Below, one piece after another: positions 1-64,000 of a stretch of DNA of 64,000 nt. Both the position numbers and the translations under genes were made by a program. The DNA is taken from assembly GCF_014773265.1 (NCBI RefSeq), contig NZ_JACWMY010000012.1, positions 62,001 through 126,000 of the forward strand, in the 5' to 3' direction. Within the stretch, counting starts at the first letter, position 1, and each line of letters begins with the position of its first letter. This DNA comes from Mucilaginibacter pankratovii. GTDB taxonomy: Bacteria; Bacteroidota; Bacteroidia; Sphingobacteriales; Sphingobacteriaceae. The notes beneath the pieces are model-generated. The model had not been told where the DNA came from, ran no database searches, and saw only the letters and a program-made list of their open reading frames with translations.

Positions 1-482
1 CCGTTCATGCCGTGGCGGGTTTCGTGGGCTATCTGGGCGAAGAAGGCGGCCAGCTCACGTTTGTTGGTGATAGCATCCTTATCGGTACAAAAACCGCCGT
101 AATTTACCAGGTAAACACTATCAGGTTTTTCTTTTGCCCAGGGTTCGTTCCAGTCGCCGTCCTGGCGCACTATGCTGTCCTTACCGGTACGCTTATCGGT
201 GCGGATGAACTGGTATACCGATACCGCCCGCCTGGTAACCTGCACCTTTATTTGCGCCATATCGTCAACCGCTTTTATAAAGGCCTGGTAAGTATAAAAT
301 TTATCACGCTGGGGGAAAAGGTCGTTATACTGTTTTTCGCTCAAAAATTTGCTGAAAGAGGGGGTAGGCGCCGGGGGTGCAGGTGCCTTGGCTGTTGTGC
401 CGTTATTGCATTTAAAACTAAACAAGGGTACGGCAAGCAGGCAAATAAAGGCAATTTTAGCGGTGGATATAATGAGTTTCAT
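1..482 (-). CDS. GH19 chitinase-like lipoprotein (3' end cut by window edge)
   Basis: Reading leftward from an ATG at 480-482, the frame is open to the window edge for 160 codons. It starts with a hydrophobic signal sequence followed by a Cys near residue 25 (SFKCNNG), which suggests a lipoprotein. The mature part has FLSEKQYNDLFPQRDKFYTYQAF, shortened here to its family-like core LFPQRDKFYTYQAF, and then AAFFAQIAHETRHGMNG. The AAFFAQ-HET pattern is typical of glycoside hydrolase family 19, where the Glu of HET is the general acid. The likely role is cleavage of chitin or related beta-1,4 N-acetylglucosamine polymers at the cell surface. The C-terminal half lies outside the window, so the second catalytic residue cannot be checked. 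The opposite-strand ORF over the same bases is a shadow. Confidence 0.75.
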   Translation of the reverse strand, partial: MKLIISTAKIAFICLLAVPLFSFKCNNGTTAKAPAPPAPTPSFSKFLSEKQYNDLFPQRDKFYTYQAFIKAVDDMAQIKVQVTRRAVSVYQFIRTDKRTGKDSIVRQDGDWNEPWAKEKPDSVYLVNYGGFCTDKDAITNKRELAAFFAQIAHETRHGMN

Positions 483-640
483 AATGACACGAATTTCACG
501 AATGCGGCTAATTTACACAAATGATATGCCGCAGATAAATACATATAACGGTAATAAGCGTAAATTAATTCGTAAAACTCGAACAATTCGTGAAATTCGT
601 GTTATTTAATTCGTGAAATTCGCTCCATTAGTGAAATTGT
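483..640. repeat. Dispersed intergenic repeat, ACGAATTTCACGAAT family
   Basis: The gap between the chitinase start and the adenosyltransferase contains several copies of a 15-20 base motif on both strands: ACGAATTTCACGAAT at about 486-500, then repeated TTCGTGAAATTCG units at about 566-636. The same family occurs at about 35056-35178. It is imperfectly palindromic and non-coding. Any promoter for the two divergent flanking genes must lie within or beside it. Confidence 0.7.
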
Positions 641-644
641 TTAT

Positions 645-1193
645 ATGAAAATTTATACCAAAACAGGCGATAAAGGCTATACCTCCCTCATTGGTGGTAC
701 CCGTGTGCCCAAGCATCACCTGCGTATAGAAAGTTATGGTACCGTAGATGAGCTGAACAGTTATATCGGCCTCATCCGCGACCAGTCCATCGCCACCCAC
801 GATAAGGATGTTTTGAAGGAGATACAGGACAGGCTGTTCACCATAGGCTCTTCGTTGGCGGCCGATCCGGAGAAATCGCGCATGGTGATCCCCGACCTGA
901 AACCCGGGGATATAGAGCTACTGGAGCAGGAAATGGACAAGATGAACGAAACTTTGCCCGAGTTGCGGCATTTTATTTTGCCGGGCGGTAATAATGTTAT
1001 ATCTTACTGCCATATAGCGCGCTGTGTTTGCCGCCGTGCCGAACGTTTAACCGTTCACCTGGCGGAAGAAAGCACGGTAGACGGGCAGGTGAATATATAT
1101 CTTAACCGCCTTAGCGACTATTTATTTACGCTGGCGCGGAAGGTAGGAAATGACGCCGGGGTGCCCGAAAATAACTGGATACCAAGGCTATAA
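645..1193 (+). CDS. Cob(I)alamin adenosyltransferase, PduO type
   Basis: This 182 aa cytoplasmic enzyme transfers the 5'-deoxyadenosyl group of ATP to cob(I)alamin, giving adenosylcobalamin. The N-terminal ATP-binding signature TKTGDKGYTSL (residues 5-15), the VDELNSYIG segment and the C-terminal CRRAERL helix all match the PduO/MMAB-type trimeric family, and the length is normal. The start ATG follows the repeat-rich gap directly, with an A/T-rich leader and no strong Shine-Dalgarno sequence, as is usual in this phylum. No cobalamin biosynthesis genes or B12 riboswitch are visible nearby, so the gene probably serves salvage for B12-dependent enzymes encoded elsewhere. Confidence 0.93.
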   Translation: MKIYTKTGDKGYTSLIGGTRVPKHHLRIESYGTVDELNSYIGLIRDQSIATHDKDVLKEIQDRLFTIGSSLAADPEKSRMVIPDLKPGDIELLEQEMDKMNETLPELRHFILPGGNNVISYCHIARCVCRRAERLTVHLAEESTVDGQVNIYLNRLSDYLFTLARKVGNDAGVPENNWIPRL

Positions 1194-1235
1194 AAAAATT
1201 ACAAAAAAATAGTAAAAATCAATTTAAAAATATTA

Positions 1236-1243
1236 TACTTTTG
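1236..1243 (+). promoter_or_regulatory. Bacteroidota -7 element (TACTTTTG) for the DUF2795 gene
   Basis: TACTTTTG matches the TAnnTTTG -7 consensus of the Bacteroidota housekeeping sigma factor and sits 34 bases before the DUF2795 ATG. The A/T-rich run upstream has no clear -33 TTG at ideal spacing. Confidence 0.6.
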
Positions 1244-1276
1244 CGAAAACGGAAATTTACCAATTAATATAAAAGC

Positions 1277-1498
1277 ATGTATTGGACACTTGAATTAGCA
1301 TCGCACTTAGAAGATGCGCCCTGGCCGGCAACTAAAGATGAATTAATTGATTACGCTATCCGTTCCGGAGCGCCGGTAGAGGTTATTGAGAACCTGCAGG
1401 CACTGGAAGATGATGGAGAGCCTTATGAAAATATAGAAGAGATATGGCCGGATTACCCTACCAAAGACGACTTCTTTTTTAACGAAGACGAGTATTAG
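1277..1498 (+). CDS. DUF2795 small acidic protein
   Basis: This 73 aa, strongly acidic protein contains the conserved MYWTLELASHLEDAPWPATK start, the middle YAIRSGAPVEVIENL and the C-terminal DYPTKDDFFFNEDEY that define the DUF2795 family, which is nearly universal in Bacteroidota. The molecular function is unknown. It is a full-length family member with no signal peptide or membrane segment, so probably cytosolic. It has its own -7 element just upstream and a strong intrinsic terminator just downstream, so it appears to be monocistronic. Confidence 0.9.
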   Translation: MYWTLELASHLEDAPWPATKDELIDYAIRSGAPVEVIENLQALEDDGEPYENIEEIWPDYPTKDDFFFNEDEY

Positions 1499-1529
1499 TC
1501 TCCGTTACATAATTGCATAATACTGTAGG

Positions 1530-1555
1530 GCCCCCGATTTTCGGGGGCTTTTTTT
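1530..1555 (+). terminator. Intrinsic terminator after the DUF2795 gene
   Basis: An 8-bp stem GCCCCCGA/TCGGGGGC with a 3-base loop is followed by seven T residues. Confidence 0.9.
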
Positions 1556-1657
1556 GTTTAGCATAATGCTTAGCAATGTGCTGTAACTATTGGTTGTGGC
1601 GCTATGTCTCTTTTGTGCCCTGCTACTTACAATGTGGTATTTGGCCCCCGCAACACA

Positions 1658-1680
1658 TTTTTGGAATGATTTTGGTATTA
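1658..1680 (+). promoter_or_regulatory. Shared upstream box of the small membrane gene array, copy 1
   Basis: The motif TTTTTGGRATGANTTTG is present here, about 68 bases before the first small membrane gene. It recurs at 1964-1986 and 2262-2283 at nearly the same distance from the next two genes. The surrounding bases are less conserved, so this is a candidate promoter or activator site. Confidence 0.55.
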
Positions 1681-1728
1681 GGGTGATTATATACATCTAC
1701 ACTTAAACATTACAAAAAACACAACACT

Positions 1729-1875
1729 ATGAGAGGCTTATTGTACATCATCGCTGTCATCCTGGTAATCGGATGGGTATTCGGATTTTTCTACGCCGGT
1801 TCCGGCAACCTGATCCACATTTTACTGGTAATTGCCATTATCGCGTTACTTTTGGGGGTGATAAGAAGGGCTTGA
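1729..1875 (+). CDS. lmo0937-family small membrane protein, copy 1
   Basis: A 48 aa ORF begins MRGLLYIIAVILVIGWVFGF and ends HILLVIAIIALLLGVIRRA. It forms two hydrophobic helices separated by a short glycine-containing loop, with Arg at both ends. This matches the small membrane proteins annotated as lmo0937 family (DUF5670). The function is not established. It is the first of three tandem paralogs, each with its own upstream box and separated by non-coding spacers, so they look like separately transcribed duplicates. Confidence 0.85.
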   Translation: MRGLLYIIAVILVIGWVFGFFYAGSGNLIHILLVIAIIALLLGVIRRA

Positions 1876-1925
1876 GCAATGTTACAGCCCGTGTAAACGG
1901 CCGCTGTAATATTTTAGCATACAAA

Positions 1926-1957
1926 AAGAACGCTGCAACGCAGCGTTCTTTTTTTTA
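1926..1957 (+). terminator. Intrinsic terminator after small membrane gene 1
   Basis: Stem AAGAACGCTGC/GCAGCGTTCTT with an AAC loop, followed by a T-rich run. It separates copy 1 transcriptionally from copy 2. Confidence 0.9.
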
Positions 1958-1963
1958 TTATAA

Positions 1964-1986
1964 TTTTTTGGAATGATTTTGGTATT
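1964..1986 (+). promoter_or_regulatory. Shared upstream box, copy 2
   Basis: Second copy of the TTTTTGGAATGATTTTG motif, immediately after the terminator of copy 1 and about 65 bases before the ATG of copy 2. Its placement right after a terminator supports a promoter role. Confidence 0.6.
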
Positions 1987-2032
1987 GTGGTTAATAATCT
2001 ACTTAAATATTAACATATAAACACACAACAAC

Positions 2033-2179
2033 ATGAGAGGCTTACTTTACATAATTGCCGTTATCCTGGTTATAGGATGGATATTCGGATTTTTCTTTAA
2101 TCATGCAGGCAACATCATCCACGTATTATTAGTGATAGCCATTATCGCTTTATTGCTTGGAGTGATCAGGAGAGCCTGA
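2033..2179 (+). CDS. lmo0937-family small membrane protein, copy 2
   Basis: A 48 aa paralog of the gene at 1729. It begins MRGLLYIIAVILVIGWIFGF and ends with the same HVLLVIAIIALLLGVIRRA helix. The loop differs (FFNHAGNII), while the C-terminal helix is almost invariant, so selection appears to act on the membrane helices. Two transmembrane segments are predicted, with a basic C-terminus. Confidence 0.85.
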   Translation: MRGLLYIIAVILVIGWIFGFFFNHAGNIIHVLLVIAIIALLLGVIRRA

Positions 2180-2261
2180 TCACCGCTTCAGCGGGTTTAA
2201 TATCCGGTACGATATTTTAACATACAAACCAATTCCAAAAAGCATTATTTCATGATATCGC

Positions 2262-2283
2262 TTTTTGGGATGAGTTTGAATTT
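2262..2283 (+). promoter_or_regulatory. Shared upstream box, copy 3
   Basis: TTTTTGGGATGAGTTTG is a slightly diverged third copy of the box, 61 bases before the ATG of small membrane gene 3. Confidence 0.5.
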
Positions 2284-2324
2284 TTAACACTTATACATTC
2301 AACTAAACTTAAAAAAATTAAAAC

Positions 2325-2474
2325 ATGAGAAGCTTATTGTACATCGTCGCTGTTATCCTGGTTGTTATTTGGGTATTTGGCGCATTCGTAAGTCCGTTTG
2401 GCGGCAACATTATCCACGTATTATTGGTTATAGCCATTATCGCACTTTTATTAGGTGTTATCAGGAGGGCCTGA
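2325..2474 (+). CDS. lmo0937-family small membrane protein, copy 3
   Basis: A 49 aa third tandem paralog. It begins MRSLLYIVAVILVVIWVFGA and ends IIHVLLVIAIIALLLGVIRRA (last 19 residues identical to copy 2). The loop carries VSPFGGN. It has the same two-helix layout as the other two copies. It converges on ispD; a terminator that overlaps the ispD stop codon lies just downstream. Confidence 0.85.
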   Translation: MRSLLYIVAVILVVIWVFGAFVSPFGGNIIHVLLVIAIIALLLGVIRRA

Positions 2475-2500
2475 TAATCAACCCACGATCAAATAAAACT

Positions 2501-2533
2501 AACCATCGGCCAATTAGGCTGATGGTTTTTTGT
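2501..2533 (+). terminator. Intrinsic terminator overlapping the ispD 3' end
   Basis: Stem AACCATCGGCC/GGCTGATGGTT (one G-U pair) with an AATTA loop, followed by a T run. The ispD stop codon on the other strand lies in the loop. Confidence 0.85.
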
Positions 2534-3230
2534 TTATAAGCGCCTCTGCAATGGCAATATCTTCGGGAAAGGTGATCTTAATGTTGGTGTAATTACCCTC
2601 TATCAGGTGTATCTGCGCACCGGCTTGTTCTACTACCGAGGCGTCGTCGGTAAATTTTTGGTCGTACGGTTGCTCATAAGCTTTCTTCAGTAGCGCCGAT
2701 TGAAAGGTTTGCGGGGTTTGCACCAGGTAGATGTCATCCCGGTTTAAGCTTTGCGATGTATCTCCGGTGAGCTGCCTCACCGAGTCGCGGCTTTTAACGG
2801 CAACTACGGCGCTTTCATGCGCTTCCGCGTAGCGATAAGCCTCATCTATTACAGCCGGATCTATCAGCGGCCTTACCGCATCGTGTACAGCAATTAGCAC
2901 ATCTTTATCGGTAATCTGGTCAATGGCGTTCTTTACGGAATGAAAACGTGTTTCGCCACCCGGAATTAATGTGTGCTTTATAGCGAAGTTATGCACAGCG
3001 CAAAGTTCTTTCCACAGCACATGATAGTTAGCATGCAGTACCAAAATAAGTTCCGGAGAGGCGGCGCTATTGTGGAAAGCTTCCAGCGTATACATCAGTA
3101 CCGGCTTACCGTTCAATTCTAAAAACTGCTTAGGCAAAGCCGACTGCATCCGCGTACCCGAGCCACCGGCCACGATGATAGCGTAGCATTTCGGATTTCG
3201 AATTTCGGATGTCGGATTTGTGATTTGCAT
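2514..3230 (-). CDS. ispD: 2-C-methyl-D-erythritol 4-phosphate cytidylyltransferase
   Basis: This enzyme converts MEP and CTP to CDP-methylerythritol, the third step of the non-mevalonate isoprenoid pathway, in the cytoplasm. The CTP-binding signature AIIVAGGSGTRMQSALPKQF lies near residues 17-36, and AVHDAVRPLID and the C-terminal KITFPEDIAIAE segment are also typical. The frame opens further upstream, but the ATG at 3230 gives 238 aa, close to the family length. Residues 2-14 (QITNPTSEIRNPK) are encoded by a dispersed TTTCGGATTTCGAATTTCGGA-type repeat, so a repeat appears to have supplied the start codon. Confidence 0.93.
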   Translation of the reverse strand: MQITNPTSEIRNPKCYAIIVAGGSGTRMQSALPKQFLELNGKPVLMYTLEAFHNSAASPELILVLHANYHVLWKELCAVHNFAIKHTLIPGGETRFHSVKNAIDQITDKDVLIAVHDAVRPLIDPAVIDEAYRYAEAHESAVVAVKSRDSVRQLTGDTSQSLNRDDIYLVQTPQTFQSALLKKAYEQPYDQKFTDDASVVEQAGAQIHLIEGNYTNIKITFPEDIAIAEALINKKPSA

Positions 3231-3326
3231 GGCCGCTAAATTACGATTTGAAGCATAAAAAAATGTCATCCCGCTTTGCGAAATGACATTATATATAAAT
3301 CCGAAATCGAAATTCCGAAACCTCTA
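3184..3326. repeat. Dispersed TCCGAAATTCGAAATCCG repeat flanking the ispD start
   Basis: Copies of the motif family AAATCCGAAATTCGAAA occur at about 3184-3226, inside the ispD reading frame, and at about 3297-3325. The queA terminator lies between them. Confidence 0.6.
3255..3290 (-). terminator. Intrinsic terminator after queA
   Basis: On the minus strand the stem AATGTCAT/ATGACATT (3262-3269 with 3283-3290) is followed by seven T residues, read as A at 3255-3261. Confidence 0.75.
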
Positions 3327-3329
3327 AAA

Positions 3330-4379
3330 TTAGATGATCAGCATCGCGTCGCCGTAGCTGTAAAAGCGGTATTTTTCTTTCACTGCAACTTCGTAAGCGT
3401 TCATTACATGCTCGTAACCACCAAATGCGCTTACCATCATCAACAGGGTTGATTCTGGTGTGTGGAAGTTGGTGATCATGCTGTTGGCTATGCTGAAATC
3501 GTATGGAGGGAAGATGAACTTGCTGGTCCAGTCGTTAGCGGCCTTCAGGGATTTGCCTGCAGATACGGCAGATTCAACCGCGCGCATAGAGGTGGTGCCT
3601 ACAGCGCAGATGCGGCTTTTACGTTCGATGCCTTTGTTTACAATATCAGCCTGTTTTGCTTCGATGATAAATTGCTCCGAATCCATCTTGTGCTTGGTTA
3701 AGTCCTCCACCTCTACCGGGCGGAAGGTGCCTAAGCCAACGTGCAGCGTAACCTCGGCAAATTCAACACCTTTCAGTTCCAGGCGTTTCATCAGCTCGCG
3801 GCTAAAGTGCAGGCCTGCGGTAGGGGCCGCAACAGCGCCTTCGTGCTTGGCAAATATGGTTTGGTAGCGTTCTTTATCGTCGGCAGTGGCTTTGCGTTTA
3901 ATGTATTTTGGCAGCGGTGTCTCGCCCAGGATCTCCACATTGCGGCGGAACTCCTCGTCGGTGCCATCAAACAAAAAGCGGATGGTACGGCCACGCGAGG
4001 TGGTATTATCCACAACCTCGGCTATCAGCAGGTCGTCGTCGCCAAAATATAGTTTGTTGCCAACGCGTATTTTACGTGCAGGGTCAACCAATACGTCCCA
4101 AAGGCGTAGTTCTTTATTAAGTTCGCGTAGCAAAAAAACCTCGATGGTAGCACCTGTTTTTTCTTTATTGCCGTACATGCGCGCAGGGAATACTTTTGTA
4201 TTATTCAGGATCATTACATCCTTGTCGTCAAAATAATCCAGTATATCCTTGAATATTTTATGCTCAATTTTGCCCGAATCGCGGTGTAGGACCATTAAAC
4301 GCGATTCGTCGCGTATATCTGATGGAGAATGAGCGATCAATGACTCGGGTAAATTGAATTTAAACTGGGATAATTTCAT
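3330..4379 (-). CDS. queA: S-adenosylmethionine:tRNA ribosyltransferase-isomerase
   Basis: QueA uses the ribosyl part of SAM to turn preQ1 at wobble position 34 of GUN tRNAs into epoxyqueuosine. The 349 aa product is full length. It has the family N-terminus [12 protein letters not shown], the [12 protein letters not shown] segment, and the highly conserved [13 protein letters not shown] and [10 protein letters not shown] motifs, ending near YGDAMLII. It starts at an ATG with a clean A/T-rich leader. It runs in the same direction as ispD but is separated from it by a terminator. No other queuosine genes are nearby. Confidence 0.96.
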
Positions 4380-4487
4380 GCTTTATATATGAATTTTCAG
4401 GGCGCAAATGTACGGATTTTTTGTTAGATTAACCGATTTTTTTGCATTTCGTTTTGATTGCAGAAAAAATACTTTTATTAAAATTGC

Positions 4488-4513
4488 TGTAACTTAAAGC
4501 CTTAATAGCGGTC
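4488..4513 (+). promoter_or_regulatory. Possible ECF-type promoter before the ABC permease
   Basis: TGTAAC at 4488-4493, a 16-base spacer, then GGTC at 4510-4513. The spacing equals that of the two GIN-gene promoters (TGTAAC-N16-CGTC), but the -10 differs by one base. The distance to the ATG is 74 bases. Confidence 0.3.
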
Positions 4514-4587
4514 TAACCAAATGTTACCCCGGTTTTGTTAACTAACAGGGCGGCTTTAAACGGGCCTCTACACAGAAAAATACTGAT

Positions 4588-5835
4588 ATGATCATATTAA
4601 AACTTATCCGCGAAAGTTTCCTGTTTGCATACGATGCGCTTAGGCAAAATAAGCTGCGAACCATGCTATCGTTATTGGGGGTAACCATTGGTATATTTAC
4701 CATTATAGCGGTGTATTCGGCAGTGGATACTTTGCGTAACAACCTGCAGGCAAGCGTAAACAAGCTGGGTAATAACAGTATTTATATAGAGAAATGGCCG
4801 TGGGTAGGCGAAGAGAATTTCCCCTGGTGGAAATACATGCAGCGCCCGGTGGCCAAACTGCGCGATTACGAGCAGGTGCGCCGCCGTAGCCAAACCGCAA
4901 AAGCCATATCGTACGATATCAGTATTGATAACCGCACTGTAAAATATGGCAGCAACACGGTTGATGGTGCCCAGATAGGTGCCGTATCATTTGAGCACGA
5001 CAAGGTGATCAACTTTGATTTTAAAGACGGGCGGTATTTTACCGAGATTGAAGCGCGTACAGGTGCCCCAATTACCCTGATAGGTTATGATATTGCCGAA
5101 AATCTTTTTCCGGCGGGCGATGCGGTAGGCAAGCAGATAAAAATTATGGGCCGCAAGGTTACCGTTATAGGCGTGTTTACCAAGCAGGGCGATGATATGC
5201 TGGGCATATCAACCGATAAGCAAGTGTTGGTGCCCCTGAATTTTGCCAAGAACGTTATTGACGTGGAGAACGAAAAATACCAGCCTTCTATCGTTGTACG
5301 TGGGTTAGATAACCTATCGGAAGACGAAGTGGAAAGTGAGATCCGTGGTATCATGCGTTCTGTAAGAAGTATCCGCCCCGGCGCTGAAGATAATTTTGCG
5401 CTGAACAAATCGAGCGTTATCACCAATCAATTGGACAGCTTATTTGGGATAGTGAATAAGGGCGGGTTTATTATCGGTTTATTTTCCCTGCTGGTAGGTG
5501 GGTTTGGCGTGGCCAATATCATGTTTGTATCGGTAAGAGAGCGTACTAACATCATAGGTATCCAGAAATCGCTTGGCGCGAAAAATTACTTTATTTTGCT
5601 GCAATTCCTCATCGAATCCATGATCCTGTGCCTGATTGGGGGCCTTATAGGCATCGGATTGGTTTACCTGGGCACCTTTGGCGTAAAGGCAGCAACGGAT
5701 CTTCAAATCATTTTAGATATAGATAACATCATAACCGGCGTAAGCTATTCCCTAACCATCGGTATCATTGCAGGTATCATCCCGGCGTATGGCGCTTCGC
5801 GTATGGATCCGGTTGAGGCTATCCGCACAAACTAA
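4588..5835 (+). CDS. MacB/FtsX-type ABC transporter permease
   Basis: This 415 aa inner-membrane protein has the MacB topology. One transmembrane helix near residues 26-46 (MLSLLGVTIGIFTIIAVYSA) is followed by a periplasmic MacB_PCD domain of about 240 residues. Three C-terminal helices make up the FtsX domain (about 290-405), which carries VGGFGVANIMFVSVRERTNI, a typical coupling segment, and the family ending GIIPAYGASRMDPVEAIRTN. Such permeases drive export or mechanotransmission across the envelope. No ATPase or membrane-fusion partner is adjacent, so its ATP-binding subunit must be encoded elsewhere. It converges on the histidine kinase gene with a gap of only 6 bases. Confidence 0.9.
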   Translation: MIILKLIRESFLFAYDALRQNKLRTMLSLLGVTIGIFTIIAVYSAVDTLRNNLQASVNKLGNNSIYIEKWPWVGEENFPWWKYMQRPVAKLRDYEQVRRRSQTAKAISYDISIDNRTVKYGSNTVDGAQIGAVSFEHDKVINFDFKDGRYFTEIEARTGAPITLIGYDIAENLFPAGDAVGKQIKIMGRKVTVIGVFTKQGDDMLGISTDKQVLVPLNFAKNVIDVENEKYQPSIVVRGLDNLSEDEVESEIRGIMRSVRSIRPGAEDNFALNKSSVITNQLDSLFGIVNKGGFIIGLFSLLVGGFGVANIMFVSVRERTNIIGIQKSLGAKNYFILLQFLIESMILCLIGGLIGIGLVYLGTFGVKAATDLQIILDIDNIITGVSYSLTIGIIAGIIPAYGASRMDPVEAIRTN

Positions 5836-5841
5836 TCGCAG

Positions 5842-8800
5842 CTAAACCAAGCCGTTAGGTGCAGTAACCGCCGGTTTGCAATGCTTTGATATTTTGCCGA
5901 ACAGATCCTCGGGTACAAATGGTTTGGTAAGGTAATCGCACATCCCGTGTTCAAAAGCTTTAGCGTGTGTTTCGGGCATGGCATCGGCGGTAAAGGCTAT
6001 AATAGGCAGTTGGGGCTGTGATTCCTTAATAATAGCCGAGGCCTCGAAGCCATCCATTACAGGCATTTGCAGGTCCATAATAATCAGGTCGTATACTTTT
6101 TCGGTAGCCATATTCACCGCTATTTGTCCGTTGAGGGCTTCATCTACATTAGCCTGCCATTTTTTTAGGAACTTGGAGGCTATCATGATATTCATCTTAT
6201 TATCATCCACCACCAAAATATTCATACCGTAAAGGTTTGGCGGCAACGGTGTATGTGGAGCTGTTTCGGGCTGAGCGGTTAACTGCGCTGCCAGGTCAAA
6301 CAATACCGGGAAGCTGAATTGTGTGCCTTTGCCCAATTCGCTGCTTACCTGTATGGTGCTATTGTAAAGCTCTACCAGCCGCTTGGTTATCGCCAGGCCA
6401 AGGCCCGTACCACCGTAATCGTTATTGATTACCTGTTCTTCCTGTATAAAAGGATCGAAGATAACGCCAAGGTTCCCGGGTGCTATGCCGATGCCGGTAT
6501 CGGTAACTTTAAATTTAATCAGTATTTCTTTATCGCTTAGCTGTTGGTTCTCCAGTGCAATAGTTACCTTGCCTTTTTTGGTAAACTTAACGGCGTTGTT
6601 TACCAGGTTTATCAATATTTGCCCAAGCCGTGTTTGGTCGCCTACAAGGTATTCGGGGATGCTGCTGTCGGCTATTAATTCTATCTCCAGGTTTTTTTCT
6701 ATCGCTTTGGCATAAAACGACTGCCTGACGTTTTGCGCCAGGTGGTGAATGTTAAAAACCGAATTGTTCAATACCAGCTTGCCCGCCTCTATTTTGTTGT
6801 AATCCAATATATCGTTGATGATGGCCAACAGGTTTTCGCCGCTGAATTTAAGGGTGTTAAGGTATTCTAATTGCTCGGGGCGAGGGTCTTCTGACAATAG
6901 CAGGTTGGTGGTGCCTATCACGGCGTTCATCGGCGTGCGAATCTCGTGGCTCATGATAGAAAGGAACTCTGATTTAAAGTGTGAGGATCGCTCGGCCTGT
7001 TCCTTTGCGGTGATGAGTTCCTGCCTTGCTATCTGCTGCAGGGTAATATCTTCGCCTATACTGGTTGTGCCTTTAAGCTTGCCATCATCGTCATAACTGA
7101 TGGTGTTTTGCCAACTGATGATGCGCTGCTCTCCGTTACGGCAAATAATAGGGTTTACAAAATGTGGCGCAACGGTATTGTGTTCAAACCAGGCGGTCAT
7201 CATTTCACGAAGGTCTTCGGGTACAAAATTGTCCATCCAGTTCATGCCCAGTATCTCACCCTGCTGATAGCCCACCAGGTGGGCCAGGTATTTATTGCAG
7301 AAAATAACATTGCCGTTAGCATCCAGGGATAGCGCCGCCAGCTTAATAGTTTCCAGCACCTGCTGAAATTTATTCTCCGTGCTTTTGTGCTCTATTTCGG
7401 CCTGTTTGCGCTGGGTGATGTCCTGCAGGGTGCCTACAATTTTACGTACGGTGCCGTCTTCGCGCAGCATTAGCTTGCCGGTAATTACACTCACGTGCTT
7501 TAAATTGCCTTTGGGGGTAATAATGCGATATTCCACCGCTACATCCGATGCAGCTTTAAATAAGTTCCTGATCACATAAACATCATCCGGGTGAATGTAT
7601 TTGATCAGGGTTCTGCCTGCTATTGATATTGAGGCCTCACTTTCGTCCAGTTCATAAATTGCGTTCACTTCATCGCTCCAGGCAAGTTTTTTTGTGGTGT
7701 TATCAAACTTCCAGTTACCAATTTTGGCTATCTTTTGAGCTTCCAGCAGTTCTGTCTGGCTTATTTTTACCGCTTTTTCGGCCAGGCGGGCATCGGTAAC
7801 ATCCTGTATAATACCAACTATGCGTTGTAGTTTACCATCTTCGTTGTATTGCAGGGCGCCCCGTAATATTTTAATATACTTTAAATTACCTTTCGGGGTA
7901 ATCATTTTATGCTCGTGGCTGGCTTCTGTTATGGTGGTGATATTTGTAAAATATGCCGAGGTACGCTCCAGGTCGTCGGGGTGTACCAGGCTCATGTAGT
8001 ATCTAAACTTGTCAAACTCGCCCGGGATGTTATCAACCTCTAAAACGGTGAACAGATTGTCGGACCAATAATCTTCGCGCGTGATGGCATTAAACCACCA
8101 GTTACCTGTTTTTGCTATGCTTTGAGCCTGTTGTAAAAGGGCCTCGCTTTCTTTTAAGGCGTCGGCACGCCTTTTTTGTTCGGTAATATCGGTAACCGCT
8201 ACGGATATGCGGCGCATGTAATTGCCATTAACGTCAAATACTGCCGAGATCTTAGACATGAACCACTTTGGCTTGCCATACAGCGACGGGAACTCTATAG
8301 TGGCGGTCTCTTTATTTTTTATAACTCCATGGTAAACATTTTCAAAGTAAACACCCTGTTCCGGCCCCACCACCTCCAGGAGGCTTTTATTTAAAAAGTG
8401 ATCTTCAGCTAAGTAGGATGGGCTGTGCGGCCCAAACCAAACGTTAAGGCATACCATATTCTCATCCAGCTCAAAAATGGTATCGTTTACCGAACTGATA
8501 AGCGCGTGCAGTTGTGCCTGGCTGGCGCGTAGCTTATGATCGTTCTCTACCAGCGATTCGTTTAGCTGTAATACCTCGCCCAGCGCTTTTTTAAACTGCA
8601 TCTGGTAGCTCACCATCACAAAGAATGATACATAGGCAATAAGCGTAAAAACAACCAGCAAAACAACAAGCACACCGCCCGATATAAACAGCTTTGGGGA
8701 ATAGTAGTAAGCGCCAAGGATGGCAATAAAATTCAGCACGCTAACGGTAACAAATTCCCAGCGCCTGTTGCAAAAAAACGTTAATGAAATAAATATGGTG

Positions 8801-9108
8801 ATAGAACTGAAAAGGTACACATGCTCAAACCCGTTAGCACCAAGCAAAATGCCATTATTAATAACCAGGTAAGCTAATATGGTGGTATAAACCAGCCAAC
8901 GGAAAGCGGTTTTGTATGGGGTAAAGGACAATGCCAGCGCCGCTGCGCTCAACATTGAGCAAATGGCACGCAGCCAAACGGGATCGTAAGAATTGTAAAA
9001 GCACAGGTAATGCAGCGATGGACCGGCAATAAGCAACCCTAATAAAAGTAGCCTGTAGATGGTATTGTCATTTTCAATTAACTGCAGGATTCGCTCTCTA
9101 AATGACAT
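5842..9108 (-). CDS. Membrane-bound hybrid sensor histidine kinase with four PAS domains
   Basis: This is a 1088 aa sensor. The first ~190 residues hold about six hydrophobic helices without a known ligand-binding domain. A short coiled-coil linker leads to four PAS/PAC modules (about 195-320, 325-440, 450-575 and 580-705). The HisKA domain carries the phospho-accepting His721 in MSHEIRTPMN. The HATPase domain (about 830-945) has NAVKFT, DTGIGI and GGTGLGLAI boxes. A C-terminal receiver (about 965-1080) has phospho-acceptor Asp1012 in IIMDLQMPVMDG. No separate DNA-binding regulator or Hpt gene adjoins it, so its output partner is unknown. It is transcribed alone, opposite gltA. Confidence 0.93.
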   Translation of the reverse strand: MSFRERILQLIENDNTIYRLLLLGLLIAGPSLHYLCFYNSYDPVWLRAICSMLSAAALALSFTPYKTAFRWLVYTTILAYLVINNGILLGANGFEHVYLFSSITIFISLTFFCNRRWEFVTVSVLNFIAILGAYYYSPKLFISGGVLVVLLVVFTLIAYVSFFVMVSYQMQFKKALGEVLQLNESLVENDHKLRASQAQLHALISSVNDTIFELDENMVCLNVWFGPHSPSYLAEDHFLNKSLLEVVGPEQGVYFENVYHGVIKNKETATIEFPSLYGKPKWFMSKISAVFDVNGNYMRRISVAVTDITEQKRRADALKESEALLQQAQSIAKTGNWWFNAITREDYWSDNLFTVLEVDNIPGEFDKFRYYMSLVHPDDLERTSAYFTNITTITEASHEHKMITPKGNLKYIKILRGALQYNEDGKLQRIVGIIQDVTDARLAEKAVKISQTELLEAQKIAKIGNWKFDNTTKKLAWSDEVNAIYELDESEASISIAGRTLIKYIHPDDVYVIRNLFKAASDVAVEYRIITPKGNLKHVSVITGKLMLREDGTVRKIVGTLQDITQRKQAEIEHKSTENKFQQVLETIKLAALSLDANGNVIFCNKYLAHLVGYQQGEILGMNWMDNFVPEDLREMMTAWFEHNTVAPHFVNPIICRNGEQRIISWQNTISYDDDGKLKGTTSIGEDITLQQIARQELITAKEQAERSSHFKSEFLSIMSHEIRTPMNAVIGTTNLLLSEDPRPEQLEYLNTLKFSGENLLAIINDILDYNKIEAGKLVLNNSVFNIHHLAQNVRQSFYAKAIEKNLEIELIADSSIPEYLVGDQTRLGQILINLVNNAVKFTKKGKVTIALENQQLSDKEILIKFKVTDTGIGIAPGNLGVIFDPFIQEEQVINNDYGGTGLGLAITKRLVELYNSTIQVSSELGKGTQFSFPVLFDLAAQLTAQPETAPHTPLPPNLYGMNILVVDDNKMNIMIASKFLKKWQANVDEALNGQIAVNMATEKVYDLIIMDLQMPVMDGFEASAIIKESQPQLPIIAFTADAMPETHAKAFEHGMCDYLTKPFVPEDLFGKISKHCKPAVTAPNGLV

Positions 9109-9224
9109 CTATTAAGTAGTTTTTAATTTGCACGAAACAATATACGCTAAAAAGCTGCCAACTTACGTTAAGAATTTTACAAACGGTAAATTTATCTTGA
9201 AGCTGTTTAGTACGCATATTTATT

Positions 9225-9232
9225 TACATTTG
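9225..9232 (+). promoter_or_regulatory. Bacteroidota -7 element (TACATTTG) for gltA
   Basis: TACATTTG matches TAnnTTTG and lies 20 bases before the gltA ATG, giving a leader of roughly 15 nucleotides. Confidence 0.65.
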
Positions 9233-9252
9233 TTGCAAATACTAAATTTTCT

Positions 9253-10539
9253 ATGTCTGACACTGCACAACTAAAAATTGGTGATAAAACGTACGATCTG
9301 CCGGTGATTGAGGGTACTGAAGGCGAAAAAGCGATCGATATATCAAAGCTGCGCGACCTTACCGGTTATGTAACGCTTGATGTGGGTTACAAAAATACCG
9401 GGGCCACAAAAAGCGCTATCACATTTTTAGATGGCGAGGTGGGGATACTGAAGTACCGCGGCTACCCGATAGAGCAGCTTGCCGAAAACTCCACCTTTAC
9501 CGAAGTAGCCTACCTGCTGATATATGGTGACTTGCCTACTACAGAGCAATTAAAAAGCTTTGAACTGGAGATAAGCCGCCACACCCTGGTGCACGAGGAT
9601 ATGAAGAAGTTTTTTGATGGCTTCCCCTCGGGCTCGCACCCAATGGGGCAACTATCATCTTTAATTGGAGCGCTGGCCGCTTTTAACCCCGCATCGCTTA
9701 AGCAGGGGCAAAGTACCGAAGAGGTGAACCTGGAGATCATTAAGCTGATAGCGAAGATGAGCACCATCGTATCCTGGATCTACAAAAAATCGTTGGGGCA
9801 CCCGGTTATTTACCCGCAGAACAGGCTGGATTATGTAACCAACTTTCTGCATATGACCTTTGGGCAGCGTACCGAAGAGATTGAGATAGACCCGGTTGTG
9901 GTAAGCGCCATGAACAAGCTGCTGATACTGCATGCCGACCACGAACAAAACTGCTCGGCTTCAACCGTACGCATTGTAGGCTCGTCTGATGCTAATTTGT
10001 ACGCGTCCATTTCCGCAGGGATCTCTGCGCTTTGGGGCCCACTGCATGGTGGTGCCAACCAGGCCGTGATAGAAATGCTGCAAAAAATAAAGGAAGACGG
10101 CGGCGACACCGATAAATGGATCAAAAAAGCGAAAGATAAGAACGATCCGTTCCGTTTGATGGGCTTTGGCCACCGCGTGTACAAAAACTTCGACCCAAGG
10201 GCGAAGATCATCAAAAAAGCCTGCGACGATATTTTAGAGAAGCTGCACATACAGGACGAAACCCTGGAAATTGCCAAAAAACTGGAAGAGGTTGCCCTGA
10301 GCGACCCATACTTTGTAGAGCGCAAGCTTTACCCTAACGTAGATTTTTACTCGGGCATTATTTACACCGCTTTAGGTTTCCCTACCGATATGTTTACCGT
10401 GCTGTTTGCCCTGGGCCGCCTGCCGGGATGGATTGCCCAGTGGAAAGAAATGAAAGCCAACAAAGAGCCTATCGGCCGCCCGCGCCAGATTTATGTTGGT
10501 GCAACGGATAGGGAGTATACAGATATTAAGAGCAGATAA
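9253..10539 (+). CDS. gltA: Citrate synthase
   Basis: This enzyme condenses acetyl-CoA and oxaloacetate to citrate, the entry step of the TCA cycle. The 428 aa length fits the bacterial hexameric type. The catalytic elements are visible: LHADHEQNCSASTVRIVGSS, with its active-site His; GPLHGGANQAVIEML; the second His in GFGHRVYKNFDPRA; and the Asp in YPNVDFYSG. The N-terminal ~60 residues form a small beta domain typical of NADH-sensitive enzymes, although regulation cannot be shown from sequence. It has its own promoter and is followed by an inverted repeat element. Confidence 0.97.
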   Translation: MSDTAQLKIGDKTYDLPVIEGTEGEKAIDISKLRDLTGYVTLDVGYKNTGATKSAITFLDGEVGILKYRGYPIEQLAENSTFTEVAYLLIYGDLPTTEQLKSFELEISRHTLVHEDMKKFFDGFPSGSHPMGQLSSLIGALAAFNPASLKQGQSTEEVNLEIIKLIAKMSTIVSWIYKKSLGHPVIYPQNRLDYVTNFLHMTFGQRTEEIEIDPVVVSAMNKLLILHADHEQNCSASTVRIVGSSDANLYASISAGISALWGPLHGGANQAVIEMLQKIKEDGGDTDKWIKKAKDKNDPFRLMGFGHRVYKNFDPRAKIIKKACDDILEKLHIQDETLEIAKKLEEVALSDPYFVERKLYPNVDFYSGIIYTALGFPTDMFTVLFALGRLPGWIAQWKEMKANKEPIGRPRQIYVGATDREYTDIKSR

Positions 10540-10540
10540 A

Positions 10541-10634
10541 GCCTCACCGCAGCCCTCTCGAAAGGAGAGGGAGCAAGAAACTATAGCCACTATTGAGCTT
10601 AAGTCCTCTCCTTTGGAGAGGATTTAGGTGAGGC
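10541..10634. repeat. Palindromic intergenic repeat, GCCTCACC family, copy 1
   Basis: About 94 bases bounded by GCCTCACC (10541-10548) and its complement GGTGAGGC (10627-10634). Inside are two hairpins of the CCTCTCC-TTT-GGAGAGG type. Other copies are at 18161-18256 and 59952-60037. Confidence 0.85.
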
Positions 10635-10697
10635 TAATTAAGTCCGACGTTTGCCGGGCTTTTTTTATAAACGCCGACTAATTATAAATAGGGTTTC

Positions 10698-11378
10698 GTG
10701 AAAAACAAGCTTGGGATTTTATACCGGACTGTCATGATCTTAGTTGTTCTCGCCATAATATATTTTGGCATTCACCGGATCGTTTCTTATTTCTTCGATC
10801 CGTTTGGCGCGAATGATAAAACATATAGCCGACAGGAGTTGATAGAAAACTTTAATGCCAAACAAAAAGAGATTTACGCCGCGAAGCATTATTTCGAAAG
10901 TATTGTGCTTAAAGGTAAAAAAGTTGACATCGAGTTTGATGGTGACAGAATAACTCGATTGGAAGTTTACCCTACAATTGATAACGCTCATCAAGACAGA
11001 TATGCAATTGATGATTCCAGAAGAATCGACTCGATAATTACAGCTTTAGGTTGGACGAAGGCCTCAGTGAATAAGTTAAGGCAAAAGCTCGAAGAGGCTA
11101 ACTGTATATCGATATTTAATGATGAGCCAGCAACCATCGGCTTTAAAAGGAGCGGTATGGGCATTTACTCATTTCAGGTATTCGACAAACCTATGGCAGA
11201 TAGTACGAAAATAAAATATTCGCGGGATTCGTGCTTGTTTATCGTAGCAAACAACAGGCTTGTTTTAGAATACGGCGGTGGTGCAATAGGCCCCCAATGC
11301 TTCCCGCGGAAAGATTTACAGAACAATAACTCCCATGACCACACGCGAAATACTCAAACAATATTGGGGGCACGATAA
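10698..11378 (+). CDS. Membrane-anchored hypothetical protein
   Basis: A 226 aa ORF starts at GTG. The first ~30 residues form a hydrophobic anchor (LGILYRTVMILVVLAIIYFG) followed by a soluble domain. No family was recognised. The body has alternating charged and hydrophobic segments, for example KVDIEFDGDRITRLEVYPTI and SCLFIVANNRLVLEYGGG. The final ~15 codons overlap the start of recQ by 44 bases, which suggests either translational coupling or a slightly eroded C-terminus. It looks more A/T-rich than gltA and recQ. Confidence 0.6.
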   Translation: MKNKLGILYRTVMILVVLAIIYFGIHRIVSYFFDPFGANDKTYSRQELIENFNAKQKEIYAAKHYFESIVLKGKKVDIEFDGDRITRLEVYPTIDNAHQDRYAIDDSRRIDSIITALGWTKASVNKLRQKLEEANCISIFNDEPATIGFKRSGMGIYSFQVFDKPMADSTKIKYSRDSCLFIVANNRLVLEYGGGAIGPQCFPRKDLQNNNSHDHTRNTQTILGAR

Positions 11379-13230
11379 CTTCCGGCCGATGCAGGAGGAG
11401 ATCATCGCGTCGGTATTGCAGGGGCATGATACGCTGGCACTGCTGCCAACGGGTGGCGGTAAATCGGTGTGTTTCCAGGTGCCCGCGTTGGCTAAGGATG
11501 GCATCTGTATCGTGGTATCGCCGCTCATCGCGCTGATGAAAGACCAGGTGGAGAACCTGAAAGCAAAAGGCATCGACGCAGTTTCCATTGTATCGGGCAT
11601 GAGCCGCCGCGAGGTGGATATTGCGTTGGATAACTGCATTTACGGCTACACCAAGTTTTTGTATCTCTCGCCCGAAAGGTTACTGTCTGAACTGGTGCGC
11701 GAGCGCATCAAGTATATGAAGGTAAACCTGTTTGCGGTAGACGAGGCGCACTGTATCTCGCAATGGGGTTATGATTTCCGCCCGCCTTATCTGCACATTG
11801 CCGATCTGCGCGAATTACATCCCAATGTGCCGGTGCTCGCGCTTACTGCCACAGCTACTTCAGATGTACGGGCGGATATCCAGGAGAAACTACTTTTTAA
11901 GTCTGGCAGCGTTGTTTATCAGCAAAGTTTCGCGCGTAAAAATATCAGTTATGTGGTGCGCCATACCGAAAATAAAAGCCGCAACCTGCTGGATATTGCC
12001 AATAATATTAAAGGAAGCGGTATCGTATATGTGCGCACTCGCAAGGGTACAGCCGAGGTGGCCAAGTTTTTTACTGATAATGGCATTAAAGCCGATTTTT
12101 ACCATGCCGGCCTAAGCGCCGACGAACGCGCCGAAAAGCAGGAAGCCTGGAAAAACAATCGTAACCGCATTATTGTAGCCACCAACGCCTTCGGCATGGG
12201 GATAGATAAGGCGGACGTGCGTTTTGTGGTGCACCTGGAAATGCCCGATAGCCTGGAAGCTTATTACCAGGAAGCCGGCAGGGCGGGCCGCGACGAACAG
12301 AAAGCTTACGGGATATTATTATACAACCTTAGCGACAGGCTGCGGAAGGAACAAATGTTTTTGCAGAACTTCCCTTCGGTAGCAGAGATAAAGCAGATAT
12401 ATCATTACCTGGGTAGTTACTGCCAGGTAGCCTACGATACCGGCGAAGGAGCCAACTTTGACCTCGACCTGGGCGATTTTTGCAGCCGCTACAAACTGGA
12501 CAGCATTAAAACCATTAACGCCTTAAAATTTTTAGAGCAGAACGAGTACATCGCTTTCAGCGAGAGTGTGTTTTTACCCTCACGGTTCAGATTTGAGGTT
12601 TTGAACGAAGAACTGTACAACTTCCAGATCCAAAACCCAGGCTGGGATCCCTTCGTTAAAACCTTGCTGCGCTCCTACGGTGGCGCATTTGAAAATTATG
12701 TGCGTTTAAAGGAGTTCGACCTGGCGCGGCGTACCAACATGAGCGTGCAGCAGGTGGCAGAGGGTTTAACTAAATTAGAAAGCTTTGGAGTGCTGAGCTA
12801 CCTGCCGCAAACCGATAAGCCCCAGATAACCTGGATAAGGGCACGGCAGCAAGCCAACAACGTATTTATTAATAAGGCTGATATAGAAACCAGGAAAGCC
12901 ACCTACCGCCGAAAAATGGAGGCGGTTTTCGCCTATGCCGAGCACAAACGCTGCCGGAGCCAAATGCTGCTGGCGTACTTCGACGAACCCAACGCCGCCA
13001 AATGCGGCGTATGCGACGTTTGCCTTGCCGAAAAACGGGAGAAAAATGCAGCAGAGATTTTTGAGAACATCACCAACGAGATCGTGCAATTGCTGAGCGT
13101 TGACAATTATACTATCGGTGACTTGATAACTACCCTTAAGTTGGGCTCCGGAAAAGAAAAGATAGAAACCCTCCGGATGCTGCTGGATGCCGGCAAGATA
13201 AAAACGGATGGGGAGAAGTATTATTTGTAG
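11335..13230 (+). CDS. recQ: ATP-dependent DNA helicase RecQ, form without HRDC
   Basis: This 631 aa 3'-5' helicase unwinds recombination and stalled-fork intermediates. Visible elements are the RecQ motif 0 region (FRPMQEEII), Walker A (LPTGGGKS), the Walker B DEAH box (VDEAHCISQWGYDFRP), motif III LALTATAT, and motif VI with EAGRAGRD. A four-Cys zinc site follows in the C-terminal CRSQMLLAYF and CGVCDVC segments. The tail after the zinc site is only about 70 residues, enough for part of a winged helix but not an HRDC domain. Bacteroidota often carry both an HRDC-containing and a shorter RecQ; this is the short kind. Confidence 0.93.
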   Translation: MTTREILKQYWGHDNFRPMQEEIIASVLQGHDTLALLPTGGGKSVCFQVPALAKDGICIVVSPLIALMKDQVENLKAKGIDAVSIVSGMSRREVDIALDNCIYGYTKFLYLSPERLLSELVRERIKYMKVNLFAVDEAHCISQWGYDFRPPYLHIADLRELHPNVPVLALTATATSDVRADIQEKLLFKSGSVVYQQSFARKNISYVVRHTENKSRNLLDIANNIKGSGIVYVRTRKGTAEVAKFFTDNGIKADFYHAGLSADERAEKQEAWKNNRNRIIVATNAFGMGIDKADVRFVVHLEMPDSLEAYYQEAGRAGRDEQKAYGILLYNLSDRLRKEQMFLQNFPSVAEIKQIYHYLGSYCQVAYDTGEGANFDLDLGDFCSRYKLDSIKTINALKFLEQNEYIAFSESVFLPSRFRFEVLNEELYNFQIQNPGWDPFVKTLLRSYGGAFENYVRLKEFDLARRTNMSVQQVAEGLTKLESFGVLSYLPQTDKPQITWIRARQQANNVFINKADIETRKATYRRKMEAVFAYAEHKRCRSQMLLAYFDEPNAAKCGVCDVCLAEKREKNAAEIFENITNEIVQLLSVDNYTIGDLITTLKLGSGKEKIETLRMLLDAGKIKTDGEKYYL

Positions 13231-13393
13231 ATTAGGGATCCGCCTTCATTACTCTCCACAACCCATCTTGTCTTATTTCTTGATTCTTGCCTCTCGATTC
13301 TAACTTCTTTTTCCACGTTACATCTTTTTCGCCGAGCTATTTCGGGCGTTCACCGATGTAATACCGCCGTACGTCTATTTGGCCATAATTTGC

Positions 13394-13419
13394 TGTAACG
13401 TTTCCTCACGGGGGGCGTC
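13394..13419 (+). promoter_or_regulatory. ECF-type promoter TGTAAC-N16-CGTC for GIN gene 1
   Basis: TGTAAC at 13394-13399 and CGTC at 13416-13419, exactly 16 bases apart, as in extracytoplasmic-function sigma promoters. The ATG follows 64 bases after CGTC. The same elements and spacing precede GIN gene 2. Confidence 0.7.
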
Positions 13420-13482
13420 ATATGGGTGTATTTAATAAAACGAAAAAACACAAAAGCACTCACAGTCAAAATATTATAAATC

Positions 13483-14085
13483 ATGAAAACTACAATTTTA
13501 ACAATAGCAACCATCTTCACTTTAGCCATAGGTACTGTAACAACCAGCTTCGCGGCAGCAAATAACAACGAAGAAGTAGCCACCGTTTTAACAAACGTAA
13601 GCCAGATCAACAAAATAGAGATCCGTGGTAATGTGCAGCTCTTCGTATCAGACGGCAACGCCGATCAGGTAAAAGTTTACAACCGTTATTATGCCGAAAG
13701 CGCCTTGGTACAAAACGAGAACGGCGTACTGCGCATTGCATCGTACAACGCTAAAACCTTAGTGGTTTGGGTAACCGCTGCCGACCTGCGCAGCATCTCT
13801 GCTTACGATAACGCCGAAGTAAAATCTTTTGGTAACCTGTCTAAGATCGATCTGGATGTTAACCTGTACAACAACGCTTCTGCTAAATTGAACCTGGATG
13901 CCTACAAAGCAAACATTACGGTGAACGACCGCGCTAAAGCCGACGTTACCGGTAACGTTACCGAGTACAACCTGGTACGTGACCAATCTGCAACTGTTAA
14001 CAACAGCGATCTGGCTGCAACAAACAGATCAGAAAAAATAACCAACAAGTTTACCCCGGTTAAAGCTGACTTAGCCATTCTGTAA
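13483..14085 (+). CDS. Secreted GIN-domain (DUF2807-like) protein 1
   Basis: A 200 aa exported protein with a Sec signal (about residues 1-24, ending SFAAAN). The body is a run of short beta strands like the adhesin-head GIN domain: INKIEIRGNVQLFVSDG, then VWVTAADLRSISAYDNAEVKSFG and LDVNLYNNASAKLNLDAYKANITVNDRAK. GIN-domain proteins are usually single right-handed beta-helix-like envelope proteins of unknown function in Bacteroidota. It is a paralog of the gene at 14610, with about half the residues identical and homologous upstream DNA, so the unit was duplicated. The promoter suggests control by an ECF sigma factor, possibly in envelope stress. Confidence 0.85.
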   Translation: MKTTILTIATIFTLAIGTVTTSFAAANNNEEVATVLTNVSQINKIEIRGNVQLFVSDGNADQVKVYNRYYAESALVQNENGVLRIASYNAKTLVVWVTAADLRSISAYDNAEVKSFGNLSKIDLDVNLYNNASAKLNLDAYKANITVNDRAKADVTGNVTEYNLVRDQSATVNNSDLAATNRSEKITNKFTPVKADLAIL

Positions 14086-14121
14086 GCACTACTTTTGCAA
14101 AAGTTCAACATATATTCACAG

Positions 14122-14149
14122 AGCCATCGCGTAAGCGGTGGTTTTTTTT
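14122..14149 (+). terminator. Intrinsic terminator after GIN gene 1
   Basis: Stem CCATCGC/GCGGTGG (one G-U pair) with a GTAA loop, followed by eight T residues. Confidence 0.9.
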
Positions 14150-14524
14150 GTTGTCTGAACTCGAATTTTTCGTGCTTGCTTGATTTTTAACGGCACTCAG
14201 GAAGGCTGCGCCGTTTCGAACGAGCGGGGAGGGAATGCGGGCAGGCGTGGGGAGAGAACTTATATAGGTTCCATCAGCCCGTCATCCTGAACTTGTTTCA
14301 GGCCCCCACAGGACTGGTTGCCCACATGCTAAACCGTCTTGCACATCGCTACTTTGCCTGCTTGATGCCCGAAATTAATTCAGCATTACGTGCCCGTTTT
14401 ACCCACCTCCGGTCTTGTCTCCTGATTCTAATCTCTTGCCTCTCAAATTCTCTCCCACTTCGCCGACCCAATTCCGTCCTTCACCGATATAAACCCGCTG
14501 TGTGTCTATTTTACACTATTTGGC
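14150..14524. other. Long non-coding gap between the GIN paralogs
   Basis: No gene is supported here. The stretch contains a GTCATCCTGAACTTGTTTCAGG element at about 14280-14302, common in genomes of this group, and from about 14400 onward DNA homologous to 13250-13393, the leader of GIN gene 1. The homology shows that the duplication included the promoter region. Confidence 0.6.
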
Positions 14525-14550
14525 TGTAACGTTTCCGGCTTGGGGTCGTC
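14525..14550 (+). promoter_or_regulatory. ECF-type promoter TGTAAC-N16-CGTC for GIN gene 2
   Basis: TGTAAC at 14525-14530 and CGTC at 14547-14550 with a 16-base spacer. The bases around both elements (TGTAACGTTTCC, GTCGTCTTA) parallel those before GIN gene 1, while the spacer core has diverged. Confidence 0.7.
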
Positions 14551-14609
14551 TTATTTGTGTATTAAGTTACTAAACAACATAAAGTATTCAAAATCAAAAT
14601 ATTAATATC

Positions 14610-15209
14610 ATGAAAACATCAATATTCACCATCTTAGCTATCGTAGCATTAGCAGTTGGCAGCACAAATTCAAGCTTCGCTTCAGTAAAAAATGAAAACA
14701 AAGAAGTAAGCACCGTTTTAACAAATATCAGCCAGATCAGCAAAATAGAAGTACACGGCAACGTGGAGCTTTACATATCTGACGGTAACACCGACCAGGT
14801 GAAAGTTTACAACCAGTACTATGCCGAAAGCGCTTTGGTACAAAGCCAAAACGGTGTATTGCGCATCTCATCATACAAAACAGAAAAATTGGTGGTTTGG
14901 GTAACTGCAAACGATCTGCGCGCCATCTCTGCTTATGATAACGCATCTGTAAAATCATTCGGCAGCTTATCAAAGATCGACCTTGACGTTAACCTGTATG
15001 ATAATGCAACCGCACAATTAAACTTGGAAGCTTACCGCGCTACATTAACTGTAAACAACAACGCAAAAGCAACCTTAACCGGCAGCGTTACCGAATACAG
15101 CTTAACATATGCAGATTCTGCAAAAGTGATAAACGATAACTTTATCACCGTTAACGAAAGTAAAATTCAGGTGCCGGCAGCAGGCAGAAGAGAGATAGCA
15201 GGCTTATAA
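14610..15209 (+). CDS. Secreted GIN-domain (DUF2807-like) protein 2
   Basis: A 199 aa paralog of the preceding gene. It has a signal peptide (residues 1-25, ending SSFASV) and then the same strand pattern: ISKIEVHGNVELYISDGNTD, VKVYNQYYAESALVQ, VVWVTANDLRAISAYDNASV and LDVNLYDNATAQLNLEAY. The C-terminal ~25 residues differ from copy 1. It is exported and of unknown function. The preserved promoter and independent divergence suggest both copies are functional. Confidence 0.85.
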   Translation: MKTSIFTILAIVALAVGSTNSSFASVKNENKEVSTVLTNISQISKIEVHGNVELYISDGNTDQVKVYNQYYAESALVQSQNGVLRISSYKTEKLVVWVTANDLRAISAYDNASVKSFGSLSKIDLDVNLYDNATAQLNLEAYRATLTVNNNAKATLTGSVTEYSLTYADSAKVINDNFITVNESKIQVPAAGRREIAGL

Positions 15210-15241
15210 TATACACCTTACACAATTCAATATATATACCT

Positions 15242-15274
15242 TAAAAGCTGTTGCCGGGCAACGGCTTTTTTTAT
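15242..15274 (+). terminator. Intrinsic terminator after GIN gene 2
   Basis: Stem AAAAGCTGTTG/CAACGGCTTTT around CCGGG, followed by a T-rich tract. Confidence 0.85.
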
Positions 15275-15332
15275 TTTAACTTTTAGTGTAACTTCAGGGC
15301 AATAAACGGTGTCAAAAAACAAAAAACTTACC

Positions 15333-16061
15333 ATGAAAAAATCTTACTTACAAATATTCGTTTTGGTTGCACTGCTTTCAGTGAGCCTTTTTTCATCCTC
15401 GTGCCGCAGGTTCAGAAAAGTGCATGGCTCGGGCAAAGCGGCTACAGAGAAACGCACCGTTGTGGAATTTACGAAGGTCGACGTTTCGGGCGGCTTAAAA
15501 GTTACCCTTACGCAGGATAGCTCATCGGTAGTAACCGTTACCGCCGACGACAATTTGCTTAAATATATTAAAACAGAAGTGGAAGGCGACAGGCTGCGCA
15601 TATACACCACCCGTAACCTGGATAGCCGCACCGAACTAAGGATAGGCGTGGGGCTTCGCAAACTGGAAGACCTGGAAGTATCCGGCGCGGTAGAGGTAAG
15701 CTCCATTGGCCGTATCACCACCGGCAATCTCGATCTGAACCTTTCCGGCTCAACAAAACTGGATATGGACCTCAGCGCGGCAGATGTGCACACCGAAGGC
15801 AGCGGCAGTACCGAACTGAAGCTGAAGGGCCAGGCGGCATCGCATAACGTAAATTTGAGCGGCAGCGGCGACATTGACGCGCTTGACTTTGTGGTAGGTA
15901 AATACAATATCGAAACATCGGGCGCCAGCCATTGCAAAATTAACGTGTTAAAAGACCTGAGCGTACATACCAGCGGCGCATCAGAAATTGAATATCGCGG
16001 CAGTCCGTCAAACGTAAGCAGCGATAAATCTGGTGCTTCGTCTATTACCAAGATCGATTAA
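15333..16061 (+). CDS. GIN-domain (DUF2807) lipoprotein
   Basis: The ATG at 15333 gives 242 aa; the frame also opens at an upstream GTG (15309), but the signal sequence starts at MKKSYLQIFVLVALLS. A lipobox-like SLFSSSC places a lipidated Cys near residue 24. The mature part is a canonical DUF2807 head domain: VEFTKVDVSGGLKVTLTQDS, LEVSGAVEVSS, LDLNLSGSTKLDMDLSAADV and the repeated SGSGDID and SGASEIEYRG steps. It is probably anchored at the outer membrane. TGTAAC at 15287 with TGTC 17 bases later may be a weaker version of the promoters of the two preceding GIN genes. Confidence 0.88.
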   Translation: MKKSYLQIFVLVALLSVSLFSSSCRRFRKVHGSGKAATEKRTVVEFTKVDVSGGLKVTLTQDSSSVVTVTADDNLLKYIKTEVEGDRLRIYTTRNLDSRTELRIGVGLRKLEDLEVSGAVEVSSIGRITTGNLDLNLSGSTKLDMDLSAADVHTEGSGSTELKLKGQAASHNVNLSGSGDIDALDFVVGKYNIETSGASHCKINVLKDLSVHTSGASEIEYRGSPSNVSSDKSGASSITKID

Positions 16062-16095
16062 AATTAGTTGAAATATGCTTGTCGCGTGGCGATTG

Positions 16096-16231
16096 GACTC
16101 ACCCCCGGGTACGCTATCGCTGCCCGACCCTCTCTGCTCCGCAAAGAGGGTGAAAAAAAAATAAAAAAAACTCCCCTCTTTCCGAAGGAGAGAGGGGGCA
16201 GGGCCCGCCTGCCGGCAGGCAGGGGTGAGTC
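16096..16231. repeat. Palindromic repeat, GACTCACCCC family, copy 1
   Basis: Ten-base terminal inverted repeats GACTCACCCC (16096-16105) and GGGGTGAGTC (16222-16231) bound an interior with CCCTCTCTGC-TCCGCAAAGAGGG and a CCTGCCGGCAGG palindrome. A left-end fragment lies at about 16264-16310, and a second truncated copy at 39655-39729. The ORFs read through it are not real genes. Confidence 0.8.
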
Positions 16232-16393
16232 AACTCGCGGCGCGGACATAACCGCTCGCAAATCAACTCACCCTTAACGCTATCGCTGTTCAATCCTTAT
16301 CCGCAAAGAAGCTTAACTGCAAACACTTAAACAGGTAAGCAACACATTCGTAAAATTCTAAAACAAACAGTACACAGTTATCAAAATGTAAAA

Positions 16394-16544
16394 GGGGGCA
16401 CCTACGGAGCCAATGCGGGTTAATAGGCTTTTCCTATAAACAGGCGACTCCGCTGGAGTCAATAACAAGCCATTAAAGAGCTCCGTTAGGAGCTTCCTGT
16501 TTATAGAAATAAAAAACAGAGGCTTTGGCTCCGTAGGTGCCCCC
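16394..16544. repeat. 151-base cruciform-forming inverted repeat (MITE-like)
   Basis: The ends GGGGGCACCTACGGAGCCAA (16394-16413) and its complement (16525-16544) match over about 20 bases. A second nested pair TTCCTATAAACAGG (about 16431-16446) and CCTGTTTATAGAAA (about 16494-16508) lies inside. Two small hairpins, GACTCCGCTGGAGTC and GAGCTCCGTTAGGAGCT, occupy the middle. There is no coding capacity. Its structure resembles a small non-autonomous mobile element. Confidence 0.8.
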
Positions 16545-16648
16545 TTGTACAGTGGGCTTTTCGTTTGACGTTATACAATCAAAAGAATTTTAATGCGTTG
16601 CCCCGTGAAAACATACCTGCGGCCAAATAAATTCTCAAAATAAATTCA

Positions 16649-16656
16649 TACTTTTG
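16649..16656 (+). promoter_or_regulatory. Bacteroidota -7 element (TACTTTTG) for tig
   Basis: TACTTTTG matches TAnnTTTG, 79 bases before the tig ATG. Transcription would begin around 16662, just before a leader hairpin. Confidence 0.65.
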
Positions 16657-16671
16657 CGCCTCTAAAAAGCT

Positions 16672-16698
16672 GCCATGCGTTTTAAATAATCGCATGGC
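16672..16698 (+). promoter_or_regulatory. Leader hairpin of the tig mRNA
   Basis: Perfect 8-bp stem GCCATGCG/CGCATGGC with an A/T-rich 11-base loop, lying between the -7 element and the start codon. It has no T tract that would make it a terminator. Role unknown; it could protect the 5' end or regulate translation. Confidence 0.5.
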
Positions 16699-16734
16699 GG
16701 TTTATTTTGAATTAAAAACTATCCGGTAAAAAAG

Positions 16735-18087
16735 ATGAATATATCACAGGAAAAAGTTGATAACCTCAATACGGTTGTAAAGATCAATTTAAACCCGGCT
16801 GATTACCAGCCACGCGTAGAAAAAGCGATTAAGGAACAAGCTAAGAAAGCAAAGATCCCAGGGTTCCGCCCGGGCATGGTGCCACCTGCACACATTAAAA
16901 GAATGTATGGCAAAAGCATTTTGGTTGATGAGATCAACAACATGCTGAGCGATACCCTGAACAAATACCTGGAAGAAGAAAAACTGGAAGTATTGGGCCA
17001 GCCTTTGCCAAAACGCGAAGATGAGCGCAAAGAATACAACTGGGATTTTGCCGACGATTTTGAATTTAACTACGAAATTGGTTTAGCACCGGCTTTTGAG
17101 ATCGACTTTACTTCTAAAGACCAGATAACCCAATACATCATTAAAGCTGATGAAGAAACCCTGGCTCAAAGGGTGAAAAGCATCCGTCGTGCTTATGGCA
17201 AAATGACAAATCCTGACGTATCGGCAGACGATGATGTTCTTTATTCCGAATTAGTGCAATTATCTCCGGATGGTTCTGTTTTTGAGGATGGCATTAGCAA
17301 CACGGCATCTGTACGTTTAGACCTGATAAAGGATGAGGCCATAAAAGCATCATTAATCGGTTTAAAAAAGGGTGACGAAGTAACACTGGATATCCAGGCA
17401 GCTTATGGTAACGATGCAGCTAAAATTGCAGGCGTGCTTAAGATAGATGAGGAAACAGCAGCTGATTTAAAATCGAACTTTAAACTAACGGTAAAAAATG
17501 TAAACCGTTTGGAAGAAGCCGACTTGAACCAGGAGTTCTTTGACAAATTATTTGGTGAAGGTACCGTAACTACCGAAGAGGGCTTCAGGGAAAAAATAAC
17601 CGAAGAAGTTGAAACTATGATGCAGCAGGATAGCGAACGCAAACTGCAGAGCGACATCTACAACTATAGCCTTAACAAAGTTCAGTTTAACTTGCCCGAT
17701 GATTTTTTAAAACGCTGGTTGAAAGCAACCAACGAAAAACTATCAGACGAGGAATTGGAAAGTGGTTACAACGATTTTGCAAAAAACCTGAAATGGACAC
17801 TGATAGCAAACAAAATAACGAAAGATGGCAACATCGATATTAAATACGATGAAGTATTTAATTACGCTAAAATGAGCTTAGATCAGCAGTTCCGCGCGTA
17901 CAGCCAGCAATCGCTTCCAGAGGAGCAATTGGCGCAGTACACCGTGCAGTATTTGCAAAACAAAGAGCAGGCAAACAAAATATTTGAGGAAGTAAAAGCC
18001 GTTAAGGTTTTTGATTACGTAAAAAGCGTAATTACCCTTGATAAAAAAGAGATCCTGTTTACAGATTTTAACAAACTGGAAGACTAA
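16735..18087 (+). CDS. tig: Trigger factor
   Basis: This ribosome-bound chaperone contacts nascent chains at the exit tunnel. The 450 aa protein has the N-terminal ribosome-binding domain with the signature PGFRPGMVPPAHIKRMYGKS near residues 42-61 (the classic GFRxGKxP is GFRPGMVP here), a central PPIase-like region and a long helical C-terminal domain. The PPIase-like region is divergent, as is usual in Bacteroidota. It has its own promoter and leader hairpin, and the downstream clpP and clpX genes give the classical tig-clpP-clpX order linking folding and proteolysis. A strong hairpin follows the gene at 18114-18147. Confidence 0.93.
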   Translation: MNISQEKVDNLNTVVKINLNPADYQPRVEKAIKEQAKKAKIPGFRPGMVPPAHIKRMYGKSILVDEINNMLSDTLNKYLEEEKLEVLGQPLPKREDERKEYNWDFADDFEFNYEIGLAPAFEIDFTSKDQITQYIIKADEETLAQRVKSIRRAYGKMTNPDVSADDDVLYSELVQLSPDGSVFEDGISNTASVRLDLIKDEAIKASLIGLKKGDEVTLDIQAAYGNDAAKIAGVLKIDEETAADLKSNFKLTVKNVNRLEEADLNQEFFDKLFGEGTVTTEEGFREKITEEVETMMQQDSERKLQSDIYNYSLNKVQFNLPDDFLKRWLKATNEKLSDEELESGYNDFAKNLKWTLIANKITKDGNIDIKYDEVFNYAKMSLDQQFRAYSQQSLPEEQLAQYTVQYLQNKEQANKIFEEVKAVKVFDYVKSVITLDKKEILFTDFNKLED

Positions 18088-18113
18088 GTACTTCCGTTTA
18101 ATAATATCCTTTA

Positions 18114-18147
18114 CCAAAAGCATTTGCATAACAGCAGATGCTTTTGG
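18114..18147 (+). terminator. Strong hairpin after tig, weak T tract
   Basis: Stem CCAAAAGCAT/ATGCTTTTGG (18114-18123 with 18138-18147), followed by CGTTTAAAG. Only three T residues follow, so termination may be partial and allow some read-through to clpP. Confidence 0.6.
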
Positions 18148-18160
18148 CGTTTAAAGAACC

Positions 18161-18256
18161 TCGGAGCCTCACCTAAATCCTCTCCAAAGGAGAGGATTTT
18201 AAAAAAAAGAGCTTCTTACTCCCTCTCCTTTGGAGAGGGCCGGGGTGAGGCTCCGA
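18161..18256. repeat. Palindromic intergenic repeat, GCCTCACC family, copy 2
   Basis: Thirteen-base terminal inverted repeats TCGGAGCCTCACC (18161-18173) and GGTGAGGCTCCGA (18244-18256), with internal CTCTCC/GGAGAG hairpins as in the copy at 10541. It separates tig from clpP. Confidence 0.85.
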
Positions 18257-18360
18257 AATAATTTTTACTTTACACAAACTTTACGCTATCAATTCTATTC
18301 AACTAAAAACTATATTAGCCCCACAACCCAAAAGCATTTATATTATAACAAACACATATC

Positions 18361-19089
18361 ATGAGCAGTAATATCGATAAGAACGAATTTCGTAAATACG
18401 CTGTTAAGCATCATCGCTTAAACGGCCTTACCGTAGATAAATACCTTTCCACCTTCGATCGTAAGAGCCAGCCAAGCGGGATCTACAACCCAACCGGCAT
18501 GACCCCATACATCATCGAAGAGCGCCAGATGAACGTGGCCCAGATGGACGTGTTCTCGCGTTTGATGATGGACCGCATCATTTTCCTTGGCGATGCTATT
18601 TATGACCAGAACGCAAACATTATACAGGCTCAGTTGCTATTCCTGCAGTCGGCAGATGCCAAACGCGATATCCAGATCTATATCAACTCTCCGGGTGGCT
18701 CGGTTTATGCCGGTTTAGGTATCTATGATACCATGCAATTCATCTCCAACGATGTAGCTACCATTTGTACAGGCATGGCAGCATCAATGGGTGCAGTATT
18801 GCTTTGCGCAGGTACTGCCGGTAAAAGGGCAGCATTGCCACATTCGAGGGTGATGATCCACCAGCCATCGGGCGGTGCACAGGGCCAGCAAAGCGATATC
18901 GAGATCACGTATCACGAGATCACCAAGCTGAAAAAAGAACTATACCAGATCATTGCCGACCATAGCGGTGCATCGTACGAAAAAGTTTGGGAAGCATCAG
19001 ACCGTGATTACTGGATGATTGCTGATGAGGCAAAAGAATTTGGTATGGTTGATGAAGTTTTAAAAGGAAACAGTAATAAAACAAAATAA
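18361..19089 (+). CDS. clpP: ATP-dependent Clp protease proteolytic subunit
   Basis: ClpP forms the tetradecameric serine-protease chamber that degrades substrates unfolded by ClpX. The nucleophile Ser lies in GMAASMGAVLLCAG and the catalytic His in HSRVMIHQPSGG; the LGDAIYDQNANIIQAQLLFL and INSPGGSVYAGLGIYDTM segments are typical. At 242 aa it is about 40 residues longer than E. coli ClpP because of an N-terminal extension (residues 1-45), common in Bacteroidota. clpX follows after 89 bases that contain a 10-bp hairpin. Confidence 0.95.
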   Translation: MSSNIDKNEFRKYAVKHHRLNGLTVDKYLSTFDRKSQPSGIYNPTGMTPYIIEERQMNVAQMDVFSRLMMDRIIFLGDAIYDQNANIIQAQLLFLQSADAKRDIQIYINSPGGSVYAGLGIYDTMQFISNDVATICTGMAASMGAVLLCAGTAGKRAALPHSRVMIHQPSGGAQGQQSDIEITYHEITKLKKELYQIIADHSGASYEKVWEASDRDYWMIADEAKEFGMVDEVLKGNSNKTK

Positions 19090-19104
19090 TCAATTTTGCG
19101 TATT

Positions 19105-19130
19105 GTGTACAACCTTAAGGGGTTGTACAC
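19105..19130 (+). promoter_or_regulatory. Perfect hairpin between clpP and clpX
   Basis: A 10-bp perfect stem GTGTACAACC/GGTTGTACAC with a TTAAGG loop. No T tract follows, so it is not a standard terminator. It could be an mRNA processing or stability element that sets the ClpP:ClpX ratio. Confidence 0.55.
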
Positions 19131-19178
19131 ATTGCAATTAAATTTTTAATTGATTATTTTTCATAAACCAATTAGCAG

Positions 19179-20417
19179 ATGAACAAGAACAGCAAGGAGA
19201 TCAGGTGCTCGTTTTGCGGCGCAGGTAAACAAGACTCCCTGATGCTGATAGCCGGGCTCGACGCGCATATTTGTGATAAGTGCGTTAACCAGGCTAACGA
19301 GATACTGGCAGAAGAGCTAAAGGTGCGCAAGGTGAAAGCTTCGCCATCGTCGCCTGCTATTTTAAAACCGGCAGAAATAAAATCCCACCTCGATCAATAC
19401 ATCATCGGGCAAGACGACGCCAAGAAAGTGTTGGCGGTATCGGTGTACAATCACTATAAGCGCCTTAATCAGCGCGTAGATAAAGACGAGGTAGAGATAG
19501 AAAAATCGAACATTATTATGGTAGGCGAAACCGGTACGGGCAAAACCCTGCTGGCCAAAACGCTTGCTAAGATCCTGAACGTGCCTTTTTGCATTTGCGA
19601 TGCCACGGTATTAACCGAGGCCGGCTATGTAGGCGAGGACGTGGAAAGCATCCTGACCCGTTTGCTGCAAAGCGCGGATTATGATGTGAACACTGCCGAG
19701 CGCGGCATAGTTTATATTGATGAGGTGGATAAAATCGCCCGCAAAAGCGATAACGCGTCCATCACCCGCGATGTAAGCGGCGAGGGTGTGCAACAGGCTT
19801 TACTGAAGATACTGGAAGGAACCATGGTTAACGTACCACCACAAGGCGGCCGTAAACACCCCGACCAGAAGATGATAACCGTAAATACCAGTAACATATT
19901 GTTTATTTGCGGCGGTGCGTTTGATGGTATCGACAGGAAGATAGCCAACAGGCTGCGTACCCAAACCGTGGGTTACAAAATGAAACGGGATGATAACGAG
20001 GTGGACATGAAGAACCTGTATAAGTACATTACCCCGCAGGATCTGAAATCGTTTGGGTTGATACCCGAGCTGATCGGCCGTTTGCCGGTGCTTACCTACC
20101 TTAATCCGCTGGATAGGGAAGCCCTGCACAATATCCTCACCGAACCAAAGAACTCGCTGTTGAAACAGTACAAAAAACTGTTTGAATACGAAGGCGTAAA
20201 ACTGGAGTTTGACGTAGACGTTTTAGATTTTATTGTTGATAAGGCAATGGAATTTAAATTAGGCGCCCGGGGGCTGCGCTCTATCTGCGAAGCTATCATG
20301 ATAGATGCCATGTTTGAGTTCCCATCCAAGAAGGATGTGAAGCGCTTAAATGTAACGATGGAGTACGCGAGAGAGAAGTTTGAGAAGAGTGACCTTAAAA
20401 AATTAAAGGTAGCTTAA
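19179..20417 (+). CDS. clpX: ATP-dependent Clp protease ATP-binding subunit ClpX
   Basis: This AAA+ unfoldase feeds substrates to ClpP. The 412 aa protein begins with the zinc-binding domain (CSFCGAGKQ ... CDKCVNQ, residues 10-37). It then has the AAA+ core with Walker [10 protein letters not shown], Walker [10 protein letters not shown], the sensor region [16 protein letters not shown] and the arginine-rich [13 protein letters not shown] sensor 2. The ClpP-docking IGF-type loop appears as VGY in [12 protein letters not shown], which may be a divergent docking loop or lie beside it. It is encoded directly after clpP and is probably partly co-transcribed with it. Confidence 0.96.
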
Positions 20418-20439
20418 CAATAAATTGGCTTTAAATAGC

Positions 20440-20447
20440 TATATTTG
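20440..20447 (+). promoter_or_regulatory. Bacteroidota -7 element (TATATTTG) for the AMP nucleosidase gene
   Basis: TATATTTG is a near-ideal TAnnTTTG box after clpX. The predicted start of transcription (about 20453) is at the foot of the hairpin at 20458-20494. Confidence 0.65.
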
Positions 20448-20457
20448 TAATACTAAA

Positions 20458-20494
20458 ACAGCAGCCCTGGCGACAACCCGCCGGGGTTTGCTGT
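20458..20494 (+). promoter_or_regulatory. 5'-terminal leader hairpin of the AMP nucleosidase mRNA
   Basis: ACAGCA (20458-20463) pairs with TGCTGT (20489-20494), and GCCC-GGCG pairs with CGCC-GGGG inside. This gives a long imperfect stem close to the predicted 5' end, 68 bases before the ATG. It matches no riboswitch class I recognise. Confidence 0.5.
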
Positions 20495-20561
20495 ATAAAA
20501 AGGTTTTTAAACGCCCCCAAAGGAATTCGCCGATGGGATAAATAATAGGAGAACTCAAAAA

Positions 20562-21422
20562 ATGAACGAACAATTAGACGCCAAAAAAGACGCAACACCA
20601 AAAGAGGAAAAAAAGGTAAAAGAAGTAACATCGCCGGTAAAATCCGGCTTAAAAACCAAAGAAGCAATTGTTGCCAACTGGCTGCCGCGCTACACCGGCC
20701 GCCCGCTTGATGCCTTTGGCAAATACATTATCCTCACCAACTTTTCTAAATACCTGCAGCTGTTTTCCGAATGGAACGAGAACGCGCCGATAATGGGTTT
20801 GGATAAACCGATGCAAAGCGTAACCGCCAACGGTATCACGATCATCAACTTTGGGATGGGCAGCTCGGTAGCGGCAACCGTAATGGACCTGCTGACCGCC
20901 ATCCACCCCGAAGCCGTAATATTTTTAGGAAAATGCGGTGGCTTGAAAAAGAAGAACAACGTAGGCGACCTGATACTGCCCATAGCGGCCATTCGCGGCG
21001 AGGGTACATCAAACGATTACCTACCTGCCGAAGTGCCCGCACTGCCCGCCTTTGCCCTGCAAAAAGCAATCTCAACCACCATCCGCGATTTCGGCCGGGA
21101 TTACTGGACCGGAACCTGCTACACCACCAACCGCCGCGTGTGGGAGCACGATAAGGACTTTAAAAAATACCTGAAGGATCTGCGCGCCATGGCCATTGAT
21201 ATGGAAACGGCAACCATCTTCACCACCGGCTTCGCTAACAAGATCCCAACGGGTGCCTTGCTGCTGGTATCAGATCAGCCGATGATCCCGGAAGGTGTAA
21301 AAACCGCCGAAAGCGATTCATCCGTAACCGAGCAATTTGTAGAAACCCACCTAAGGGTAGGTATCGAATCGTTGAAACAACTCATCAACGGCGGCTTAAC
21401 GGTTAAGCACCTTAAGTTTTAA
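20562..21422 (+). CDS. amn: AMP nucleosidase, short Bacteroidota form
   Basis: It hydrolyses AMP to adenine and ribose 5-phosphate, tuning adenylate pools. The 286 aa protein has the phosphorylase/nucleosidase fold: FGMGSSVAATVMDLL, VIFLGKCGGLKKKNNVGDLILPIAAIRGEGTS (in pieces) and the C-terminal MAIDMETATIFTTGF and LLVSDQPM motifs. It lacks the extra N-terminal regulatory domain of the ~480 aa E. coli enzyme, as is normal in this phylum. The first ~35 residues are Lys/Glu-rich and probably disordered. It follows clpX but has its own promoter and leader hairpin. Confidence 0.9.
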   Translation: MNEQLDAKKDATPKEEKKVKEVTSPVKSGLKTKEAIVANWLPRYTGRPLDAFGKYIILTNFSKYLQLFSEWNENAPIMGLDKPMQSVTANGITIINFGMGSSVAATVMDLLTAIHPEAVIFLGKCGGLKKKNNVGDLILPIAAIRGEGTSNDYLPAEVPALPAFALQKAISTTIRDFGRDYWTGTCYTTNRRVWEHDKDFKKYLKDLRAMAIDMETATIFTTGFANKIPTGALLLVSDQPMIPEGVKTAESDSSVTEQFVETHLRVGIESLKQLINGGLTVKHLKF

Positions 21423-21436
21423 AGGGTTTACCACCA

Positions 21437-21560
21437 CGTCATTGCGAGCGAAGCGCGGCAACCATCGGTATGAAGGTCCGCTAAGCAGGTCTGTTATCTA
21501 AAGCCGCTCTGCATATTCGCTCTGCTGGCCGAGGGTTGCCGCGCTTCGCTCGCAATGACG
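21437..21560. repeat. Large perfect inverted repeat, CATTGCGAGC family, copy 1
   Basis: Twenty-seven-base arms at 21437-21463 and 21534-21560 are exact reverse complements; their core reads TCATTGCGAGCGAAGCGCGG. The 70-base loop is non-coding. It sits between two convergent genes and could form a strong hairpin on either strand. Relatives occur at 36299-36392 and 44509-44646. Confidence 0.88.
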
Positions 21561-21566
21561 CACTTT

Positions 21567-24500
21567 TTAATTCCCAATTACTACCTTCTTTAAACTTTCC
21601 CTGCCATAAAATACCGGGAAATACATTTGCTCGGCTTTGGCCGGATTCAGGTTGTATTTGCCACTGTAGCGGGGCATCAGGTTTACGCTGAAAGTGTAGG
21701 TGCCCTGCTTAAGCTTGCGGCAAAATATGCTCACCTTTTCTTTAAAGAATTCGCGGTGTACCTCGTTGTTGCCCCACTGCTGGTCCTTGCTTTCGTAAGA
21801 GCAGCCTGCCGGGATAGGGATCTCTATCATCACAAAATCGGCATCGCCACGTACGGTTACTTCGGCTTTAAGCTGTACCGCCTCACCGCCTTTTAGCCGC
21901 GTAAGCTTATCACCTTTTTTCTCAAACCAAGTATCCACTGTAAAATCCTTACTTACCTTTTCCGGTTTGCCGTTCCAAAATTGCTGGTAGCCGGTAATGT
22001 ATACCGGCAGGCTTCCTGTTTTGCTTATGCTAATAGCATTATCTTTCAGGATAGCGGTATAGGGGAAAGTAGTGATGGTTTCGGTAGCGGTTCCCTTTAT
22101 GGTTAGTGCCGATGGTTTCAGCTGTTTGTCTTTTTCCAACAGATCGGGCAGGATGGTTTCCAGTATCAACGCCGATTCGTAGGTGTTGCGCCATTCGCCC
22201 AGTTTACGCTGCTCTAAAAAGTACCCGCGTATCTTAGCAAGCAGCTCCGGGTGTTTTCCTGCTGCTTTGATGATCCTGTAAGCTATCACGCTCGTTTGAA
22301 TGGAGTTATCAAAGAAACGGTAATTCTCCTCGCCCCAATAGATGTTATCGAACATGGTTTTACGTGCGGCGTTGATCAGGCTATCAATTTTAACCGGGAT
22401 GCCGGCCTGTTGCTTCAACAGCATCAGGCGCATGCGGTTATAGCCGGGCACATCTTTCTGCAACTTGTACTCCTTTTCTATCACAGCAAAGTATTTGATA
22501 TAATCAACTTTAGCGCTTAATTGGTGCAGTAATTGCAGGCAGGCCAGTTTTTCTTCCCCGCGGTAACTTTCCAGTTGGTAAACCAGGTAGGCGGTTAATT
22601 TTTGTTTGTCGAGCTGCACGGAGTAGCCCATACTTTGCGCATCGGTGAGCGCTTCTACAGCGTGCAGGCTTATCCAAAGTTCCTCATTGGTATCTGCCCA
22701 CCAGCCCCATGTACCGCTTGGCTTGCGGTTCTCCTGCAGTTTTTTTATCACCGCTAAAATATTCTTCTCGTATTTAAAGGGCTCGCCCAGGAAAGTTTTG
22801 ATGCGTTTTTCGGCTAAGAGTCCTTTAAGTTTCGAGGTAAGTTGCTCGTTACATAAATATTTGTACTCGCGCAGGCGCCTGGCTTCTTCGGCAAGCGCCG
22901 GCAGGGCAGAAGCCTCGGCCCTAAAGGTAACCGGCCCCAGCGCCGGGTTAAATTTAAGGCTGATGGTGGTATCGCGGTCCAGGGCTTCAAAAATACCCTT
23001 TGTTTCCAGCACGCCCTGTTTTACCACGGGGATCTTTCGCTGCTCGCCGTCGAAATAGCCATTGTCGCGTTTAATGCTGTATTCAAAAGCCAGGCTGTCG
23101 GTAGCCGAAGCCACGATATTCAGCGTATCTATTTTGGCGTTGCTTACCTGCAGATCGCCTTGTGCTAATACCTTGCCGTTGTAGCTGAATGTGCGGGTTA
23201 CATTAACAGGGGTGGAGTTATAGTTCATCATCTTGCCTATCAGGCTCATCTCATCGCCTTCCACAGCAAATTGCGGCGCAATAAAATTTGCGCTTAGGGG
23301 TTTGAAAGATTTGATCTGTTTTTCGATAAAGCCGCTTTGGCGCTTGCCGTTAATGCCCACAACAAAGGTGCGCCAGTTGGTAATATCATCCGGGAAAACG
23401 CTGGTGAAACTGGCCTTCCCGTTTTCATCGGTAACCAGTTTGGGTTGCCAGTAGGCATAGTCGCTAAAGTTTTTGCGCAGGGTTTGCTCGCCACCTCGCG
23501 GGGCCTCGGCAGGACTGGGAGCGGCATTTGCCTTTGGCTTTGTAGAAATGATAATTACACCATTCGCTCCGCGTACCCCATAAATGCCTGTAGCCGCCCC
23601 GTCTTTCAGTACGCTTATTTCCCCTATCATACCCGGGTTCAGCCCTTTCAGGTCGGCTACTATTTCACCATCAACAACATACAAAGGCTTATTAGCGCCA
23701 ATTGAGGAGGCTCCTCTTATCCGGATATTAATGCCTCCGCCGGGCGTGCCCTCTATTATCGTTACGCCGGCTGCCCGCCCTTCCAAAAGTTGGTCGAATG
23801 TCATTGTGCTGACCGAGCCGGTTAGATCCTTCCGCTTTACACTGCCGTATCCAACAACCACAACCTCCTGCAGCTGGTTTTTTTGCGGCGTTAATTTAAG
23901 GGTGATGGTTGTGCCCGGCGTGTAATCTACTTCCTGCGTAAAGTAACCAATGTACGATACTATAATTTTGCCCTGCGGCGGCACTTGCAGCCTAAATTCG
24001 CCGTTAGTATTTGTTTGAGTGCCAACCGTAGTACCCTTAATTTTTACCGCGACGCCAATAAGAGGCTGTTTATCGTCGCTGCCAATAATTTTACCGCTTA
24101 GGGTTTGGCTAAATTCACCGGTGCTGAAGTATTTTTGGTTAAAAGCCTCTTTCAATTTCAGCGCATCGTTCTCTATTTGATCATCTGCGTTACGGTATCG
24201 CTCGCTTTTGCGGCTATTAATTATCTGCCCGATTTTAATACTTACCGAATCCCTGGCATGCCTGGGCGATATACCGAACCTGTAAAAATTTATACCATGT
24301 GTTTTTACCTCTATGCTATCCTTTATATCGTACCGGTCGCCCTGCAGCAAAAAGAATATCCTGTATTTTCCCTGCGCCAGCTCCGCTAAATCGGTGGTGT
24401 TGCCCGGGTATACACTAATATAATCGGGGTTATCATAACGGTAAAGAATAACATTTTTAATAAGGGCCATTTTTTCATTCTCTACCGGCAACCGGTCTAT

Positions 24501-27395
24501 TTTTAGCCTGCCTGTATTGTGCCCTTTTACCGGGAGATTGGTGAACAATTGCGTGGTGTTGGCGCGTTTATCCAGGTAATCCTGCCAAAGGCTGTCTGCC
24601 GCATTATTAGTTAGCACATATTGTTTGTAATTGGTGGTGCCATTTATATTACCCAGCCAGCGGGCAAAGGGATAATTTGCCGTTATGCTTTTTTGCCTGA
24701 TGAGGCCCGGCTCAAATAAATAGGTATAATTTGGTTCGGCTAAAAAGGCTTGCGGCTTATCGCCCTGGTGGTCATATACCGTATAATTTGGTGTCAGCGG
24801 GCCTGTAAGCACGGCGCTGCCAGCTGTAGCGGCAGGGTTTAAAAAGAAGATCTTATCGGTTTGTGCGATCATGGCCCGCCGCCCGTCGAAATTGTTTACA
24901 ACACTTACCAGGTACTTATTAATGTTATTAGCCTCGTAGAAGGATAACGTATCAGGTAGTTTTTGCGCGGGATAGGTATTGGCATTTATGCTGATGATGA
25001 GTTTTTTATTCCGCTCCATCTTTACGCTGTCCACTTCTATAATTTGTGCGGCTGTACGCAACATCAGCGAATGGTAGCCGGGAGAGACTTTAAAGCTGTA
25101 GGGCTGTAACTGCTGTGCCTGGCTAAAGTAAACCGGCAAATGATCGATATATAAAATATGTACAGGTACTATGTCGCCGTTCTTCACCACGAATGGCGCT
25201 ACCTGGGTTACCGTATCAATGCCCGGTTCCTCTATGCGGTAGATATTGTTTTGGGGATGCGTAAACTGGTAGTAAGCAATGCTGTCGAGCCCAATTTCGC
25301 GGCCCCAGCGCTGCCAGTTCAATTTGGAGTGGCCCTGCAGGTTGGGTTCGCCCAGCTTAAACTCTTTTACACCCGCCTTATATCTTTTGGGTTTGCCAAT
25401 GTAGGGGACATTTGGGCCATTGTAGCTGAATTTTTTGGTGAGCGCCCATGCGGTAACATCCGTATTGGCAACCGGTTTGCCGGCAGCATCAGTAACCACT
25501 ACATCGGTTTGTACCTTTTGGCCCGGGTAAACCGATACAGGTTGTTTTACGGCAATATTGAGTATATCTGGCCTGTAAGTGGAATAAAGCGTCTCGGTTT
25601 TAACCACGCCGGCCCAAATGTAATTTATTACAAAGGTAAGCGGCGCGTTTTGCGATAAGGCTTTTTTATAAAACAGCTTATCGGCCTGCCCATGGTCTGT
25701 TAACCTGCCGCCCGTAAAAACCGAATAAAAAAAGTGCAGCTTGCGTGGGTTGGCCACACTCACAAAAACAGAATCGGCCGTGCGTTCTGATGAGAGGGAA
25801 ATGTTGCCCTTAAAATCTTTCATCTCCAGGTCGGTGTCGGTGCTGTCGGTCTCTATGTTATATTCGCTGGCGCTGGGGTTGATCAGTACGAAGCCGGGCA
25901 GTAGAATTTTCTGCTTAGTGAGAGTATCGCCATCGGCATTTAAGGCGCTTACAATGCCAGTTGCCGCGGCTGGCTTCCCATATTCCTGCCGGCTTATTTT
26001 TAATGAATCGTTAACCACATCGGTAATTACATGGAACCGGTCGTATTTAAACTTGCCCTCAACCTCGCTGTTTTGCTGCTCGTTATTGGAGTTTAAAAAT
26101 TGTGCGTCTATATCATAGTTAACATTCGCTTTCGGGAAAATAGAATCAGGTATGGTGATCTTTGTTTCGCCAACGGCATCCAGCGCAAACTGATGTTTCC
26201 ATAGCGTATCAGCTACAAACTGGTGGTTGGCTTTTGGCTGGTTTACATTGGTTGTTATAAGATTTAAAACTACCCGCCCATCAGCTACCGGCAGTTCGTT
26301 TTCGTCTGTGGCTTTTAAGTAAACCACCTGCTGGCTGCCGGGCCAGTGTTCTTTCTTGTCCGTCCGCATGGAGAAATGGATCGACTTCAGTTCATATTCT
26401 TCAAATTGGAACCTGCCCGAATAAATAACATCCTTACTGTTTTCCCCTTCATCATTGTCATCGTCCTCTTCATTCTCCGGGTTTTTTTTCTTTTTTTCTT
26501 TAGATGGGTCGGTAAGTAAAACCGTATAATCATCATCCAGGGTAAGGTCCAGGCTGTCTGCCAATACAAAACTGTATTCAAAACCACCATCGCGATAGCT
26601 GCTAACCGTACCCATTTTTTTGCTGCCGTCGCCGGTAACTAATTTAACCAGCAGCTTTTTGTTGGGAATAGGTTTCTTATTTTTTGTGTTTAATATAAAT
26701 GCTTTAAATTTTACAGTATCCCCGGGTTTGTAAATGGGTTTGTTAAATACCATAAAGCCTGTGTAAGGTTTAGGTTTATAATGATACTTGTTGTTGCGTT
26801 TAAAAATATTTTTTACCGATGCCCACAGTTTTGCCCACCAGCCTTTTTCATAGCCATAATAATTAGCCGGGCTAATCTGGTAAAAGTTGCTTACCCCGGA
26901 GTGGTCTACCTGTAAAATGCCGGCGGCTTTGGTGCCTTTAAAATGCCAGGTACCGCTATTGGCATCATAGGCCACTTTTTTGCCATTAAGCAGCACAATT
27001 GCATTGCTTATATAACTCCCTTTTTTATCAGTTAGGGCAAAACGGTGTTCGTACTTACCGGTAAAAAGTTTTAAAAAGGCGGAATGGTTTTCGATGACGG
27101 CGTATTGCAGCTTGTTCTGTTCGGCATGCACCTTTACGTAATTGCCCGGCGGCAGCGTGTTCTCCCAGTATTTATCGGTAACGAAAGAATCTACCGGGTT
27201 GCGGAACAGTTTATCGTCGAACGGCTTTTCGGGCGCTTTATAAAAGCCCAGCAGGTCGGCGGAGTTCAACTTATAAATATAGGTGTAATAGCTGCTTTGC
27301 CTGCTTTTGGTAAGCGGCCGCTGCGCAAAAGCACTGCAAGTGAACAAACAGGATACCATTAAAAAGGCGAACAGTCTTGGTAATAATTGTGGCAT
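21567..27395 (-). CDS. Alpha-2-macroglobulin-like protein with embedded CarboxypepD_reg and SusC-type plug domains
   Basis: A 1942 aa exported protein with a signal peptide (about residues 1-24, ending SAFAQ). The N-terminal half has macroglobulin MG2-type domains, for example FMVFNKPIYKPGDTVKFKAF near residue 215. At about 1098-1170 comes a CarboxypepD_reg domain (SGKIIGSDDKQPLIGVAVKI), then at about 1170-1285 a TonB plug with the SusC-like signature EVVVVGYGSVKRKDLTGSVS and IRIRGASSIGANKPLYVVDG. No beta-barrel follows. At F1310 the A2M domain starts (FSDYAYWQPKLVTDENGKAS), and the thioester motif Cys-Asn-Glu-Gln lies at 1515-1518. Thioester macroglobulins trap proteases. The plug insert sits near the position where a bait region would be. 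No pbpC neighbour is present. Confidence 0.9.
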   Translation of the reverse strand: MPQLLPRLFAFLMVSCLFTCSAFAQRPLTKSRQSSYYTYIYKLNSADLLGFYKAPEKPFDDKLFRNPVDSFVTDKYWENTLPPGNYVKVHAEQNKLQYAVIENHSAFLKLFTGKYEHRFALTDKKGSYISNAIVLLNGKKVAYDANSGTWHFKGTKAAGILQVDHSGVSNFYQISPANYYGYEKGWWAKLWASVKNIFKRNNKYHYKPKPYTGFMVFNKPIYKPGDTVKFKAFILNTKNKKPIPNKKLLVKLVTGDGSKKMGTVSSYRDGGFEYSFVLADSLDLTLDDDYTVLLTDPSKEKKKKNPENEEDDDNDEGENSKDVIYSGRFQFEEYELKSIHFSMRTDKKEHWPGSQQVVYLKATDENELPVADGRVVLNLITTNVNQPKANHQFVADTLWKHQFALDAVGETKITIPDSIFPKANVNYDIDAQFLNSNNEQQNSEVEGKFKYDRFHVITDVVNDSLKISRQEYGKPAAATGIVSALNADGDTLTKQKILLPGFVLINPSASEYNIETDSTDTDLEMKDFKGNISLSSERTADSVFVSVANPRKLHFFYSVFTGGRLTDHGQADKLFYKKALSQNAPLTFVINYIWAGVVKTETLYSTYRPDILNIAVKQPVSVYPGQKVQTDVVVTDAAGKPVANTDVTAWALTKKFSYNGPNVPYIGKPKRYKAGVKEFKLGEPNLQGHSKLNWQRWGREIGLDSIAYYQFTHPQNNIYRIEEPGIDTVTQVAPFVVKNGDIVPVHILYIDHLPVYFSQAQQLQPYSFKVSPGYHSLMLRTAAQIIEVDSVKMERNKKLIISINANTYPAQKLPDTLSFYEANNINKYLVSVVNNFDGRRAMIAQTDKIFFLNPAATAGSAVLTGPLTPNYTVYDHQGDKPQAFLAEPNYTYLFEPGLIRQKSITANYPFARWLGNINGTTNYKQYVLTNNAADSLWQDYLDKRANTTQLFTNLPVKGHNTGRLKIDRLPVENEKMALIKNVILYRYDNPDYISVYPGNTTDLAELAQGKYRIFFLLQGDRYDIKDSIEVKTHGINFYRFGISPRHARDSVSIKIGQIINSRKSERYRNADDQIENDALKLKEAFNQKYFSTGEFSQTLSGKIIGSDDKQPLIGVAVKIKGTTVGTQTNTNGEFRLQVPPQGKIIVSYIGYFTQEVDYTPGTTITLKLTPQKNQLQEVVVVGYGSVKRKDLTGSVSTMTFDQLLEGRAAGVTIIEGTPGGGINIRIRGASSIGANKPLYVVDGEIVADLKGLNPGMIGEISVLKDGAATGIYGVRGANGVIIISTKPKANAAPSPAEAPRGGEQTLRKNFSDYAYWQPKLVTDENGKASFTSVFPDDITNWRTFVVGINGKRQSGFIEKQIKSFKPLSANFIAPQFAVEGDEMSLIGKMMNYNSTPVNVTRTFSYNGKVLAQGDLQVSNAKIDTLNIVASATDSLAFEYSIKRDNGYFDGEQRKIPVVKQGVLETKGIFEALDRDTTISLKFNPALGPVTFRAEASALPALAEEARRLREYKYLCNEQLTSKLKGLLAEKRIKTFLGEPFKYEKNILAVIKKLQENRKPSGTWGWWADTNEELWISLHAVEALTDAQSMGYSVQLDKQKLTAYLVYQLESYRGEEKLACLQLLHQLSAKVDYIKYFAVIEKEYKLQKDVPGYNRMRLMLLKQQAGIPVKIDSLINAARKTMFDNIYWGEENYRFFDNSIQTSVIAYRIIKAAGKHPELLAKIRGYFLEQRKLGEWRNTYESALILETILPDLLEKDKQLKPSALTIKGTATETITTFPYTAILKDNAISISKTGSLPVYITGYQQFWNGKPEKVSKDFTVDTWFEKKGDKLTRLKGGEAVQLKAEVTVRGDADFVMIEIPIPAGCSYESKDQQWGNNEVHREFFKEKVSIFCRKLKQGTYTFSVNLMPRYSGKYNLNPAKAEQMYFPVFYGRESLKKVVIGN

Positions 27396-27582
27396 ATTCA
27401 GGTTATATATGGGTCGGTTGGCCCCGGTTTTTAAAGATAGTTTTGGTATATATATGATTAAGATGCAGATGTATTTACTATTCCATAAAAAAATATCATT
27501 TAAGAAAGCTAATTTTGAGGCCTAACCTGTCCCCGCCTTGCCGGTGTCCTCACCGGCAGGTAATTAAGGCAGAATTTAAATT

Positions 27583-28944
27583 ATGTGGTATAATAACATC
27601 CTCGAAACCATAGGCAACACGCCCATGGTGAAACTGAATAAAATAGTAAAAGACATCCCCGCTACGGTTTTGGCCAAAATTGAGACCACAAACCCGGGTA
27701 ACTCGATAAAGGACCGTATGGCCCTTAAAATGATTGAGGATGCCGAAAAAAGCGGTAAACTTAAACCGGGCGGTACCATTATAGAAGGTACATCGGGCAA
27801 TACCGGCATGGGCCTGGCTATTGCAGCGGTGATAAAAGGTTATAAATGTATCTTCACCAGTACCGATAAGCAATCGAAAGAGAAGTTTGACGCCCTGCGC
27901 GCCTTTGGTGCCGAGGTTATTGTTTGCCCAACCAACGTAGAGCCCGAAGATCCGCGTTCGTATTACTCGGTATCATCGCGCCTGGAGCGCGAGGTGCCTA
28001 ACTCCTGGAAACCGAACCAGTACGATAACCTGAGCAATTCGCAGGCCCATTACGAGCAAACCGGCCCCGAGATATGGGAACAAACCGAAGGCAAAGTTAC
28101 GCACGTTGTAGCTGGCGTAGGTACTGGTGGTACGCTATCAGGTATCGCACGTTTTTTAAAGGAGAAGAATCCGGCCATCAAAATTATTGGTATTGATACC
28201 TATGGCTCGGTATTTAAAAAATATAAGGAAACAGGCGAGTTTGATAAGAACGAGATCTATCCATACATCACCGAGGGTATTGGCGAAGACTTTTTGCCTG
28301 CCAATGTGGATTTTAACCTGATAGACCATTTTGAGAAGGTAACCGATATGGATGCCGCTTTGATGACCCGCGAGATTGCCCGTAAGGAAGGTATCTTTGC
28401 CGGTAACTCTACAGGCTCGGCCATTGCAGGGGTGCTGCAAATGAAGGATATGTTTAAGGAAGGCGATGTGGTTGTGGTGATATTCCCCGATCATGGTACA
28501 CGCTACCTGGGCAAAATGTATAACGACGACTGGTTGCGCGACCGTGGCTTTATCAAAGAAGAAAAGCTGACCGCCCGCCATATCATCAGCAAAAAAGAAG
28601 CACAGGATATTGTTACTATTGATTGTGAGAAGACCGTTTTGGAGGCCATCAATACCATTAAATCGCTCAATATCTCACAAATACCGGTTACCCAAAAAGG
28701 TATGGTGATTGGTAAGATAACCGAGAGTGATATTTTAACCTCGCTAATGGAAAACCCGGGGGTGAAATCGCAAACGGTTGCCAGTATCTCTACCGCGCCG
28801 TTCCCTTTTATCGATCTGAACACCGCTATCGATAAAATATCAGCCATGATCAACAAGGATAATATCGCTGTTTTGGTAGAGGATGATAACGGAAAGATTG
28901 AGATCATCACCCAGTACGATATCATCAATGCTATATCGGCTTAA
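27583..28944 (+). CDS. Cystathionine beta-synthase-type PLP enzyme with CBS domains
   Basis: It condenses serine or O-acetylserine with homocysteine or sulfide in sulfur amino-acid metabolism. The 453 aa protein has a fold-type II PLP core with Lys43 in NPGNSIKDRMA as the Schiff-base residue, the substrate loop EGTSGNTGMGLA, and the phosphate-binding GVGTGGTLSG glycine loop. The C-terminus (about 340-453) holds a pair of CBS domains (TVLEAINTIKSLNISQIPVT; PFIDLNTAIDKISAMINKDN), which usually bind adenosine ligands such as SAM. Pure cysteine synthases lack these domains. It lies alone between convergent repeat DNA and a secreted protein gene. Confidence 0.92.
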   Translation: MWYNNILETIGNTPMVKLNKIVKDIPATVLAKIETTNPGNSIKDRMALKMIEDAEKSGKLKPGGTIIEGTSGNTGMGLAIAAVIKGYKCIFTSTDKQSKEKFDALRAFGAEVIVCPTNVEPEDPRSYYSVSSRLEREVPNSWKPNQYDNLSNSQAHYEQTGPEIWEQTEGKVTHVVAGVGTGGTLSGIARFLKEKNPAIKIIGIDTYGSVFKKYKETGEFDKNEIYPYITEGIGEDFLPANVDFNLIDHFEKVTDMDAALMTREIARKEGIFAGNSTGSAIAGVLQMKDMFKEGDVVVVIFPDHGTRYLGKMYNDDWLRDRGFIKEEKLTARHIISKKEAQDIVTIDCEKTVLEAINTIKSLNISQIPVTQKGMVIGKITESDILTSLMENPGVKSQTVASISTAPFPFIDLNTAIDKISAMINKDNIAVLVEDDNGKIEIITQYDIINAISA

Positions 28945-29035
28945 GGAGGCAATAGGATAAAGGTAAAAGGTTTTTTATTGTAGAAACGTGATACTTCGCG
29001 TCTCTTTTTTTATATTTAATTTTTAATTGTAACCT

Positions 29036-29917
29036 ATGCCTCAACCCAGATTTTACCTTGCCTGTATTTTTTTTAGCTTAAGTTTCTCCGCTTTTTCCCA
29101 AACACCGCAAACGGTTTTTATGAAATGGAAGTTGAAGCCAAACGAGGTTATCTCCTATAAAGCCTATATAAAAGACATTTCGCCAAAAGGCGCGAAAAAA
29201 ATGGCGTTTGGAGAAATGTTTAAAGGGGCGGGTGGCGATTCGACAAACAAAGAGGGTAGCGCCATGCAACAAATGATGGAGCAGATGCAAAGCCTTGCGC
29301 CCGAATATTATATCGCGTCGTTAACAGAGAATAAAAAAGATCTGATCGATATTGAACTGAACGCCAAAAAAGGCCAGAAAAAGCCGGTCGATTCGGCCCA
29401 GGCAGGTTTTGCGCTATTGATGAATGCCATGGAATCTGCCCCGATGCTGCGTGGAGCGATTGGTGAAGATGGATCGATAAAGAGTTTTTATTTAAAAAAT
29501 GATCAAAAAAACGTCCTGGCTTTGTTTTTTCAACTGCCAGCCAGGCCTGTTAAAATTGGCGACGAATGGCATATAGAGACCCAGTTTACCAATATGGACC
29601 AGAGTTTCAAGTGCGATAGCTCTTTCCATAAAAATGTAGTGAAGGTTACCAACATAGAAAATATTGGCGGCGACAAAGTTGTTACGCTGGCTTACGACAT
29701 TGTGGAGTACGCAAGCGGCGTATTTTCCTTTCCCTTTGCCCCGCCTGGGATGGGTGACAAAAAGGGTGTTAACACGCTTTACAAAACCGTGTATAAAGCT
29801 ACAGCCCGTTTTTCTGTTGAAAAAGGCAAATGGTTAAGTTATGAGGGAGAAATGCAAACCACCATTACCGGTATAATGGAATCTGAAACCACACAGCGTT
29901 ACGCTTTGGCTCCCTGA
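29036..29917 (+). CDS. Secreted hypothetical protein, DUF6263-like
   Basis: A 293 aa product with a signal peptide (residues 1-22, ending FSAFSQ). The mature part begins TVFMKWKLKPNEVISYKAYI and contains an Ala/Met/Gln-rich stretch (SAMQQMMEQMQS), then GDEWHIETQF and a C-terminal strand region ending TGIMESETTQRYAL. The layout (long beta-rich domain describing a background value plus WHIE motif) resembles periplasmic DUF6263 proteins, but the assignment is tentative. No catalytic motif is seen. The next gene starts 75 bases downstream and may share its transcript. Confidence 0.6.
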   Translation: MPQPRFYLACIFFSLSFSAFSQTPQTVFMKWKLKPNEVISYKAYIKDISPKGAKKMAFGEMFKGAGGDSTNKEGSAMQQMMEQMQSLAPEYYIASLTENKKDLIDIELNAKKGQKKPVDSAQAGFALLMNAMESAPMLRGAIGEDGSIKSFYLKNDQKNVLALFFQLPARPVKIGDEWHIETQFTNMDQSFKCDSSFHKNVVKVTNIENIGGDKVVTLAYDIVEYASGVFSFPFAPPGMGDKKGVNTLYKTVYKATARFSVEKGKWLSYEGEMQTTITGIMESETTQRYALAP

Positions 29918-29991
29918 TGATAGGAAACGGTTGAAAATGTTTTTTTCAAAGGAGCTGAAAAATTTAACGCCTCTTTTTTTATATTTCGTTT

Positions 29992-30366
29992 GTGAAAAAA
30001 ATCCTCCTTATCGCTTGTTTGTTTTTATTGGCCGGTTGTGATAATACCTGGCAAACCATGCATCTTTCAACCGGAAAATCGAGAGATGCGATAAAGTATT
30101 ATTTGAAACACTATAAACGCCCGGAGAGGGAATTCGCGAAAACTGTTATCACAGATGAAAAAAGCGCGGCGCTTGCTGCTGAAGAAATACTATTCCCAGT
30201 ATACGGTAAAGAATTAATTAGAGAGGAGAGACCGTATACGGTGGGTTACGCCGACGGTTATTGGATAGTTTATGGTTACTTGCCGCCTAAAACTTATAAT
30301 GACGTTTTCATCATTATATTTTACGGAAAAACAAGCGAGGTGATGTACTGGGAGCATCAAAAGTAA
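29992..30366 (+). CDS. NTF2-fold immunity-like lipoprotein
   Basis: A 124 aa protein starting at GTG. The signal MKKILLIACLFLLAGCDNTW contains a clear lipobox (LAGC), so it is probably a lipoprotein. The mature domain has AALAAEEILFPVYGKELIREERPYTV, split around a conserved IL-P-YG core, then GYWIVYGYLP and a short strand ending VMYWEHQ. This pattern matches the NTF2-fold immunity proteins (YbbC/YhhH-like, PF15631). Such proteins usually protect against a polymorphic toxin, but no toxin gene adjoins it here, so a housekeeping or orphan role is possible. The GTG start lies just after a TATATTTC box, so the mRNA leader may be very short. Confidence 0.7.
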   Translation: MKKILLIACLFLLAGCDNTWQTMHLSTGKSRDAIKYYLKHYKRPEREFAKTVITDEKSAALAAEEILFPVYGKELIREERPYTVGYADGYWIVYGYLPPKTYNDVFIIIFYGKTSEVMYWEHQK

Positions 30367-30398
30367 AGAGGCGCCGCATACCCAAACTGCGGGTTTTT

Positions 30399-30434
30399 AT
30401 CTGCACATCTGTAATTCGCACATCTGCACATCCG
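30399..30434. repeat. ATCTGCACATCTG repeat, copy 1
   Basis: ATCTGCACATCTGTAATTCG and CACATCTGCACATCCG form an imperfect direct and inverted repeat between two convergent genes. Further copies are at 30879-30914 and 43166-43202. Confidence 0.6.
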
Positions 30435-30437
30435 CTT

Positions 30438-30809
30438 TCACCACTTCTTAAATATCACAAATACCGCAAGTACTATCAGCGCGAAACCTACCAAATGGTT
30501 CCAGCCGAGTTTTTCGGTTTTGAAAAAGACGATGGTGAACACCATAAACATGGTAAGAGTGATGGCTTCCTGTATAGTTTTTAGCTGAACCAGCGTAAAC
30601 GGCCCGCCATCGCCTTTAAAGCCCAAACGGTTTGCCGGTACCTGGAAAAGGTACTCGAAAAACGCCAGCCCCCAACTGATGAAGATAATGGAGATCAATC
30701 CCAGGTTTTTGCCCCAGTCGTATTCTTTAAACTTGAGGTGCCCATACCAGGCAAACGTCATAAACATGTTGGAGATGGTGAGGAACAGGATGGTTTTTAG
30801 TCCGCGCAT
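30438..30809 (-). CDS. DMT-family membrane protein, DUF486
   Basis: A 123 aa integral membrane protein with four predicted helices: TILFLTISNMFMTFAWYGHL, then IIFISWGLAFFEYLFQVPAN, the ITLTMFMVFTIVFF region, and LVGFALIVLAVFVIF. The sequence EYLFQVPANRLGF and the TLVQLKTIQEAITL segment are characteristic of DUF486, distantly related to small multidrug/drug-metabolite transporters. The substrate is unknown. It has the full family length. It is followed by the repeat at 30399 and preceded by the repeat at 30879, so it is flanked on both sides by the same repeat family. Confidence 0.85.
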   Translation of the reverse strand: MRGLKTILFLTISNMFMTFAWYGHLKFKEYDWGKNLGLISIIFISWGLAFFEYLFQVPANRLGFKGDGGPFTLVQLKTIQEAITLTMFMVFTIVFFKTEKLGWNHLVGFALIVLAVFVIFKKW

Positions 30810-30878
30810 GTTATCTTTTGTCTGAACCGGGATTTATCGGATTTTTTGAATTAACAGGATGCCGCCAAATAGGTTTTC

Positions 30879-30914
30879 ATCTGCACATCTGAAATTTGCA
30901 CATCTGCACATTCG
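30879..30914. repeat. ATCTGCACATCTG repeat, copy 2
   Basis: ATCTGCACATCTGAAATTTG followed by CACATCTGCACATTCG, between the DMT gene and the glycosyltransferase gene. Same family as 30399-30434. Confidence 0.6.
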
Positions 30915-32471
30915 TTATTCAAGTCTTTTCTTGGCCAGTTCGGCCCTGTATATCTCATTAAGTTTTGGCGAAGGGTTCACCAGCAAATAGATCCTGGTTC
31001 CTTTTTCGCGGGCCAGTGGGGTAAGTACCTCGCCGGTTTGTTTATAGCTCTCTAAAAAAGGCGCAAGGCGGGCTGTTACGTTATCATCATCATCTACATA
31101 AATAATGTATTTCCCATTCAAGTCATCGGGTGCCCACAGTGCGAAACTGCTGTTTAAGCTCACCACATCGGGCATGTTATACTTTTTGTGGAAATGGTGC
31201 AATGCACCTGCTTCGCCATAATTATCGGCAAATATCTGCGCGTGCTTTTGCTGCTCGGGCGTAAGCGAATGATAAGCCTGTGCTGCTTTTTGGGCCATTT
31301 CTTCCCAACCCAGCATATCGGCATAGTCCTGTGTAGTGGGATGTTGTTTTTGGTCCTCCCAGGTTACGGCAAAATCTAAAAACCGTACATGATCGTGGGC
31401 ATATTTAAACAGGCTGACGGTCCTGTCTAAAGAAAAAATGGGCAATACCAGTGGCAATAGTAATAAGTTGGGCAGCACAAACAGAACAATCGTAGCCACC
31501 CGCAAGATCACTTTCGACCGGGTGATCATCTTTTCAAAGGCAAAGCCGCCAGCGGCAAACAGCATAGGGTAGGCGCCAAACAGGTAGTAGGTTTTTCCGT
31601 TCATTTTTAACAGGAACAGGAAGATGAGCACATACGCAATAGCCAGGTATCGGAAACGTCTCAGTTTGAACGACAGCATCAAAAACACGAAACCAGTAAG
31701 CCAAATGAACAGAGAGGGGCCGTTCACCAGCAGCTGTTGCATTATAAAGTCGGTGGGTTTTACATAATCCAACTGGGTTTCGCGCAGCTCTTTCATGTGG
31801 GTGATCACCGGTAAATGGTGCGCAAACTGCCAGATGACGTTGGGCAGAAATATCAGTACAGCTATCAGTGCCGAGATGATCACATGGCGGTTAAAAAGCA
31901 GCTTGCGCTCTTTGCTTATTAAAATACCGATGATGAGCGAGAACGTGAAAAAGGCCATGGAATACTTGGTAAGCATCCCGAAGCCCACGGCCGCGCCCAG
32001 CCAGTACAGGTAACGTACATCGGCCGTGTTGAGGTATTTGCAAAACAGCCACACGGTAAGCACCCACCACAGCTGATCGAACACTACGGGCTGAAAAAGG
32101 TACCCGCTTGCCGCGAACGCTGGCGAGAATATGAGGGCCAAACAGGCCAGCGTAATTGCAAACCTGCGTCCGCCCAGTTCTACGGCTATACGCCCGGTGA
32201 GCCACACTATTAAGCCGCTGGCGACGGTGGAAAAGATCCTCGCCGCGAAAACGGAGTCGCCAAAAACAGAAAGTGTGATCTTTGCCAGTATGGCAATAAA
32301 GGGTGGTACCTCTTTATAACCCCAATCCAGGTGATCGGCCAGTACCAGGTGCAGAAGTTCATCGCGATGAAAACCAAAACGGCTGATGGCCAGCAGATTC
32401 AGCAACACCTTTATGGCAACAAAAATCATTATAAACTTGGAGTACCCAGGTTTCCGGTTTTTATAGGACAT
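30915..32471 (-). CDS. Glycosyltransferase family 39 (ArnT/PMT-like) membrane protein
   Basis: A 518 aa polytopic protein with about eleven hydrophobic helices in its first ~330 residues and a soluble C-terminal region. The first lumenal loop has the acidic motif GFHRDELLHL near residue 35, as in PMT/ArnT enzymes, where the acidic pair is required for sugar transfer from a polyprenyl-phosphate donor. The VSPEVPPFIALLA-like segment here reads YKEVPPFIAILAKI. The acceptor (protein, lipid A or glycan) cannot be told from sequence. The C-terminal ~180 residues form an extracytoplasmic domain (HFHKKYNMPDVVSLNSSFAL). Confidence 0.85.
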   Translation of the reverse strand: MSYKNRKPGYSKFIMIFVAIKVLLNLLAISRFGFHRDELLHLVLADHLDWGYKEVPPFIAILAKITLSVFGDSVFAARIFSTVASGLIVWLTGRIAVELGGRRFAITLACLALIFSPAFAASGYLFQPVVFDQLWWVLTVWLFCKYLNTADVRYLYWLGAAVGFGMLTKYSMAFFTFSLIIGILISKERKLLFNRHVIISALIAVLIFLPNVIWQFAHHLPVITHMKELRETQLDYVKPTDFIMQQLLVNGPSLFIWLTGFVFLMLSFKLRRFRYLAIAYVLIFLFLLKMNGKTYYLFGAYPMLFAAGGFAFEKMITRSKVILRVATIVLFVLPNLLLLPLVLPIFSLDRTVSLFKYAHDHVRFLDFAVTWEDQKQHPTTQDYADMLGWEEMAQKAAQAYHSLTPEQQKHAQIFADNYGEAGALHHFHKKYNMPDVVSLNSSFALWAPDDLNGKYIIYVDDDDNVTARLAPFLESYKQTGEVLTPLAREKGTRIYLLVNPSPKLNEIYRAELAKKRLE

Positions 32472-32532
32472 TAAATGGTTTGGTTGGTTGCGCTAAAGAT
32501 ATTTTAAAAAAGGCAAAGAACAAAGAAAGCAG

Positions 32533-32618
32533 GTTAAAGGTAAAAGGCGAAAGGTAAAAGGATTGGTTTATGCCGAAGCTACCTTTAAACTTTTGCCTTT
32601 CGCCTTTTTACCTTCTAA
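32533..32618. repeat. Inverted repeat AAGGTAAAAGGCGAAAGG family, copy 1
   Basis: AAAGGTAAAAGGCGAAAGG on the left arm and CCTTTCGCCTTTTTACCTT on the right arm form a long hairpin between the murA stop and the glycosyltransferase start. A second copy is at 60969-61050. Confidence 0.75.
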
Positions 32619-32620
32619 AA

Positions 32621-33928
32621 TTATATCCTCGTGATATCCGCACCCAGCGCCTTCAGGCGGGTATCGATATTCTGATAGCCGCGTTCAATTTGCTCGATGT
32701 TGTAAATGGTTGATTTGCCCTGTGCCGATAAGGCGGCAATTAACAGGGAAACCCCGGCACGTATATCGGGGGAGGTCATGGAGATGCCGCGCAGCTGGAT
32801 CTGTTTATCCAGCCCGATAACGGTGGCGCGGTGCGGATCGCAGAGGATGATGTTGGCACCCATATCCAGCAGTTTATCCACAAAGAATAAACGGCTCTCA
32901 AACATTTTTTGATGGATGAGCACCGATCCTTTTGCCTGCGTGGCTACAACCAGCACAATGCTTAGTAAGTCGGGAGTAAAGCCCGGCCATGGAGAATCGG
33001 CAACGGTTAATAATGATCCGTCGATGAAAGTATCTATCTCGTAATGATCTTGCGATGGGATATAAATGTCATCGCCGCGCAGTTTCATCTGGATGCCGAG
33101 GCGTTTAAACACGTCGGGGATCATGCCCAGTTCTTTATACTTAACATCTTTAATGGTGATCTCGGAACCCGTCATGGCAGCAAGGCCGATGAAGGAGCCT
33201 ATCTCTATCATATCCGGCAGCATGGTGTGCTCGGTTCCGCCAAGGCTTTCAACGCCTTCGATGGTTAACAGGTTTGATGCTATACCGCTGATCTTAGCGC
33301 CCATGCGGTTAAGCATTTTACAAAGCTGCTGCAGGTAAGGCTCGCAGGCCGCGTTATAAATGGTGGTAGTGCCTTTGGCCAAAACAGCTGCCATTACAAT
33401 GTTGGCGGTGCCCGTTACCGATGCTTCATCCAGCAGGATATATGTACCGCGCAGGTTTGATGCATCTACATTGTAAAAGCCGGTTTCGGGGTTATAATCG
33501 AATCGGGCTCCCAGTTTTTCGAAACCCAGGAAATGGGTATCCAGCCTGCGGCGGCCAATTTTATCGCCACCCGGTTTTGGGATAGATGCCTTACCGAAAC
33601 GGGCCAAAAGCGGGCCCAGTATCATGATAGAGCCGCGTAGCCCGCCACCCTTGGTTTTAAATGCTTCGGAATTAAAGAAATCCTGGTCGATCTCTTTGGC
33701 CTCGAAAGTGCAAACCGAACGGGAGATGCGGTTCACCTCAACGCCCATATCGCCGACTAGTTCTATTAGTTTATTAACATCCTGTATATCAGGGATGTTA
33801 TTGATGGTCATTTTTTCGCCGGTAAGTAATACAGCGGATATAATTTGCAGTGCCTCGTTTTTTGCACCCTGCGGGATAATTTCCCCTTTTAGCTTTTTAC
33901 CGCCCTGTATTTCAAATGCGTTTCTCAT
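32621..33928 (-). CDS. murA: UDP-N-acetylglucosamine 1-carboxyvinyltransferase, Asp variant
   Basis: MurA transfers enolpyruvyl from PEP to UDP-GlcNAc, the first committed step of peptidoglycan synthesis. The 435 aa product is full length, with the N-terminal GAKNEALQI motif (Lys23, Asn24), a LRGSIMILGPLLARFG segment and the inverse alpha/beta prism repeats. The loop that carries the catalytic Cys in E. coli (Cys115, PGGCAIGARP) reads PGGDKIGRRRLD here, with Asp122 in place of Cys. Asp at this place gives active enzyme and natural fosfomycin resistance in Mycobacterium and Chlamydia. It lies downstream of the DUF4290 gene on the same strand. Confidence 0.96.
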   Translation of the reverse strand: MRNAFEIQGGKKLKGEIIPQGAKNEALQIISAVLLTGEKMTINNIPDIQDVNKLIELVGDMGVEVNRISRSVCTFEAKEIDQDFFNSEAFKTKGGGLRGSIMILGPLLARFGKASIPKPGGDKIGRRRLDTHFLGFEKLGARFDYNPETGFYNVDASNLRGTYILLDEASVTGTANIVMAAVLAKGTTTIYNAACEPYLQQLCKMLNRMGAKISGIASNLLTIEGVESLGGTEHTMLPDMIEIGSFIGLAAMTGSEITIKDVKYKELGMIPDVFKRLGIQMKLRGDDIYIPSQDHYEIDTFIDGSLLTVADSPWPGFTPDLLSIVLVVATQAKGSVLIHQKMFESRLFFVDKLLDMGANIILCDPHRATVIGLDKQIQLRGISMTSPDIRAGVSLLIAALSAQGKSTIYNIEQIERGYQNIDTRLKALGADITRI

Positions 33929-33929
33929 A

Positions 33930-33962
33930 ATTAGTTCATGGTTGATGGTTCATAGATCATAG
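33930..33962. repeat. TTCATGGTTGATGGTTCATAG repeat upstream of murA
   Basis: Degenerate tandem units of TTCATGGT/TTCATAGT just before the murA start. They belong to the same family as the heptamer array at 34066-34149 and the region around 43796-43908. Confidence 0.6.
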
Positions 33963-34065
33963 TTATTGCTTGCGATCCAAGACCGTGTTATCGGGAACAA
34001 AGATTATAAAATTATCGAATAAATATAATCCACAAGCACAAACAATCTAAAGCCGAAAAGTTTTC

Positions 34066-34149
34066 ACCATGAACCATGAACCATGAACCATGAACCATGA
34101 ACCATGAACCATGAACCATGAACCATGAACCATGAACCATGAACCATGA
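34066..34149. repeat. Twelve exact copies of the heptamer ACCATGA
   Basis: ACCATGA repeats twelve times without any change over 84 bases in the gap between the DUF4290 gene and murA. The seven-base unit is not a codon multiple. The array is 138 bases upstream of the murA start codon and may be prone to slipped-strand length change. Confidence 0.95.
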
Positions 34150-34155
34150 ACTAAA

Positions 34156-34935
34156 TTAGTATTTCTTAGCGCCGCCCGTATTGCGGTTACGGTTTTGGTT
34201 ATTATTGTTGTTGTTATTGTTTCGCGGGTTGTTATTGGTACGGCCACCACCGCCGCCGCCACCGCCATTATTGCGGTTGTTTTGGTTGTTGTTGTTATTG
34301 GTACGGCCGCCGCGGTTGTTGTTATTGCTTTGGTTGTTATTATTGTTATTGTAAGGGTTGGTGCGGAACTCAACCCGGTTAAGGTTTACGTTCTCTTCCA
34401 GTTTCAACTCACCGCCTGATAGGTGCAATAGATCGGATATGATGAGGTCATCGGCAACCGAATCTTTGTTCCACTGCACGTAGGCCATTTTCATAAAGTT
34501 GGCAATGGCCTGCACCATGTGGCGTTTGCGCTCCGGCTCTTCAATGCTTTTGGCTTTTTCTATCATCATTTCGATGGTTTTGCCATAGTGCTTGTAGCGG
34601 ATACGCTGATGCGGATATTTAAGCGGCTCGGGTTTCAGGTGGATAGCCTCCGGACTGGGTTTTGGGTACGGAGAATCCACATCCAGCTGAAAATCGGAGA
34701 TGATGTGCAGGTGATCCCAAAGTTTGTGTTTAAAATCGGCTACATCGCGCAGGTGGGGGTTTAAAAAACCCATCAGGTCTATCACCACCTGGGCGTATTT
34801 GTTGCGTTCGTCTTTAGTGGGCAGCGCAACAATGTATTTAACCATGTTTTGCACATTGCGGCCGTATTCGGTAAGTAAAAGCTTATTCCTGGTTGAGTTA
34901 TAATCAAAACCACCAGGCAAATTTGTTAATGCCAT
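34156..34935 (-). CDS. DUF4290 protein with Asn/Gly-rich tail
   Basis: The frame opens upstream at 35058, but the family N-terminus MALTNLPGGFDYNSTRNKLL begins at the ATG at 34935, giving 259 aa. Residues 1-185 are the conserved DUF4290 domain (KLLLTEYGRNVQNMVKYIV; DLMGFLNPHLRDVADFKHKLWDHL), common in Bacteroidota and of unknown function. Residues ~195-259 are low complexity: runs of Asn interspersed with Gly, Arg and Gln, including an eight-Gly run, ending GGAKKY. Such tails are typically disordered and, with Arg-Gly steps, may bind RNA. It is followed by murA in the same direction. Confidence 0.85.
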   Translation of the reverse strand: MALTNLPGGFDYNSTRNKLLLTEYGRNVQNMVKYIVALPTKDERNKYAQVVIDLMGFLNPHLRDVADFKHKLWDHLHIISDFQLDVDSPYPKPSPEAIHLKPEPLKYPHQRIRYKHYGKTIEMMIEKAKSIEEPERKRHMVQAIANFMKMAYVQWNKDSVADDLIISDLLHLSGGELKLEENVNLNRVEFRTNPYNNNNNNQSNNNNRGGRTNNNNNQNNRNNGGGGGGGGRTNNNPRNNNNNNNNQNRNRNTGGAKKY

Positions 34936-35055
34936 GTATATTTTTTTTAATTTAATAAGATCTCTTGAAATGTTTTCCGGCGCATGGACAGTTTCCTGAA
35001 ACAGAAGTTGGAAACCGGAGAGCCGAAATGAATGAGTACGGAGTACTAACGCAAA

Positions 35056-35178
35056 CATACACGAATTTCACGAATTATACGAATTTCATGAATTCAATTA
35101 CTCCGCTTACGACAAATATTGACATTGATATATCACGATTCGTGAAAATTTGCCTTAATTCGTGAAATTCGTGTTCGT
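35056..35178. repeat. Dispersed ACGAATTTCACGAAT repeat, copy 2
   Basis: ACACGAATTTCACGAATTA on one side and AATTCGTGAAATTCGTG on the other form imperfect inverted arms. The right arm runs into the extended reading frame before the epimerase ATG. Same family as 483-640. Confidence 0.7.
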
Positions 35179-35179
35179 T

Positions 35180-36292
35180 ATGAATAATCAAGTTGTAACC
35201 ATTACCTCCGTAGATATTTACCGTTTCAGCATCCCCATGGAGCCCTTCACCATCGCCACTGGTACAATGGACCATGCCATGAACACTTTTATCCGCGTAC
35301 ACACCGACGCCGGTTTTTACGGCGTAGGAGAGTGCTCTGCCTTCCCGATGATCGTTGGTGAAACGCAGGACACCTGCCTGGTGATGTCCAAAGACTTTGC
35401 CAAACTATGGAAAGGGCAAAACGCGCTGGAAATCCCGGCGCGGATGCAGCAACTGCATGATGCCACTGCCGGCAATGGTACCATTAAAAGCGCCTTTGAT
35501 ATGGCGCTGTATGATATCGCAGCAAAAAATGCTGGTTTGCCACTGTATAAATTTCTTGGCGGAGAAAAGCGGGTGGTGGAAAGCGACATCACCATAGGCA
35601 TCGACACGCCCGAAGTAATGGCGAAGAAGGCGATCGATTTTAAGGCATCGGGTGCTACTATTTTAAAGGTAAAACTGGGCAAAGGCGCTGCTGTTGACGT
35701 AGAGCGTATCAAACAGATCCGCGAGGCGGTGGGCCCCGAAATGAAGATCCGCATTGATGCTAACCAGGGCTGGAGTTTTGACGAGGCCGTTTTCGCCCTG
35801 CAGGCGTTAGGGCAGTACGATATGGAGTTTTGCGAACAACCCATGCGCACCTGGTACGACGACCGCCTGCCGGAACTGATGGGCCTCTCCCCCGTAAAAA
35901 TTATGGCCGACGAAAGCGTTTACATCCACCACGATGCCCGCAAGCAGATAGAAAGCGGCAGCTGCCATTATGTAAACATCAAAATGGCCAAAGCCGGCGG
36001 TATTACCGAAGCAAAGAAAATCCATGATACCTGCGCCGAACACGGCATCCCCTGTATGATGGGCGGTATGCTGGAAAGCCGTATAGCCTTAAGCAGCAAA
36101 CTGCATTTTGTATACGCCAGTCCTAATATCCAATTTTACGATATGGACACCTGTAAGCTTGGCCACCTGGTTGACCCATGCGTAGGAGGTGCGCAATACG
36201 ATGGCTACCATTTGGATATTGCCGATACGCCGGGGATAGGGGCAGATGCGGATGAGGCGTTTTTGGCGGGGTGTGAGAAGTGGAGTATTTAA
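35180..36292 (+). CDS. Dipeptide epimerase (enolase superfamily)
   Basis: Enolase-superfamily enzyme of the L-Ala-D/L-Glu epimerase type, which converts murein-derived dipeptides for reuse. The ATG at 35180 gives 370 aa; the frame extends 18 bases upstream only through repeat DNA. Visible catalytic elements are the KVK motif in ATILKVKLGKG, the metal ligands Asp in RIDANQGW, Glu in FCEQPM and Asp in IMADESV, and the second-face Lys in YVNIKMAKAGGITEA. The C-terminal CMMGGMLESRIAL is typical of the dipeptide epimerase subgroup. Together with the M20 dipeptidase 1.3 kb downstream and the NlpC/P60 gene at 62667, it fits murein peptide recycling. Confidence 0.9.
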   Translation: MNNQVVTITSVDIYRFSIPMEPFTIATGTMDHAMNTFIRVHTDAGFYGVGECSAFPMIVGETQDTCLVMSKDFAKLWKGQNALEIPARMQQLHDATAGNGTIKSAFDMALYDIAAKNAGLPLYKFLGGEKRVVESDITIGIDTPEVMAKKAIDFKASGATILKVKLGKGAAVDVERIKQIREAVGPEMKIRIDANQGWSFDEAVFALQALGQYDMEFCEQPMRTWYDDRLPELMGLSPVKIMADESVYIHHDARKQIESGSCHYVNIKMAKAGGITEAKKIHDTCAEHGIPCMMGGMLESRIALSSKLHFVYASPNIQFYDMDTCKLGHLVDPCVGGAQYDGYHLDIADTPGIGADADEAFLAGCEKWSI

Positions 36293-36298
36293 AATAGC

Positions 36299-36392
36299 AC
36301 GTCATTATAAGGAACGAAGCAATCTCCCGATAAGCAGAGCGATTTGCAAAGTCGCTTGTCCTGCATAGAGATTGCTTCGTGCCTCGCAATTG
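36299..36392. repeat. CATTGCGAGC-family inverted repeat, copy 2
   Basis: CGAAGCAATCTC at about 36315-36326 and GAGATTGCTTCG at about 36368-36379 form the central arms, flanked by GTCATTATAAGG and CTCGCAATTG. It separates the convergent epimerase and AbiH genes. Confidence 0.75.
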
Positions 36393-36440
36393 TAGGGGTA
36401 GAAATTCTGACAGTTGACCAATTCTTAACTGGCAAAATAC

Positions 36441-37580
36441 TTATGAGATTTGAGGCATCGGTTCTGACTTATCAAATGGGACGATTTTCTTCCTCATAGA
36501 GGCCTTATCCTTAAAATGCCGTGAAATCTCTTGAGTTAGATTTTCAAAATTGTTTTGTCCTTCGCTGTCGACGTAATAGAATACTTTGATTGATTTGCAG
36601 TTCTCATGTTCAAAAATCATATTAAGCATTGTTCTATCAGACAAACCACAAGAATGTCCAAGAATAAAAACTTGAAAATCTTCTGATTCAATAAATCGAA
36701 TTAGATCGTGGTAGTTAGATGTTTTGAAATACCAAAACGACTTGATATATTTAAAGTAAGCATTTATTTTTTCAAGTTCAATTTTGGCGTAATCGCCGTC
36801 CAATTCATCTCCAAATCCAAAAATCATTGGATTTTTTGCGTCATCTATTTTACCGTGAATATGATTTATCGTTATTTGATCAGATATTAACTCATCTATA
36901 AAGTACTCGGCTGCTGTTCCCGTGTAGTTGAAATTTACTATTAATGATTTCTCGGGTAAATCGCTAATATTAAGTAGTCGCTTAGTTGCGAAAATATCTA
37001 TCGAATTAAGCCTTGATTCAAATATTTTCTTGTAATCCGGAATCAATGGTGGCATTTCAATAGTGACTAAATAATCCTGAAGTTTACTAATGATAAATTT
37101 TAAAGAATCATTCAACGCATTTAGGGAGTCAATTTTTTCATTTTTATTTTTAGGACGGGACAACATGAATTTTAGCTCTCTGTAAAATTCATTTTCAATA
37201 TCGACCCAGTTTGCATCTTTACATTTAGTTATTAGTGTTCTTAACAGAGGTGATTTAATTTCAATTAGGAATGGATTATCCCAATGCTCTTGCCAATACA
37301 CTTGCCGCTCGGGAATACTTATCTGTTCGTTATCAATAAGCTGTACAAATCCTCTTAAATAAAAGAAATCCACTATGTCAGAAATCGTTTTGATATAATT
37401 ATAATCCAACATACCTCCACGGTTTCTTTGGGAAACCTTCAATAAATCATCTTCATATATTCGGCTTCGGTAGGCTTCGGTAAGGCATTTTTTTAAATAC
37501 CAAACTATGAAACTATTATAGTCGGTTTTCAACCCATGAGCTAAATCAAATCCATTACCGATTAAAATCAACCGGTTCAT
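36441..37580 (-). CDS. AbiH-family phage-defence protein
   Basis: A 379 aa protein of the AbiH family (PF14253), named for an abortive-infection protein of Lactococcus. The N-terminal nucleotide-binding-like motif LILIGNGFDLAHGLKTDY (residues 4-21) is the family hallmark. Two further motifs recall SIR2-like folds: VNFNYTGTA (N216-T220 in the core) and HIHGKID (H240-G243) followed by MIFGFGDE. The mode of action is not known from sequence. It is clearly more A/T-rich than its neighbours, which suggests transfer. Its ATG overlaps the stop of the M20 peptidase by 4 bases (ATGA), so it is probably translated from that gene's transcript. Confidence 0.88.
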   Translation of the reverse strand: MNRLILIGNGFDLAHGLKTDYNSFIVWYLKKCLTEAYRSRIYEDDLLKVSQRNRGGMLDYNYIKTISDIVDFFYLRGFVQLIDNEQISIPERQVYWQEHWDNPFLIEIKSPLLRTLITKCKDANWVDIENEFYRELKFMLSRPKNKNEKIDSLNALNDSLKFIISKLQDYLVTIEMPPLIPDYKKIFESRLNSIDIFATKRLLNISDLPEKSLIVNFNYTGTAAEYFIDELISDQITINHIHGKIDDAKNPMIFGFGDELDGDYAKIELEKINAYFKYIKSFWYFKTSNYHDLIRFIESEDFQVFILGHSCGLSDRTMLNMIFEHENCKSIKVFYYVDSEGQNNFENLTQEISRHFKDKASMRKKIVPFDKSEPMPQIS

Positions 37581-38947
37581 TTACTCAGCTCCGCAAAATA
37601 CTTATGAAACAACGGAATAGTCTCTATCCCTTTGTAGTAATTAAAAATATCATATTTTTCATTTGGCGAGTGCAGGGCATCGCTGTCGAGGCCAAAGCCC
37701 ATTAGCACGGTTTTTAAACCGAGCTCGGCTTCAAATAAAGCCACGATAGGGATGCTGCCACCACCACGGGTTGGAATAGGCTGCTTGCCGAATGCTTCGG
37801 CTATGGCTTTCTGTGCGGCTTTGTAGGCTATGCTATCGGTAGGGGTAACTACCGGCTCGCCGCCATGGTGCGGGGTAACTTTTACCTTAACGTATTTAGG
37901 CGCTATCTTCAGAAAATGATCGGTAAACAGCTGTGTTATTTTTTCACTGGTTTGGTTTGGCACCAAACGCATCGAAATTTTTGCACTGGCTTTTGATGGC
38001 AGTACGGTTTTCGCGCCTTCGCCAATGTAACCGCCCCAGATGCCGTTCACTTCCAGCGTAGGGCGGGTGCCGGTACGCTCGAAGGTGGTGTAGCCTTTCT
38101 CACCCCAAACTTCTGCGATGTCCAGGTCTTTTTTATATTCTTCCTCATCATATGGCGCGGCGTTTAATTCGGCGCGCTCGGTTTCGGTGAGTTCCGTTAC
38201 GTCATCATAAAAACCGGGGATAGCGATATGGTTATCCTCATCATGTAACGAGGCTATCATTTTTGCCAGTACAGTCGCAGGGTTGGCTACGGCACCGCCG
38301 TAAACGCCAGAGTGCAGATCGCGGTTAGGGCCGGTTACTTCTAACTCTAAATAAGATAATCCGCGCAAGCCGGTCTCTAAGGACGGGTGCTCCATGCTGA
38401 TCATCGAGGTATCAGATATCAGTACGACATCTGCTTTAAGCCGCTCTTTATTTTGTTTTACAAAAATGCCCAGGTTGTTGGAGCCTACCTCTTCCTCGCC
38501 CTCTATCATAAATTTGATATTGCAGGGCAGGGTATCGGTCTGCATCATCAGCTCGAAAGCTTTCACGTGCATATAAAACTGGCCTTTATCGTCGCAGGCG
38601 CCACGGGCATAAATTTTACCATCGCGGATGGTAGGCTCAAAAGGCGGCGTTAACCAAAGCTCCAGCGGATCGGCCGGCTGCACATCGTAGTGACCGTAAA
38701 CCAAAACGGTTGGCAGGGAAGCATCGATGATCTTCTCACCATAAACGATAGGATAGCCGGCAGTTTGGCAAACTTCCACCTTTTCGGCACCGGCATCAAT
38801 CAGTTTTTTGGCTACGTAATCGGCGGCGTTTAAAACGTCGGCTTTGTATTTTGGGTCGGCACTAACGGATGGGAAGCGCAGCAGTTCGAACAACTCGTCC
38901 AGCAAACGCTGTTTATTATCTTCTATATATTGCTTTATAACCTGCAT
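37577..38947 (-). CDS. M20-family dipeptidase
   Basis: A zinc dipeptidase of the M20 family (CNDP/PepV-like). The family-like start MQVIKQYIEDNKQRLLDEL begins at the ATG at 38947 (456 aa); the frame is open 69 bases further, but no signal is seen there. The metal ligands are visible: His86 and Asp88 in VLVYGHYDVQPAD, Asp in ARGACDDKGQF, the Glu pair in MIEGEEEVGS, and His near the C-terminus in DALHSPNE. The central TGPNRDLHSGVYGG lid segment is also typical. It likely hydrolyses peptides in the cytoplasm. AbiH follows with an ATGA overlap. Confidence 0.93.
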   Translation of the reverse strand: MQVIKQYIEDNKQRLLDELFELLRFPSVSADPKYKADVLNAADYVAKKLIDAGAEKVEVCQTAGYPIVYGEKIIDASLPTVLVYGHYDVQPADPLELWLTPPFEPTIRDGKIYARGACDDKGQFYMHVKAFELMMQTDTLPCNIKFMIEGEEEVGSNNLGIFVKQNKERLKADVVLISDTSMISMEHPSLETGLRGLSYLELEVTGPNRDLHSGVYGGAVANPATVLAKMIASLHDEDNHIAIPGFYDDVTELTETERAELNAAPYDEEEYKKDLDIAEVWGEKGYTTFERTGTRPTLEVNGIWGGYIGEGAKTVLPSKASAKISMRLVPNQTSEKITQLFTDHFLKIAPKYVKVKVTPHHGGEPVVTPTDSIAYKAAQKAIAEAFGKQPIPTRGGGSIPIVALFEAELGLKTVLMGFGLDSDALHSPNEKYDIFNYYKGIETIPLFHKYFAELSK

Positions 38948-39141
38948 GGTAAATGTATTTGAGGCAAATATAGTGTTGTTGCGAGAAATAAAATACAAAG
39001 TTATTGCCATGCACATTTGTGCTGAGCCTGAAGCCCGAAAGTCATTTCCGACTGACGTGACTTAGGAGATACTTGTGCGATGTTAAAGCAAAATCTTAAC
39101 TTAGGGCGGCTTGACCAAGTTCACTGATTTAAATAGCCTAA

Positions 39142-39600
39142 ATGAGACAAAAAGAATTGATTGGAGCCTTTTTTCGCGTACCGATAGATGAAAAATTTCA
39201 TACATATGGACGAATCCTAAACGATACTTACGCTTTCTACGACTTTAAAACCGATGACGAAATCACAAACATTGATTTGATTGAAAAAGCGGAAATATTA
39301 TTTAAATTATTTGTGAAAGCAAAGCCCATTAAAAATGGTCAATGGAAAATCATTGGAGCTAAAGAATTATCAGATGATTTGAAAGCGCCCGTACCCTTTT
39401 TTATGCAGGAAATCGGGAATCTTAATAACTGCTGGATCTCTATTAATGGAATCCAGCAAAAGGCAAGTGTTGATGAATGCGCAGGATTAGAAAGGCTGGC
39501 GGTATGGGAAGATTTTCATGTAGTGAAAAGATTATCAGATTACTATAATAAGCGGAGAAATGACTATGCTTATGCCTTGAGATTGAATGGCATACTTTAA
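39142..39600 (+). CDS. Imm26-like immunity protein (orphan)
   Basis: A 152 aa protein without signal or membrane segments. The N-terminal GAFFRVPIDEKFHTYGRILN and AFYDFKTDDE match the immunity protein 26 family (PF15428), as does the middle VKAKPIKNGQWKIIGAKELS and the following FFMQEIGN. Imm26 proteins neutralise polymorphic toxins, but no toxin gene is next to it. It is A/T-rich and close to the AbiH gene, consistent with an acquired or orphaned defence gene. A truncated palindromic repeat (39655-39729) follows it directly. Confidence 0.72.
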   Translation: MRQKELIGAFFRVPIDEKFHTYGRILNDTYAFYDFKTDDEITNIDLIEKAEILFKLFVKAKPIKNGQWKIIGAKELSDDLKAPVPFFMQEIGNLNNCWISINGIQQKASVDECAGLERLAVWEDFHVVKRLSDYYNKRRNDYAYALRLNGIL

Positions 39601-39654
39601 AAATAGACGGAAGTGGTTTCGAACCCGCCGCCTGGACATGCCTCGTGGCTAGTC

Positions 39655-39729
39655 GACTCACCCCGAATAGGCTACGCTGTTCGGCCCTCTCTGCTTCGCA
39701 AAGAGGGCGAGAAAAAAATAAAAATTATT
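39655..39729. repeat. GACTCACCCC-family repeat, truncated copy
   Basis: GACTCACCCC at 39655-39664, then GCTACGCTGTTCGGCCCTCTC and AAAGAGGGCGAGAAAAAAAT, parallel the left half of 16096-16231. The right terminal repeat is absent. Confidence 0.7.
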
Positions 39730-39757
39730 CTTGAACATGCCTCCGAATGATAAGAAA

Positions 39758-40204
39758 CTAAGCCGGCGACCTTTTCACTTTCGGAGAAAGCAGTGCAAAG
39801 GGCCCGGCCCCCAAAATAACCGCTGCGAGGTGCGCAACCGTAACTTCCGGTTGCAGCGTAAAAGCATAATATATAATAGCTATCACAGCCGCCAAAATAC
39901 TGATATAGTATAATGGGATACGGCTCTCCTTGTATTTTAATACAGTGACAAAATTCACACCTCCCAACGCGCACCAGGTAACCGATATACCAACCGCAGC
40001 AACAGCAAACCATAAAAACACCTGGAATGCCGCCATCACAAATAGTACCCAAAAAGCGGCCCTTTTTATTTTTGCCTGCCTGGCAGAACCATACATTACT
40101 ATTGGCAAAATAGTGATGAGCAGCATAAGGTAGTTAACAACAATGTGTTTAACCTCGCCCGCGTAGGTGGCGCCGTCGATTAGGGTTTGAATAGTTTTGC
40201 TCAT
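39758..40204 (-). CDS. Hypothetical four-to-five-helix membrane protein
   Basis: A 148 aa protein with about four to five hydrophobic helices (VVNYLMLLITILPIVMYG, AAFWVLFVMAAFQVFLWFAV, GISVTWCALGGVNFVTVLKY, LYYISILAAVIAIIYYAF and the VAHLAAVILGAGPFALL end). No family was recognised and no conserved polar motif stands out. It starts MSKTIQTLIDGATYAGE. The 180 bases before it hold only the terminator of the YbjQ gene. Confidence 0.6.
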   Translation of the reverse strand: MSKTIQTLIDGATYAGEVKHIVVNYLMLLITILPIVMYGSARQAKIKRAAFWVLFVMAAFQVFLWFAVAAVGISVTWCALGGVNFVTVLKYKESRIPLYYISILAAVIAIIYYAFTLQPEVTVAHLAAVILGAGPFALLSPKVKRSPA

Positions 40205-40265
40205 GATAATTGGGTTAGCTAAACTTACTGAATAATTTAGTTATTACCGATAGGTGTTGCAGACC

Positions 40266-40318
40266 CAAAAACAAAAAATCGGCTTTAGCCTAAATGGTTA
40301 ATTTAGCTAAAGCCGATT
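40266..40318 (-). terminator. Intrinsic terminator after the YbjQ gene
   Basis: An 18-bp stem with a one-base bulge, AATCGGCTTTAGC/GCTAAAGCCGATT plus CTAAAT/ATTTAG, with a GGTTA loop (40277-40318). On the minus strand a T-rich run follows (A-rich at 40266-40276). Confidence 0.85.
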
Positions 40319-40384
40319 GCATTATTCCCTGTTCCTCCCCATAAATGGGACGGCAATGAATGAGTTTTATTTGAAGATTGTTAA

Positions 40385-40714
40385 TTACGCCTTCTCCACC
40401 ACAACAGCAGTGCCATAGGCCAAAACTTCGGTAATGCCCTGCATCACCTCGTTAGCATCGTAACGCATATTGATGATAGCATTGGCACCCGTGGCCCGGG
40501 CATGCTGTATCAATAGCTGGTAAGCTTCTTCGCGGGCGTTTTCGCAAAGCTCTACATAAACAGAAAGCCTGCCGCCAAAAAGCGATTGGATGCCACCGGC
40601 AAAATTGCCCACAACGCTGCGGCTGCGTACGGTGATGCCGCGCACAACGCCCAGGTGTTTGGTAATTTTATAACCCTCTAACGATGTGCTGGTGGTGATG
40701 AGTGAAGTGTCCAT
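40385..40714 (-). CDS. YbjQ/UPF0145 family protein
   Basis: A 109 aa cytoplasmic protein of the YbjQ (UPF0145) family, often called a heavy-metal-binding domain and forming a pentameric ring in solved structures. Motifs: TTSTSLEGYKITKHLGVVRG at the N-terminus, VVGNFAGGIQSLFGGR in the middle, and ANAIINMRYDANE with TEVLAYGTAVVV near the end. The function is not established. It is full length, has its own terminator and lies directly downstream of the alpha/beta hydrolase gene, 34 bases apart, so the two may be co-transcribed. Confidence 0.92.
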   Translation of the reverse strand: MDTSLITTSTSLEGYKITKHLGVVRGITVRSRSVVGNFAGGIQSLFGGRLSVYVELCENAREEAYQLLIQHARATGANAIINMRYDANEVMQGITEVLAYGTAVVVEKA

Positions 40715-40748
40715 ATAATGTTATATTGATTTGTTTATGATTTAGATG

Positions 40749-41669
40749 CTATTTCTTTAGAAATGTTACCAAAGCCGGGTTCACTATTTCGCCCTGCTCA
40801 ATAAAAGGCAGGTGGGCGGCATCATCAACCGGCAAAAACTCCGATTTTAAAACACTGTTTACCGAATCGCTGAACGCAAAGGGCACGGTTTTATCCTCTT
40901 TCCCCCATATCAGCATCACGGGTTTGTTTTTTGCACTTAGCGCCGCGTAGCTTTCGCGGGCGTTGAATGGGTAGCTATATTGCGTTGATACCAGCGCATG
41001 GCGAAAACCTTTATACTCCATCTGCGGGGTGTACTGGTCTACCCAGGTAGGGTGCCTGTCGGGATATTTAAAATCGTCCATCTGGCCAAGCGCGCGTTTA
41101 TCTGCCCCAATTACTTCTTTAAAGGTGGTGATGTAAGATATAAAGTCGGGCTTGCCAAAATTGTAAACGGGGTCTACCAGTACAACTTTATTCACCATAT
41201 CGGGGTATTCGTTAGCAAAATCAGTTACCACCGCGCCGCCAAATGATACACCTACCAGGCTTACCGGTTCTTTCAGTTCCAGTTTTTTTATCAGTTCTTT
41301 TAGCTGATCCATATAAAGCGCTTTATTATACACTGTGTCGGGCCTGTCAGAATAGCCCCTGCCAAATTCATCGTAGCGCAATACGCGGAAGCCATGGCCG
41401 GTTAAATATTCGTAGGTGCCGTTCCATATATAGTATGGCACGCTAAAGCCATGTACCATTACCACCACCTTACCGCTGTCGGGGCCGTCGAGTTCATAAT
41501 GGGTAAAACCGCCGCTTAGCTCAACATAACTGCCGTTGGTGTTTTTGCGCAGGTTGTAGGTAAGTTCTTTTGTTTCTTTATTTTGGGTGAAATATAGAAT
41601 AGCAACAACGGCAACTGCCAAAATAATAAGTACAAGCAGTATTTTGAGCAAGCCTTTAATAAACTTCAT
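40749..41669 (-). CDS. Alpha/beta hydrolase with N-terminal membrane anchor
   Basis: A 306 aa protein with an uncleaved-looking anchor (GLLKILLVLIILAVAVVAIL, residues 5-24) followed by an alpha/beta hydrolase fold. The oxyanion strand VVMVHGFSVPYYIW, the nucleophile elbow VGVSFGGAVVTDFA (Ser in GVSFGG), the acid-containing MLIWGKEDKTVP and the catalytic His in DDAAHLPFIEQG are all present. The substrate is unknown; relatives include esterases and C-C hydrolases. It is transcribed away from the DUF2520 gene. Confidence 0.88.
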   Translation of the reverse strand: MKFIKGLLKILLVLIILAVAVVAILYFTQNKETKELTYNLRKNTNGSYVELSGGFTHYELDGPDSGKVVVMVHGFSVPYYIWNGTYEYLTGHGFRVLRYDEFGRGYSDRPDTVYNKALYMDQLKELIKKLELKEPVSLVGVSFGGAVVTDFANEYPDMVNKVVLVDPVYNFGKPDFISYITTFKEVIGADKRALGQMDDFKYPDRHPTWVDQYTPQMEYKGFRHALVSTQYSYPFNARESYAALSAKNKPVMLIWGKEDKTVPFAFSDSVNSVLKSEFLPVDDAAHLPFIEQGEIVNPALVTFLKK

Positions 41670-41723
41670 TTTTTTAGGAGGAAAAGGATAATTGGTTGAG
41701 GGAATAAAAGTAACGGAAATATT

Positions 41724-41731
41724 TAATTTTG
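41724..41731 (+). promoter_or_regulatory. Bacteroidota -7 element (TAATTTTG) for the DUF2520 gene
   Basis: TAATTTTG fits TAnnTTTG and lies 23 bases before the ATG at 41755. Confidence 0.6.
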
Positions 41732-41754
41732 CACCACATGTATATTAAAAACTA

Positions 41755-42537
41755 ATGCGCATCACTCTCATCGGTTCGGGCAATGTTGCCACACATTTGG
41801 CCGCGGCGTTTAAAAATGCCGGGCACCGTTTGGTGCAGGTTTACAGCCCAAACATGCAAAATGCCGCTATGCTTGGCTACCATGTTGGCGCATCGGCCAT
41901 TGATAACCTCAAGGATATCAGCGCAGAAACAGACATCTTTATCATCGCGGTTAAAGATGACGCGATAAACGAAATTGTCCCCCAATTGTCCCCTTATAAA
42001 AAGCTCATCGCACACACCTCGGGTGCTGTCGACTTGCAATCGCTGCTGAATTTTACCGCGGAAGCCGGTGTTTTTTACCCGCTGCAAACCTTCAGCAAAA
42101 CCAAAGAGCTCAATTTTTGGGAGGTACCCATGTGTATTGAAGGCGCTACCGAAGAGATAACCGGGCAATTGGAAGAACTCGCACGCACCATCAGCAATAA
42201 TGTTTATAGGGTAAATTCCGCGCAGCGCAAAATATTGCACCTTTCGGCGGTGTTTGCCTGCAATTTTACCAACCACCTTTATGCCGTGGCAGAAACACTT
42301 TTAAAGGAGCACGATATGAGCTTTGATATGCTGCGACCACTGATACTGGAAACCGCCGATAAAATAAAGGTGCACCCGCCGGCAGTTGTACAAACCGGCC
42401 CGGCCATTCGTAAGGACGAGCGTACGATGCAGGCTCACCTGCAAATGCTGGAGGGGAAGGATGAATTGCAGCAAATTTATCTATTGCTAAGTCAGGATAT
42501 TATCAAAAACGGTAACACAGGTAACAGGGATAGTTAA
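41755..42537 (+). CDS. DUF2520/Rossmann-like oxidoreductase
   Basis: A 260 aa protein with an N-terminal NADP-binding Rossmann fold (MRITLIGSGNVATHLAAAF, with GSGNVA) as in F420-dependent NADP reductases and ProC-like enzymes, a middle YPLQTFSKTKELNF segment and a C-terminal all-helical DUF2520 dimerisation domain (KILHLSAVFACNFTNHLYAV; GPAIRKDERTMQAHL). The substrate is unknown. It starts a chain of four genes (2Fe-2S ferredoxin, IscX, KdsC) on the same strand, though spacing suggests more than one transcript. Confidence 0.88.
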   Translation: MRITLIGSGNVATHLAAAFKNAGHRLVQVYSPNMQNAAMLGYHVGASAIDNLKDISAETDIFIIAVKDDAINEIVPQLSPYKKLIAHTSGAVDLQSLLNFTAEAGVFYPLQTFSKTKELNFWEVPMCIEGATEEITGQLEELARTISNNVYRVNSAQRKILHLSAVFACNFTNHLYAVAETLLKEHDMSFDMLRPLILETADKIKVHPPAVVQTGPAIRKDERTMQAHLQMLEGKDELQQIYLLLSQDIIKNGNTGNRDS

Positions 42538-42543
42538 TTTTGT

Positions 42544-42551
42544 TACTTTTG
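42544..42551 (+). promoter_or_regulatory. Bacteroidota -7 element (TACTTTTG) very close to the ferredoxin start
   Basis: TACTTTTG ends 5 bases before the ATG at 42557. A second TAATTTTG box lies at 42535-42542. If either is used, the mRNA would be leaderless or have only a few leader bases. Confidence 0.4.
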
Positions 42552-42556
42552 CCAAA

Positions 42557-42889
42557 ATGAATATTTTTAAAGTAAGGATCAACTTTGAAGAGGCTGACCA
42601 CGATACCATCGAACTGCCTATTGCCGAAGGGGAATCTGTTTTGGACGTATGCCTGGAAAACGGCATAGATTTACAGCACAATTGCGGGGGCGTTTGCGGA
42701 TGCAGTACCTGCCACATATACGTTAATAAAGGGATGGATAATATCCAGGAGATCTCTGATAAGGAAGAAGACTTTATTGACAGGGCTGTAAACCCGCGCA
42801 TTACATCGCGCCTGGGTTGCCAGTGTGTTATTATCGATGGCGATATAGAAGTTACCCTGCCCGATCAGTCGGGCTTTATGGGGCATTAA
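42557..42889 (+). CDS. fdx: 2Fe-2S ferredoxin, adrenodoxin type
   Basis: A 110 aa electron carrier of the ISC/adrenodoxin type. The cluster ligands follow the C-x5-C-x2-C plus distal C rule in HNCGGVCGCSTCHIYV and the later LGCQCVI. It has the acidic DNIQEISDKEEDFIDRA recognition stretch. It likely donates electrons during Fe-S cluster assembly. IscX follows after 30 bases, which supports that role; no iscS or iscU is in the window. Confidence 0.92.
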   Translation: MNIFKVRINFEEADHDTIELPIAEGESVLDVCLENGIDLQHNCGGVCGCSTCHIYVNKGMDNIQEISDKEEDFIDRAVNPRITSRLGCQCVIIDGDIEVTLPDQSGFMGH

Positions 42890-42919
42890 TATAAATTGAA
42901 CTATACTCAACAAAAAGAA

Positions 42920-43162
42920 ATGAACGACGATAAATTCGCCCTGCCCATACACTGGAACGATTACGAAGATATAGCCCTGAGCCTTTACGAAAAGTTTGGT
43001 GATGATTTTGGTGAATCGAAGATCTACCGGATCCGTTTTACGGAGCTATTGGATTGGGTACTTTCCCTGCCCAACTTTGCCGGCACCCGCGAAGAATCTA
43101 ACGAAGGCCACCTGGAGCAGATCCAAAGCGCCTGGGTATACGAATGGCGGGATAATCAATAG
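42920..43162 (+). CDS. iscX: Fe-S assembly protein IscX
   Basis: An 80 aa acidic protein. HWNDYEDIALSLYEKFGD near the N-terminus, RFTELLDWVLSLPNF in the middle and EGHLEQIQSAWVYEW at the end match the IscX/YfhJ family, which binds iron and IscS and tunes cluster assembly. The ATG at 42920 was chosen; the frame opens at a TTG at 42896 that would add eight unconserved residues. Its place directly after a 2Fe-2S ferredoxin gene is as in the ISC operon of other bacteria. Confidence 0.9.
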   Translation: MNDDKFALPIHWNDYEDIALSLYEKFGDDFGESKIYRIRFTELLDWVLSLPNFAGTREESNEGHLEQIQSAWVYEWRDNQ

Positions 43163-43165
43163 GTT

Positions 43166-43202
43166 TTAGATGTGCAGATGTGCAAATTTCAGATGTGCAG
43201 AC
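43166..43202. repeat. ATCTGCACATCTG repeat, copy 3
   Basis: TAGATGTGCAGATGTGCAAAT and CAGATGTGCAGACG, the reverse complement of the elements at 30399 and 30879. Confidence 0.6.
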
Positions 43203-43211
43203 GCTTAAAAA

Positions 43212-43268
43212 AACGGTGCAATCATCCGGCATCGGTGCAATCATAATATAATCGGTGTAATCATATAC
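43212..43268. repeat. Three tandem CGGTGCAATCAT repeats before kdsC
   Basis: Direct repeats ACGGTGCAATCATCC, TCGGTGCAATCATAA and TCGGTGTAATCATAT, each about 19-20 bases, directly precede the kdsC ATG (43270). They may be a mobile repeat family or protein-binding sites; their closeness to the start codon leaves little room for another promoter. Confidence 0.8.
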
Positions 43269-43269
43269 A

Positions 43270-43791
43270 ATGGAATCCTTTTTAAACAAGCTTAAAGATA
43301 TAACCACTTTTATTTTTGATGTGGATGGCGTACTGACCGACGGATCGATCATGGTGACCGAAACCGGCGTACAGAGCCGTTCGTTTAATATTAAGGATGG
43401 GTATGCTTTGCAGCTGGCCGTAAAAAGCGGTTACAATGTTGCAGCTATATCCGGCAGCCGCAGTAAAAGTGCTTTGTTCCGTTTAAACAGCCTGGGCATT
43501 AATGATGTTTACCTTGGCGCACACACCAAAACCGAGCGCTTTAAAATGTATGTGGAAGAAAAAAGCATCCACCCATCAAATGTGCTTTACATGGCCGATG
43601 ATATCCCCGACCTGGGTGTGATGAAAATGGTAGGCCTCCCGGTTTGCCCTGCCGATGCCTGCGAAGAGATCAAAGCCGTTAGTGCCTTTGTATCGCCCTA
43701 CCCAGGTGGCAAAGGCTGCGTACGCGACATCATCGAAAAGGTGATGAAGATACAGGGCAAATGGATGAACGAACAGGCGTATAGCTGGTAG
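43270..43791 (+). CDS. kdsC: 3-deoxy-D-manno-octulosonate 8-phosphate phosphatase
   Basis: KdsC removes phosphate from KDO-8-P in lipopolysaccharide core synthesis. The 173 aa HAD-family C0 phosphatase has the nucleophile Asp17 and general acid Asp19 in FDVDGVLTDG, the second motif Ser/Thr in ISGSRSKS, the Lys in GAHTKTERF and the metal-binding MADDIPDLGVM. The C-terminal PYPGGKGCVRDIIEKVM glycine loop is characteristic. maf follows in the same direction after a repeat-containing gap. Confidence 0.93.
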   Translation: MESFLNKLKDITTFIFDVDGVLTDGSIMVTETGVQSRSFNIKDGYALQLAVKSGYNVAAISGSRSKSALFRLNSLGINDVYLGAHTKTERFKMYVEEKSIHPSNVLYMADDIPDLGVMKMVGLPVCPADACEEIKAVSAFVSPYPGGKGCVRDIIEKVMKIQGKWMNEQAYSW

Positions 43792-43795
43792 GGTG

Positions 43796-43908
43796 TTGGT
43801 TCATAGTTCATGGTTGATAGTTCATAGTAGCTGCGAACCGTGGACTAAGTTGCTATCAACCCTTCAATTCCAACTTCTACTATGAACCATGAACTATCAA
43901 CTATGAAC
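43796..43908. repeat. TTCATAGTTCATGGTTGATAG repeat between kdsC and maf
   Basis: Units of TTCATAGT/TTCATGGT at about 43800-43826 and their complements ACTATGAACCATGAAC at about 43876-43908 form an inverted pair. The right arm runs into the extended maf frame and encodes MNHELSTM before the chosen start. Confidence 0.7.
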
Positions 43909-44466
43909 CAGCTCATTCTCGCATCTAAATCTCCCCGCAGGCAGGAACTTTTGAAACTGATGGATATCGATTTCCGGGTGGTTTTGAAGGAAGTGGATGA
44001 ATCTTACCCGGACGGACTTTCGCCTGCCGAAATTGCCCTTTACATCGCTCAAAAAAAAGCGGAAGCATTTGATGAAGATATTACCGATGAGGTAGTACTC
44101 ACCGCCGATACCATTGTTTGTATCGACGGCGAAATTTTAGGCAAGCCGGATAACGCGGAGCACGCCATAGAAATGCTGCACAAGCTGAGCGGGAAAACCC
44201 ACCAGGTTTATACAGGCGTTTGCATATTGCACAAAGGGCAATACAATAAATTCTACGATATGTCGGAAGTGTTTTTCCGCAAGCTTACTGATGAAGAGAT
44301 CAGGAGTTATGTGGCCGAATACCAACCCTTCGATAAAGCCGGTTCTTACGGCATCCAGCAGCGTATCGGCCTTATCGGCATCGAGCGCATTAATGGTTCG
44401 TACACCAATGTGGTAGGGTTACCTACCGAGAAGGTGTACCAGCAGTTGATGAAGCTGGTGCAGTAA
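43903..44466 (+). CDS. Maf-like nucleotide pyrophosphatase
   Basis: A 187 aa enzyme of the Maf/Ham1 fold that hydrolyses dTTP, UTP or modified nucleotides. The start at 43903 gives MNQLILASKSPRRQELLKLM, the usual N-terminus with the conserved SPRRQEL substrate loop; an ATG 21 bases upstream lies in repeat DNA. The VVLTADTIVCIDGEILGKP segment, TGVCIL and FDKAGSYGIQQ are also conserved. It is probably the YhdE subgroup acting on dTTP/UTP, but specificity is not certain from sequence. Confidence 0.92.
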   Translation: MNQLILASKSPRRQELLKLMDIDFRVVLKEVDESYPDGLSPAEIALYIAQKKAEAFDEDITDEVVLTADTIVCIDGEILGKPDNAEHAIEMLHKLSGKTHQVYTGVCILHKGQYNKFYDMSEVFFRKLTDEEIRSYVAEYQPFDKAGSYGIQQRIGLIGIERINGSYTNVVGLPTEKVYQQLMKLVQ

Positions 44467-44508
44467 GTACAGGTATAATCACACTAAACTTCAAATTCTA
44501 ATCAACTA

Positions 44509-44646
44509 TGTCATTGCGAGCGATAGCGCGGCAACCTCATAGGACAATCGGTTAAGCAAGTTCTCCATCCATGCCCGAATATCCTATGAGGTTGCCACGT
44601 CGCCCCATTGCATTGCCCGGCGCTGCTCCTCGCAATTAAATTATGT
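44509..44646. repeat. CATTGCGAGC-family inverted repeat, copy 3
   Basis: TGTCATTGCGAGCGATAGCG at the left, GGCAACCTCATAGGA (44530-44544) pairing with TCCTATGAGGTTGCC (44582-44596), and a decayed right end CTCGCAATTAAATTATGTCAT. It lies between the convergent maf and M1 peptidase genes. Confidence 0.8.
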
Positions 44647-44711
44647 CATAATTGCGTTGCGCGGACCTGCATGCGGGAGACGCAAAGTATTGCGTCTCTA
44701 CAAAAATCCCT

Positions 44712-46691
44712 TTAAAATTTCTTCGAATTATTCCCCCTGTTCACATCCGGTAAAGCATTATCCGGGTCAACGGTAACGCTTTCTACGTCCTGCGTAGTAG
44801 GGATATTGATAGTTGCTACCTTTTGCTGCAGCCAGGTTTCTACGGGGAAATAAGTGCGCTGCTTGCTGCCGTCCTTTAGTTTTACTTCTACGGTAAAAGG
44901 CATGGCCATGAGTTCTTTATTGGCAATGGTTACTTTGATGCCTTTGGTGTGGTCTTTATCGGTGTATTTGGCATCGATCAAAGCGATATCCAGTTTATAA
45001 TTATTGTAGAACCAGCCCTTCCAAAACCAGGATAGGTCTTCGCCTGCGCCATTTTCCATCGAGCGGAAAAAATCATCGGGCTGCGGGTGTTTGTAGGCCC
45101 ATTTGTGAATGTAGTTGCGGAAGGCGTAATCAAACCTGTCTTTACCCAGGATCTGCTCGCGGAGTAGTATCAAACCGAAAGCGGGTTTAAAATAAGTATA
45201 AGGATGGCGGTATTTTTCGGATATCGCATCGGGCTGTGCCATCATGCTGGGCGCTTCCGGGTCGGTGATGAAGGGGATAATTTCGTCGGCAGGGTTGCCG
45301 CCTTTTTCGGCGTACTCGCTGTCCCGCTTGGGGCCGTACTCGCCTTTGTTGAATATATCTGATGCGTAAACATCAATAAAAGTGTTCAGCCCCTCGTCCA
45401 TCCAGGCAAAGCGGCGTTCATCGCTGCCTACGATCATCGGGAACCAGTTGTGGCCAATTTCGTGCGCGGTAACCCAAAACAGGTCTTTGCCCTTATCGGT
45501 AATGCCGTCGAAAACAATGCCCGGATATTCCATGCCGCCGGCAATGCCCGCCTCGTTAACCGCAACCGGGTACGGGTATACAAACCATTTTTCGGAAAAA
45601 TATTCTATCGAACCCTTTAGGTATTCGGTGGCCCGGCCCCAGGCATCATTGCCGGCGCTCTCTACCGGGTAAACCGACATAGCCAGCGATTTTTTTCCTT
45701 CCGGCAGGTTAACCCTTGCGGCATCCCAAATAAAGGCTTTGGAAGCCCCGAAAGCTACATCGCGGGTATTGAACATTTTAAAGTGCCAGGTAAGCGTGCT
45801 TTTACCCGCCGGGCGCGATGATGGGTCAGTAACCTCAGCCGCGGTGCGGATCATGATAGTTTTATCGCTGTTTTTGGCAGCGGCCAGGCGACTGATCTGT
45901 TTGGCGGTTAATACTTCCGAAGGATTTACCAACTCGCCCGAGCCGGCCACGATCATATCCGCAGGCAGCGTTACTTTATAATCGATATCGCCATACTCTA
46001 AATAAAATTCGCCGCTGCCCAGGAATGGGGCGGTGTCCCAGCCGCGGCTATCATCATACACGCACATGCGTGGGTAAAACTGGGCTATCTCGTAGATCTT
46101 GCCGTTTTTGGTGTCGGTATAATCTGTCCTTCCGCCAAAGCTGCCGGGGATGGTATAATGATACTTTACTACGAAGTTGATCTTGCCACCCTTTGGTGTA
46201 ACCGCTGTGGGCAAACGCACCTGCATCCGGGTATCGGTAACTATATAGTTGAGTTTGGAAAGCTTGCCGTTTTGCAGCAGGGATACGGATTCGATTTGAT
46301 AACCCGTGGTATGGTCCGGCGCGGCAATGCCGGTTACAAAATTGGAGCGCGCCTCTTTTTTATAGGTGTTTTGGTCCAGGTGCAGCCACAGGTATTGCAG
46401 GGCATCCGGGCTGTTATTGGTATAGCTGATATTGGCCGAGCCGCTGATAGTTTTGGCTACGGTATCCAGCTTTACATCCAACTGGTAATCCACCCGGTTT
46501 TGCCAGTATTTTGCTCCCGGCTCGCCATTTGGCGAATGGAACTCGTTACCTTTTTCGGTAAAAGGCAGGGTAGAAAATAGGGCAGCAGGCTGGTAATTGC
46601 TGGTAACGGTATCGTTTGGGTTTTTCTTTTGCGCCTGCGCGGCAATTGTGGTAATCAATAACAGGGCGGCGGCAACGGAGGTGATTTTCAT
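44712..46691 (-). CDS. M1-family metallopeptidase (aminopeptidase)
   Basis: A 659 aa exported zinc peptidase. The ATG at 46691 begins [20 protein letters not shown], a clear signal peptide; the frame is open 300 bases further but this is not supported. The substrate-binding GGMEY precedes the zinc site HEIGHN (H410, E411, H414) and the third ligand Glu in WMDEGLNTF. An N-terminal beta domain ([20 protein letters not shown]) and helical C-terminal domain follow M1 norms. It probably cleaves N-terminal residues of peptides in the periplasm. Confidence 0.93.
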
Positions 46692-46768
46692 AGCTGTGAG
46701 TAAAAAGCACAGCAAGATACAAAGCGGCGTGAATAAATTTATTTTTAGTTTAATATTGGCTAATTGCC

Positions 46769-46776
46769 TACCTTTA
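46769..46776 (+). promoter_or_regulatory. Near-consensus -7 element (TACCTTTA) for the Lgt/radical SAM operon
   Basis: TACCTTTA differs from TAnnTTTG only in the last base and is 24 bases before the TTG start of the Lgt-family gene. Confidence 0.4.
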
Positions 46777-46799
46777 GTGAACGCTAAACTATATCCAAT

Positions 46800-47549
46800 T
46801 TGCACTTCCCGGTAAATATCCCAATTGGTTCTGCTGCTATCCCTGTTCATTTTGTATGCGAAACGCTGGCTTACTTCCTTGGCTACCGGTACTATGCTTA
46901 TCTCCGTAAAAACACCCAGGACCAAATCAGCGCCAATAACCGGCTCGTTATTTTTATTGGGGCGGCATTTGGCGCATTTTTGGGCAGCCATATTGTTGGT
47001 GTGCTGGAGAACCTAACCTTGCTGTCGCATTTCAACCTCATCTATTTTATGGGTAACAAAACCATTGTAGGCGGCATGCTTGGTGGATTGATAGGTGTAG
47101 AACTCACCAAAAAGCGAATTGGCGTAACCGTATCCTCCGGCGACCTGATGGTGTACCCGCTGATACTGGCTATGATCATCGGTCGCACCGGCTGCTTTTT
47201 GGCGGGACTGGAAGACGGTACTTACGGCATTGCCAGCAATTTACCCTGGGCCATCAATTTTGGCGACGGCATCCGCAGACATCCTACCAATTTGTACGAG
47301 ATCTTATTTTGGCTGATGCTTTGGATAAGCCTGAGTTTGGTGGAGCGGAAGCACGAATTTGCCAACGGCGCAAGGTTTAAAGTGTTTATGGCGAGTTACC
47401 TCATCTTCCGCCTGCTGGTGGAGTTTATTAAGCCCGCTTACTTTTTTGGCTTCGGGCTCTCGGTAATTCAGTTGGTTTGTATCGGCGGAATTTTGTATTA
47501 TTATAAAGTATTTCTCTATCCTTCAAAACTCATAAAAACCTATGCCTGA
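46800..47549 (+). CDS. Prolipoprotein diacylglyceryl transferase (Lgt) family protein
   Basis: A 249 aa polytopic protein with about seven helices. Only a TTG start (46800) is available, since the frame has a TAA 15 bases upstream and no ATG near the N-terminus. Lgt-like features are [26 protein letters not shown] and the signature [18 protein letters not shown] with the active Arg, then [11 protein letters not shown]. Lgt transfers diacylglycerol from phosphatidylglycerol to lipobox Cys. It is shorter than typical Lgt, so a special acceptor is possible. It overlaps the next gene by 8 bases. Confidence 0.85.
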
Positions 47550-48945
47550 ACGCCCGTATATTTATTACGATTTTACTTTAAGCATATGTTCTACCTGTTT
47601 GCGCAGGGTGGATGCTAAGATAGTTTTTGAGGAAGGCAACGTTTATATGTTGAAGAACTGCCGCCAGCATGGTTTCGAAAAAGTGCTGATAGCTACCGAT
47701 ATCGAGTATTATAAAAACTGCCGTAACTATGCCAAGCGCAGCGAAATGCCGCTAAAATTTAATGCCGAAACCCATTACGGCTGCCCTTACGATTGCGGCC
47801 TGTGCCGCGACCATGAACAGCATTCCTGCCTTACCGTGGTGGAAGTTACCGACCGCTGTAACCTCGCCTGCCCAACCTGCTACGCTATGTCGTCGCCGCA
47901 TTATGGCAGGCACCGCACCTTGCAGGAGATAGAGCAGATGCTGGATGTGATTGTGGAGAACGAGGGACAGCCCGATGTGGTGCAATTGAGCGGCGGCGAA
48001 CCTACGGTGCATCCGCAATTTTTCGAGATACTGGATATTGCCAAAACGAAGCCCATCAAACACCTGATGCTGAATACAAACGGCATCCGTATAGCTAAGG
48101 ACGAAAATTTTGTAAAACGCCTGGCGACCTATCAGCCCGATTTTGAGATCTACCTGCAATTCGACTCGTTTGAGGCAGAAGCCTTGATAAAATTGAGAGG
48201 GGAGGATCTTACAGACGTCAGGGCAAAAGCTATAGAGCACTTGAATAAATACAATCTTTCTACCACATTGGTAGTCACCCTGCAAAAGGGATTGAATACG
48301 CATGAGATAGGTAAGATCATCGAATATGCCCTGCAGCAACCCTGCATCCGCGGCGTAACCTTCCAGCCAACACAGCAGGCGGGGCGGCTGGAGAACTTTA
48401 ACCCGGCAACCGACCGCTATACCCTTACCGAGGTACGCAGCGCCATATTAGCGCAAACCAATGTTTTCAATGCCAACGACCTCATTCCCGTGCCATGTAA
48501 CCCCGATGCACTGGTGATGGGCTACGCGCTAAAGCTGGGCGGACAGGTTTTCCCGCTTACGCGGATGATCAATCCGGACGATCTGCTGGATAACTCCAAA
48601 AATACCATCGTTTATGAGCAGGACGAACAATTGAAGGGACATTTACTCAATATGTTCAGCACGGGTAACTCGGTGGAGAAGGCCAAAGAGCACCTCAAAT
48701 CTATTATGTGCTGCCTGCCTGACATAGACGCACCGCAGTTGAGCTATGATAACCTGTTTAGAGTAATTATCATGAATTTTATTGATGCGCAGAATTTTGA
48801 TGTACGCGCCATCAAAAAATCATGTGTACACATCGTAAACAAGGATCTGCAGATCATCCCCTTTGAAACCATGAATATTTTTTACCGGGACGATAAGCGC
48901 GAATATTTGGAACAACTACGTACCGAAATGGCCGCAACTTTTTAA
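47542..48945 (+). CDS. Tetraether-synthase-like radical SAM protein
   Basis: A 467 aa radical SAM enzyme. The core motif CNLACPTCYAM carries the 4Fe-4S ligands C106, C110 and C113. Before it are features of archaeal Tes (MJ0619-like) proteins: ICSTCLRRVDAKIVFEEGNV, YMLKNCRQHGFEKV, and a CPYDCGLCRDH auxiliary cluster site. After it come SGGEPTVHP and a C-terminal region with MCCLPDIDAPQ. Tes joins lipid alkyl chains through C-C bonds. The ATG overlaps the Lgt stop, and two small membrane proteins follow, suggesting a lipid or lipoprotein substrate. Confidence 0.85.
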   Translation: MPERPYIYYDFTLSICSTCLRRVDAKIVFEEGNVYMLKNCRQHGFEKVLIATDIEYYKNCRNYAKRSEMPLKFNAETHYGCPYDCGLCRDHEQHSCLTVVEVTDRCNLACPTCYAMSSPHYGRHRTLQEIEQMLDVIVENEGQPDVVQLSGGEPTVHPQFFEILDIAKTKPIKHLMLNTNGIRIAKDENFVKRLATYQPDFEIYLQFDSFEAEALIKLRGEDLTDVRAKAIEHLNKYNLSTTLVVTLQKGLNTHEIGKIIEYALQQPCIRGVTFQPTQQAGRLENFNPATDRYTLTEVRSAILAQTNVFNANDLIPVPCNPDALVMGYALKLGGQVFPLTRMINPDDLLDNSKNTIVYEQDEQLKGHLLNMFSTGNSVEKAKEHLKSIMCCLPDIDAPQLSYDNLFRVIIMNFIDAQNFDVRAIKKSCVHIVNKDLQIIPFETMNIFYRDDKREYLEQLRTEMAATF

Positions 48946-48951
48946 TAAGAT

Positions 48952-49227
48952 ATGGAAGAGAAAAACCTGATTCCCAAACAAGAATTAAGCTACAAAATAG
49001 TCGGCATCAATTTAGCGGTGCTGGCGGTATATACGCTGCTTTCAGCTTTATCTCCCGGAGGGATCATTTTTGATGCTTTCGCGATCGTTGTCCATGTTAT
49101 TGTTTGCATCATATTAACCTTAACAGGGCCCAAACGAATGCAGTGGTTGTTAAGTGGTGTTTTGGTATTAGTTATTGGTTTTTCAACTTGTGCAGGCGTG
49201 TTGGGTAAAATGAGTGGAGGGTTTTAA
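48952..49227 (+). CDS. Small three-helix membrane protein A
   Basis: A 91 aa protein starting MEEKNLIPKQELSYK, then three hydrophobic segments (GINLAVLAVYTLLSALS; AFAIVVHVIVCIILTL; LLSGVLVLVIGFSTCAGVL). It begins 6 bases after the radical SAM stop. It shares the C-terminal LVLVIGFSTC motif with the next gene, so the two are tandem paralogs. No known family was recognised. The single conserved Cys in the last helix is notable. Confidence 0.7.
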   Translation: MEEKNLIPKQELSYKIVGINLAVLAVYTLLSALSPGGIIFDAFAIVVHVIVCIILTLTGPKRMQWLLSGVLVLVIGFSTCAGVLGKMSGGF

Positions 49228-49228
49228 T

Positions 49229-49492
49229 ATGGAAGAGATAAGCATTAAACCCCAACGTCAACCCAAATGGGTTGTAGTGGCCATAAATATAGCCGTTATG
49301 GTTGCTTATACCGTTTACTTCAGGTTTGTAGAAGGACAATATAATTTTATTGCCATTGCCATGCTGATAGCTATGCATGTGGCGCTATGCCTGGTGCTGG
49401 CCATCTTCGTTTTTAGCAAGGAATTTTTATTGAGCGCCGCCCTGGTGCTGGTTATCGGGTTCTCTACCTGCTGGCTGGTATTTGCTGTATAG
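49229..49492 (+). CDS. Small three-helix membrane protein B
   Basis: An 87 aa paralog of the preceding gene, starting at the ATG at 49229, one base after its stop. It begins MEEISIKPQRQPKWVV, has helices AINIAVMVAYTVYFRFV, AIAMLIAMHVALCLVLAIFV and LLSAALVLVIGFSTCWLVFAV, and keeps the same GFSTC motif. The spacing indicates co-translation with protein A, which may mean the two form a complex. Function unknown. Confidence 0.7.
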   Translation: MEEISIKPQRQPKWVVVAINIAVMVAYTVYFRFVEGQYNFIAIAMLIAMHVALCLVLAIFVFSKEFLLSAALVLVIGFSTCWLVFAV

Positions 49493-49566
49493 GCTATCGC
49501 ATCTTTTTATCAAAATAATTATGGAAATGTGTTTGCTGATGCATCCTGCTGTAAAACTCCCGCATT

Positions 49567-50361
49567 ATGCAGCCCATCAAACACGTCAGTATCCCCCAGC
49601 CCTGCCACGAAGATTGGCAGCAGATGACGCGAGTAGCGCAAGGCAGGCACTGCCAAAGCTGCTGTAAAACCGTTATCGACTTTACGGCGATGAGTAATGC
49701 GGAAGTGATTAACTACCTCGCCATGCATAAAAACACCTGTGGAAGGATTGAGCATAGCAGGCTGGCCGGGATAAACTACGAATTGGAGGCTGATGATAAA
49801 AGACTATTTTCCTGGAAAGGCCTGCTTGCAGCAGCTTCACTCAGTATACTGTTCCCGGCGATAGATGTTCAGGCGCAAATCGGGCCTAAAATCGAGCAAT
49901 TGCCTTATGCTTCGTTCCCTCGCGGCAAAATGATGGTAAGTAGTAAAGTCGGCTCCATTACCATTGAAGGCAAGGTAACCGCAAAGGAAGATGGGCAACC
50001 TATCCCCGGAGTCAGCATAATTGTCAAAGGCATATCAACAGGCACAAAAACTACGGCCGACGGCAGCTTTAAATTAAAACTGCTTAATGTTAACGATACA
50101 ATTAGGATATCATCTGTGAGCTACAAGCCGGTAGAAATGCCCGTAGGGCACGGTTCGAAAGCCATTGATATCAGTTTGGAGATAGCGCCCATCGTACTGA
50201 ATGATGTGCTTGTGCAACGGTATGCCAGTTCGACAAGGCAATGCAGTACGTTGGGCGTTGTTGTTACCCTCAATGGCAAAAAGATACCATTTTACCTGCG
50301 CTGGTGGTATTGGTTGGTGCATAAGGCCCGGCACATCATTGCAGCCATTAACCCCTTTTAA
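49567..50361 (+). CDS. CarboxypepD_reg protein with N-terminal Cys-rich domain
   Basis: A 264 aa membrane protein found widely in Bacteroidota. The N-terminal ~60 residues form a cysteine-rich domain (PQPCHEDWQQMTRVAQGRHC, CCKTVIDFTAMSN and KNTCGRI), which could bind metal or heme. A helix (LFSWKGLLAAASLSILFPAI) crosses the membrane. The extracytoplasmic part is a CarboxypepD_reg beta-sandwich (EGKVTAKEDGQPIPGVSIIV; GTKTTADGSFKLKL; RISSVSYKPVEM). It ends FYLRWWYWLVHKARHIIAAI. A decayed paralog lies directly downstream. Confidence 0.8.
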   Translation: MQPIKHVSIPQPCHEDWQQMTRVAQGRHCQSCCKTVIDFTAMSNAEVINYLAMHKNTCGRIEHSRLAGINYELEADDKRLFSWKGLLAAASLSILFPAIDVQAQIGPKIEQLPYASFPRGKMMVSSKVGSITIEGKVTAKEDGQPIPGVSIIVKGISTGTKTTADGSFKLKLLNVNDTIRISSVSYKPVEMPVGHGSKAIDISLEIAPIVLNDVLVQRYASSTRQCSTLGVVVTLNGKKIPFYLRWWYWLVHKARHIIAAINPF

Positions 50362-50394
50362 GCTAAAAGAATCATCGCATTCTAAACTACGCCC

Positions 50395-51065
50395 GATGTA
50401 AGTATCAAACACATCAACATCCCCCAGTCTCGCCATCAATCCTGGAGCGACTGTAATTAAGATACCTTGCCAGTCACAGCAAAAAAGGAATATATTTATG
50501 GAATTGTTCTATCAATTGCTGATACACGAAAGCACTTATGAAGTCAAGAAAAACATGTGGTAAGTTTGATGAGTGTGAAATCGTTTTAATTACTCATTGC
50601 TCATACGAAAGTAGAAAGGCTCCTCTGTTGTGGGGATTTTTATTGACTACGGCCATGTTGATTTTGGTAAATGTCTTTGTCGAGGCCAGTGAAAGACCGC
50701 AAAAAAATATAATAAATACACCTATCCCAAGATTATTATCTACCCAAACCTTTACATTACGAGGGAGGGCATTGAACAAAAGTACAAAACTGCCTTTGTC
50801 AGACGTTAAGATCAGGTTAAAGGGTACGCTTAATCAAGTTTTTACAGATAGTACCGGAAGTTTTAAATTGCAGGTTCCGCCAGCAGCCACCTTAATAATA
50901 AGTTGTGTAGGTTACTCATCGAGAGAGTTGCCTATCGGCAGCCCGAGTGGAAGTCCGATAGAAATTTATTTGCAGGAAAGTACTGATTATTTTATAAGCC
51001 CAGTGGTTGTAAAATCACCGCCCTTTTATACACGGTGGTGGCGAAAAATTAAACATATCTTTTAA
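50395..51065 (+). pseudogene. Decayed paralog of the gene at 49567
   Basis: The sequence at 50395 matches the 49567 start (shared ATCAAACAC and ATCCCCCAG), but the second codon is TAA and one base is missing, shifting the frame. Further on, CQS and YEVKKN pieces of the N-terminal Cys domain appear in different frames with stops between. The intact piece is an ORF at 50538-51065 (175 aa): KTCGKFDE, a membrane helix, then a CarboxypepD_reg domain (GRALNKSTKLPLSDVKIRLK; FTDSTGSFKLQV) ending FYTRWWRKIKHIF like the intact copy. It could still be translated as a shorter protein. It overlaps the ppx-like gene by 4 bases. Confidence 0.75.
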
Positions 51066-52012
51066 CCCAACATCCCCGCTAACACCCCTTCTTTAAGGGA
51101 ATAGGTAGACATGCTCACATTCACCAACCCCACTTTTTGCATAATATAAATGGTAAGCAGGCTGGCCGTTACAATCATATCCACCCGTACCGGGATGATG
51201 CCTTTTGTTGCGGCGCGTTTGGCATGGGTTGATTTGATGAGTCGCTCTATTATATCCAGCAGGTCATCGGTATCAAACTCGTAGGCTTTTATTTTTTTTA
51301 GGTCGAAGGGTTTCCCTTTTTCCAGGTCAATCACTTCGGCAAAACTTTCGAACGCACCGGATGAACCGATAAGCGTGGCAGGTTTATATTCCATTGCGGC
51401 AATAAACAGCGGACCCAGGTGCTGGTTAAGGTAGGCCGTCATGGCTTTGATGGAGATCACCGGTATCGGGTCGGTTTTGTGAAATTTATCCATCAGCCTT
51501 GCCGCACCTATTTCAAAACTCTGTTTCCAAAGCACTTCTTTATTGTTGCCGATGATAAACTCTACGCTGCCGCCGCCGATATCTATAATAAGGGCGTTTT
51601 CATTGGTTAAAACGCCGCTGGCCTTTATCCCTTCGTAAATAAAGGCGGCTTCCTGGTCGCCGTTGATAATTTCGATCTGGATGCCGGCTTTGGCCTCCAC
51701 TTCGGCTATAAAGTCGTTGCCATTGGCTGCGCTGCGAAGGGCAGAGGTTGCGATTGCTCTAACCTCGGTTGCGCCTGCCCCGTCGATATGCTTCTTAAAA
51801 TCCTGCATGGCTTTTATACCACGGGTAAAGGCGGCCTGCTGAATGATGCCTTTGTTGATACCTCCTTCGCCAATTTTTACCGCCTCGGTTTGATGGTGGA
51901 TAACTTTAAAATCACCGGCGCTGCCTTCCGCTATCAGCAAGTGAAAGGTATTGGTACCAAGATCCATCACAGCGATGCGTTTGGCAGAAGGTTTGTTTTG
52001 TTGTTCGGGCAT
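51062..52012 (-). CDS. Ppx/GppA exopolyphosphatase family protein
   Basis: A 316 aa cytoplasmic enzyme (ATG at 52012; the frame opens 42 bases further upstream). It has the actin-fold phosphate loops AVMDLGTNTFHLLIAE and ALIIDIGGGSVEFIIG, and the central AIATSALRSAANG segment, all diagnostic of exopolyphosphatase/pppGpp phosphatase. It hydrolyses polyphosphate or pppGpp in stress signalling; sequence alone does not decide which. It is the single-domain short form and ends in YSLKEGVLAGML, convergent with the decayed paralog. Confidence 0.92.
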   Translation of the reverse strand: MPEQQNKPSAKRIAVMDLGTNTFHLLIAEGSAGDFKVIHHQTEAVKIGEGGINKGIIQQAAFTRGIKAMQDFKKHIDGAGATEVRAIATSALRSAANGNDFIAEVEAKAGIQIEIINGDQEAAFIYEGIKASGVLTNENALIIDIGGGSVEFIIGNNKEVLWKQSFEIGAARLMDKFHKTDPIPVISIKAMTAYLNQHLGPLFIAAMEYKPATLIGSSGAFESFAEVIDLEKGKPFDLKKIKAYEFDTDDLLDIIERLIKSTHAKRAATKGIIPVRVDMIVTASLLTIYIMQKVGLVNVSMSTYSLKEGVLAGMLG

Positions 52013-52123
52013 GGGCAGCAAATAAAAATCCCCGCAAAAGTATGGCTTTCGCAAGGGATTTTTGAACTATGATGTGGTTTGGGTGAAGATTATTTATATC
52101 GCTACAGGACAATGCCGGGCGAT

Positions 52124-52213
52124 CAGGGTTAACATAACTTAACACAATTCAATGTTTAACCTTGTTAATTATTTGATATTCATTTAGTTAATAAACTACC
52201 AGGGTTAACATAA
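52124..52213. repeat. Direct repeat CAGGGTTAACATAA, two copies
   Basis: The 14-base motif occurs at 52124-52137 and 52200-52213 in the A/T-rich gap between ppx and the NatB-type permease, 76 bases apart. It contains the palindrome GTTAAC and may be an operator or a decayed repeat element. Confidence 0.5.
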
Positions 52214-52266
52214 ATACGGGGCTATTCGCTTGGGAGGCGCTTTAACCCCCTCTAACAGAAAATATA

Positions 52267-53520
52267 TTACTCTTTATAAAAGAACCATTTTGCCAATTCT
52301 TTAAAGCTTGCTTTTTTACCATACATCAGTACGCCAACCCGGTAAATGCGTGCGGCAACATAGGTGGTGAACAGGAAGCCGACAACCATAAGCGACATGG
52401 AAAGCGCTAATTGCCAATCTGGAACGCCGCCAAAAGGGATGCGTACCATCATAGCCACCGGTGCCGTAAATGGTATCATTGATAACCAAACTGCCAGCGG
52501 GCTATCCGGCGCCTGGAATAACACCGACACAGATAAAATATAGGTAAACAGCAATGGTAAAGTTATCGGGAACATAAACTGCTGTGTTTCCGTCTCGCTA
52601 TCCACTGCAGAACCTACTGCCGCAAAAAGAGCGCTGTAAAGCAGGTATCCTGTTAGAAAATAGAAAATAAAGCATCCTAATATATATCCAAAGGGTATTG
52701 TGCTTAGCACAGCAACAGCACCCGCGATAGGGCTGCCAGGGCCCGAAAACGCGTGCCCCGCTATTTTTGATGATATTACAGATAGCAGTATCCACGCTCC
52801 GAATTGTGTTAAGCCCACCAGCCCTACGCCGATGATCTTACCCAACATCAACTGGAAAGGTTTTACCGAGGAGATGATCACCTCGATGATACGGCTGGTT
52901 TTTTCTTCGATAACGCCGCGCATTACCTGGGCACCGTAGATAAATAACGATAGGTATATCAATATCGCGCAAGCTATTCCAACTCCCATGGTGGCGCCTA
53001 AATTGGCTTCCTTGGTGCCGGTAGCGGTAACTTCCATGGCGTTAACCGATATCCGGTTTTTATTGAGTGCGTTTAAAAAGGCGGTATCAATATGATGGTC
53101 TACCAGGCTTTTTGCTGATGCGATAGCGTTCAATTGCTTTTCCACTTCTTCGGTAAGCTGATAAGTAGGCTTCTTTTTAGATAAGATCTGCACCTGGTTT
53201 TTAGCATAATCGGTAGGTATCACCAATATCGACAGGTCCTCATTTTCCTGTAAGCCGCCTTTAGCGTCATTTAACGATTGTTTGCTGGCTTCGAATTTAA
53301 TATGCTTAGCGTTGCGGAACTTGCCCTCAAAAGCCTTGCTGTCGTCAATTACTTTTACGGTAAGATCATTGCTCAATTCCTGGTTGTTTTTAGCAATAAA
53401 GCCTATGAGGGCCGACATACCCAATATCAACGCAGGAACCGCAAATATCATCACAATAAAAGCCTTCTTTCTTACGCGGGTAACGTATTCGCGCTGTATA
53501 ATCAATAATACTTTATTCAT
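52267..53520 (-). CDS. ABC-2 type export permease, NatB-like
   Basis: A 417 aa inner-membrane protein: one helix near residues 20-42 (AFIVMIFAVPALILGMSALI), an extracytoplasmic domain to about 185, then five to six helices including IACAILIYLSLFIYGAQVMR, GVIEEKTSRIIEVIISSVKP (the coupling region) and FPITLPLLFTYILSVSVLFQ. This is the topology of NatB/YhaP sodium or peptide exporters. It starts 3 bases after its ATPase gene and is co-transcribed with it. The substrate is unknown. Confidence 0.9.
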   Translation of the reverse strand: MNKVLLIIQREYVTRVRKKAFIVMIFAVPALILGMSALIGFIAKNNQELSNDLTVKVIDDSKAFEGKFRNAKHIKFEASKQSLNDAKGGLQENEDLSILVIPTDYAKNQVQILSKKKPTYQLTEEVEKQLNAIASAKSLVDHHIDTAFLNALNKNRISVNAMEVTATGTKEANLGATMGVGIACAILIYLSLFIYGAQVMRGVIEEKTSRIIEVIISSVKPFQLMLGKIIGVGLVGLTQFGAWILLSVISSKIAGHAFSGPGSPIAGAVAVLSTIPFGYILGCFIFYFLTGYLLYSALFAAVGSAVDSETETQQFMFPITLPLLFTYILSVSVLFQAPDSPLAVWLSMIPFTAPVAMMVRIPFGGVPDWQLALSMSLMVVGFLFTTYVAARIYRVGVLMYGKKASFKELAKWFFYKE

Positions 53521-53523
53521 GGC

Positions 53524-54429
53524 CTATTTAATGAGGTTTACTTTTTCGATGAAGATCTCGTTCATGCTGGGGATAACTTCCTGCAGCATGTTGATGCGGG
53601 TTTTTGGCAGCAGGTATTGAAGGACATCGTTGGCGGTGGTATTGTTAAGCTTTATTTTGATGGTATGGCTGTTATCTTCCCCGGCAACATCGCTGATGAG
53701 GTCAAACGGTTGCGCGCCGCTAAAATCTAAATGCTCGCCGGTGTATTCTACCAGGTAAGTATCGTTTTTGTACGAATTGCGGATGGCTTTTACCCGCCCA
53801 TCTAATATCTTATGCGATTTATGGATGAGGGCAATAGAGTCGCAAAGCTCTTCAACTGATTCCATGCGGTGGGTAGAGAACAGGATGGTAGCGCCTTTTT
53901 TGTTCAGTTCCAGTATCTCGTCTTTGATCAGCTCGGCGTTCACCGGGTCGAACCCGCTGAAGGGTTCATCTAAAATGATCAGGTCGGGCTCGTGCAGCAC
54001 GGTGGCCACAAATTGAGCCTTTTGCTGCATTCCTTTGGATAATTCTTCAATCTTCTTCTTCCACCAGGTTTCCATACCGAGTTTCTCAAACCAGAATTTC
54101 AGCTTGGCGGTGGCATCGGCACGGCTGAGGCCTTTCAGGCGGGCGAGGTAGATCATTTGCTCGCCTATCTCCATTTTTTTGTACAGCCCGCGCTCTTCGG
54201 GCAGGTAGCCAATACGGTTAATGTGCGACTGATCGAGCTTTTGCCCGTTGAAGTACACTTCGCCCGAATCGGGAGCGGTAATTTGATTGATAATGCGGAT
54301 GAGGGAAGTTTTACCGGCGCCATTTGGGCCAAGCAGGCCAAAGATCTTGCCGCTTTCTACTTCTAAACTCACATCGTTTAACGCGCGGTGGCCGGCGTAT
54401 TGCTTAACAATGTTGCGTATGCTTAGCAT
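53524..54429 (-). CDS. ABC transporter ATPase, NatA-like
   Basis: A 301 aa ATPase. Walker A is GLLGPNGAGKTSLIRII near residue 32, the signature is ELSKGMQQKAQFVATV, Walker B with D-loop is LIILDEPFSGFDPVNAE, and the H-loop is STHRMES. A C-terminal extension of about 80 residues (from NDTYLVEYTGEHLD) carries the DUF4162-type domain often found in NatA and related exporters. It forms a transporter with the permease downstream. Confidence 0.93.
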   Translation of the reverse strand: MLSIRNIVKQYAGHRALNDVSLEVESGKIFGLLGPNGAGKTSLIRIINQITAPDSGEVYFNGQKLDQSHINRIGYLPEERGLYKKMEIGEQMIYLARLKGLSRADATAKLKFWFEKLGMETWWKKKIEELSKGMQQKAQFVATVLHEPDLIILDEPFSGFDPVNAELIKDEILELNKKGATILFSTHRMESVEELCDSIALIHKSHKILDGRVKAIRNSYKNDTYLVEYTGEHLDFSGAQPFDLISDVAGEDNSHTIKIKLNNTTANDVLQYLLPKTRINMLQEVIPSMNEIFIEKVNLIK

Positions 54430-54477
54430 GTTTGTGGATGGTTATATGACTGTTTAGAGTAAGCATTAAGCACTTTG

Positions 54478-55107
54478 TTACATGTATTCTTCTTCTAAAT
54501 CAGTGGGCTGAGGGTAGCCATCCAATAACACCTCCGTGCGTTTTAAAAGAACGATTAAAACAATAGGAGTGAATAAAGAAAACAGATCGGCATATAACCA
54601 GCCAAACCTATAAATGCCGGGGTCATAATTTTCAGCCAAATATGCCAAGCCAAACCGCATGCCACCTTTTAATAAGACCTGTGCTATAAATATTGCGCCT
54701 AATACTTTATAATATTTGCTGATGATAGGATTGCGTAATTTAAATATTTCGATTGCGAGGAAGATAAAAGTGATAACACATAGGAGGCCATATAGCCCCA
54801 TATACGCTATTAAGTTTTGATAGTTAGGGATGAAGATAGTAATGTTTCCGGCTATCGCTATAACAACTAACAACGAAAAAGCAATTACAGCAGAGCGTCG
54901 TTCGTTAACTGCTGCTAACAGTATGGTGAGATAAACAAGCAGAAGAATATAGGTAGTTTGGAGAGTTGCCAGTTTTATATAGTACAGAACACCGGTAGTG
55001 CCAATCTCAACCTCGCTGTAGCGCAAAATTATAACAAGTAATAAAACCGCCGCGTAAAAACATGCCAGCCAGGTTGCATAGGTATGTGTTTTAAAAGTAA
55101 CTTTCAT
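54478..55107 (-). CDS. Six-helix hypothetical membrane protein
   Basis: A 209 aa protein with about six hydrophobic helices (AVLLLVIILRYSEVEI, LQTTYILLLVYLTILLAAVN, AVIAFSLLVVIAIAGNI, GLYGLLCVITFIFLAIEIF, VLGAIFIAQVLLKGG and SLFTPIVLIVLLKRTEVLL) and a short acidic tail (PTDLEEEYM). No family was recognised. It is A/T-rich. It lies upstream of the NatAB genes but 48 bases from the ATPase, so co-transcription is possible. Confidence 0.6.
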   Translation of the reverse strand: MKVTFKTHTYATWLACFYAAVLLLVIILRYSEVEIGTTGVLYYIKLATLQTTYILLLVYLTILLAAVNERRSAVIAFSLLVVIAIAGNITIFIPNYQNLIAYMGLYGLLCVITFIFLAIEIFKLRNPIISKYYKVLGAIFIAQVLLKGGMRFGLAYLAENYDPGIYRFGWLYADLFSLFTPIVLIVLLKRTEVLLDGYPQPTDLEEEYM

Positions 55108-55175
55108 TTATTGCCGGCAGCCAGAATTTATGGTTAATTTTAACGGCCAATTACAAAACCAAGATACAATAAAAT

Positions 55176-56168
55176 ATGCCTATGTATAAGTTCATTACCG
55201 CATTTGCTATTGTTTTTTGCTGCGCGATAGTTGCAAGCGGTCAGCCTATGACCAAAAAGCCCGTCAGCATTATTTTTGATAGCGATATGGGGCCTGATTA
55301 TGATGATGTAGGCGCGATAGCCATGTTGCACGCCTTTGCCGATAAAGGAGACGCTAAAATACTGGCAACGATTGCCAGCACCAATTATCCGGGCGTAGCA
55401 GGTGTGCTAAATGTATTCAATACATATTTTAAAAGGCCCGGCATCCCAATAGGCGTACCCAAAGGCAAAGCCCTCGGCCTGCGCGACTGGCAACACTGGA
55501 CCGATACCGTGTTGCATAAATATCCCCATAAAATAAAAACCAACTATGAGGCAGAGGATGCCGTAAAGCTATACCGCAGAATACTGGCTACACAGCCTAA
55601 TCATAGCGTAACCATTGTCACTATCGGTTTTTTTACCAATATGAGCGATCTGCTCAAGTCGGCGCCAGATGAGTACTCCAAACTTGATGGCAAGGCGTTA
55701 GTTGCCGCGAAGGTGAAGGTGCTGGTAAGTATGGGCGGCAAATTCCCCGAAGGCTCGGAGTTTAATGTGAACCAGGATGCCGCTGCAAGCAAGTATTCGC
55801 TCGACAACTGGCCGGTGCCCGTTATTTTCAGCGGCGGCGAAATAGGGGAGAAGGTAAAAACAGGCCTGCCGCTTATACACAATGCAGGTATTAAAAACTC
55901 GCCGGTAAAAGATGTTTTCAGCATTTGTATCCCCATGGCTAAAGAAGATGCACCTGGTCGTAATAGTTGGGATGAAACAGCCGTGCTGGTGGCTGTAAAA
56001 GGCTACTCGCCCTATTACACTTTACACAAAGGGCGGATAAATATTGCTGTTAATGGCAGTAATACCTGGGACGATAGTGGTAAGGGCCATGCCTACCTAG
56101 TGGCAAAAATGCCTGCTGAGGATGCAGCGGCGATAATCAATGAGTTGATGATGCACCAACCGAAGTGA
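55176..56168 (+). CDS. Exported inosine-uridine nucleoside hydrolase family protein
   Basis: A 330 aa protein with a signal peptide (residues 1-23, ending IVASGQ). The nucleoside hydrolase calcium site is seen in IIFDSDMGPDYDDVGA (D35, D37, D41, D43, D44). The middle VTIVTIGFFTNMSDLL and PVIFSGGEIGEKV and the C-terminal SWDETAVLVAVKG are typical of the family. It probably releases bases from nucleosides in the periplasm. Two hairpins follow it. Confidence 0.9.
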   Translation: MPMYKFITAFAIVFCCAIVASGQPMTKKPVSIIFDSDMGPDYDDVGAIAMLHAFADKGDAKILATIASTNYPGVAGVLNVFNTYFKRPGIPIGVPKGKALGLRDWQHWTDTVLHKYPHKIKTNYEAEDAVKLYRRILATQPNHSVTIVTIGFFTNMSDLLKSAPDEYSKLDGKALVAAKVKVLVSMGGKFPEGSEFNVNQDAAASKYSLDNWPVPVIFSGGEIGEKVKTGLPLIHNAGIKNSPVKDVFSICIPMAKEDAPGRNSWDETAVLVAVKGYSPYYTLHKGRINIAVNGSNTWDDSGKGHAYLVAKMPAEDAAAIINELMMHQPK

Positions 56169-56175
56169 TCCGCGG

Positions 56176-56199
56176 AATTTCGGTGGGGACACCGAAATT
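56176..56199 (+). other. Perfect hairpin directly after the nucleoside hydrolase gene
   Basis: Stem AATTTCGGT/ACCGAAATT with loop GGGGAC, then a GGGGGG run. Not a standard terminator because a T tract is lacking. Confidence 0.5.
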
Positions 56200-56228
56200 G
56201 GGGGGGAGGGTTAGGTAGTTAATCCTGT

Positions 56229-56265
56229 AAGTGTCCCATATCAAAAGTGGGACACTTTGTTTTTG
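56229..56265 (+). terminator. Intrinsic terminator after the nucleoside hydrolase gene
   Basis: Ten-bp stem AAGTGTCCCA/TGGGACACTT (56229-56238 with 56248-56257), 9-base loop, then TGTTTTTG. It also contains two copies of the TGGGACAC motif. Confidence 0.75.
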
Positions 56266-56417
56266 CAACATTCTTATTATCAATATTTTGTATGTTTTTA
56301 GTGAAACACTTTGGGACACCCCTGTTGTTTAAGTTTATGGTGTAAGTTATTGGTTTTTAAATACTTATATCGAACGCAAAATTTCAAAAAAAATAGCATG
56401 GCACACTTTTGGGACAC
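56231..56417 (+). promoter_or_regulatory. Repeated TGGGACAC motif upstream of the Fic gene
   Basis: TGGGACAC or its complement occurs four times in 190 bases: 56231-56238 (complement), 56248-56255, 56312-56319 and 56410-56417. The last two extend to CTTT(T)GGGACACCCC. The remainder of this 318-base gap shows no gene. The motif could be an operator for the fic gene. Confidence 0.5.
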
Positions 56418-56486
56418 CCCCATAACGGATTATTTTTGGCGCGGCAGGGATTTCTCTATACCTGATAGAATTTCTATCTTTAAAAA

Positions 56487-57872
56487 ATGAACCTGAAACT
56501 CGAAACCGAATTTAGCAAAGCGCCCATATTGCAGGAAGTTGATGCCCTGAAAAAGCAGATCGACGATATGCGGCCTTTGCCCGAGGATTTGGAGGGCAGG
56601 GTGATGCAAAAATTACGGCTCGACTGGAATTACCACTCCAATGCTATCGAGGGAAACAAGCTAAATTATGGTGAGACTGTGGCTTTCCTGATGGAGGGCA
56701 TCACAGCAAAAGGCAAACCACTAAAAGACCATTTGGATATCCGCGGACATAATGAAGCTATAAATTTTCTGCTTTCGATAGTAAAAGATGCCCGCCCAAT
56801 TTCCGAATCGGAAATTAGGTCGTTGCATAAAATGATATTGGTAGAGCCTTACGACGTGAGTGCTCAAACAGCAGATGGCTTGCCAACCACCAAACGTATC
56901 ACATTAGGAGAATATAAAACATCGGCTAACCATGTAAGAACAGCCACAGGCGAAATGCATTATTATGCTACGCCTGAAGAAACACCTGCCAAAATGCAGG
57001 AACTAATGGAGTGGTACAGCGAAGTAAATAATAACGAAGATATTCATCCAATAGTGACCGCCGCTTTATTTCATCACAAGTTTGTGTCGATACATCCGTT
57101 TGATGACGGCAATGGCAGGTTATCAAGGATTTTGATGAACCTGATTTTGATGCAAAAAGGTTATCCGCCGGTGGTAATTAAAATGGATGATAGGACAAAC
57201 TACTACTCTTTGCTGAGTAGGGCAGATAATGGGGATGGGTGGCCGTTTGTGGAATATATCGCTGTTGAAGTAGAAAGGTCGTTTCAGCTTTATTTAAAAG
57301 CGGCGAATGGCGACGATATTGATGAGGATGAAGATATTGATAAGGAGATAGCCTTGTTTAAAGCCGAGTTACTGGGTTCAACAAATGTTAAATATAAGAA
57401 ATCGCTGCCTGAAATAAATCGCATCTTGGTATCGGAGCTATCCTCTTTAGCTCAAAAGTTAATTAGTAAAGTTAGCCAGTTTGAAGATGTTTTTTTCGAT
57501 ATTTCAAACTCGGTTGTATTAATGTTGCAAGACAAGGCTACCCCTAAGGTTTACTCTTCAGTGGAAAATATTTTAAGCCACGGTACACAAATTGAACGAG
57601 ATAATATATTGAACGCAATGGAATTGATAACCATTGCGTTTAACTTTAAAAAGTTTAAAAACATAAACAATGATTTCGATATAATTACTTGGGTTGCCTT
57701 TACTTTTAATGACTATAATTATTCTATCCTGCTGCCAAATGGCTTTGTTCTTTTAAGTAAACTATACCGTCAACCACTCACAAATTCAGAAATGAACTCC
57801 ATAGTTAAAGGTTTCATATCAGAGTTAACCACTGCAATAAATGAAAAACTAAAAAAGCCCGGAGTAAACTAA
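56487..57872 (+). CDS. Fic family protein, N-terminally inhibited class
   Basis: A 461 aa protein. Fic enzymes transfer AMP (or other nucleotide parts) to protein hydroxyls. The catalytic motif HPFDDGNGRLSR starts at His203. The N-terminal inhibitory helix motif SNAIEGN (S51-N57, with Glu55 placed to block ATP) identifies a class II, self-inhibited Fic protein. The C-terminal ~170 residues (from about 290) are helical and unusually Asn/Lys/Ile-rich near the end; no known domain was recognised there. It stands alone with a repeated motif upstream, converging on dnaJ. Confidence 0.92.
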   Translation: MNLKLETEFSKAPILQEVDALKKQIDDMRPLPEDLEGRVMQKLRLDWNYHSNAIEGNKLNYGETVAFLMEGITAKGKPLKDHLDIRGHNEAINFLLSIVKDARPISESEIRSLHKMILVEPYDVSAQTADGLPTTKRITLGEYKTSANHVRTATGEMHYYATPEETPAKMQELMEWYSEVNNNEDIHPIVTAALFHHKFVSIHPFDDGNGRLSRILMNLILMQKGYPPVVIKMDDRTNYYSLLSRADNGDGWPFVEYIAVEVERSFQLYLKAANGDDIDEDEDIDKEIALFKAELLGSTNVKYKKSLPEINRILVSELSSLAQKLISKVSQFEDVFFDISNSVVLMLQDKATPKVYSSVENILSHGTQIERDNILNAMELITIAFNFKKFKNINNDFDIITWVAFTFNDYNYSILLPNGFVLLSKLYRQPLTNSEMNSIVKGFISELTTAINEKLKKPGVN

Positions 57873-57894
57873 CTCCAGGCTTTCATTTATATCT
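57853..57894. terminator. Bidirectional terminator between fic and dnaJ
   Basis: AAAGCC-GGAGT and ACTCC-GGCTTT arms with a C-A mismatch, flanked by an A run on one side and T-rich DNA on the other. The fic stop codon lies in the loop. Confidence 0.7.
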
Positions 57895-57923
57895 TTCGGA
57901 CTTTCCGTCCTTCGGACTAAAAT

Positions 57924-59087
57924 TTACTCAAAATATTCCTTCATCCGTTCAAAGAAACTTTTCTCATTCTTACCCGGATTTGGTTTAAAGTTTGGCGAGC
58001 CTTGCAGTTTTTCCAGCATTTCACGCTCTTCGCGGCTTAGTGCTTTTGGTGTCCAGATGTTTACGTGGATCAGCTGGTCGCCGCGGTGGTAAGAGTTTAC
58101 TTCCGGTACGCCTTTGCCTTTCAGGCGCAATATTTTGCCGCCCTGGGTGCCCGGTTCCAGCTTGATTTTTGCTTTACCATCAATGGTTGGCACTTCCACA
58201 CTGGTGCCTATGGCTGCATCAACAAAGTTTACATGCAGGTCGTATATCACGTTGTTGCCATCGCGTTTCAGGGTTTCGTGCGGTACTTCTTCTATCAGGA
58301 TAATGAGGTCGCCGGGCATACCGCCGCGCGGGGCAGCATTACCTTTGCCGCTCATGCTTAGCTGCATACCTTCGCTTACGCCTGCAGGTACGTTTATGGT
58401 GATGGTTTCTTCGCCACGTACAACGCCGTCGCCATGGCAAACGGAACATTTAGAGGTAATGGTAGAACCTTCGCCGTTACAGGTAGGGCAGGTGCTGGTT
58501 GTTTGCATCTGGCCCAAAATAGTATTGGTAACCCTGCGTACTGAGCCCTGGCCACCGCAGGTTTTACAGGTGCTGAAGGATGATTTATCCTTAGCGCCGC
58601 TGCCATCGCAGGTTTTACAAAGGATCTGCTTGTTTACTTTTATTTTCTTTTCGGCACCGTTGGCAATTTCTTCTAAAGTTAAACGCACTTTAATGCGCAG
58701 GTTGCTGCCACGGGCAACACGGCGGCCACCGCCACCTTGCCTGCCGCCACCAAAGAAACCCTCGAACGCGCCGCCACCGCCGCCAAATATATCGCCAAAC
58801 TGGCTGAATATGTCGTCCATATTCATGCTGCCGCCGCCGTAACCACCACCATTTGGTGATGATGCGTTGGCCGCGTGGCCAAATTGGTCGTACCGCTGGC
58901 GTTTTTCGGGCGAGCTAAGCACCTCGTAGGCCTCGGCAGCTTCCTTAAACTTTTCTTCGGCTGCTTTATCGCCCTCGTTCTTATCCGGGTGATATTTAAT
59001 AGCCATTTTACGATATGCCTTCTTTATCTCGTCAGCATCTGCTCCCTTGGTTACCCCAAGCACATCGTAATAATCTCTCTTAGCCAT
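57924..59087 (-). CDS. dnaJ: Chaperone protein DnaJ
   Basis: A 387 aa class I Hsp40 that stimulates DnaK and binds unfolded proteins. It begins [20 protein letters not shown] (ATG at 59087; the frame continues upstream only through repeats). The J domain has the HPD motif in [12 protein letters not shown] long Gly/Phe-rich linker (about 75-135, [20 protein letters not shown]) is followed by four CxxCxGxG zinc repeats: [24 protein letters not shown] and CSVCHGDG. Then come the substrate-binding beta domains. It is downstream of grpE in the same orientation, with a repeat-rich gap between. Confidence 0.97.
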
Positions 59088-59090
59088 CTT

Positions 59091-59238
59091 GTTAATTAGT
59101 GAATTTTTGAATGAGCGAATTAGTGAATTAAAACGCCTGTATATTATATTTCTTTTTGAATCAGTAAGATAGCGAATTAATAACAAAGACCTAAATCAGC
59201 ATTCACTAATTCAATCCTTCGCTAATTCACTCATTAAT
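59091..59238. repeat. GAATTAGTGAAT repeat between grpE and dnaJ
   Basis: AATTAGTGAATTTTTGAATG and GCGAATTAGTGAATT at about 59093-59130, and CATTCACTAATTCAATCC with CGCTAATTCACTCATTAATT at about 59200-59238, form an inverted pair across the gap. Confidence 0.65.
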
Positions 59239-59828
59239 TATGCTCCCACAATTACTTTGGCAAAACGTACCACGCGCTCGTTAAGTTCGTAGCCTTTTTC
59301 CATTTCATCAATTACTTTGCCCTTCATGTCATCCGTAGGGGCAGGGATGCTGGTAATAGCTTCGTGTATATCGGCATTAAATTCAGCACCTATCGACTGC
59401 ATTTCCTTTAAGCCTTTTTGTGTTAAAATATTTTTTAACTTATTCTGTATCAATATAACACCTTCGCGTACGGGCGCTACCTCGGTAGCATTTTCGGTAG
59501 CACGTAATGCACGCTCAAAATCGTCCAGAACCGGCAATAATGCTACTATCAGTTCTTTACCTTCTGTTTTACGGGCTTCTTCGCGTTCTTTTATGGTACG
59601 GCGGCGGAAGTTATCAAACTCGGCGTATAAGCGTAAATACTTATCGTTAGCTTGTGATAGTTCGTCCTTCAATTTTTCTTCTGCCGAAGGCGCTGCTTCG
59701 GTAGTTTCTTCTTGCTGGGCCACTTCCTGCTCGTCGCCCGGGTTATTTTCGTTTGCTATTTCCACTGTGTTTTCAGGTGTTTCTGAATTTTCCTTCTTTT
59801 TTTTCTTCAACATGTCGTTAAAATTCAT
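59238..59828 (-). CDS. grpE: Nucleotide exchange factor GrpE
   Basis: GrpE releases ADP from DnaK. The 196 aa protein has an acidic disordered N-terminus (about 1-55, rich in Glu, Ala and Gln), a long coiled coil (LKDELSQANDKYLRLYAEFD, FRRRTIKEREEARKTEGKEL) and the C-terminal beta-wing (HEAITSIPAPTDDMKGKVID; GYELNERVVRFAKVIVG). The stop lies at the edge of the repeat preceding dnaJ. grpE-dnaJ is a usual heat-shock pair; dnaK is not in this window. Confidence 0.95.
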   Translation of the reverse strand: MNFNDMLKKKKKENSETPENTVEIANENNPGDEQEVAQQEETTEAAPSAEEKLKDELSQANDKYLRLYAEFDNFRRRTIKEREEARKTEGKELIVALLPVLDDFERALRATENATEVAPVREGVILIQNKLKNILTQKGLKEMQSIGAEFNADIHEAITSIPAPTDDMKGKVIDEMEKGYELNERVVRFAKVIVGA

Positions 59829-59951
59829 GAATAGTGCTAATCAAGTATCTTGCCACCGGTTTAAAACCGACAGCCTGTCAGAATACATTAAAGTTTTGTG
59901 TAAATTTTGCAGTTAGCGGCTGGCAGTTGGCAGAATTAGTTGGCAGTTTTA

Positions 59952-60037
59952 GCCTCACCCTGCCCTCTCCAAAGGAGAGGGTTCTAAAATGTCTCTTTTT
60001 TTAAATCCTCTCCTTTGGAGAGGATTATCATGAGGGC
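59952..60037. repeat. GCCTCACC-family repeat, copy 3
   Basis: GCCTCACC at 59952-59959, CCCTCTCCAAAGGAGAGGG, then CCTCTCCTTTGGAGAGG, and a degenerate right end TCATGAGGGC. Same family as 10541-10634 and 18161-18256. Confidence 0.8.
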
Positions 60038-60075
60038 TTTGCCGTTTAGGAGAGGCTTTTGTAACTGCTACTTCT

Positions 60076-60759
60076 TCATGCTATCTGCACATCCTCTAAA
60101 ACCTTGCCGTTTTCGCATTTGATAATGCGCGAAGGGAAGGTGCGGATAATATGGTAATCGTGCGTGGCAATAACCACGGCGGTACCCATCTGGCTGATCT
60201 GTTTTAACAGGAGTACAATTTCTTCGGAAGTATCCGGGTCCAGGTTGCCAGTTGGCTCATCTGCCAGTATAATTTCGGGGTTATTAAGCAAAGCGCGGGC
60301 AATAACCACGCGCTGCTGCTCGCCGCCTGAAAGTTCGTGCGGCATTTTCTTTAATTTGGAGCGAAGGCCTACTTTTTCCAGCACATCTAAAATGCGGTCG
60401 GCAATGCCTTGTTTATCTGTCCAGCCGGTGGCGCGCATTACAAATTGCAGGTTTTGCTCTACCGATCTATCCGTCAATAACTGAAAATCCTGAAAAACAA
60501 TTCCCAGCTTGCGGCGCAGGTAAGGGATCTCTTTGCTGGCAAGCTTGCTCAACTCGTACCCGCAGGCGTGGCCTGTTCCGCTGGCCATTTGCAGGTCGCC
60601 GTAGATCACTTTAAGCAAACTACTTTTGCCCGAGCCCGTTTGGCCAATCAGCCACACAAAATCACCTTTATCAATATGCAGGTTAACGTTTGATAACACC
60701 AGGTGCTTCTGCTGAAAAATATCAACGTTATTGAGTTTTATAATAGAGTTTCCGATCAT
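60076..60759 (-). CDS. ftsE: FtsE-like ABC ATPase
   Basis: A 227 aa ATPase with Walker [17 protein letters not shown] (residues 39-54), signature [20 protein letters not shown], Walker [21 protein letters not shown] and H-loop ATHDYHI. The close match to FtsE, including [16 protein letters not shown] (with [12 protein letters not shown]), suggests it works with FtsX to control peptidoglycan hydrolases at division. FtsX is not adjacent, as is common in Bacteroidota. It follows a conserved small gene with only a 2-base gap. Confidence 0.88.
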
Positions 60760-60761
60760 TT

Positions 60762-60965
60762 TTATAGCTCTAATTTTAATATTTTCCCAAAGGGCAAATC
60801 TTTTACAATGCCCATAATGTAATCGTGCTTATCGGCCAGCCCCACCTTATCCAGCGATTTCTCGGGCCTATCTACCCTAAAATAAGCCAGCAGCGTAAAT
60901 TTATCATCCCGCAGCTGTACGTAATCGGGTATTTTGGCAACGCCTTTTACTTTTATAATATACAT
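60762..60965 (-). CDS. Conserved 67 aa protein upstream of ftsE
   Basis: A small soluble protein: MYIIKVKGVAKIPDYVQLRD, then FTLLAYFRVDRPEKSL and DYIMGIVKDLPFGKILKLEL. No named family was recognised. It is separated from ftsE by 2 bases, so the two are probably one operon; that link and the lack of a signal peptide suggest a cytoplasmic role connected to FtsE. Confidence 0.7.
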   Translation of the reverse strand: MYIIKVKGVAKIPDYVQLRDDKFTLLAYFRVDRPEKSLDKVGLADKHDYIMGIVKDLPFGKILKLEL

Positions 60966-60968
60966 TTT

Positions 60969-61050
60969 TTAAGGTGTAAAGGCGAAAGGTAAAGGGTTAA
61001 AGGCGAACTCCGGTACCTTTTACCGTTCACCTTTTACCTTTCGCCTTACA
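60969..61050. repeat. Inverted repeat AAGGTAAAAGGCGAAAGG family, copy 2
   Basis: AAGGTGTAAAGGCGAAAGG and CCTTTTACCTTTCGCCTTAC arms between the 67 aa gene and the LuxC-type gene. Same family as 32533-32618. Confidence 0.75.
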
Positions 61051-61069
61051 TCCCAAAGGTATTGTTATT

Positions 61070-62092
61070 TTAAAGATTTGCCAAGAATTCCATCGTATCT
61101 ACGCCATCGGCATAATCCCACAATTGCGGGTGCTGACTATGGCCGAAAGTTACCACCTGGTTTTTGGTTTGCAGCGGGGCCGTTGTTACAATACATTGCA
61201 GCTGTTCGCTTTGTTCTGTTAGTTGTTTTTGTATAGATGACAGATCGCTATAAGTAGCGTAAAATAAAACTGCCAGGGGCGATACCAGGCGCTCATCCTG
61301 TTTTAGCAGCAAAAAGCCGTTATCCAGGTGCTCATCGCGGTTTACCAGGTAGATGGATTTATTATAATCGTAATTGTTGTTGTATTTATGATGGTTGATG
61401 ATCGGGTTAAAATCCTCTATCGATTCAAAGAATTTATTGAATACGTACCCTTCCGGCACAAACACTTTGGATACATTGCGGCAGCCCAGGCCGTAATAAT
61501 CAAAAATATCCCGGCCCAGGTCATGCAGTTGTTCGGTAGTTTCGTCACCTGTGAGCAGGGCAACGCTGTTGCGGTTCTTGCGGATGATGTTGGGTACCTT
61601 TGCAAAATAATACTCAAAATAACGCGAGGTGTTATTGCTGCCGGTGGCTATGATGGCATCAAAATCAACCAGCCGCTCTACAAAACTGAATTTATCCTGG
61701 TAGGATGGGTCTATCTCAACCAGTAAATTCAGCACATATTTTATCAGGCGCGCATCCTGCGACGAGGCTTTAATTAAAGCATGGTTGCCGCTTACCAAAA
61801 CGCAAAGCACATCATGGAAACCTACCAGCGGGATATTGCCGGCAAGCACCAATCCTACCTTTTTATTTTTGCCTTCGGCGATGCTGTATGTACCGAGCCA
61901 TTTTGTTAGATCGGTGGTATTCAGCATTTCGCCGTTGGCTTTTACGGCCTCCAAAACACTTTCGGGCGTAAACCAGGCATTGTGCTGGCGCTCGGTGTTA
62001 ATCACCTCCATTAGTGCCTCATCGGGCGTTGCGAGGCGTTTTCCGAGTTCAGAAAATGTATCTACGATACTTTTTATCTCTAATTTTGACAT
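61070..62092 (-). CDS. LuxC-type acyl-CoA reductase
   Basis: A 340 aa protein of the LuxC acyl-CoA reductase family, which reduces acyl-CoA or acyl-protein to aldehyde with NADPH. The NAD(P)-binding region KKVGLVLAGNIPLVGFHDVL, the middle IRKNRNSVALLTGDET, and the catalytic Cys in YYGLGCRNVSKVFVPEGY are present. In Bacteroidota it often lies opposite a ferredoxin gene, as here. The physiological acyl substrate is unknown. Confidence 0.88.
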   Translation of the reverse strand: MSKLEIKSIVDTFSELGKRLATPDEALMEVINTERQHNAWFTPESVLEAVKANGEMLNTTDLTKWLGTYSIAEGKNKKVGLVLAGNIPLVGFHDVLCVLVSGNHALIKASSQDARLIKYVLNLLVEIDPSYQDKFSFVERLVDFDAIIATGSNNTSRYFEYYFAKVPNIIRKNRNSVALLTGDETTEQLHDLGRDIFDYYGLGCRNVSKVFVPEGYVFNKFFESIEDFNPIINHHKYNNNYDYNKSIYLVNRDEHLDNGFLLLKQDERLVSPLAVLFYATYSDLSSIQKQLTEQSEQLQCIVTTAPLQTKNQVVTFGHSQHPQLWDYADGVDTMEFLANL

Positions 62093-62132
62093 ATATATGT
62101 TAAGGGGCTAAACCCTTAAAGTGTTTTTTTGT

Positions 62133-62140
62133 TATATTTG
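62133..62140 (+). promoter_or_regulatory. Bacteroidota -7 element (TATATTTG) for the dicluster ferredoxin gene
   Basis: TATATTTG fits TAnnTTTG exactly, 56 bases before the ATG at 62197. Confidence 0.65.
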
Positions 62141-62196
62141 CACGCTTTCGTACGTGGGGGCAAAGTTAATTGAGAATATAAGATTATTTTAAAAAT

Positions 62197-62550
62197 ATGG
62201 CGATTATAATCACTGATGAATGCATAAACTGCGGAGCCTGCGAGCCAGAGTGCCCAAATAATGCAATTTATGATGCTGGTGCCGCCTGGCGTTTTTCTGA
62301 CGGGACGGACTTAAAAGGAATTATTGATTTTGGTGATGGCAATACATTGAATGCAGAGGAAGCACAAGCTGCCCTGTCTGACGATATCTATTACATCGTG
62401 CCCGATAAATGTACCGAGTGTGTTGGTTTTCATGATGAGCCGCAATGCGCTGCCGTTTGTCCGGTTGATTGCTGTGTGGATGATGAGGATGTACGCGAAA
62501 CAGAAGAAGAACTACATGCCAAAAAAGATTGGCTTCACGCTAACGGGTAA
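62197..62550 (+). CDS. Dicluster 4Fe-4S ferredoxin
   Basis: A 117 aa electron carrier. The first cluster set is [17 protein letters not shown] (C-x2-C-x2-C-x3-C); the second is [13 protein letters not shown] followed by AAVCPVDCC, with an expanded spacer typical of bacterial 2[4Fe-4S] ferredoxins of the YfhL type. The C-terminus is acidic ([12 protein letters not shown]). It is divergent from the LuxC-type reductase gene and could share a regulatory region with it. It has a strong terminator. Confidence 0.93.
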
Positions 62551-62576
62551 AAAATTTATTACGAAACAATATTGTT

Positions 62577-62612
62577 ACAAAAGGGGGAAGCAAACAAGCT
62601 TTCCCTTTTTTT
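62577..62612 (+). terminator. Intrinsic terminator after the dicluster ferredoxin
   Basis: Stem AAAGGGGGAAGC/GCTTTCCCTTT around AAACAA, followed by a run of T residues. Confidence 0.9.
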
Positions 62613-62666
62613 GTTAACTTGAAACTTTATTTATTAACCTACATTCGTAACACGCTTTCTTGACCA

Positions 62667-63428
62667 ATGGAATACGGCATTTGTAATCTTGCTATTGTGC
62701 CTATGCGCGCTGAACCCAGCGACCGCAGTGAAATAGTATCGCAGCTTTTATTTGGCGAAGCTTTTGAAGTTACGGAGTATAATAATAAATGGGCTAAAAT
62801 AGTAACGGCTATTGATCATTATACCGGTTGGATAGACAGGCTGCAGTTTGTGTCGCTGGGGCATATTGCTTATAAAGATCTTCAGCAAAACCCTGCATCA
62901 CTTACTTACCGGGCAGTAACCCAGGCCTGGAAAATAGAGGACAACTCGATAATTTACCTTGCCGCAGGCAGTTCGCTGGCATTTTTACAGGGAACAACCA
63001 GCTATGTAGGCAGCCAGAAATTTGAAATTATTGGTGAGATAGGCGAAACCGACCATATTGCCAACATTGCCCGCTCTTATTTAAACTCACCTTATTTATG
63101 GGGCGGTCGCACACATTTTGGTATCGATTGCTCGGGCTATACACAGGTAGTGTACCGGTTATGCGGATTGAATTTGCAACGCGATGCGTCGATGCAGGCT
63201 AACCAGGGCCAGCTGGTTGAAAACCTGGCCCAAACCAAACTGGGAGACCTCGCATTCTTTAACAATCCCGAAGGGAGAATAACACACGTGGGTATTATCC
63301 TTAACGACGGGCAAATTATACATGCATCGGGCAAAGTAAAAATCGATCTGCTGGATAACGAGGGTATATGGTCGGAAGAGTTAAAGCGGTACACCCACAA
63401 GCTAAACGTGATCAAACGTTTTATTTAA
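62667..63428 (+). CDS. NlpC/P60 peptidase with N-terminal SH3 domains
   Basis: A 253 aa protein of the YkfC type. Two SH3b-like domains (RAEPSDRSEIVSQLLFGEAF; WAKIVTAIDHYTGWIDRLQF) precede an NlpC/P60 domain with Cys155 in IDCSGYTQV and His in THVGIIL and HASGK. These enzymes cut gamma-D-Glu-meso-Dpm bonds of murein peptides. No signal peptide is evident, which fits a cytoplasmic recycling enzyme. The dipeptide epimerase at 35180 would act on its products. Confidence 0.92.
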   Translation: MEYGICNLAIVPMRAEPSDRSEIVSQLLFGEAFEVTEYNNKWAKIVTAIDHYTGWIDRLQFVSLGHIAYKDLQQNPASLTYRAVTQAWKIEDNSIIYLAAGSSLAFLQGTTSYVGSQKFEIIGEIGETDHIANIARSYLNSPYLWGGRTHFGIDCSGYTQVVYRLCGLNLQRDASMQANQGQLVENLAQTKLGDLAFFNNPEGRITHVGIILNDGQIIHASGKVKIDLLDNEGIWSEELKRYTHKLNVIKRFI

Positions 63429-63430
63429 GC

Positions 63431-63673
63431 CTATAATTCTGTGTTCCGTTCGGTGTTTTTATTGCTGTGAAACAAAACGAAATTAAACAGCATTAACGCA
63501 CCTACAATTAAAACCACCTGGAAACCACTTATAAAGGCCAGTTTTCCGGCATACATATTTCCGGCGTTTCCTTGTGCAAAAATAGGTTGTGCAGATAAGC
63601 ATAAGCTTAGTATAAACAGAATTAAAAAAACAAGCCTCTTAGGCCCCTTTTTTACAGATCGCATCTTTTCCAT
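63431..63673 (-). CDS. Small two-helix membrane protein
   Basis: An 80 aa protein with a signal-like helix (RLVFLILFILSLCLSAQPIF, residues 13-32), a Gly/Asn-rich linker and a second helix (ISGFQVVLIVGALMLFNFVL) with a short charged tail. A later start (MRSVKKGP) is possible. No family was recognised. It converges on the NlpC/P60 gene with a 2-base gap. Confidence 0.55.
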   Translation of the reverse strand: MEKMRSVKKGPKRLVFLILFILSLCLSAQPIFAQGNAGNMYAGKLAFISGFQVVLIVGALMLFNFVLFHSNKNTERNTEL

Positions 63674-63877
63674 CTCCTCAATAATTAATTCAAAAATGCA
63701 GTTAATGAGTTACTGCCATATAATTGGTTTTTACAGCAAAGCCTAATGGATAATTTAACTTATGCTGCTATAATAACTAACACACTCATACGTAATTTGT
63801 TGTGTGCGGTTGATGATTTTATAAGAAAAATTAAAGAATAATAAAAAAAGAGGCCGCCTGGAGACAGTTGAGTTGAT
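63674..63877. other. A/T-rich gap without recognised features
   Basis: About 200 bases between the small membrane protein start and the WD40 gene end. It is A/T-rich; no gene, terminator or clear promoter box could be assigned. Confidence 0.4.
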
Positions 63878-64000
63878 CTAAAAGGTAATTTGCCACCTTT
63901 TTACGGTTTTATCGTCGCTTACGGATAGTAATTCATCCCCGTTCCAGGCCAGTTTATTAATGGAGAGAACATGCGAAGGGTAGCCCTTTTCGCGGCTGAT
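63878..64000 (-). CDS. WD40-repeat protein, C-terminal end (cut by window edge)
   Basis: The minus-strand frame is open from the right edge to a TAG at 63878-63880, giving the last 40 residues of a larger protein. SHVLSINKLAWNGDELLSVS followed by DDKTVKRWQI is a typical last WD40 blade, including the D-x-T-V-K-x-W step. WD40 propellers serve as protein-binding platforms. Nothing of the N-terminus or partners can be seen. Confidence 0.75.
   Translation of the reverse strand: MSREKGYPSHVLSINKLAWNGDELLSVSDDKTVKRWQITF

Follow-up and report, generated by a model that had tools for sequence, protein, structure and literature searches.

A four-gene unit of the soil bacterium Mucilaginibacter pankratovii (Bacteroidota) combines a paralogue of the prolipoprotein transferase Lgt, a radical SAM protein (rSAM) that is closest to the Tes/TrsS branch, and small membrane proteins that end shortly after a cysteine at the tip of their last helix. 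Lgt paralogue, rSAM and Cys-tipped small proteins are inherited as a set. We propose that the four genes act as one post-translational lipid-modification unit in three steps, a model that, taken as a whole, we place a little short of an even chance. The unit itself is well established; the lipidation of the small proteins and the chain chemistry are what we infer from its genes.

Organization of the locus

The window, the whole stretch of 64,000 nucleotides that was analyzed, carries the four genes on the forward strand. The gene of the Lgt homologue (46800-47549, 249 aa) starts with TTG and overlaps by 8 bases with the rSAM gene (47542-48945, 467 aa), which is followed after 6 bases by small protein 1 (48952-49227, 91 aa) and, after one further base, by small protein 2 (49229-49492, 87 aa from its ATG; translation might instead begin at an in-frame GTG, 49214). 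This tight spacing had been given in a preliminary description of the locus and is reproduced by ORF calling. Apart from local synteny, no conserved neighbours were found outside the unit in Bacteroidota loci. Two genes for CarboxypepD_reg-domain proteins lie immediately 3′ of the unit (49567-50361 and 50538-51065); the first product has a Cys-rich N-terminal segment (CHEDW...GRHCQSCCKTVIDF), and a gene resembling it also follows the unit in locus L198.

Co-occurrence and distribution

The unit is regarded as more than chance because the same genes recur together across genomes. Within the order, rSAM is found in 77 of 201 genomes and the Lgt paralogue in the identical 77. In the phylum sample, where rSAM was scored at E below 1e-100, 24 of 296 genomes carry it, and the Lgt paralogue occurs in those 24 and in G166. 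rSAM and the small proteins share the identical 37 of 61 genomes of the genus, and every small-protein match there lies on the rSAM contig, close by rSAM. The Fisher p values (order 1e-57, phylum 2e-34, genus 2e-17) are descriptive, the genomes being related and hence not independent. A scan of named genomes adds 80 loci from many phyla with an Lgt homologue nearby in 72; most of the other eight are cut by contig ends, and only L161 clearly has room on both sides. The pairwise identities of rSAM and Lgt are correlated (r = 0.90, 111 loci), with a maximum of 0.24 in 2000 permutations.

A few broken linkages would speak for chance neighbours with unrelated functions: G183 and G415 harbor rSAM without an adjacent Lgt gene, the paralogue being located elsewhere in the genome, and G166 (L193) has a lone Lgt paralogue and no rSAM. 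This explanation is refuted by the near-perfect co-occurrence in three samples and by the adjacency kept across phyla, and it retains next to no probability. Lgt, rSAM and small genes remain together in relatives, and the suggestion that they act together is borne out in that they form a conserved unit by co-occurrence and adjacency across genomes.

The unit, first described from a mesophilic Bacteroidota bacterium, is not confined to one Bacteroidota group: it is common to many phyla, with the Lgt and rSAM pair also present in Cyanobacteria, Chloroflexota, Bacillota, Actinomycetota, Chlorobiota and others. Even among members of the genus its distribution is patchy, in the manner of a cassette subject to frequent loss or transfer. 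The Lgt gene of Flavobacterium davisii (L121) is in two pieces, which suggests decay. Two Reyranella loci (Alphaproteobacteria; L142, L169) carry the Lgt and rSAM pair, and a Cys-motif small protein was not found near it.

A longer, five-gene unit (e.g. L104:4989-8836) is found in L101-L118, a group made up for the most part of anaerobes or uncultured bacteria (Ignavibacteria, Elusimicrobia, Chlorobaculum, Bacilli, Actinobacteria, Desulfobulbaceae and others). It is composed of rSAM, a methyltransferase-like protein resembling isoprenylcysteine/phospholipid methyltransferases (ICMT/PEMT-like), a DUF4395 protein with a conserved Cys cluster, the Lgt paralogue and either one or a pair of small proteins with FG[SA]C. 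The unit of the window is a compact version of this extended form.

The radical SAM protein

rSAM matches the Pfam families Radical_SAM and PF23545 (HMPTM N-terminal zinc-ribbon/rubredoxin, Cys-rich; 5.5e-18) and contains the motifs CPYDCGLC and CNLACPTC, so that the Cys-rich N-terminal signature with its CPYDCGLC site, as first read from the DNA, is confirmed. A rubredoxin-type CxxC...CxxH site is built from C16, C19, C40 and H43, and an N-terminal auxiliary CxxxCxxC site with a His (CPYDCGLC-xx-H) from C81, C85, C88 and H91. The radical SAM CxxxCxxC motif comprises C106, C110 and C113 (codons 47857-47880, forward strand) and is invariant in the alignment. The C-terminal part holds C319, a C390-C391 pair and C428, and the choice among these of likely cluster ligands is our own.

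The best-scoring curated family is NCBIfam TrsS (NF045646; 322.4 bits, residues 12-452), followed by Tes (NF045702; 266.6 bits), and both scores are below the equivalog cut-offs of 490 and 450 bits, respectively. The next curated NCBIfam family, the unrelated MoaA, reaches 63 bits. Nine of ten scanned relatives score 301-382 bits against TrsS, the tenth (L105) being a broken ORF, and a true Tes of the same phylum (L064) attains 493.8 bits on NF045702. The curated scores rule out filing rSAM as either Tes or TrsS. The sole strong PDB sequence match is GDGT/macrocyclic archaeol synthase (4.6e-62).

The AlphaFold model (mean pLDDT 76, pTM 0.83; residues 65-93 and parts of 348-400 poor) aligns with archaeal Tes (7tom) over 403 residues at a VIA Z of 39.5 and an rmsd of 3.4, the next-best family having a Z of 18.9. 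Foldseek likewise returns 7tom/7tol at E 6e-36 and the next match at 2e-10. Mapped with an offset of 20 between chain index and paper numbering, the alignment retains the equivalent of Tes Met439 (M411); Tes Tyr459 and the Cys of the Tes PFC motif are without equivalents, the positions being taken by I431 and, in PFE, by E442. The Tes metal sites are conserved except at the C-terminus, where the C390-C391 pair is additional. Owing to E442 and I431, the C-terminal cluster and the reaction may differ from those of Tes.

In a tree of 44 sequences, rSAM belongs to a 100/100-supported clade of Bacteroidota, Cyanobacteriota, Reyranella and one Limnohabitans, separate from a mainly anaerobe clade and from two Tes sequences; long branches meet at the deepest splits, according to a program warning, and the order of those splits is unsure. 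The protein is 86% identical to rSAM of an uncultured Mucilaginibacter (L179). It is regarded as a separate lineage because it scores under the Tes and TrsS cut-offs and two Tes residues are absent. The label "tetraether-synthase-like" therefore survives for the fold and for the Tes/TrsS branch, far from the other curated rSAM families, and fails for the curated Tes score and for some Tes residues.

Compared with Tes/GDGT-MAS (MJ0619, PDB 7tol/7tom), a phospholipid-binding enzyme that joins the ends of lipid chains (PMC9433317), rSAM shares the whole-length fold, the rubredoxin-type site, the N-terminal auxiliary cluster with its His and the radical SAM core, and it differs further in being partnered by an Lgt paralogue and small Cys proteins. 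The TrsS radical SAM (seleno)protein, described by Haft and Tolstoy (2025; cited in PMC13188914), is alike by sequence score over nearly the full length; rSAM differs in having no selenocysteine. Mss, the bacterial membrane-spanning lipid synthase, is also a Tes-related bacterial radical SAM enzyme and differs, in its known forms, in using free acyl lipids as substrate (PMC13274423), a comparison with rSAM made by description.

Two candidate selenocysteine codons were rejected. In L105 (Clostridium lacusfryxellense, 4947-6326) the stop is a TAA inside GCP*DCG, beside a short insertion, and the gene is probably broken, a pseudogene or an assembly error; the TGA of L044 is the normal stop of that gene. 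A very divergent rSAM (L046/L063, G244) has lost the N-terminal auxiliary CPxDCGxC cysteines, and still an Lgt homologue is encoded in its vicinity, together with a 140-aa protein that terminates in GGMC-IFLPQPL.

The Lgt paralogue

Lgt transfers diacylglycerol onto a Cys thiol, and roles have been described for residues including Arg143, Arg239, Glu243 and a proposed catalytic His103 (PMC4728403, PMC8689077). The Lgt homologue of the unit belongs to Pfam LGT (PF01790; 74 bits, 1.5e-20; gathering score of 24.9 passed) and is the lowest-scoring of three PF01790 genes in the genome. On the curated TIGR00544 model it scores 28.1 and the other copies 75.5 and 53.6, all below the cut-off of 118.9. 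This copy is the weakest scorer, and 124 of the 201 order genomes lack close relatives of it; it is therefore not the housekeeping enzyme.

The equivalents of Escherichia coli Lgt (PDB 5azb) R143 and R239 are R129 and R204, which are invariant; that of E243 is E208 (mostly E, some D). The HPxxLYE motif is kept, and the HGGL motif with His103 is absent, its place being taken by TIVGG with V90. Both other PF01790 copies of the genome have a Tyr at the His103 site and a Cys at the Asn146 site; the Asn146-site change is common to all copies, so it is nothing special to the unit. The Val at the His103 site means that the reaction of the paralogue may differ, and the paralogue also departs from Lgt in nearly always accompanying rSAM.

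The missing His103 equivalent, which is thought to activate the protein acceptor, speaks for a pathway of free lipids, in which rSAM would produce a membrane lipid that is coupled or otherwise altered, and diacylglyceryl or glycerol groups would be passed between lipids by the Lgt paralogue. The small protein would serve as a carrier or adaptor, with the lipid on its Cys during passage only. Tes and bacterial Mss indeed produce free membrane-spanning lipids (PMC9433317, PMC13274423). The tandem expansion and fast divergence of the small proteins, however, fit a substrate better than a carrier, and the single true Tes that was inspected (L064) has no Lgt homologue next to it. We consider this pathway unlikely, though it deserves to be kept in view.

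The small Cys-tipped membrane proteins

Small protein 1 is a small three-helix membrane protein with an IGFST-C80 motif and an 11-residue tail; its AF2 model shows three helices at low confidence (pLDDT 69, pTM 0.38). Small protein 2, likewise a membrane protein, carries IGFST-C81 and a 6-residue tail. That the two are paralogues sharing GFSTC, as previously noticed, is verified by phmmer cross-matches (E 8e-13 and 2e-13) and by IGFSTC in both. The codons of the invariant Cys, the proposed lipid acceptors, are at 49189-49191 (column C80) and 49469-49471, both on the forward strand. Neither protein could be assigned to a known family, nothing matching above cut-off in Pfam or NCBIfam.

In most loci, at least one small hydrophobic ORF with a last helix ending in Cys adjoins rSAM or Lgt. 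Requiring a Gly just before the Cys leaves 149 such proteins, spread over 106 of 128 loci, a set that includes a few false positives. Of 185 adjacent small ORFs that are hydrophobic, 110 (from 77 of 128 loci) contain the strict pattern G-x-[GS]-x-C at most 22 residues from the end, as against 4 of 364 other ORFs; the pattern was chosen after inspection of the data, and the contrast counts for more than a p value. The small proteins are not incidental, their invariant Cys being the feature common to most lineages.

Positions -5 to -1 prefer I/V/L, G, F/L, G/S and T/I/V/A, and the Cys lies a median of 19 residues past the last K/R. Of 75 non-redundant proteins, 65 have a positively charged loop before the last helix, an arrangement for which the positive-inside rule predicts an outer-face Cys. 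The tail after the Cys is short (median 8 residues) and variable even inside the genus, where M1, N20, Y27, L67 and C80 are the only invariant positions. One to five diverged copies stand in tandem per locus of the genus, with an additional, truncated one in G488, and identities are 31-47% for the small proteins and 84-98% for rSAM. In paired small proteins (e.g. L014, L016, L150, L176), one tail is often about 6-7 aa long, and the second runs to about 10-11 aa with H, K or R as its final residue.

Positive charge, a hydrophobic helix and then an outer-face Cys are shared with lipoprotein signal peptides. The small proteins differ in that one or two other helices precede this final one, in having almost no residues past the Cys, and in departing from the lipobox consensus [LV][ASTVI][GAS]C (PMC8689077): the window proteins read F-S-T-C, and the family has mostly F/L at -3, G/S at -2 and T/I/V/A/S at -1.

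Variable copies around a fixed Cys and tails that differ even between members of the genus would also suit a RiPP-like pathway, as would the frequent overlap of the rSAM stop codon with the small-protein start. In such a pathway, rSAM would modify the small protein (e.g. by forming a thioether or a C-C bond on the Cys or close to it), Lgt would then lipidate or anchor it, and the tail or a cleaved lipopeptide would be the active product. With regard to typical RiPP precursors, tandem variable copies are seen, and neither a recognition domain nor a precursor family match is found in Pfam and NCBIfam. rSAM is much nearer to a lipid enzyme than to the SPASM peptide maturases, Pfam finds no leader-binding domain, and the predicted outer-face position of the Cys is remote from the cytoplasmic enzyme. 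These points make the RiPP-like pathway improbable.

The small proteins could instead be non-substrate subunits or anchors that recruit rSAM or stabilize the Lgt paralogue, with a structural or redox role of the Cys. They are tiny, membrane-embedded and adjacent, and in G415 the small protein stays beside rSAM with Lgt elsewhere. One to five copies that diverge so strongly are nevertheless unusual for a subunit of such a conserved rSAM, and we give this role rather little weight. Tandem diverged copies fit a substrate, not a catalytic subunit.

Proposed mechanism

In the lipid-modification model, the last helix of the small protein would start from the cytoplasmic loop with its positive charge, cross the inner membrane and end at the Cys on the outer face, the insertion geometry being that of a lipoprotein signal peptide. 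The Lgt paralogue would then use its conserved arginines to bind a phosphatidylglycerol-like donor, and would pass a diacylglyceryl or related lipid group to the Cys, with no standard lipobox needed. An Lgt-type outer-face active site and an outer-end Cys would be the two halves of a lipidation reaction, and we regard this second step as about evenly balanced. In the third step, the cytoplasmic Tes-like rSAM would activate unreactive carbons of the lipid chains, in the donor lipid or in the attached chains, and join or modify them, after or before lipidation. This alteration is suggested by the fold, which is that of a lipid-chain-coupling enzyme, and action of rSAM on the chains concerned seems less likely than the lipidation, somewhat under even. 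The product would be a membrane protein with an unusual lipid, possibly cross-linked or membrane-spanning.

Several observations count against the model. The Lgt paralogue has V at the E. coli His103 site, the small-protein motif is off the lipobox (often T, I or V at -1 and F at -3), and rSAM has E442 for the Tes PFC Cys and I431 for Tyr459. Tes moreover takes free lipids into its pocket, and a lipid on a transmembrane protein is not obviously within its reach. The initial reading is partly supported, with lipid or lipoprotein modification as a putative role of the unit.

Implications

Tes homologues in bacteria have already been reported, and the 2022 Tes papers state that the role of most of them is not known (PMC8941075, PMC9433317); Mss is under study (PMC13274423). 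No paper was found in which an Lgt paralogue and Cys-tipped small proteins are connected with this branch of rSAM, in a search that did not cover the paper introducing TrsS, which may have recorded some of the neighbourhood. The unit provides one large branch of bacterial Tes homologues with a constant partner enzyme and with a residue that is likely to be the acceptor, and thereby leads to a simple question: is the Cys lipidated, and is the lipid changed by the radical enzyme? In its broadest form, the model is a widespread lipidation system separate from the lipoprotein pathway, in which the Lgt paralogue lipidates a terminal-helix Cys and the Tes-like enzyme cross-links or rebuilds the attached chains to a protein-bolalipid or similar product in aerobes and anaerobes; we hold this version to be speculative and on balance doubtful. 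If true, it would represent a new kind of protein-lipid modification outside the lipoprotein pathway in common soil and water bacteria, and radical chemistry on hydrocarbon chains would reach past archaeal-type membranes.
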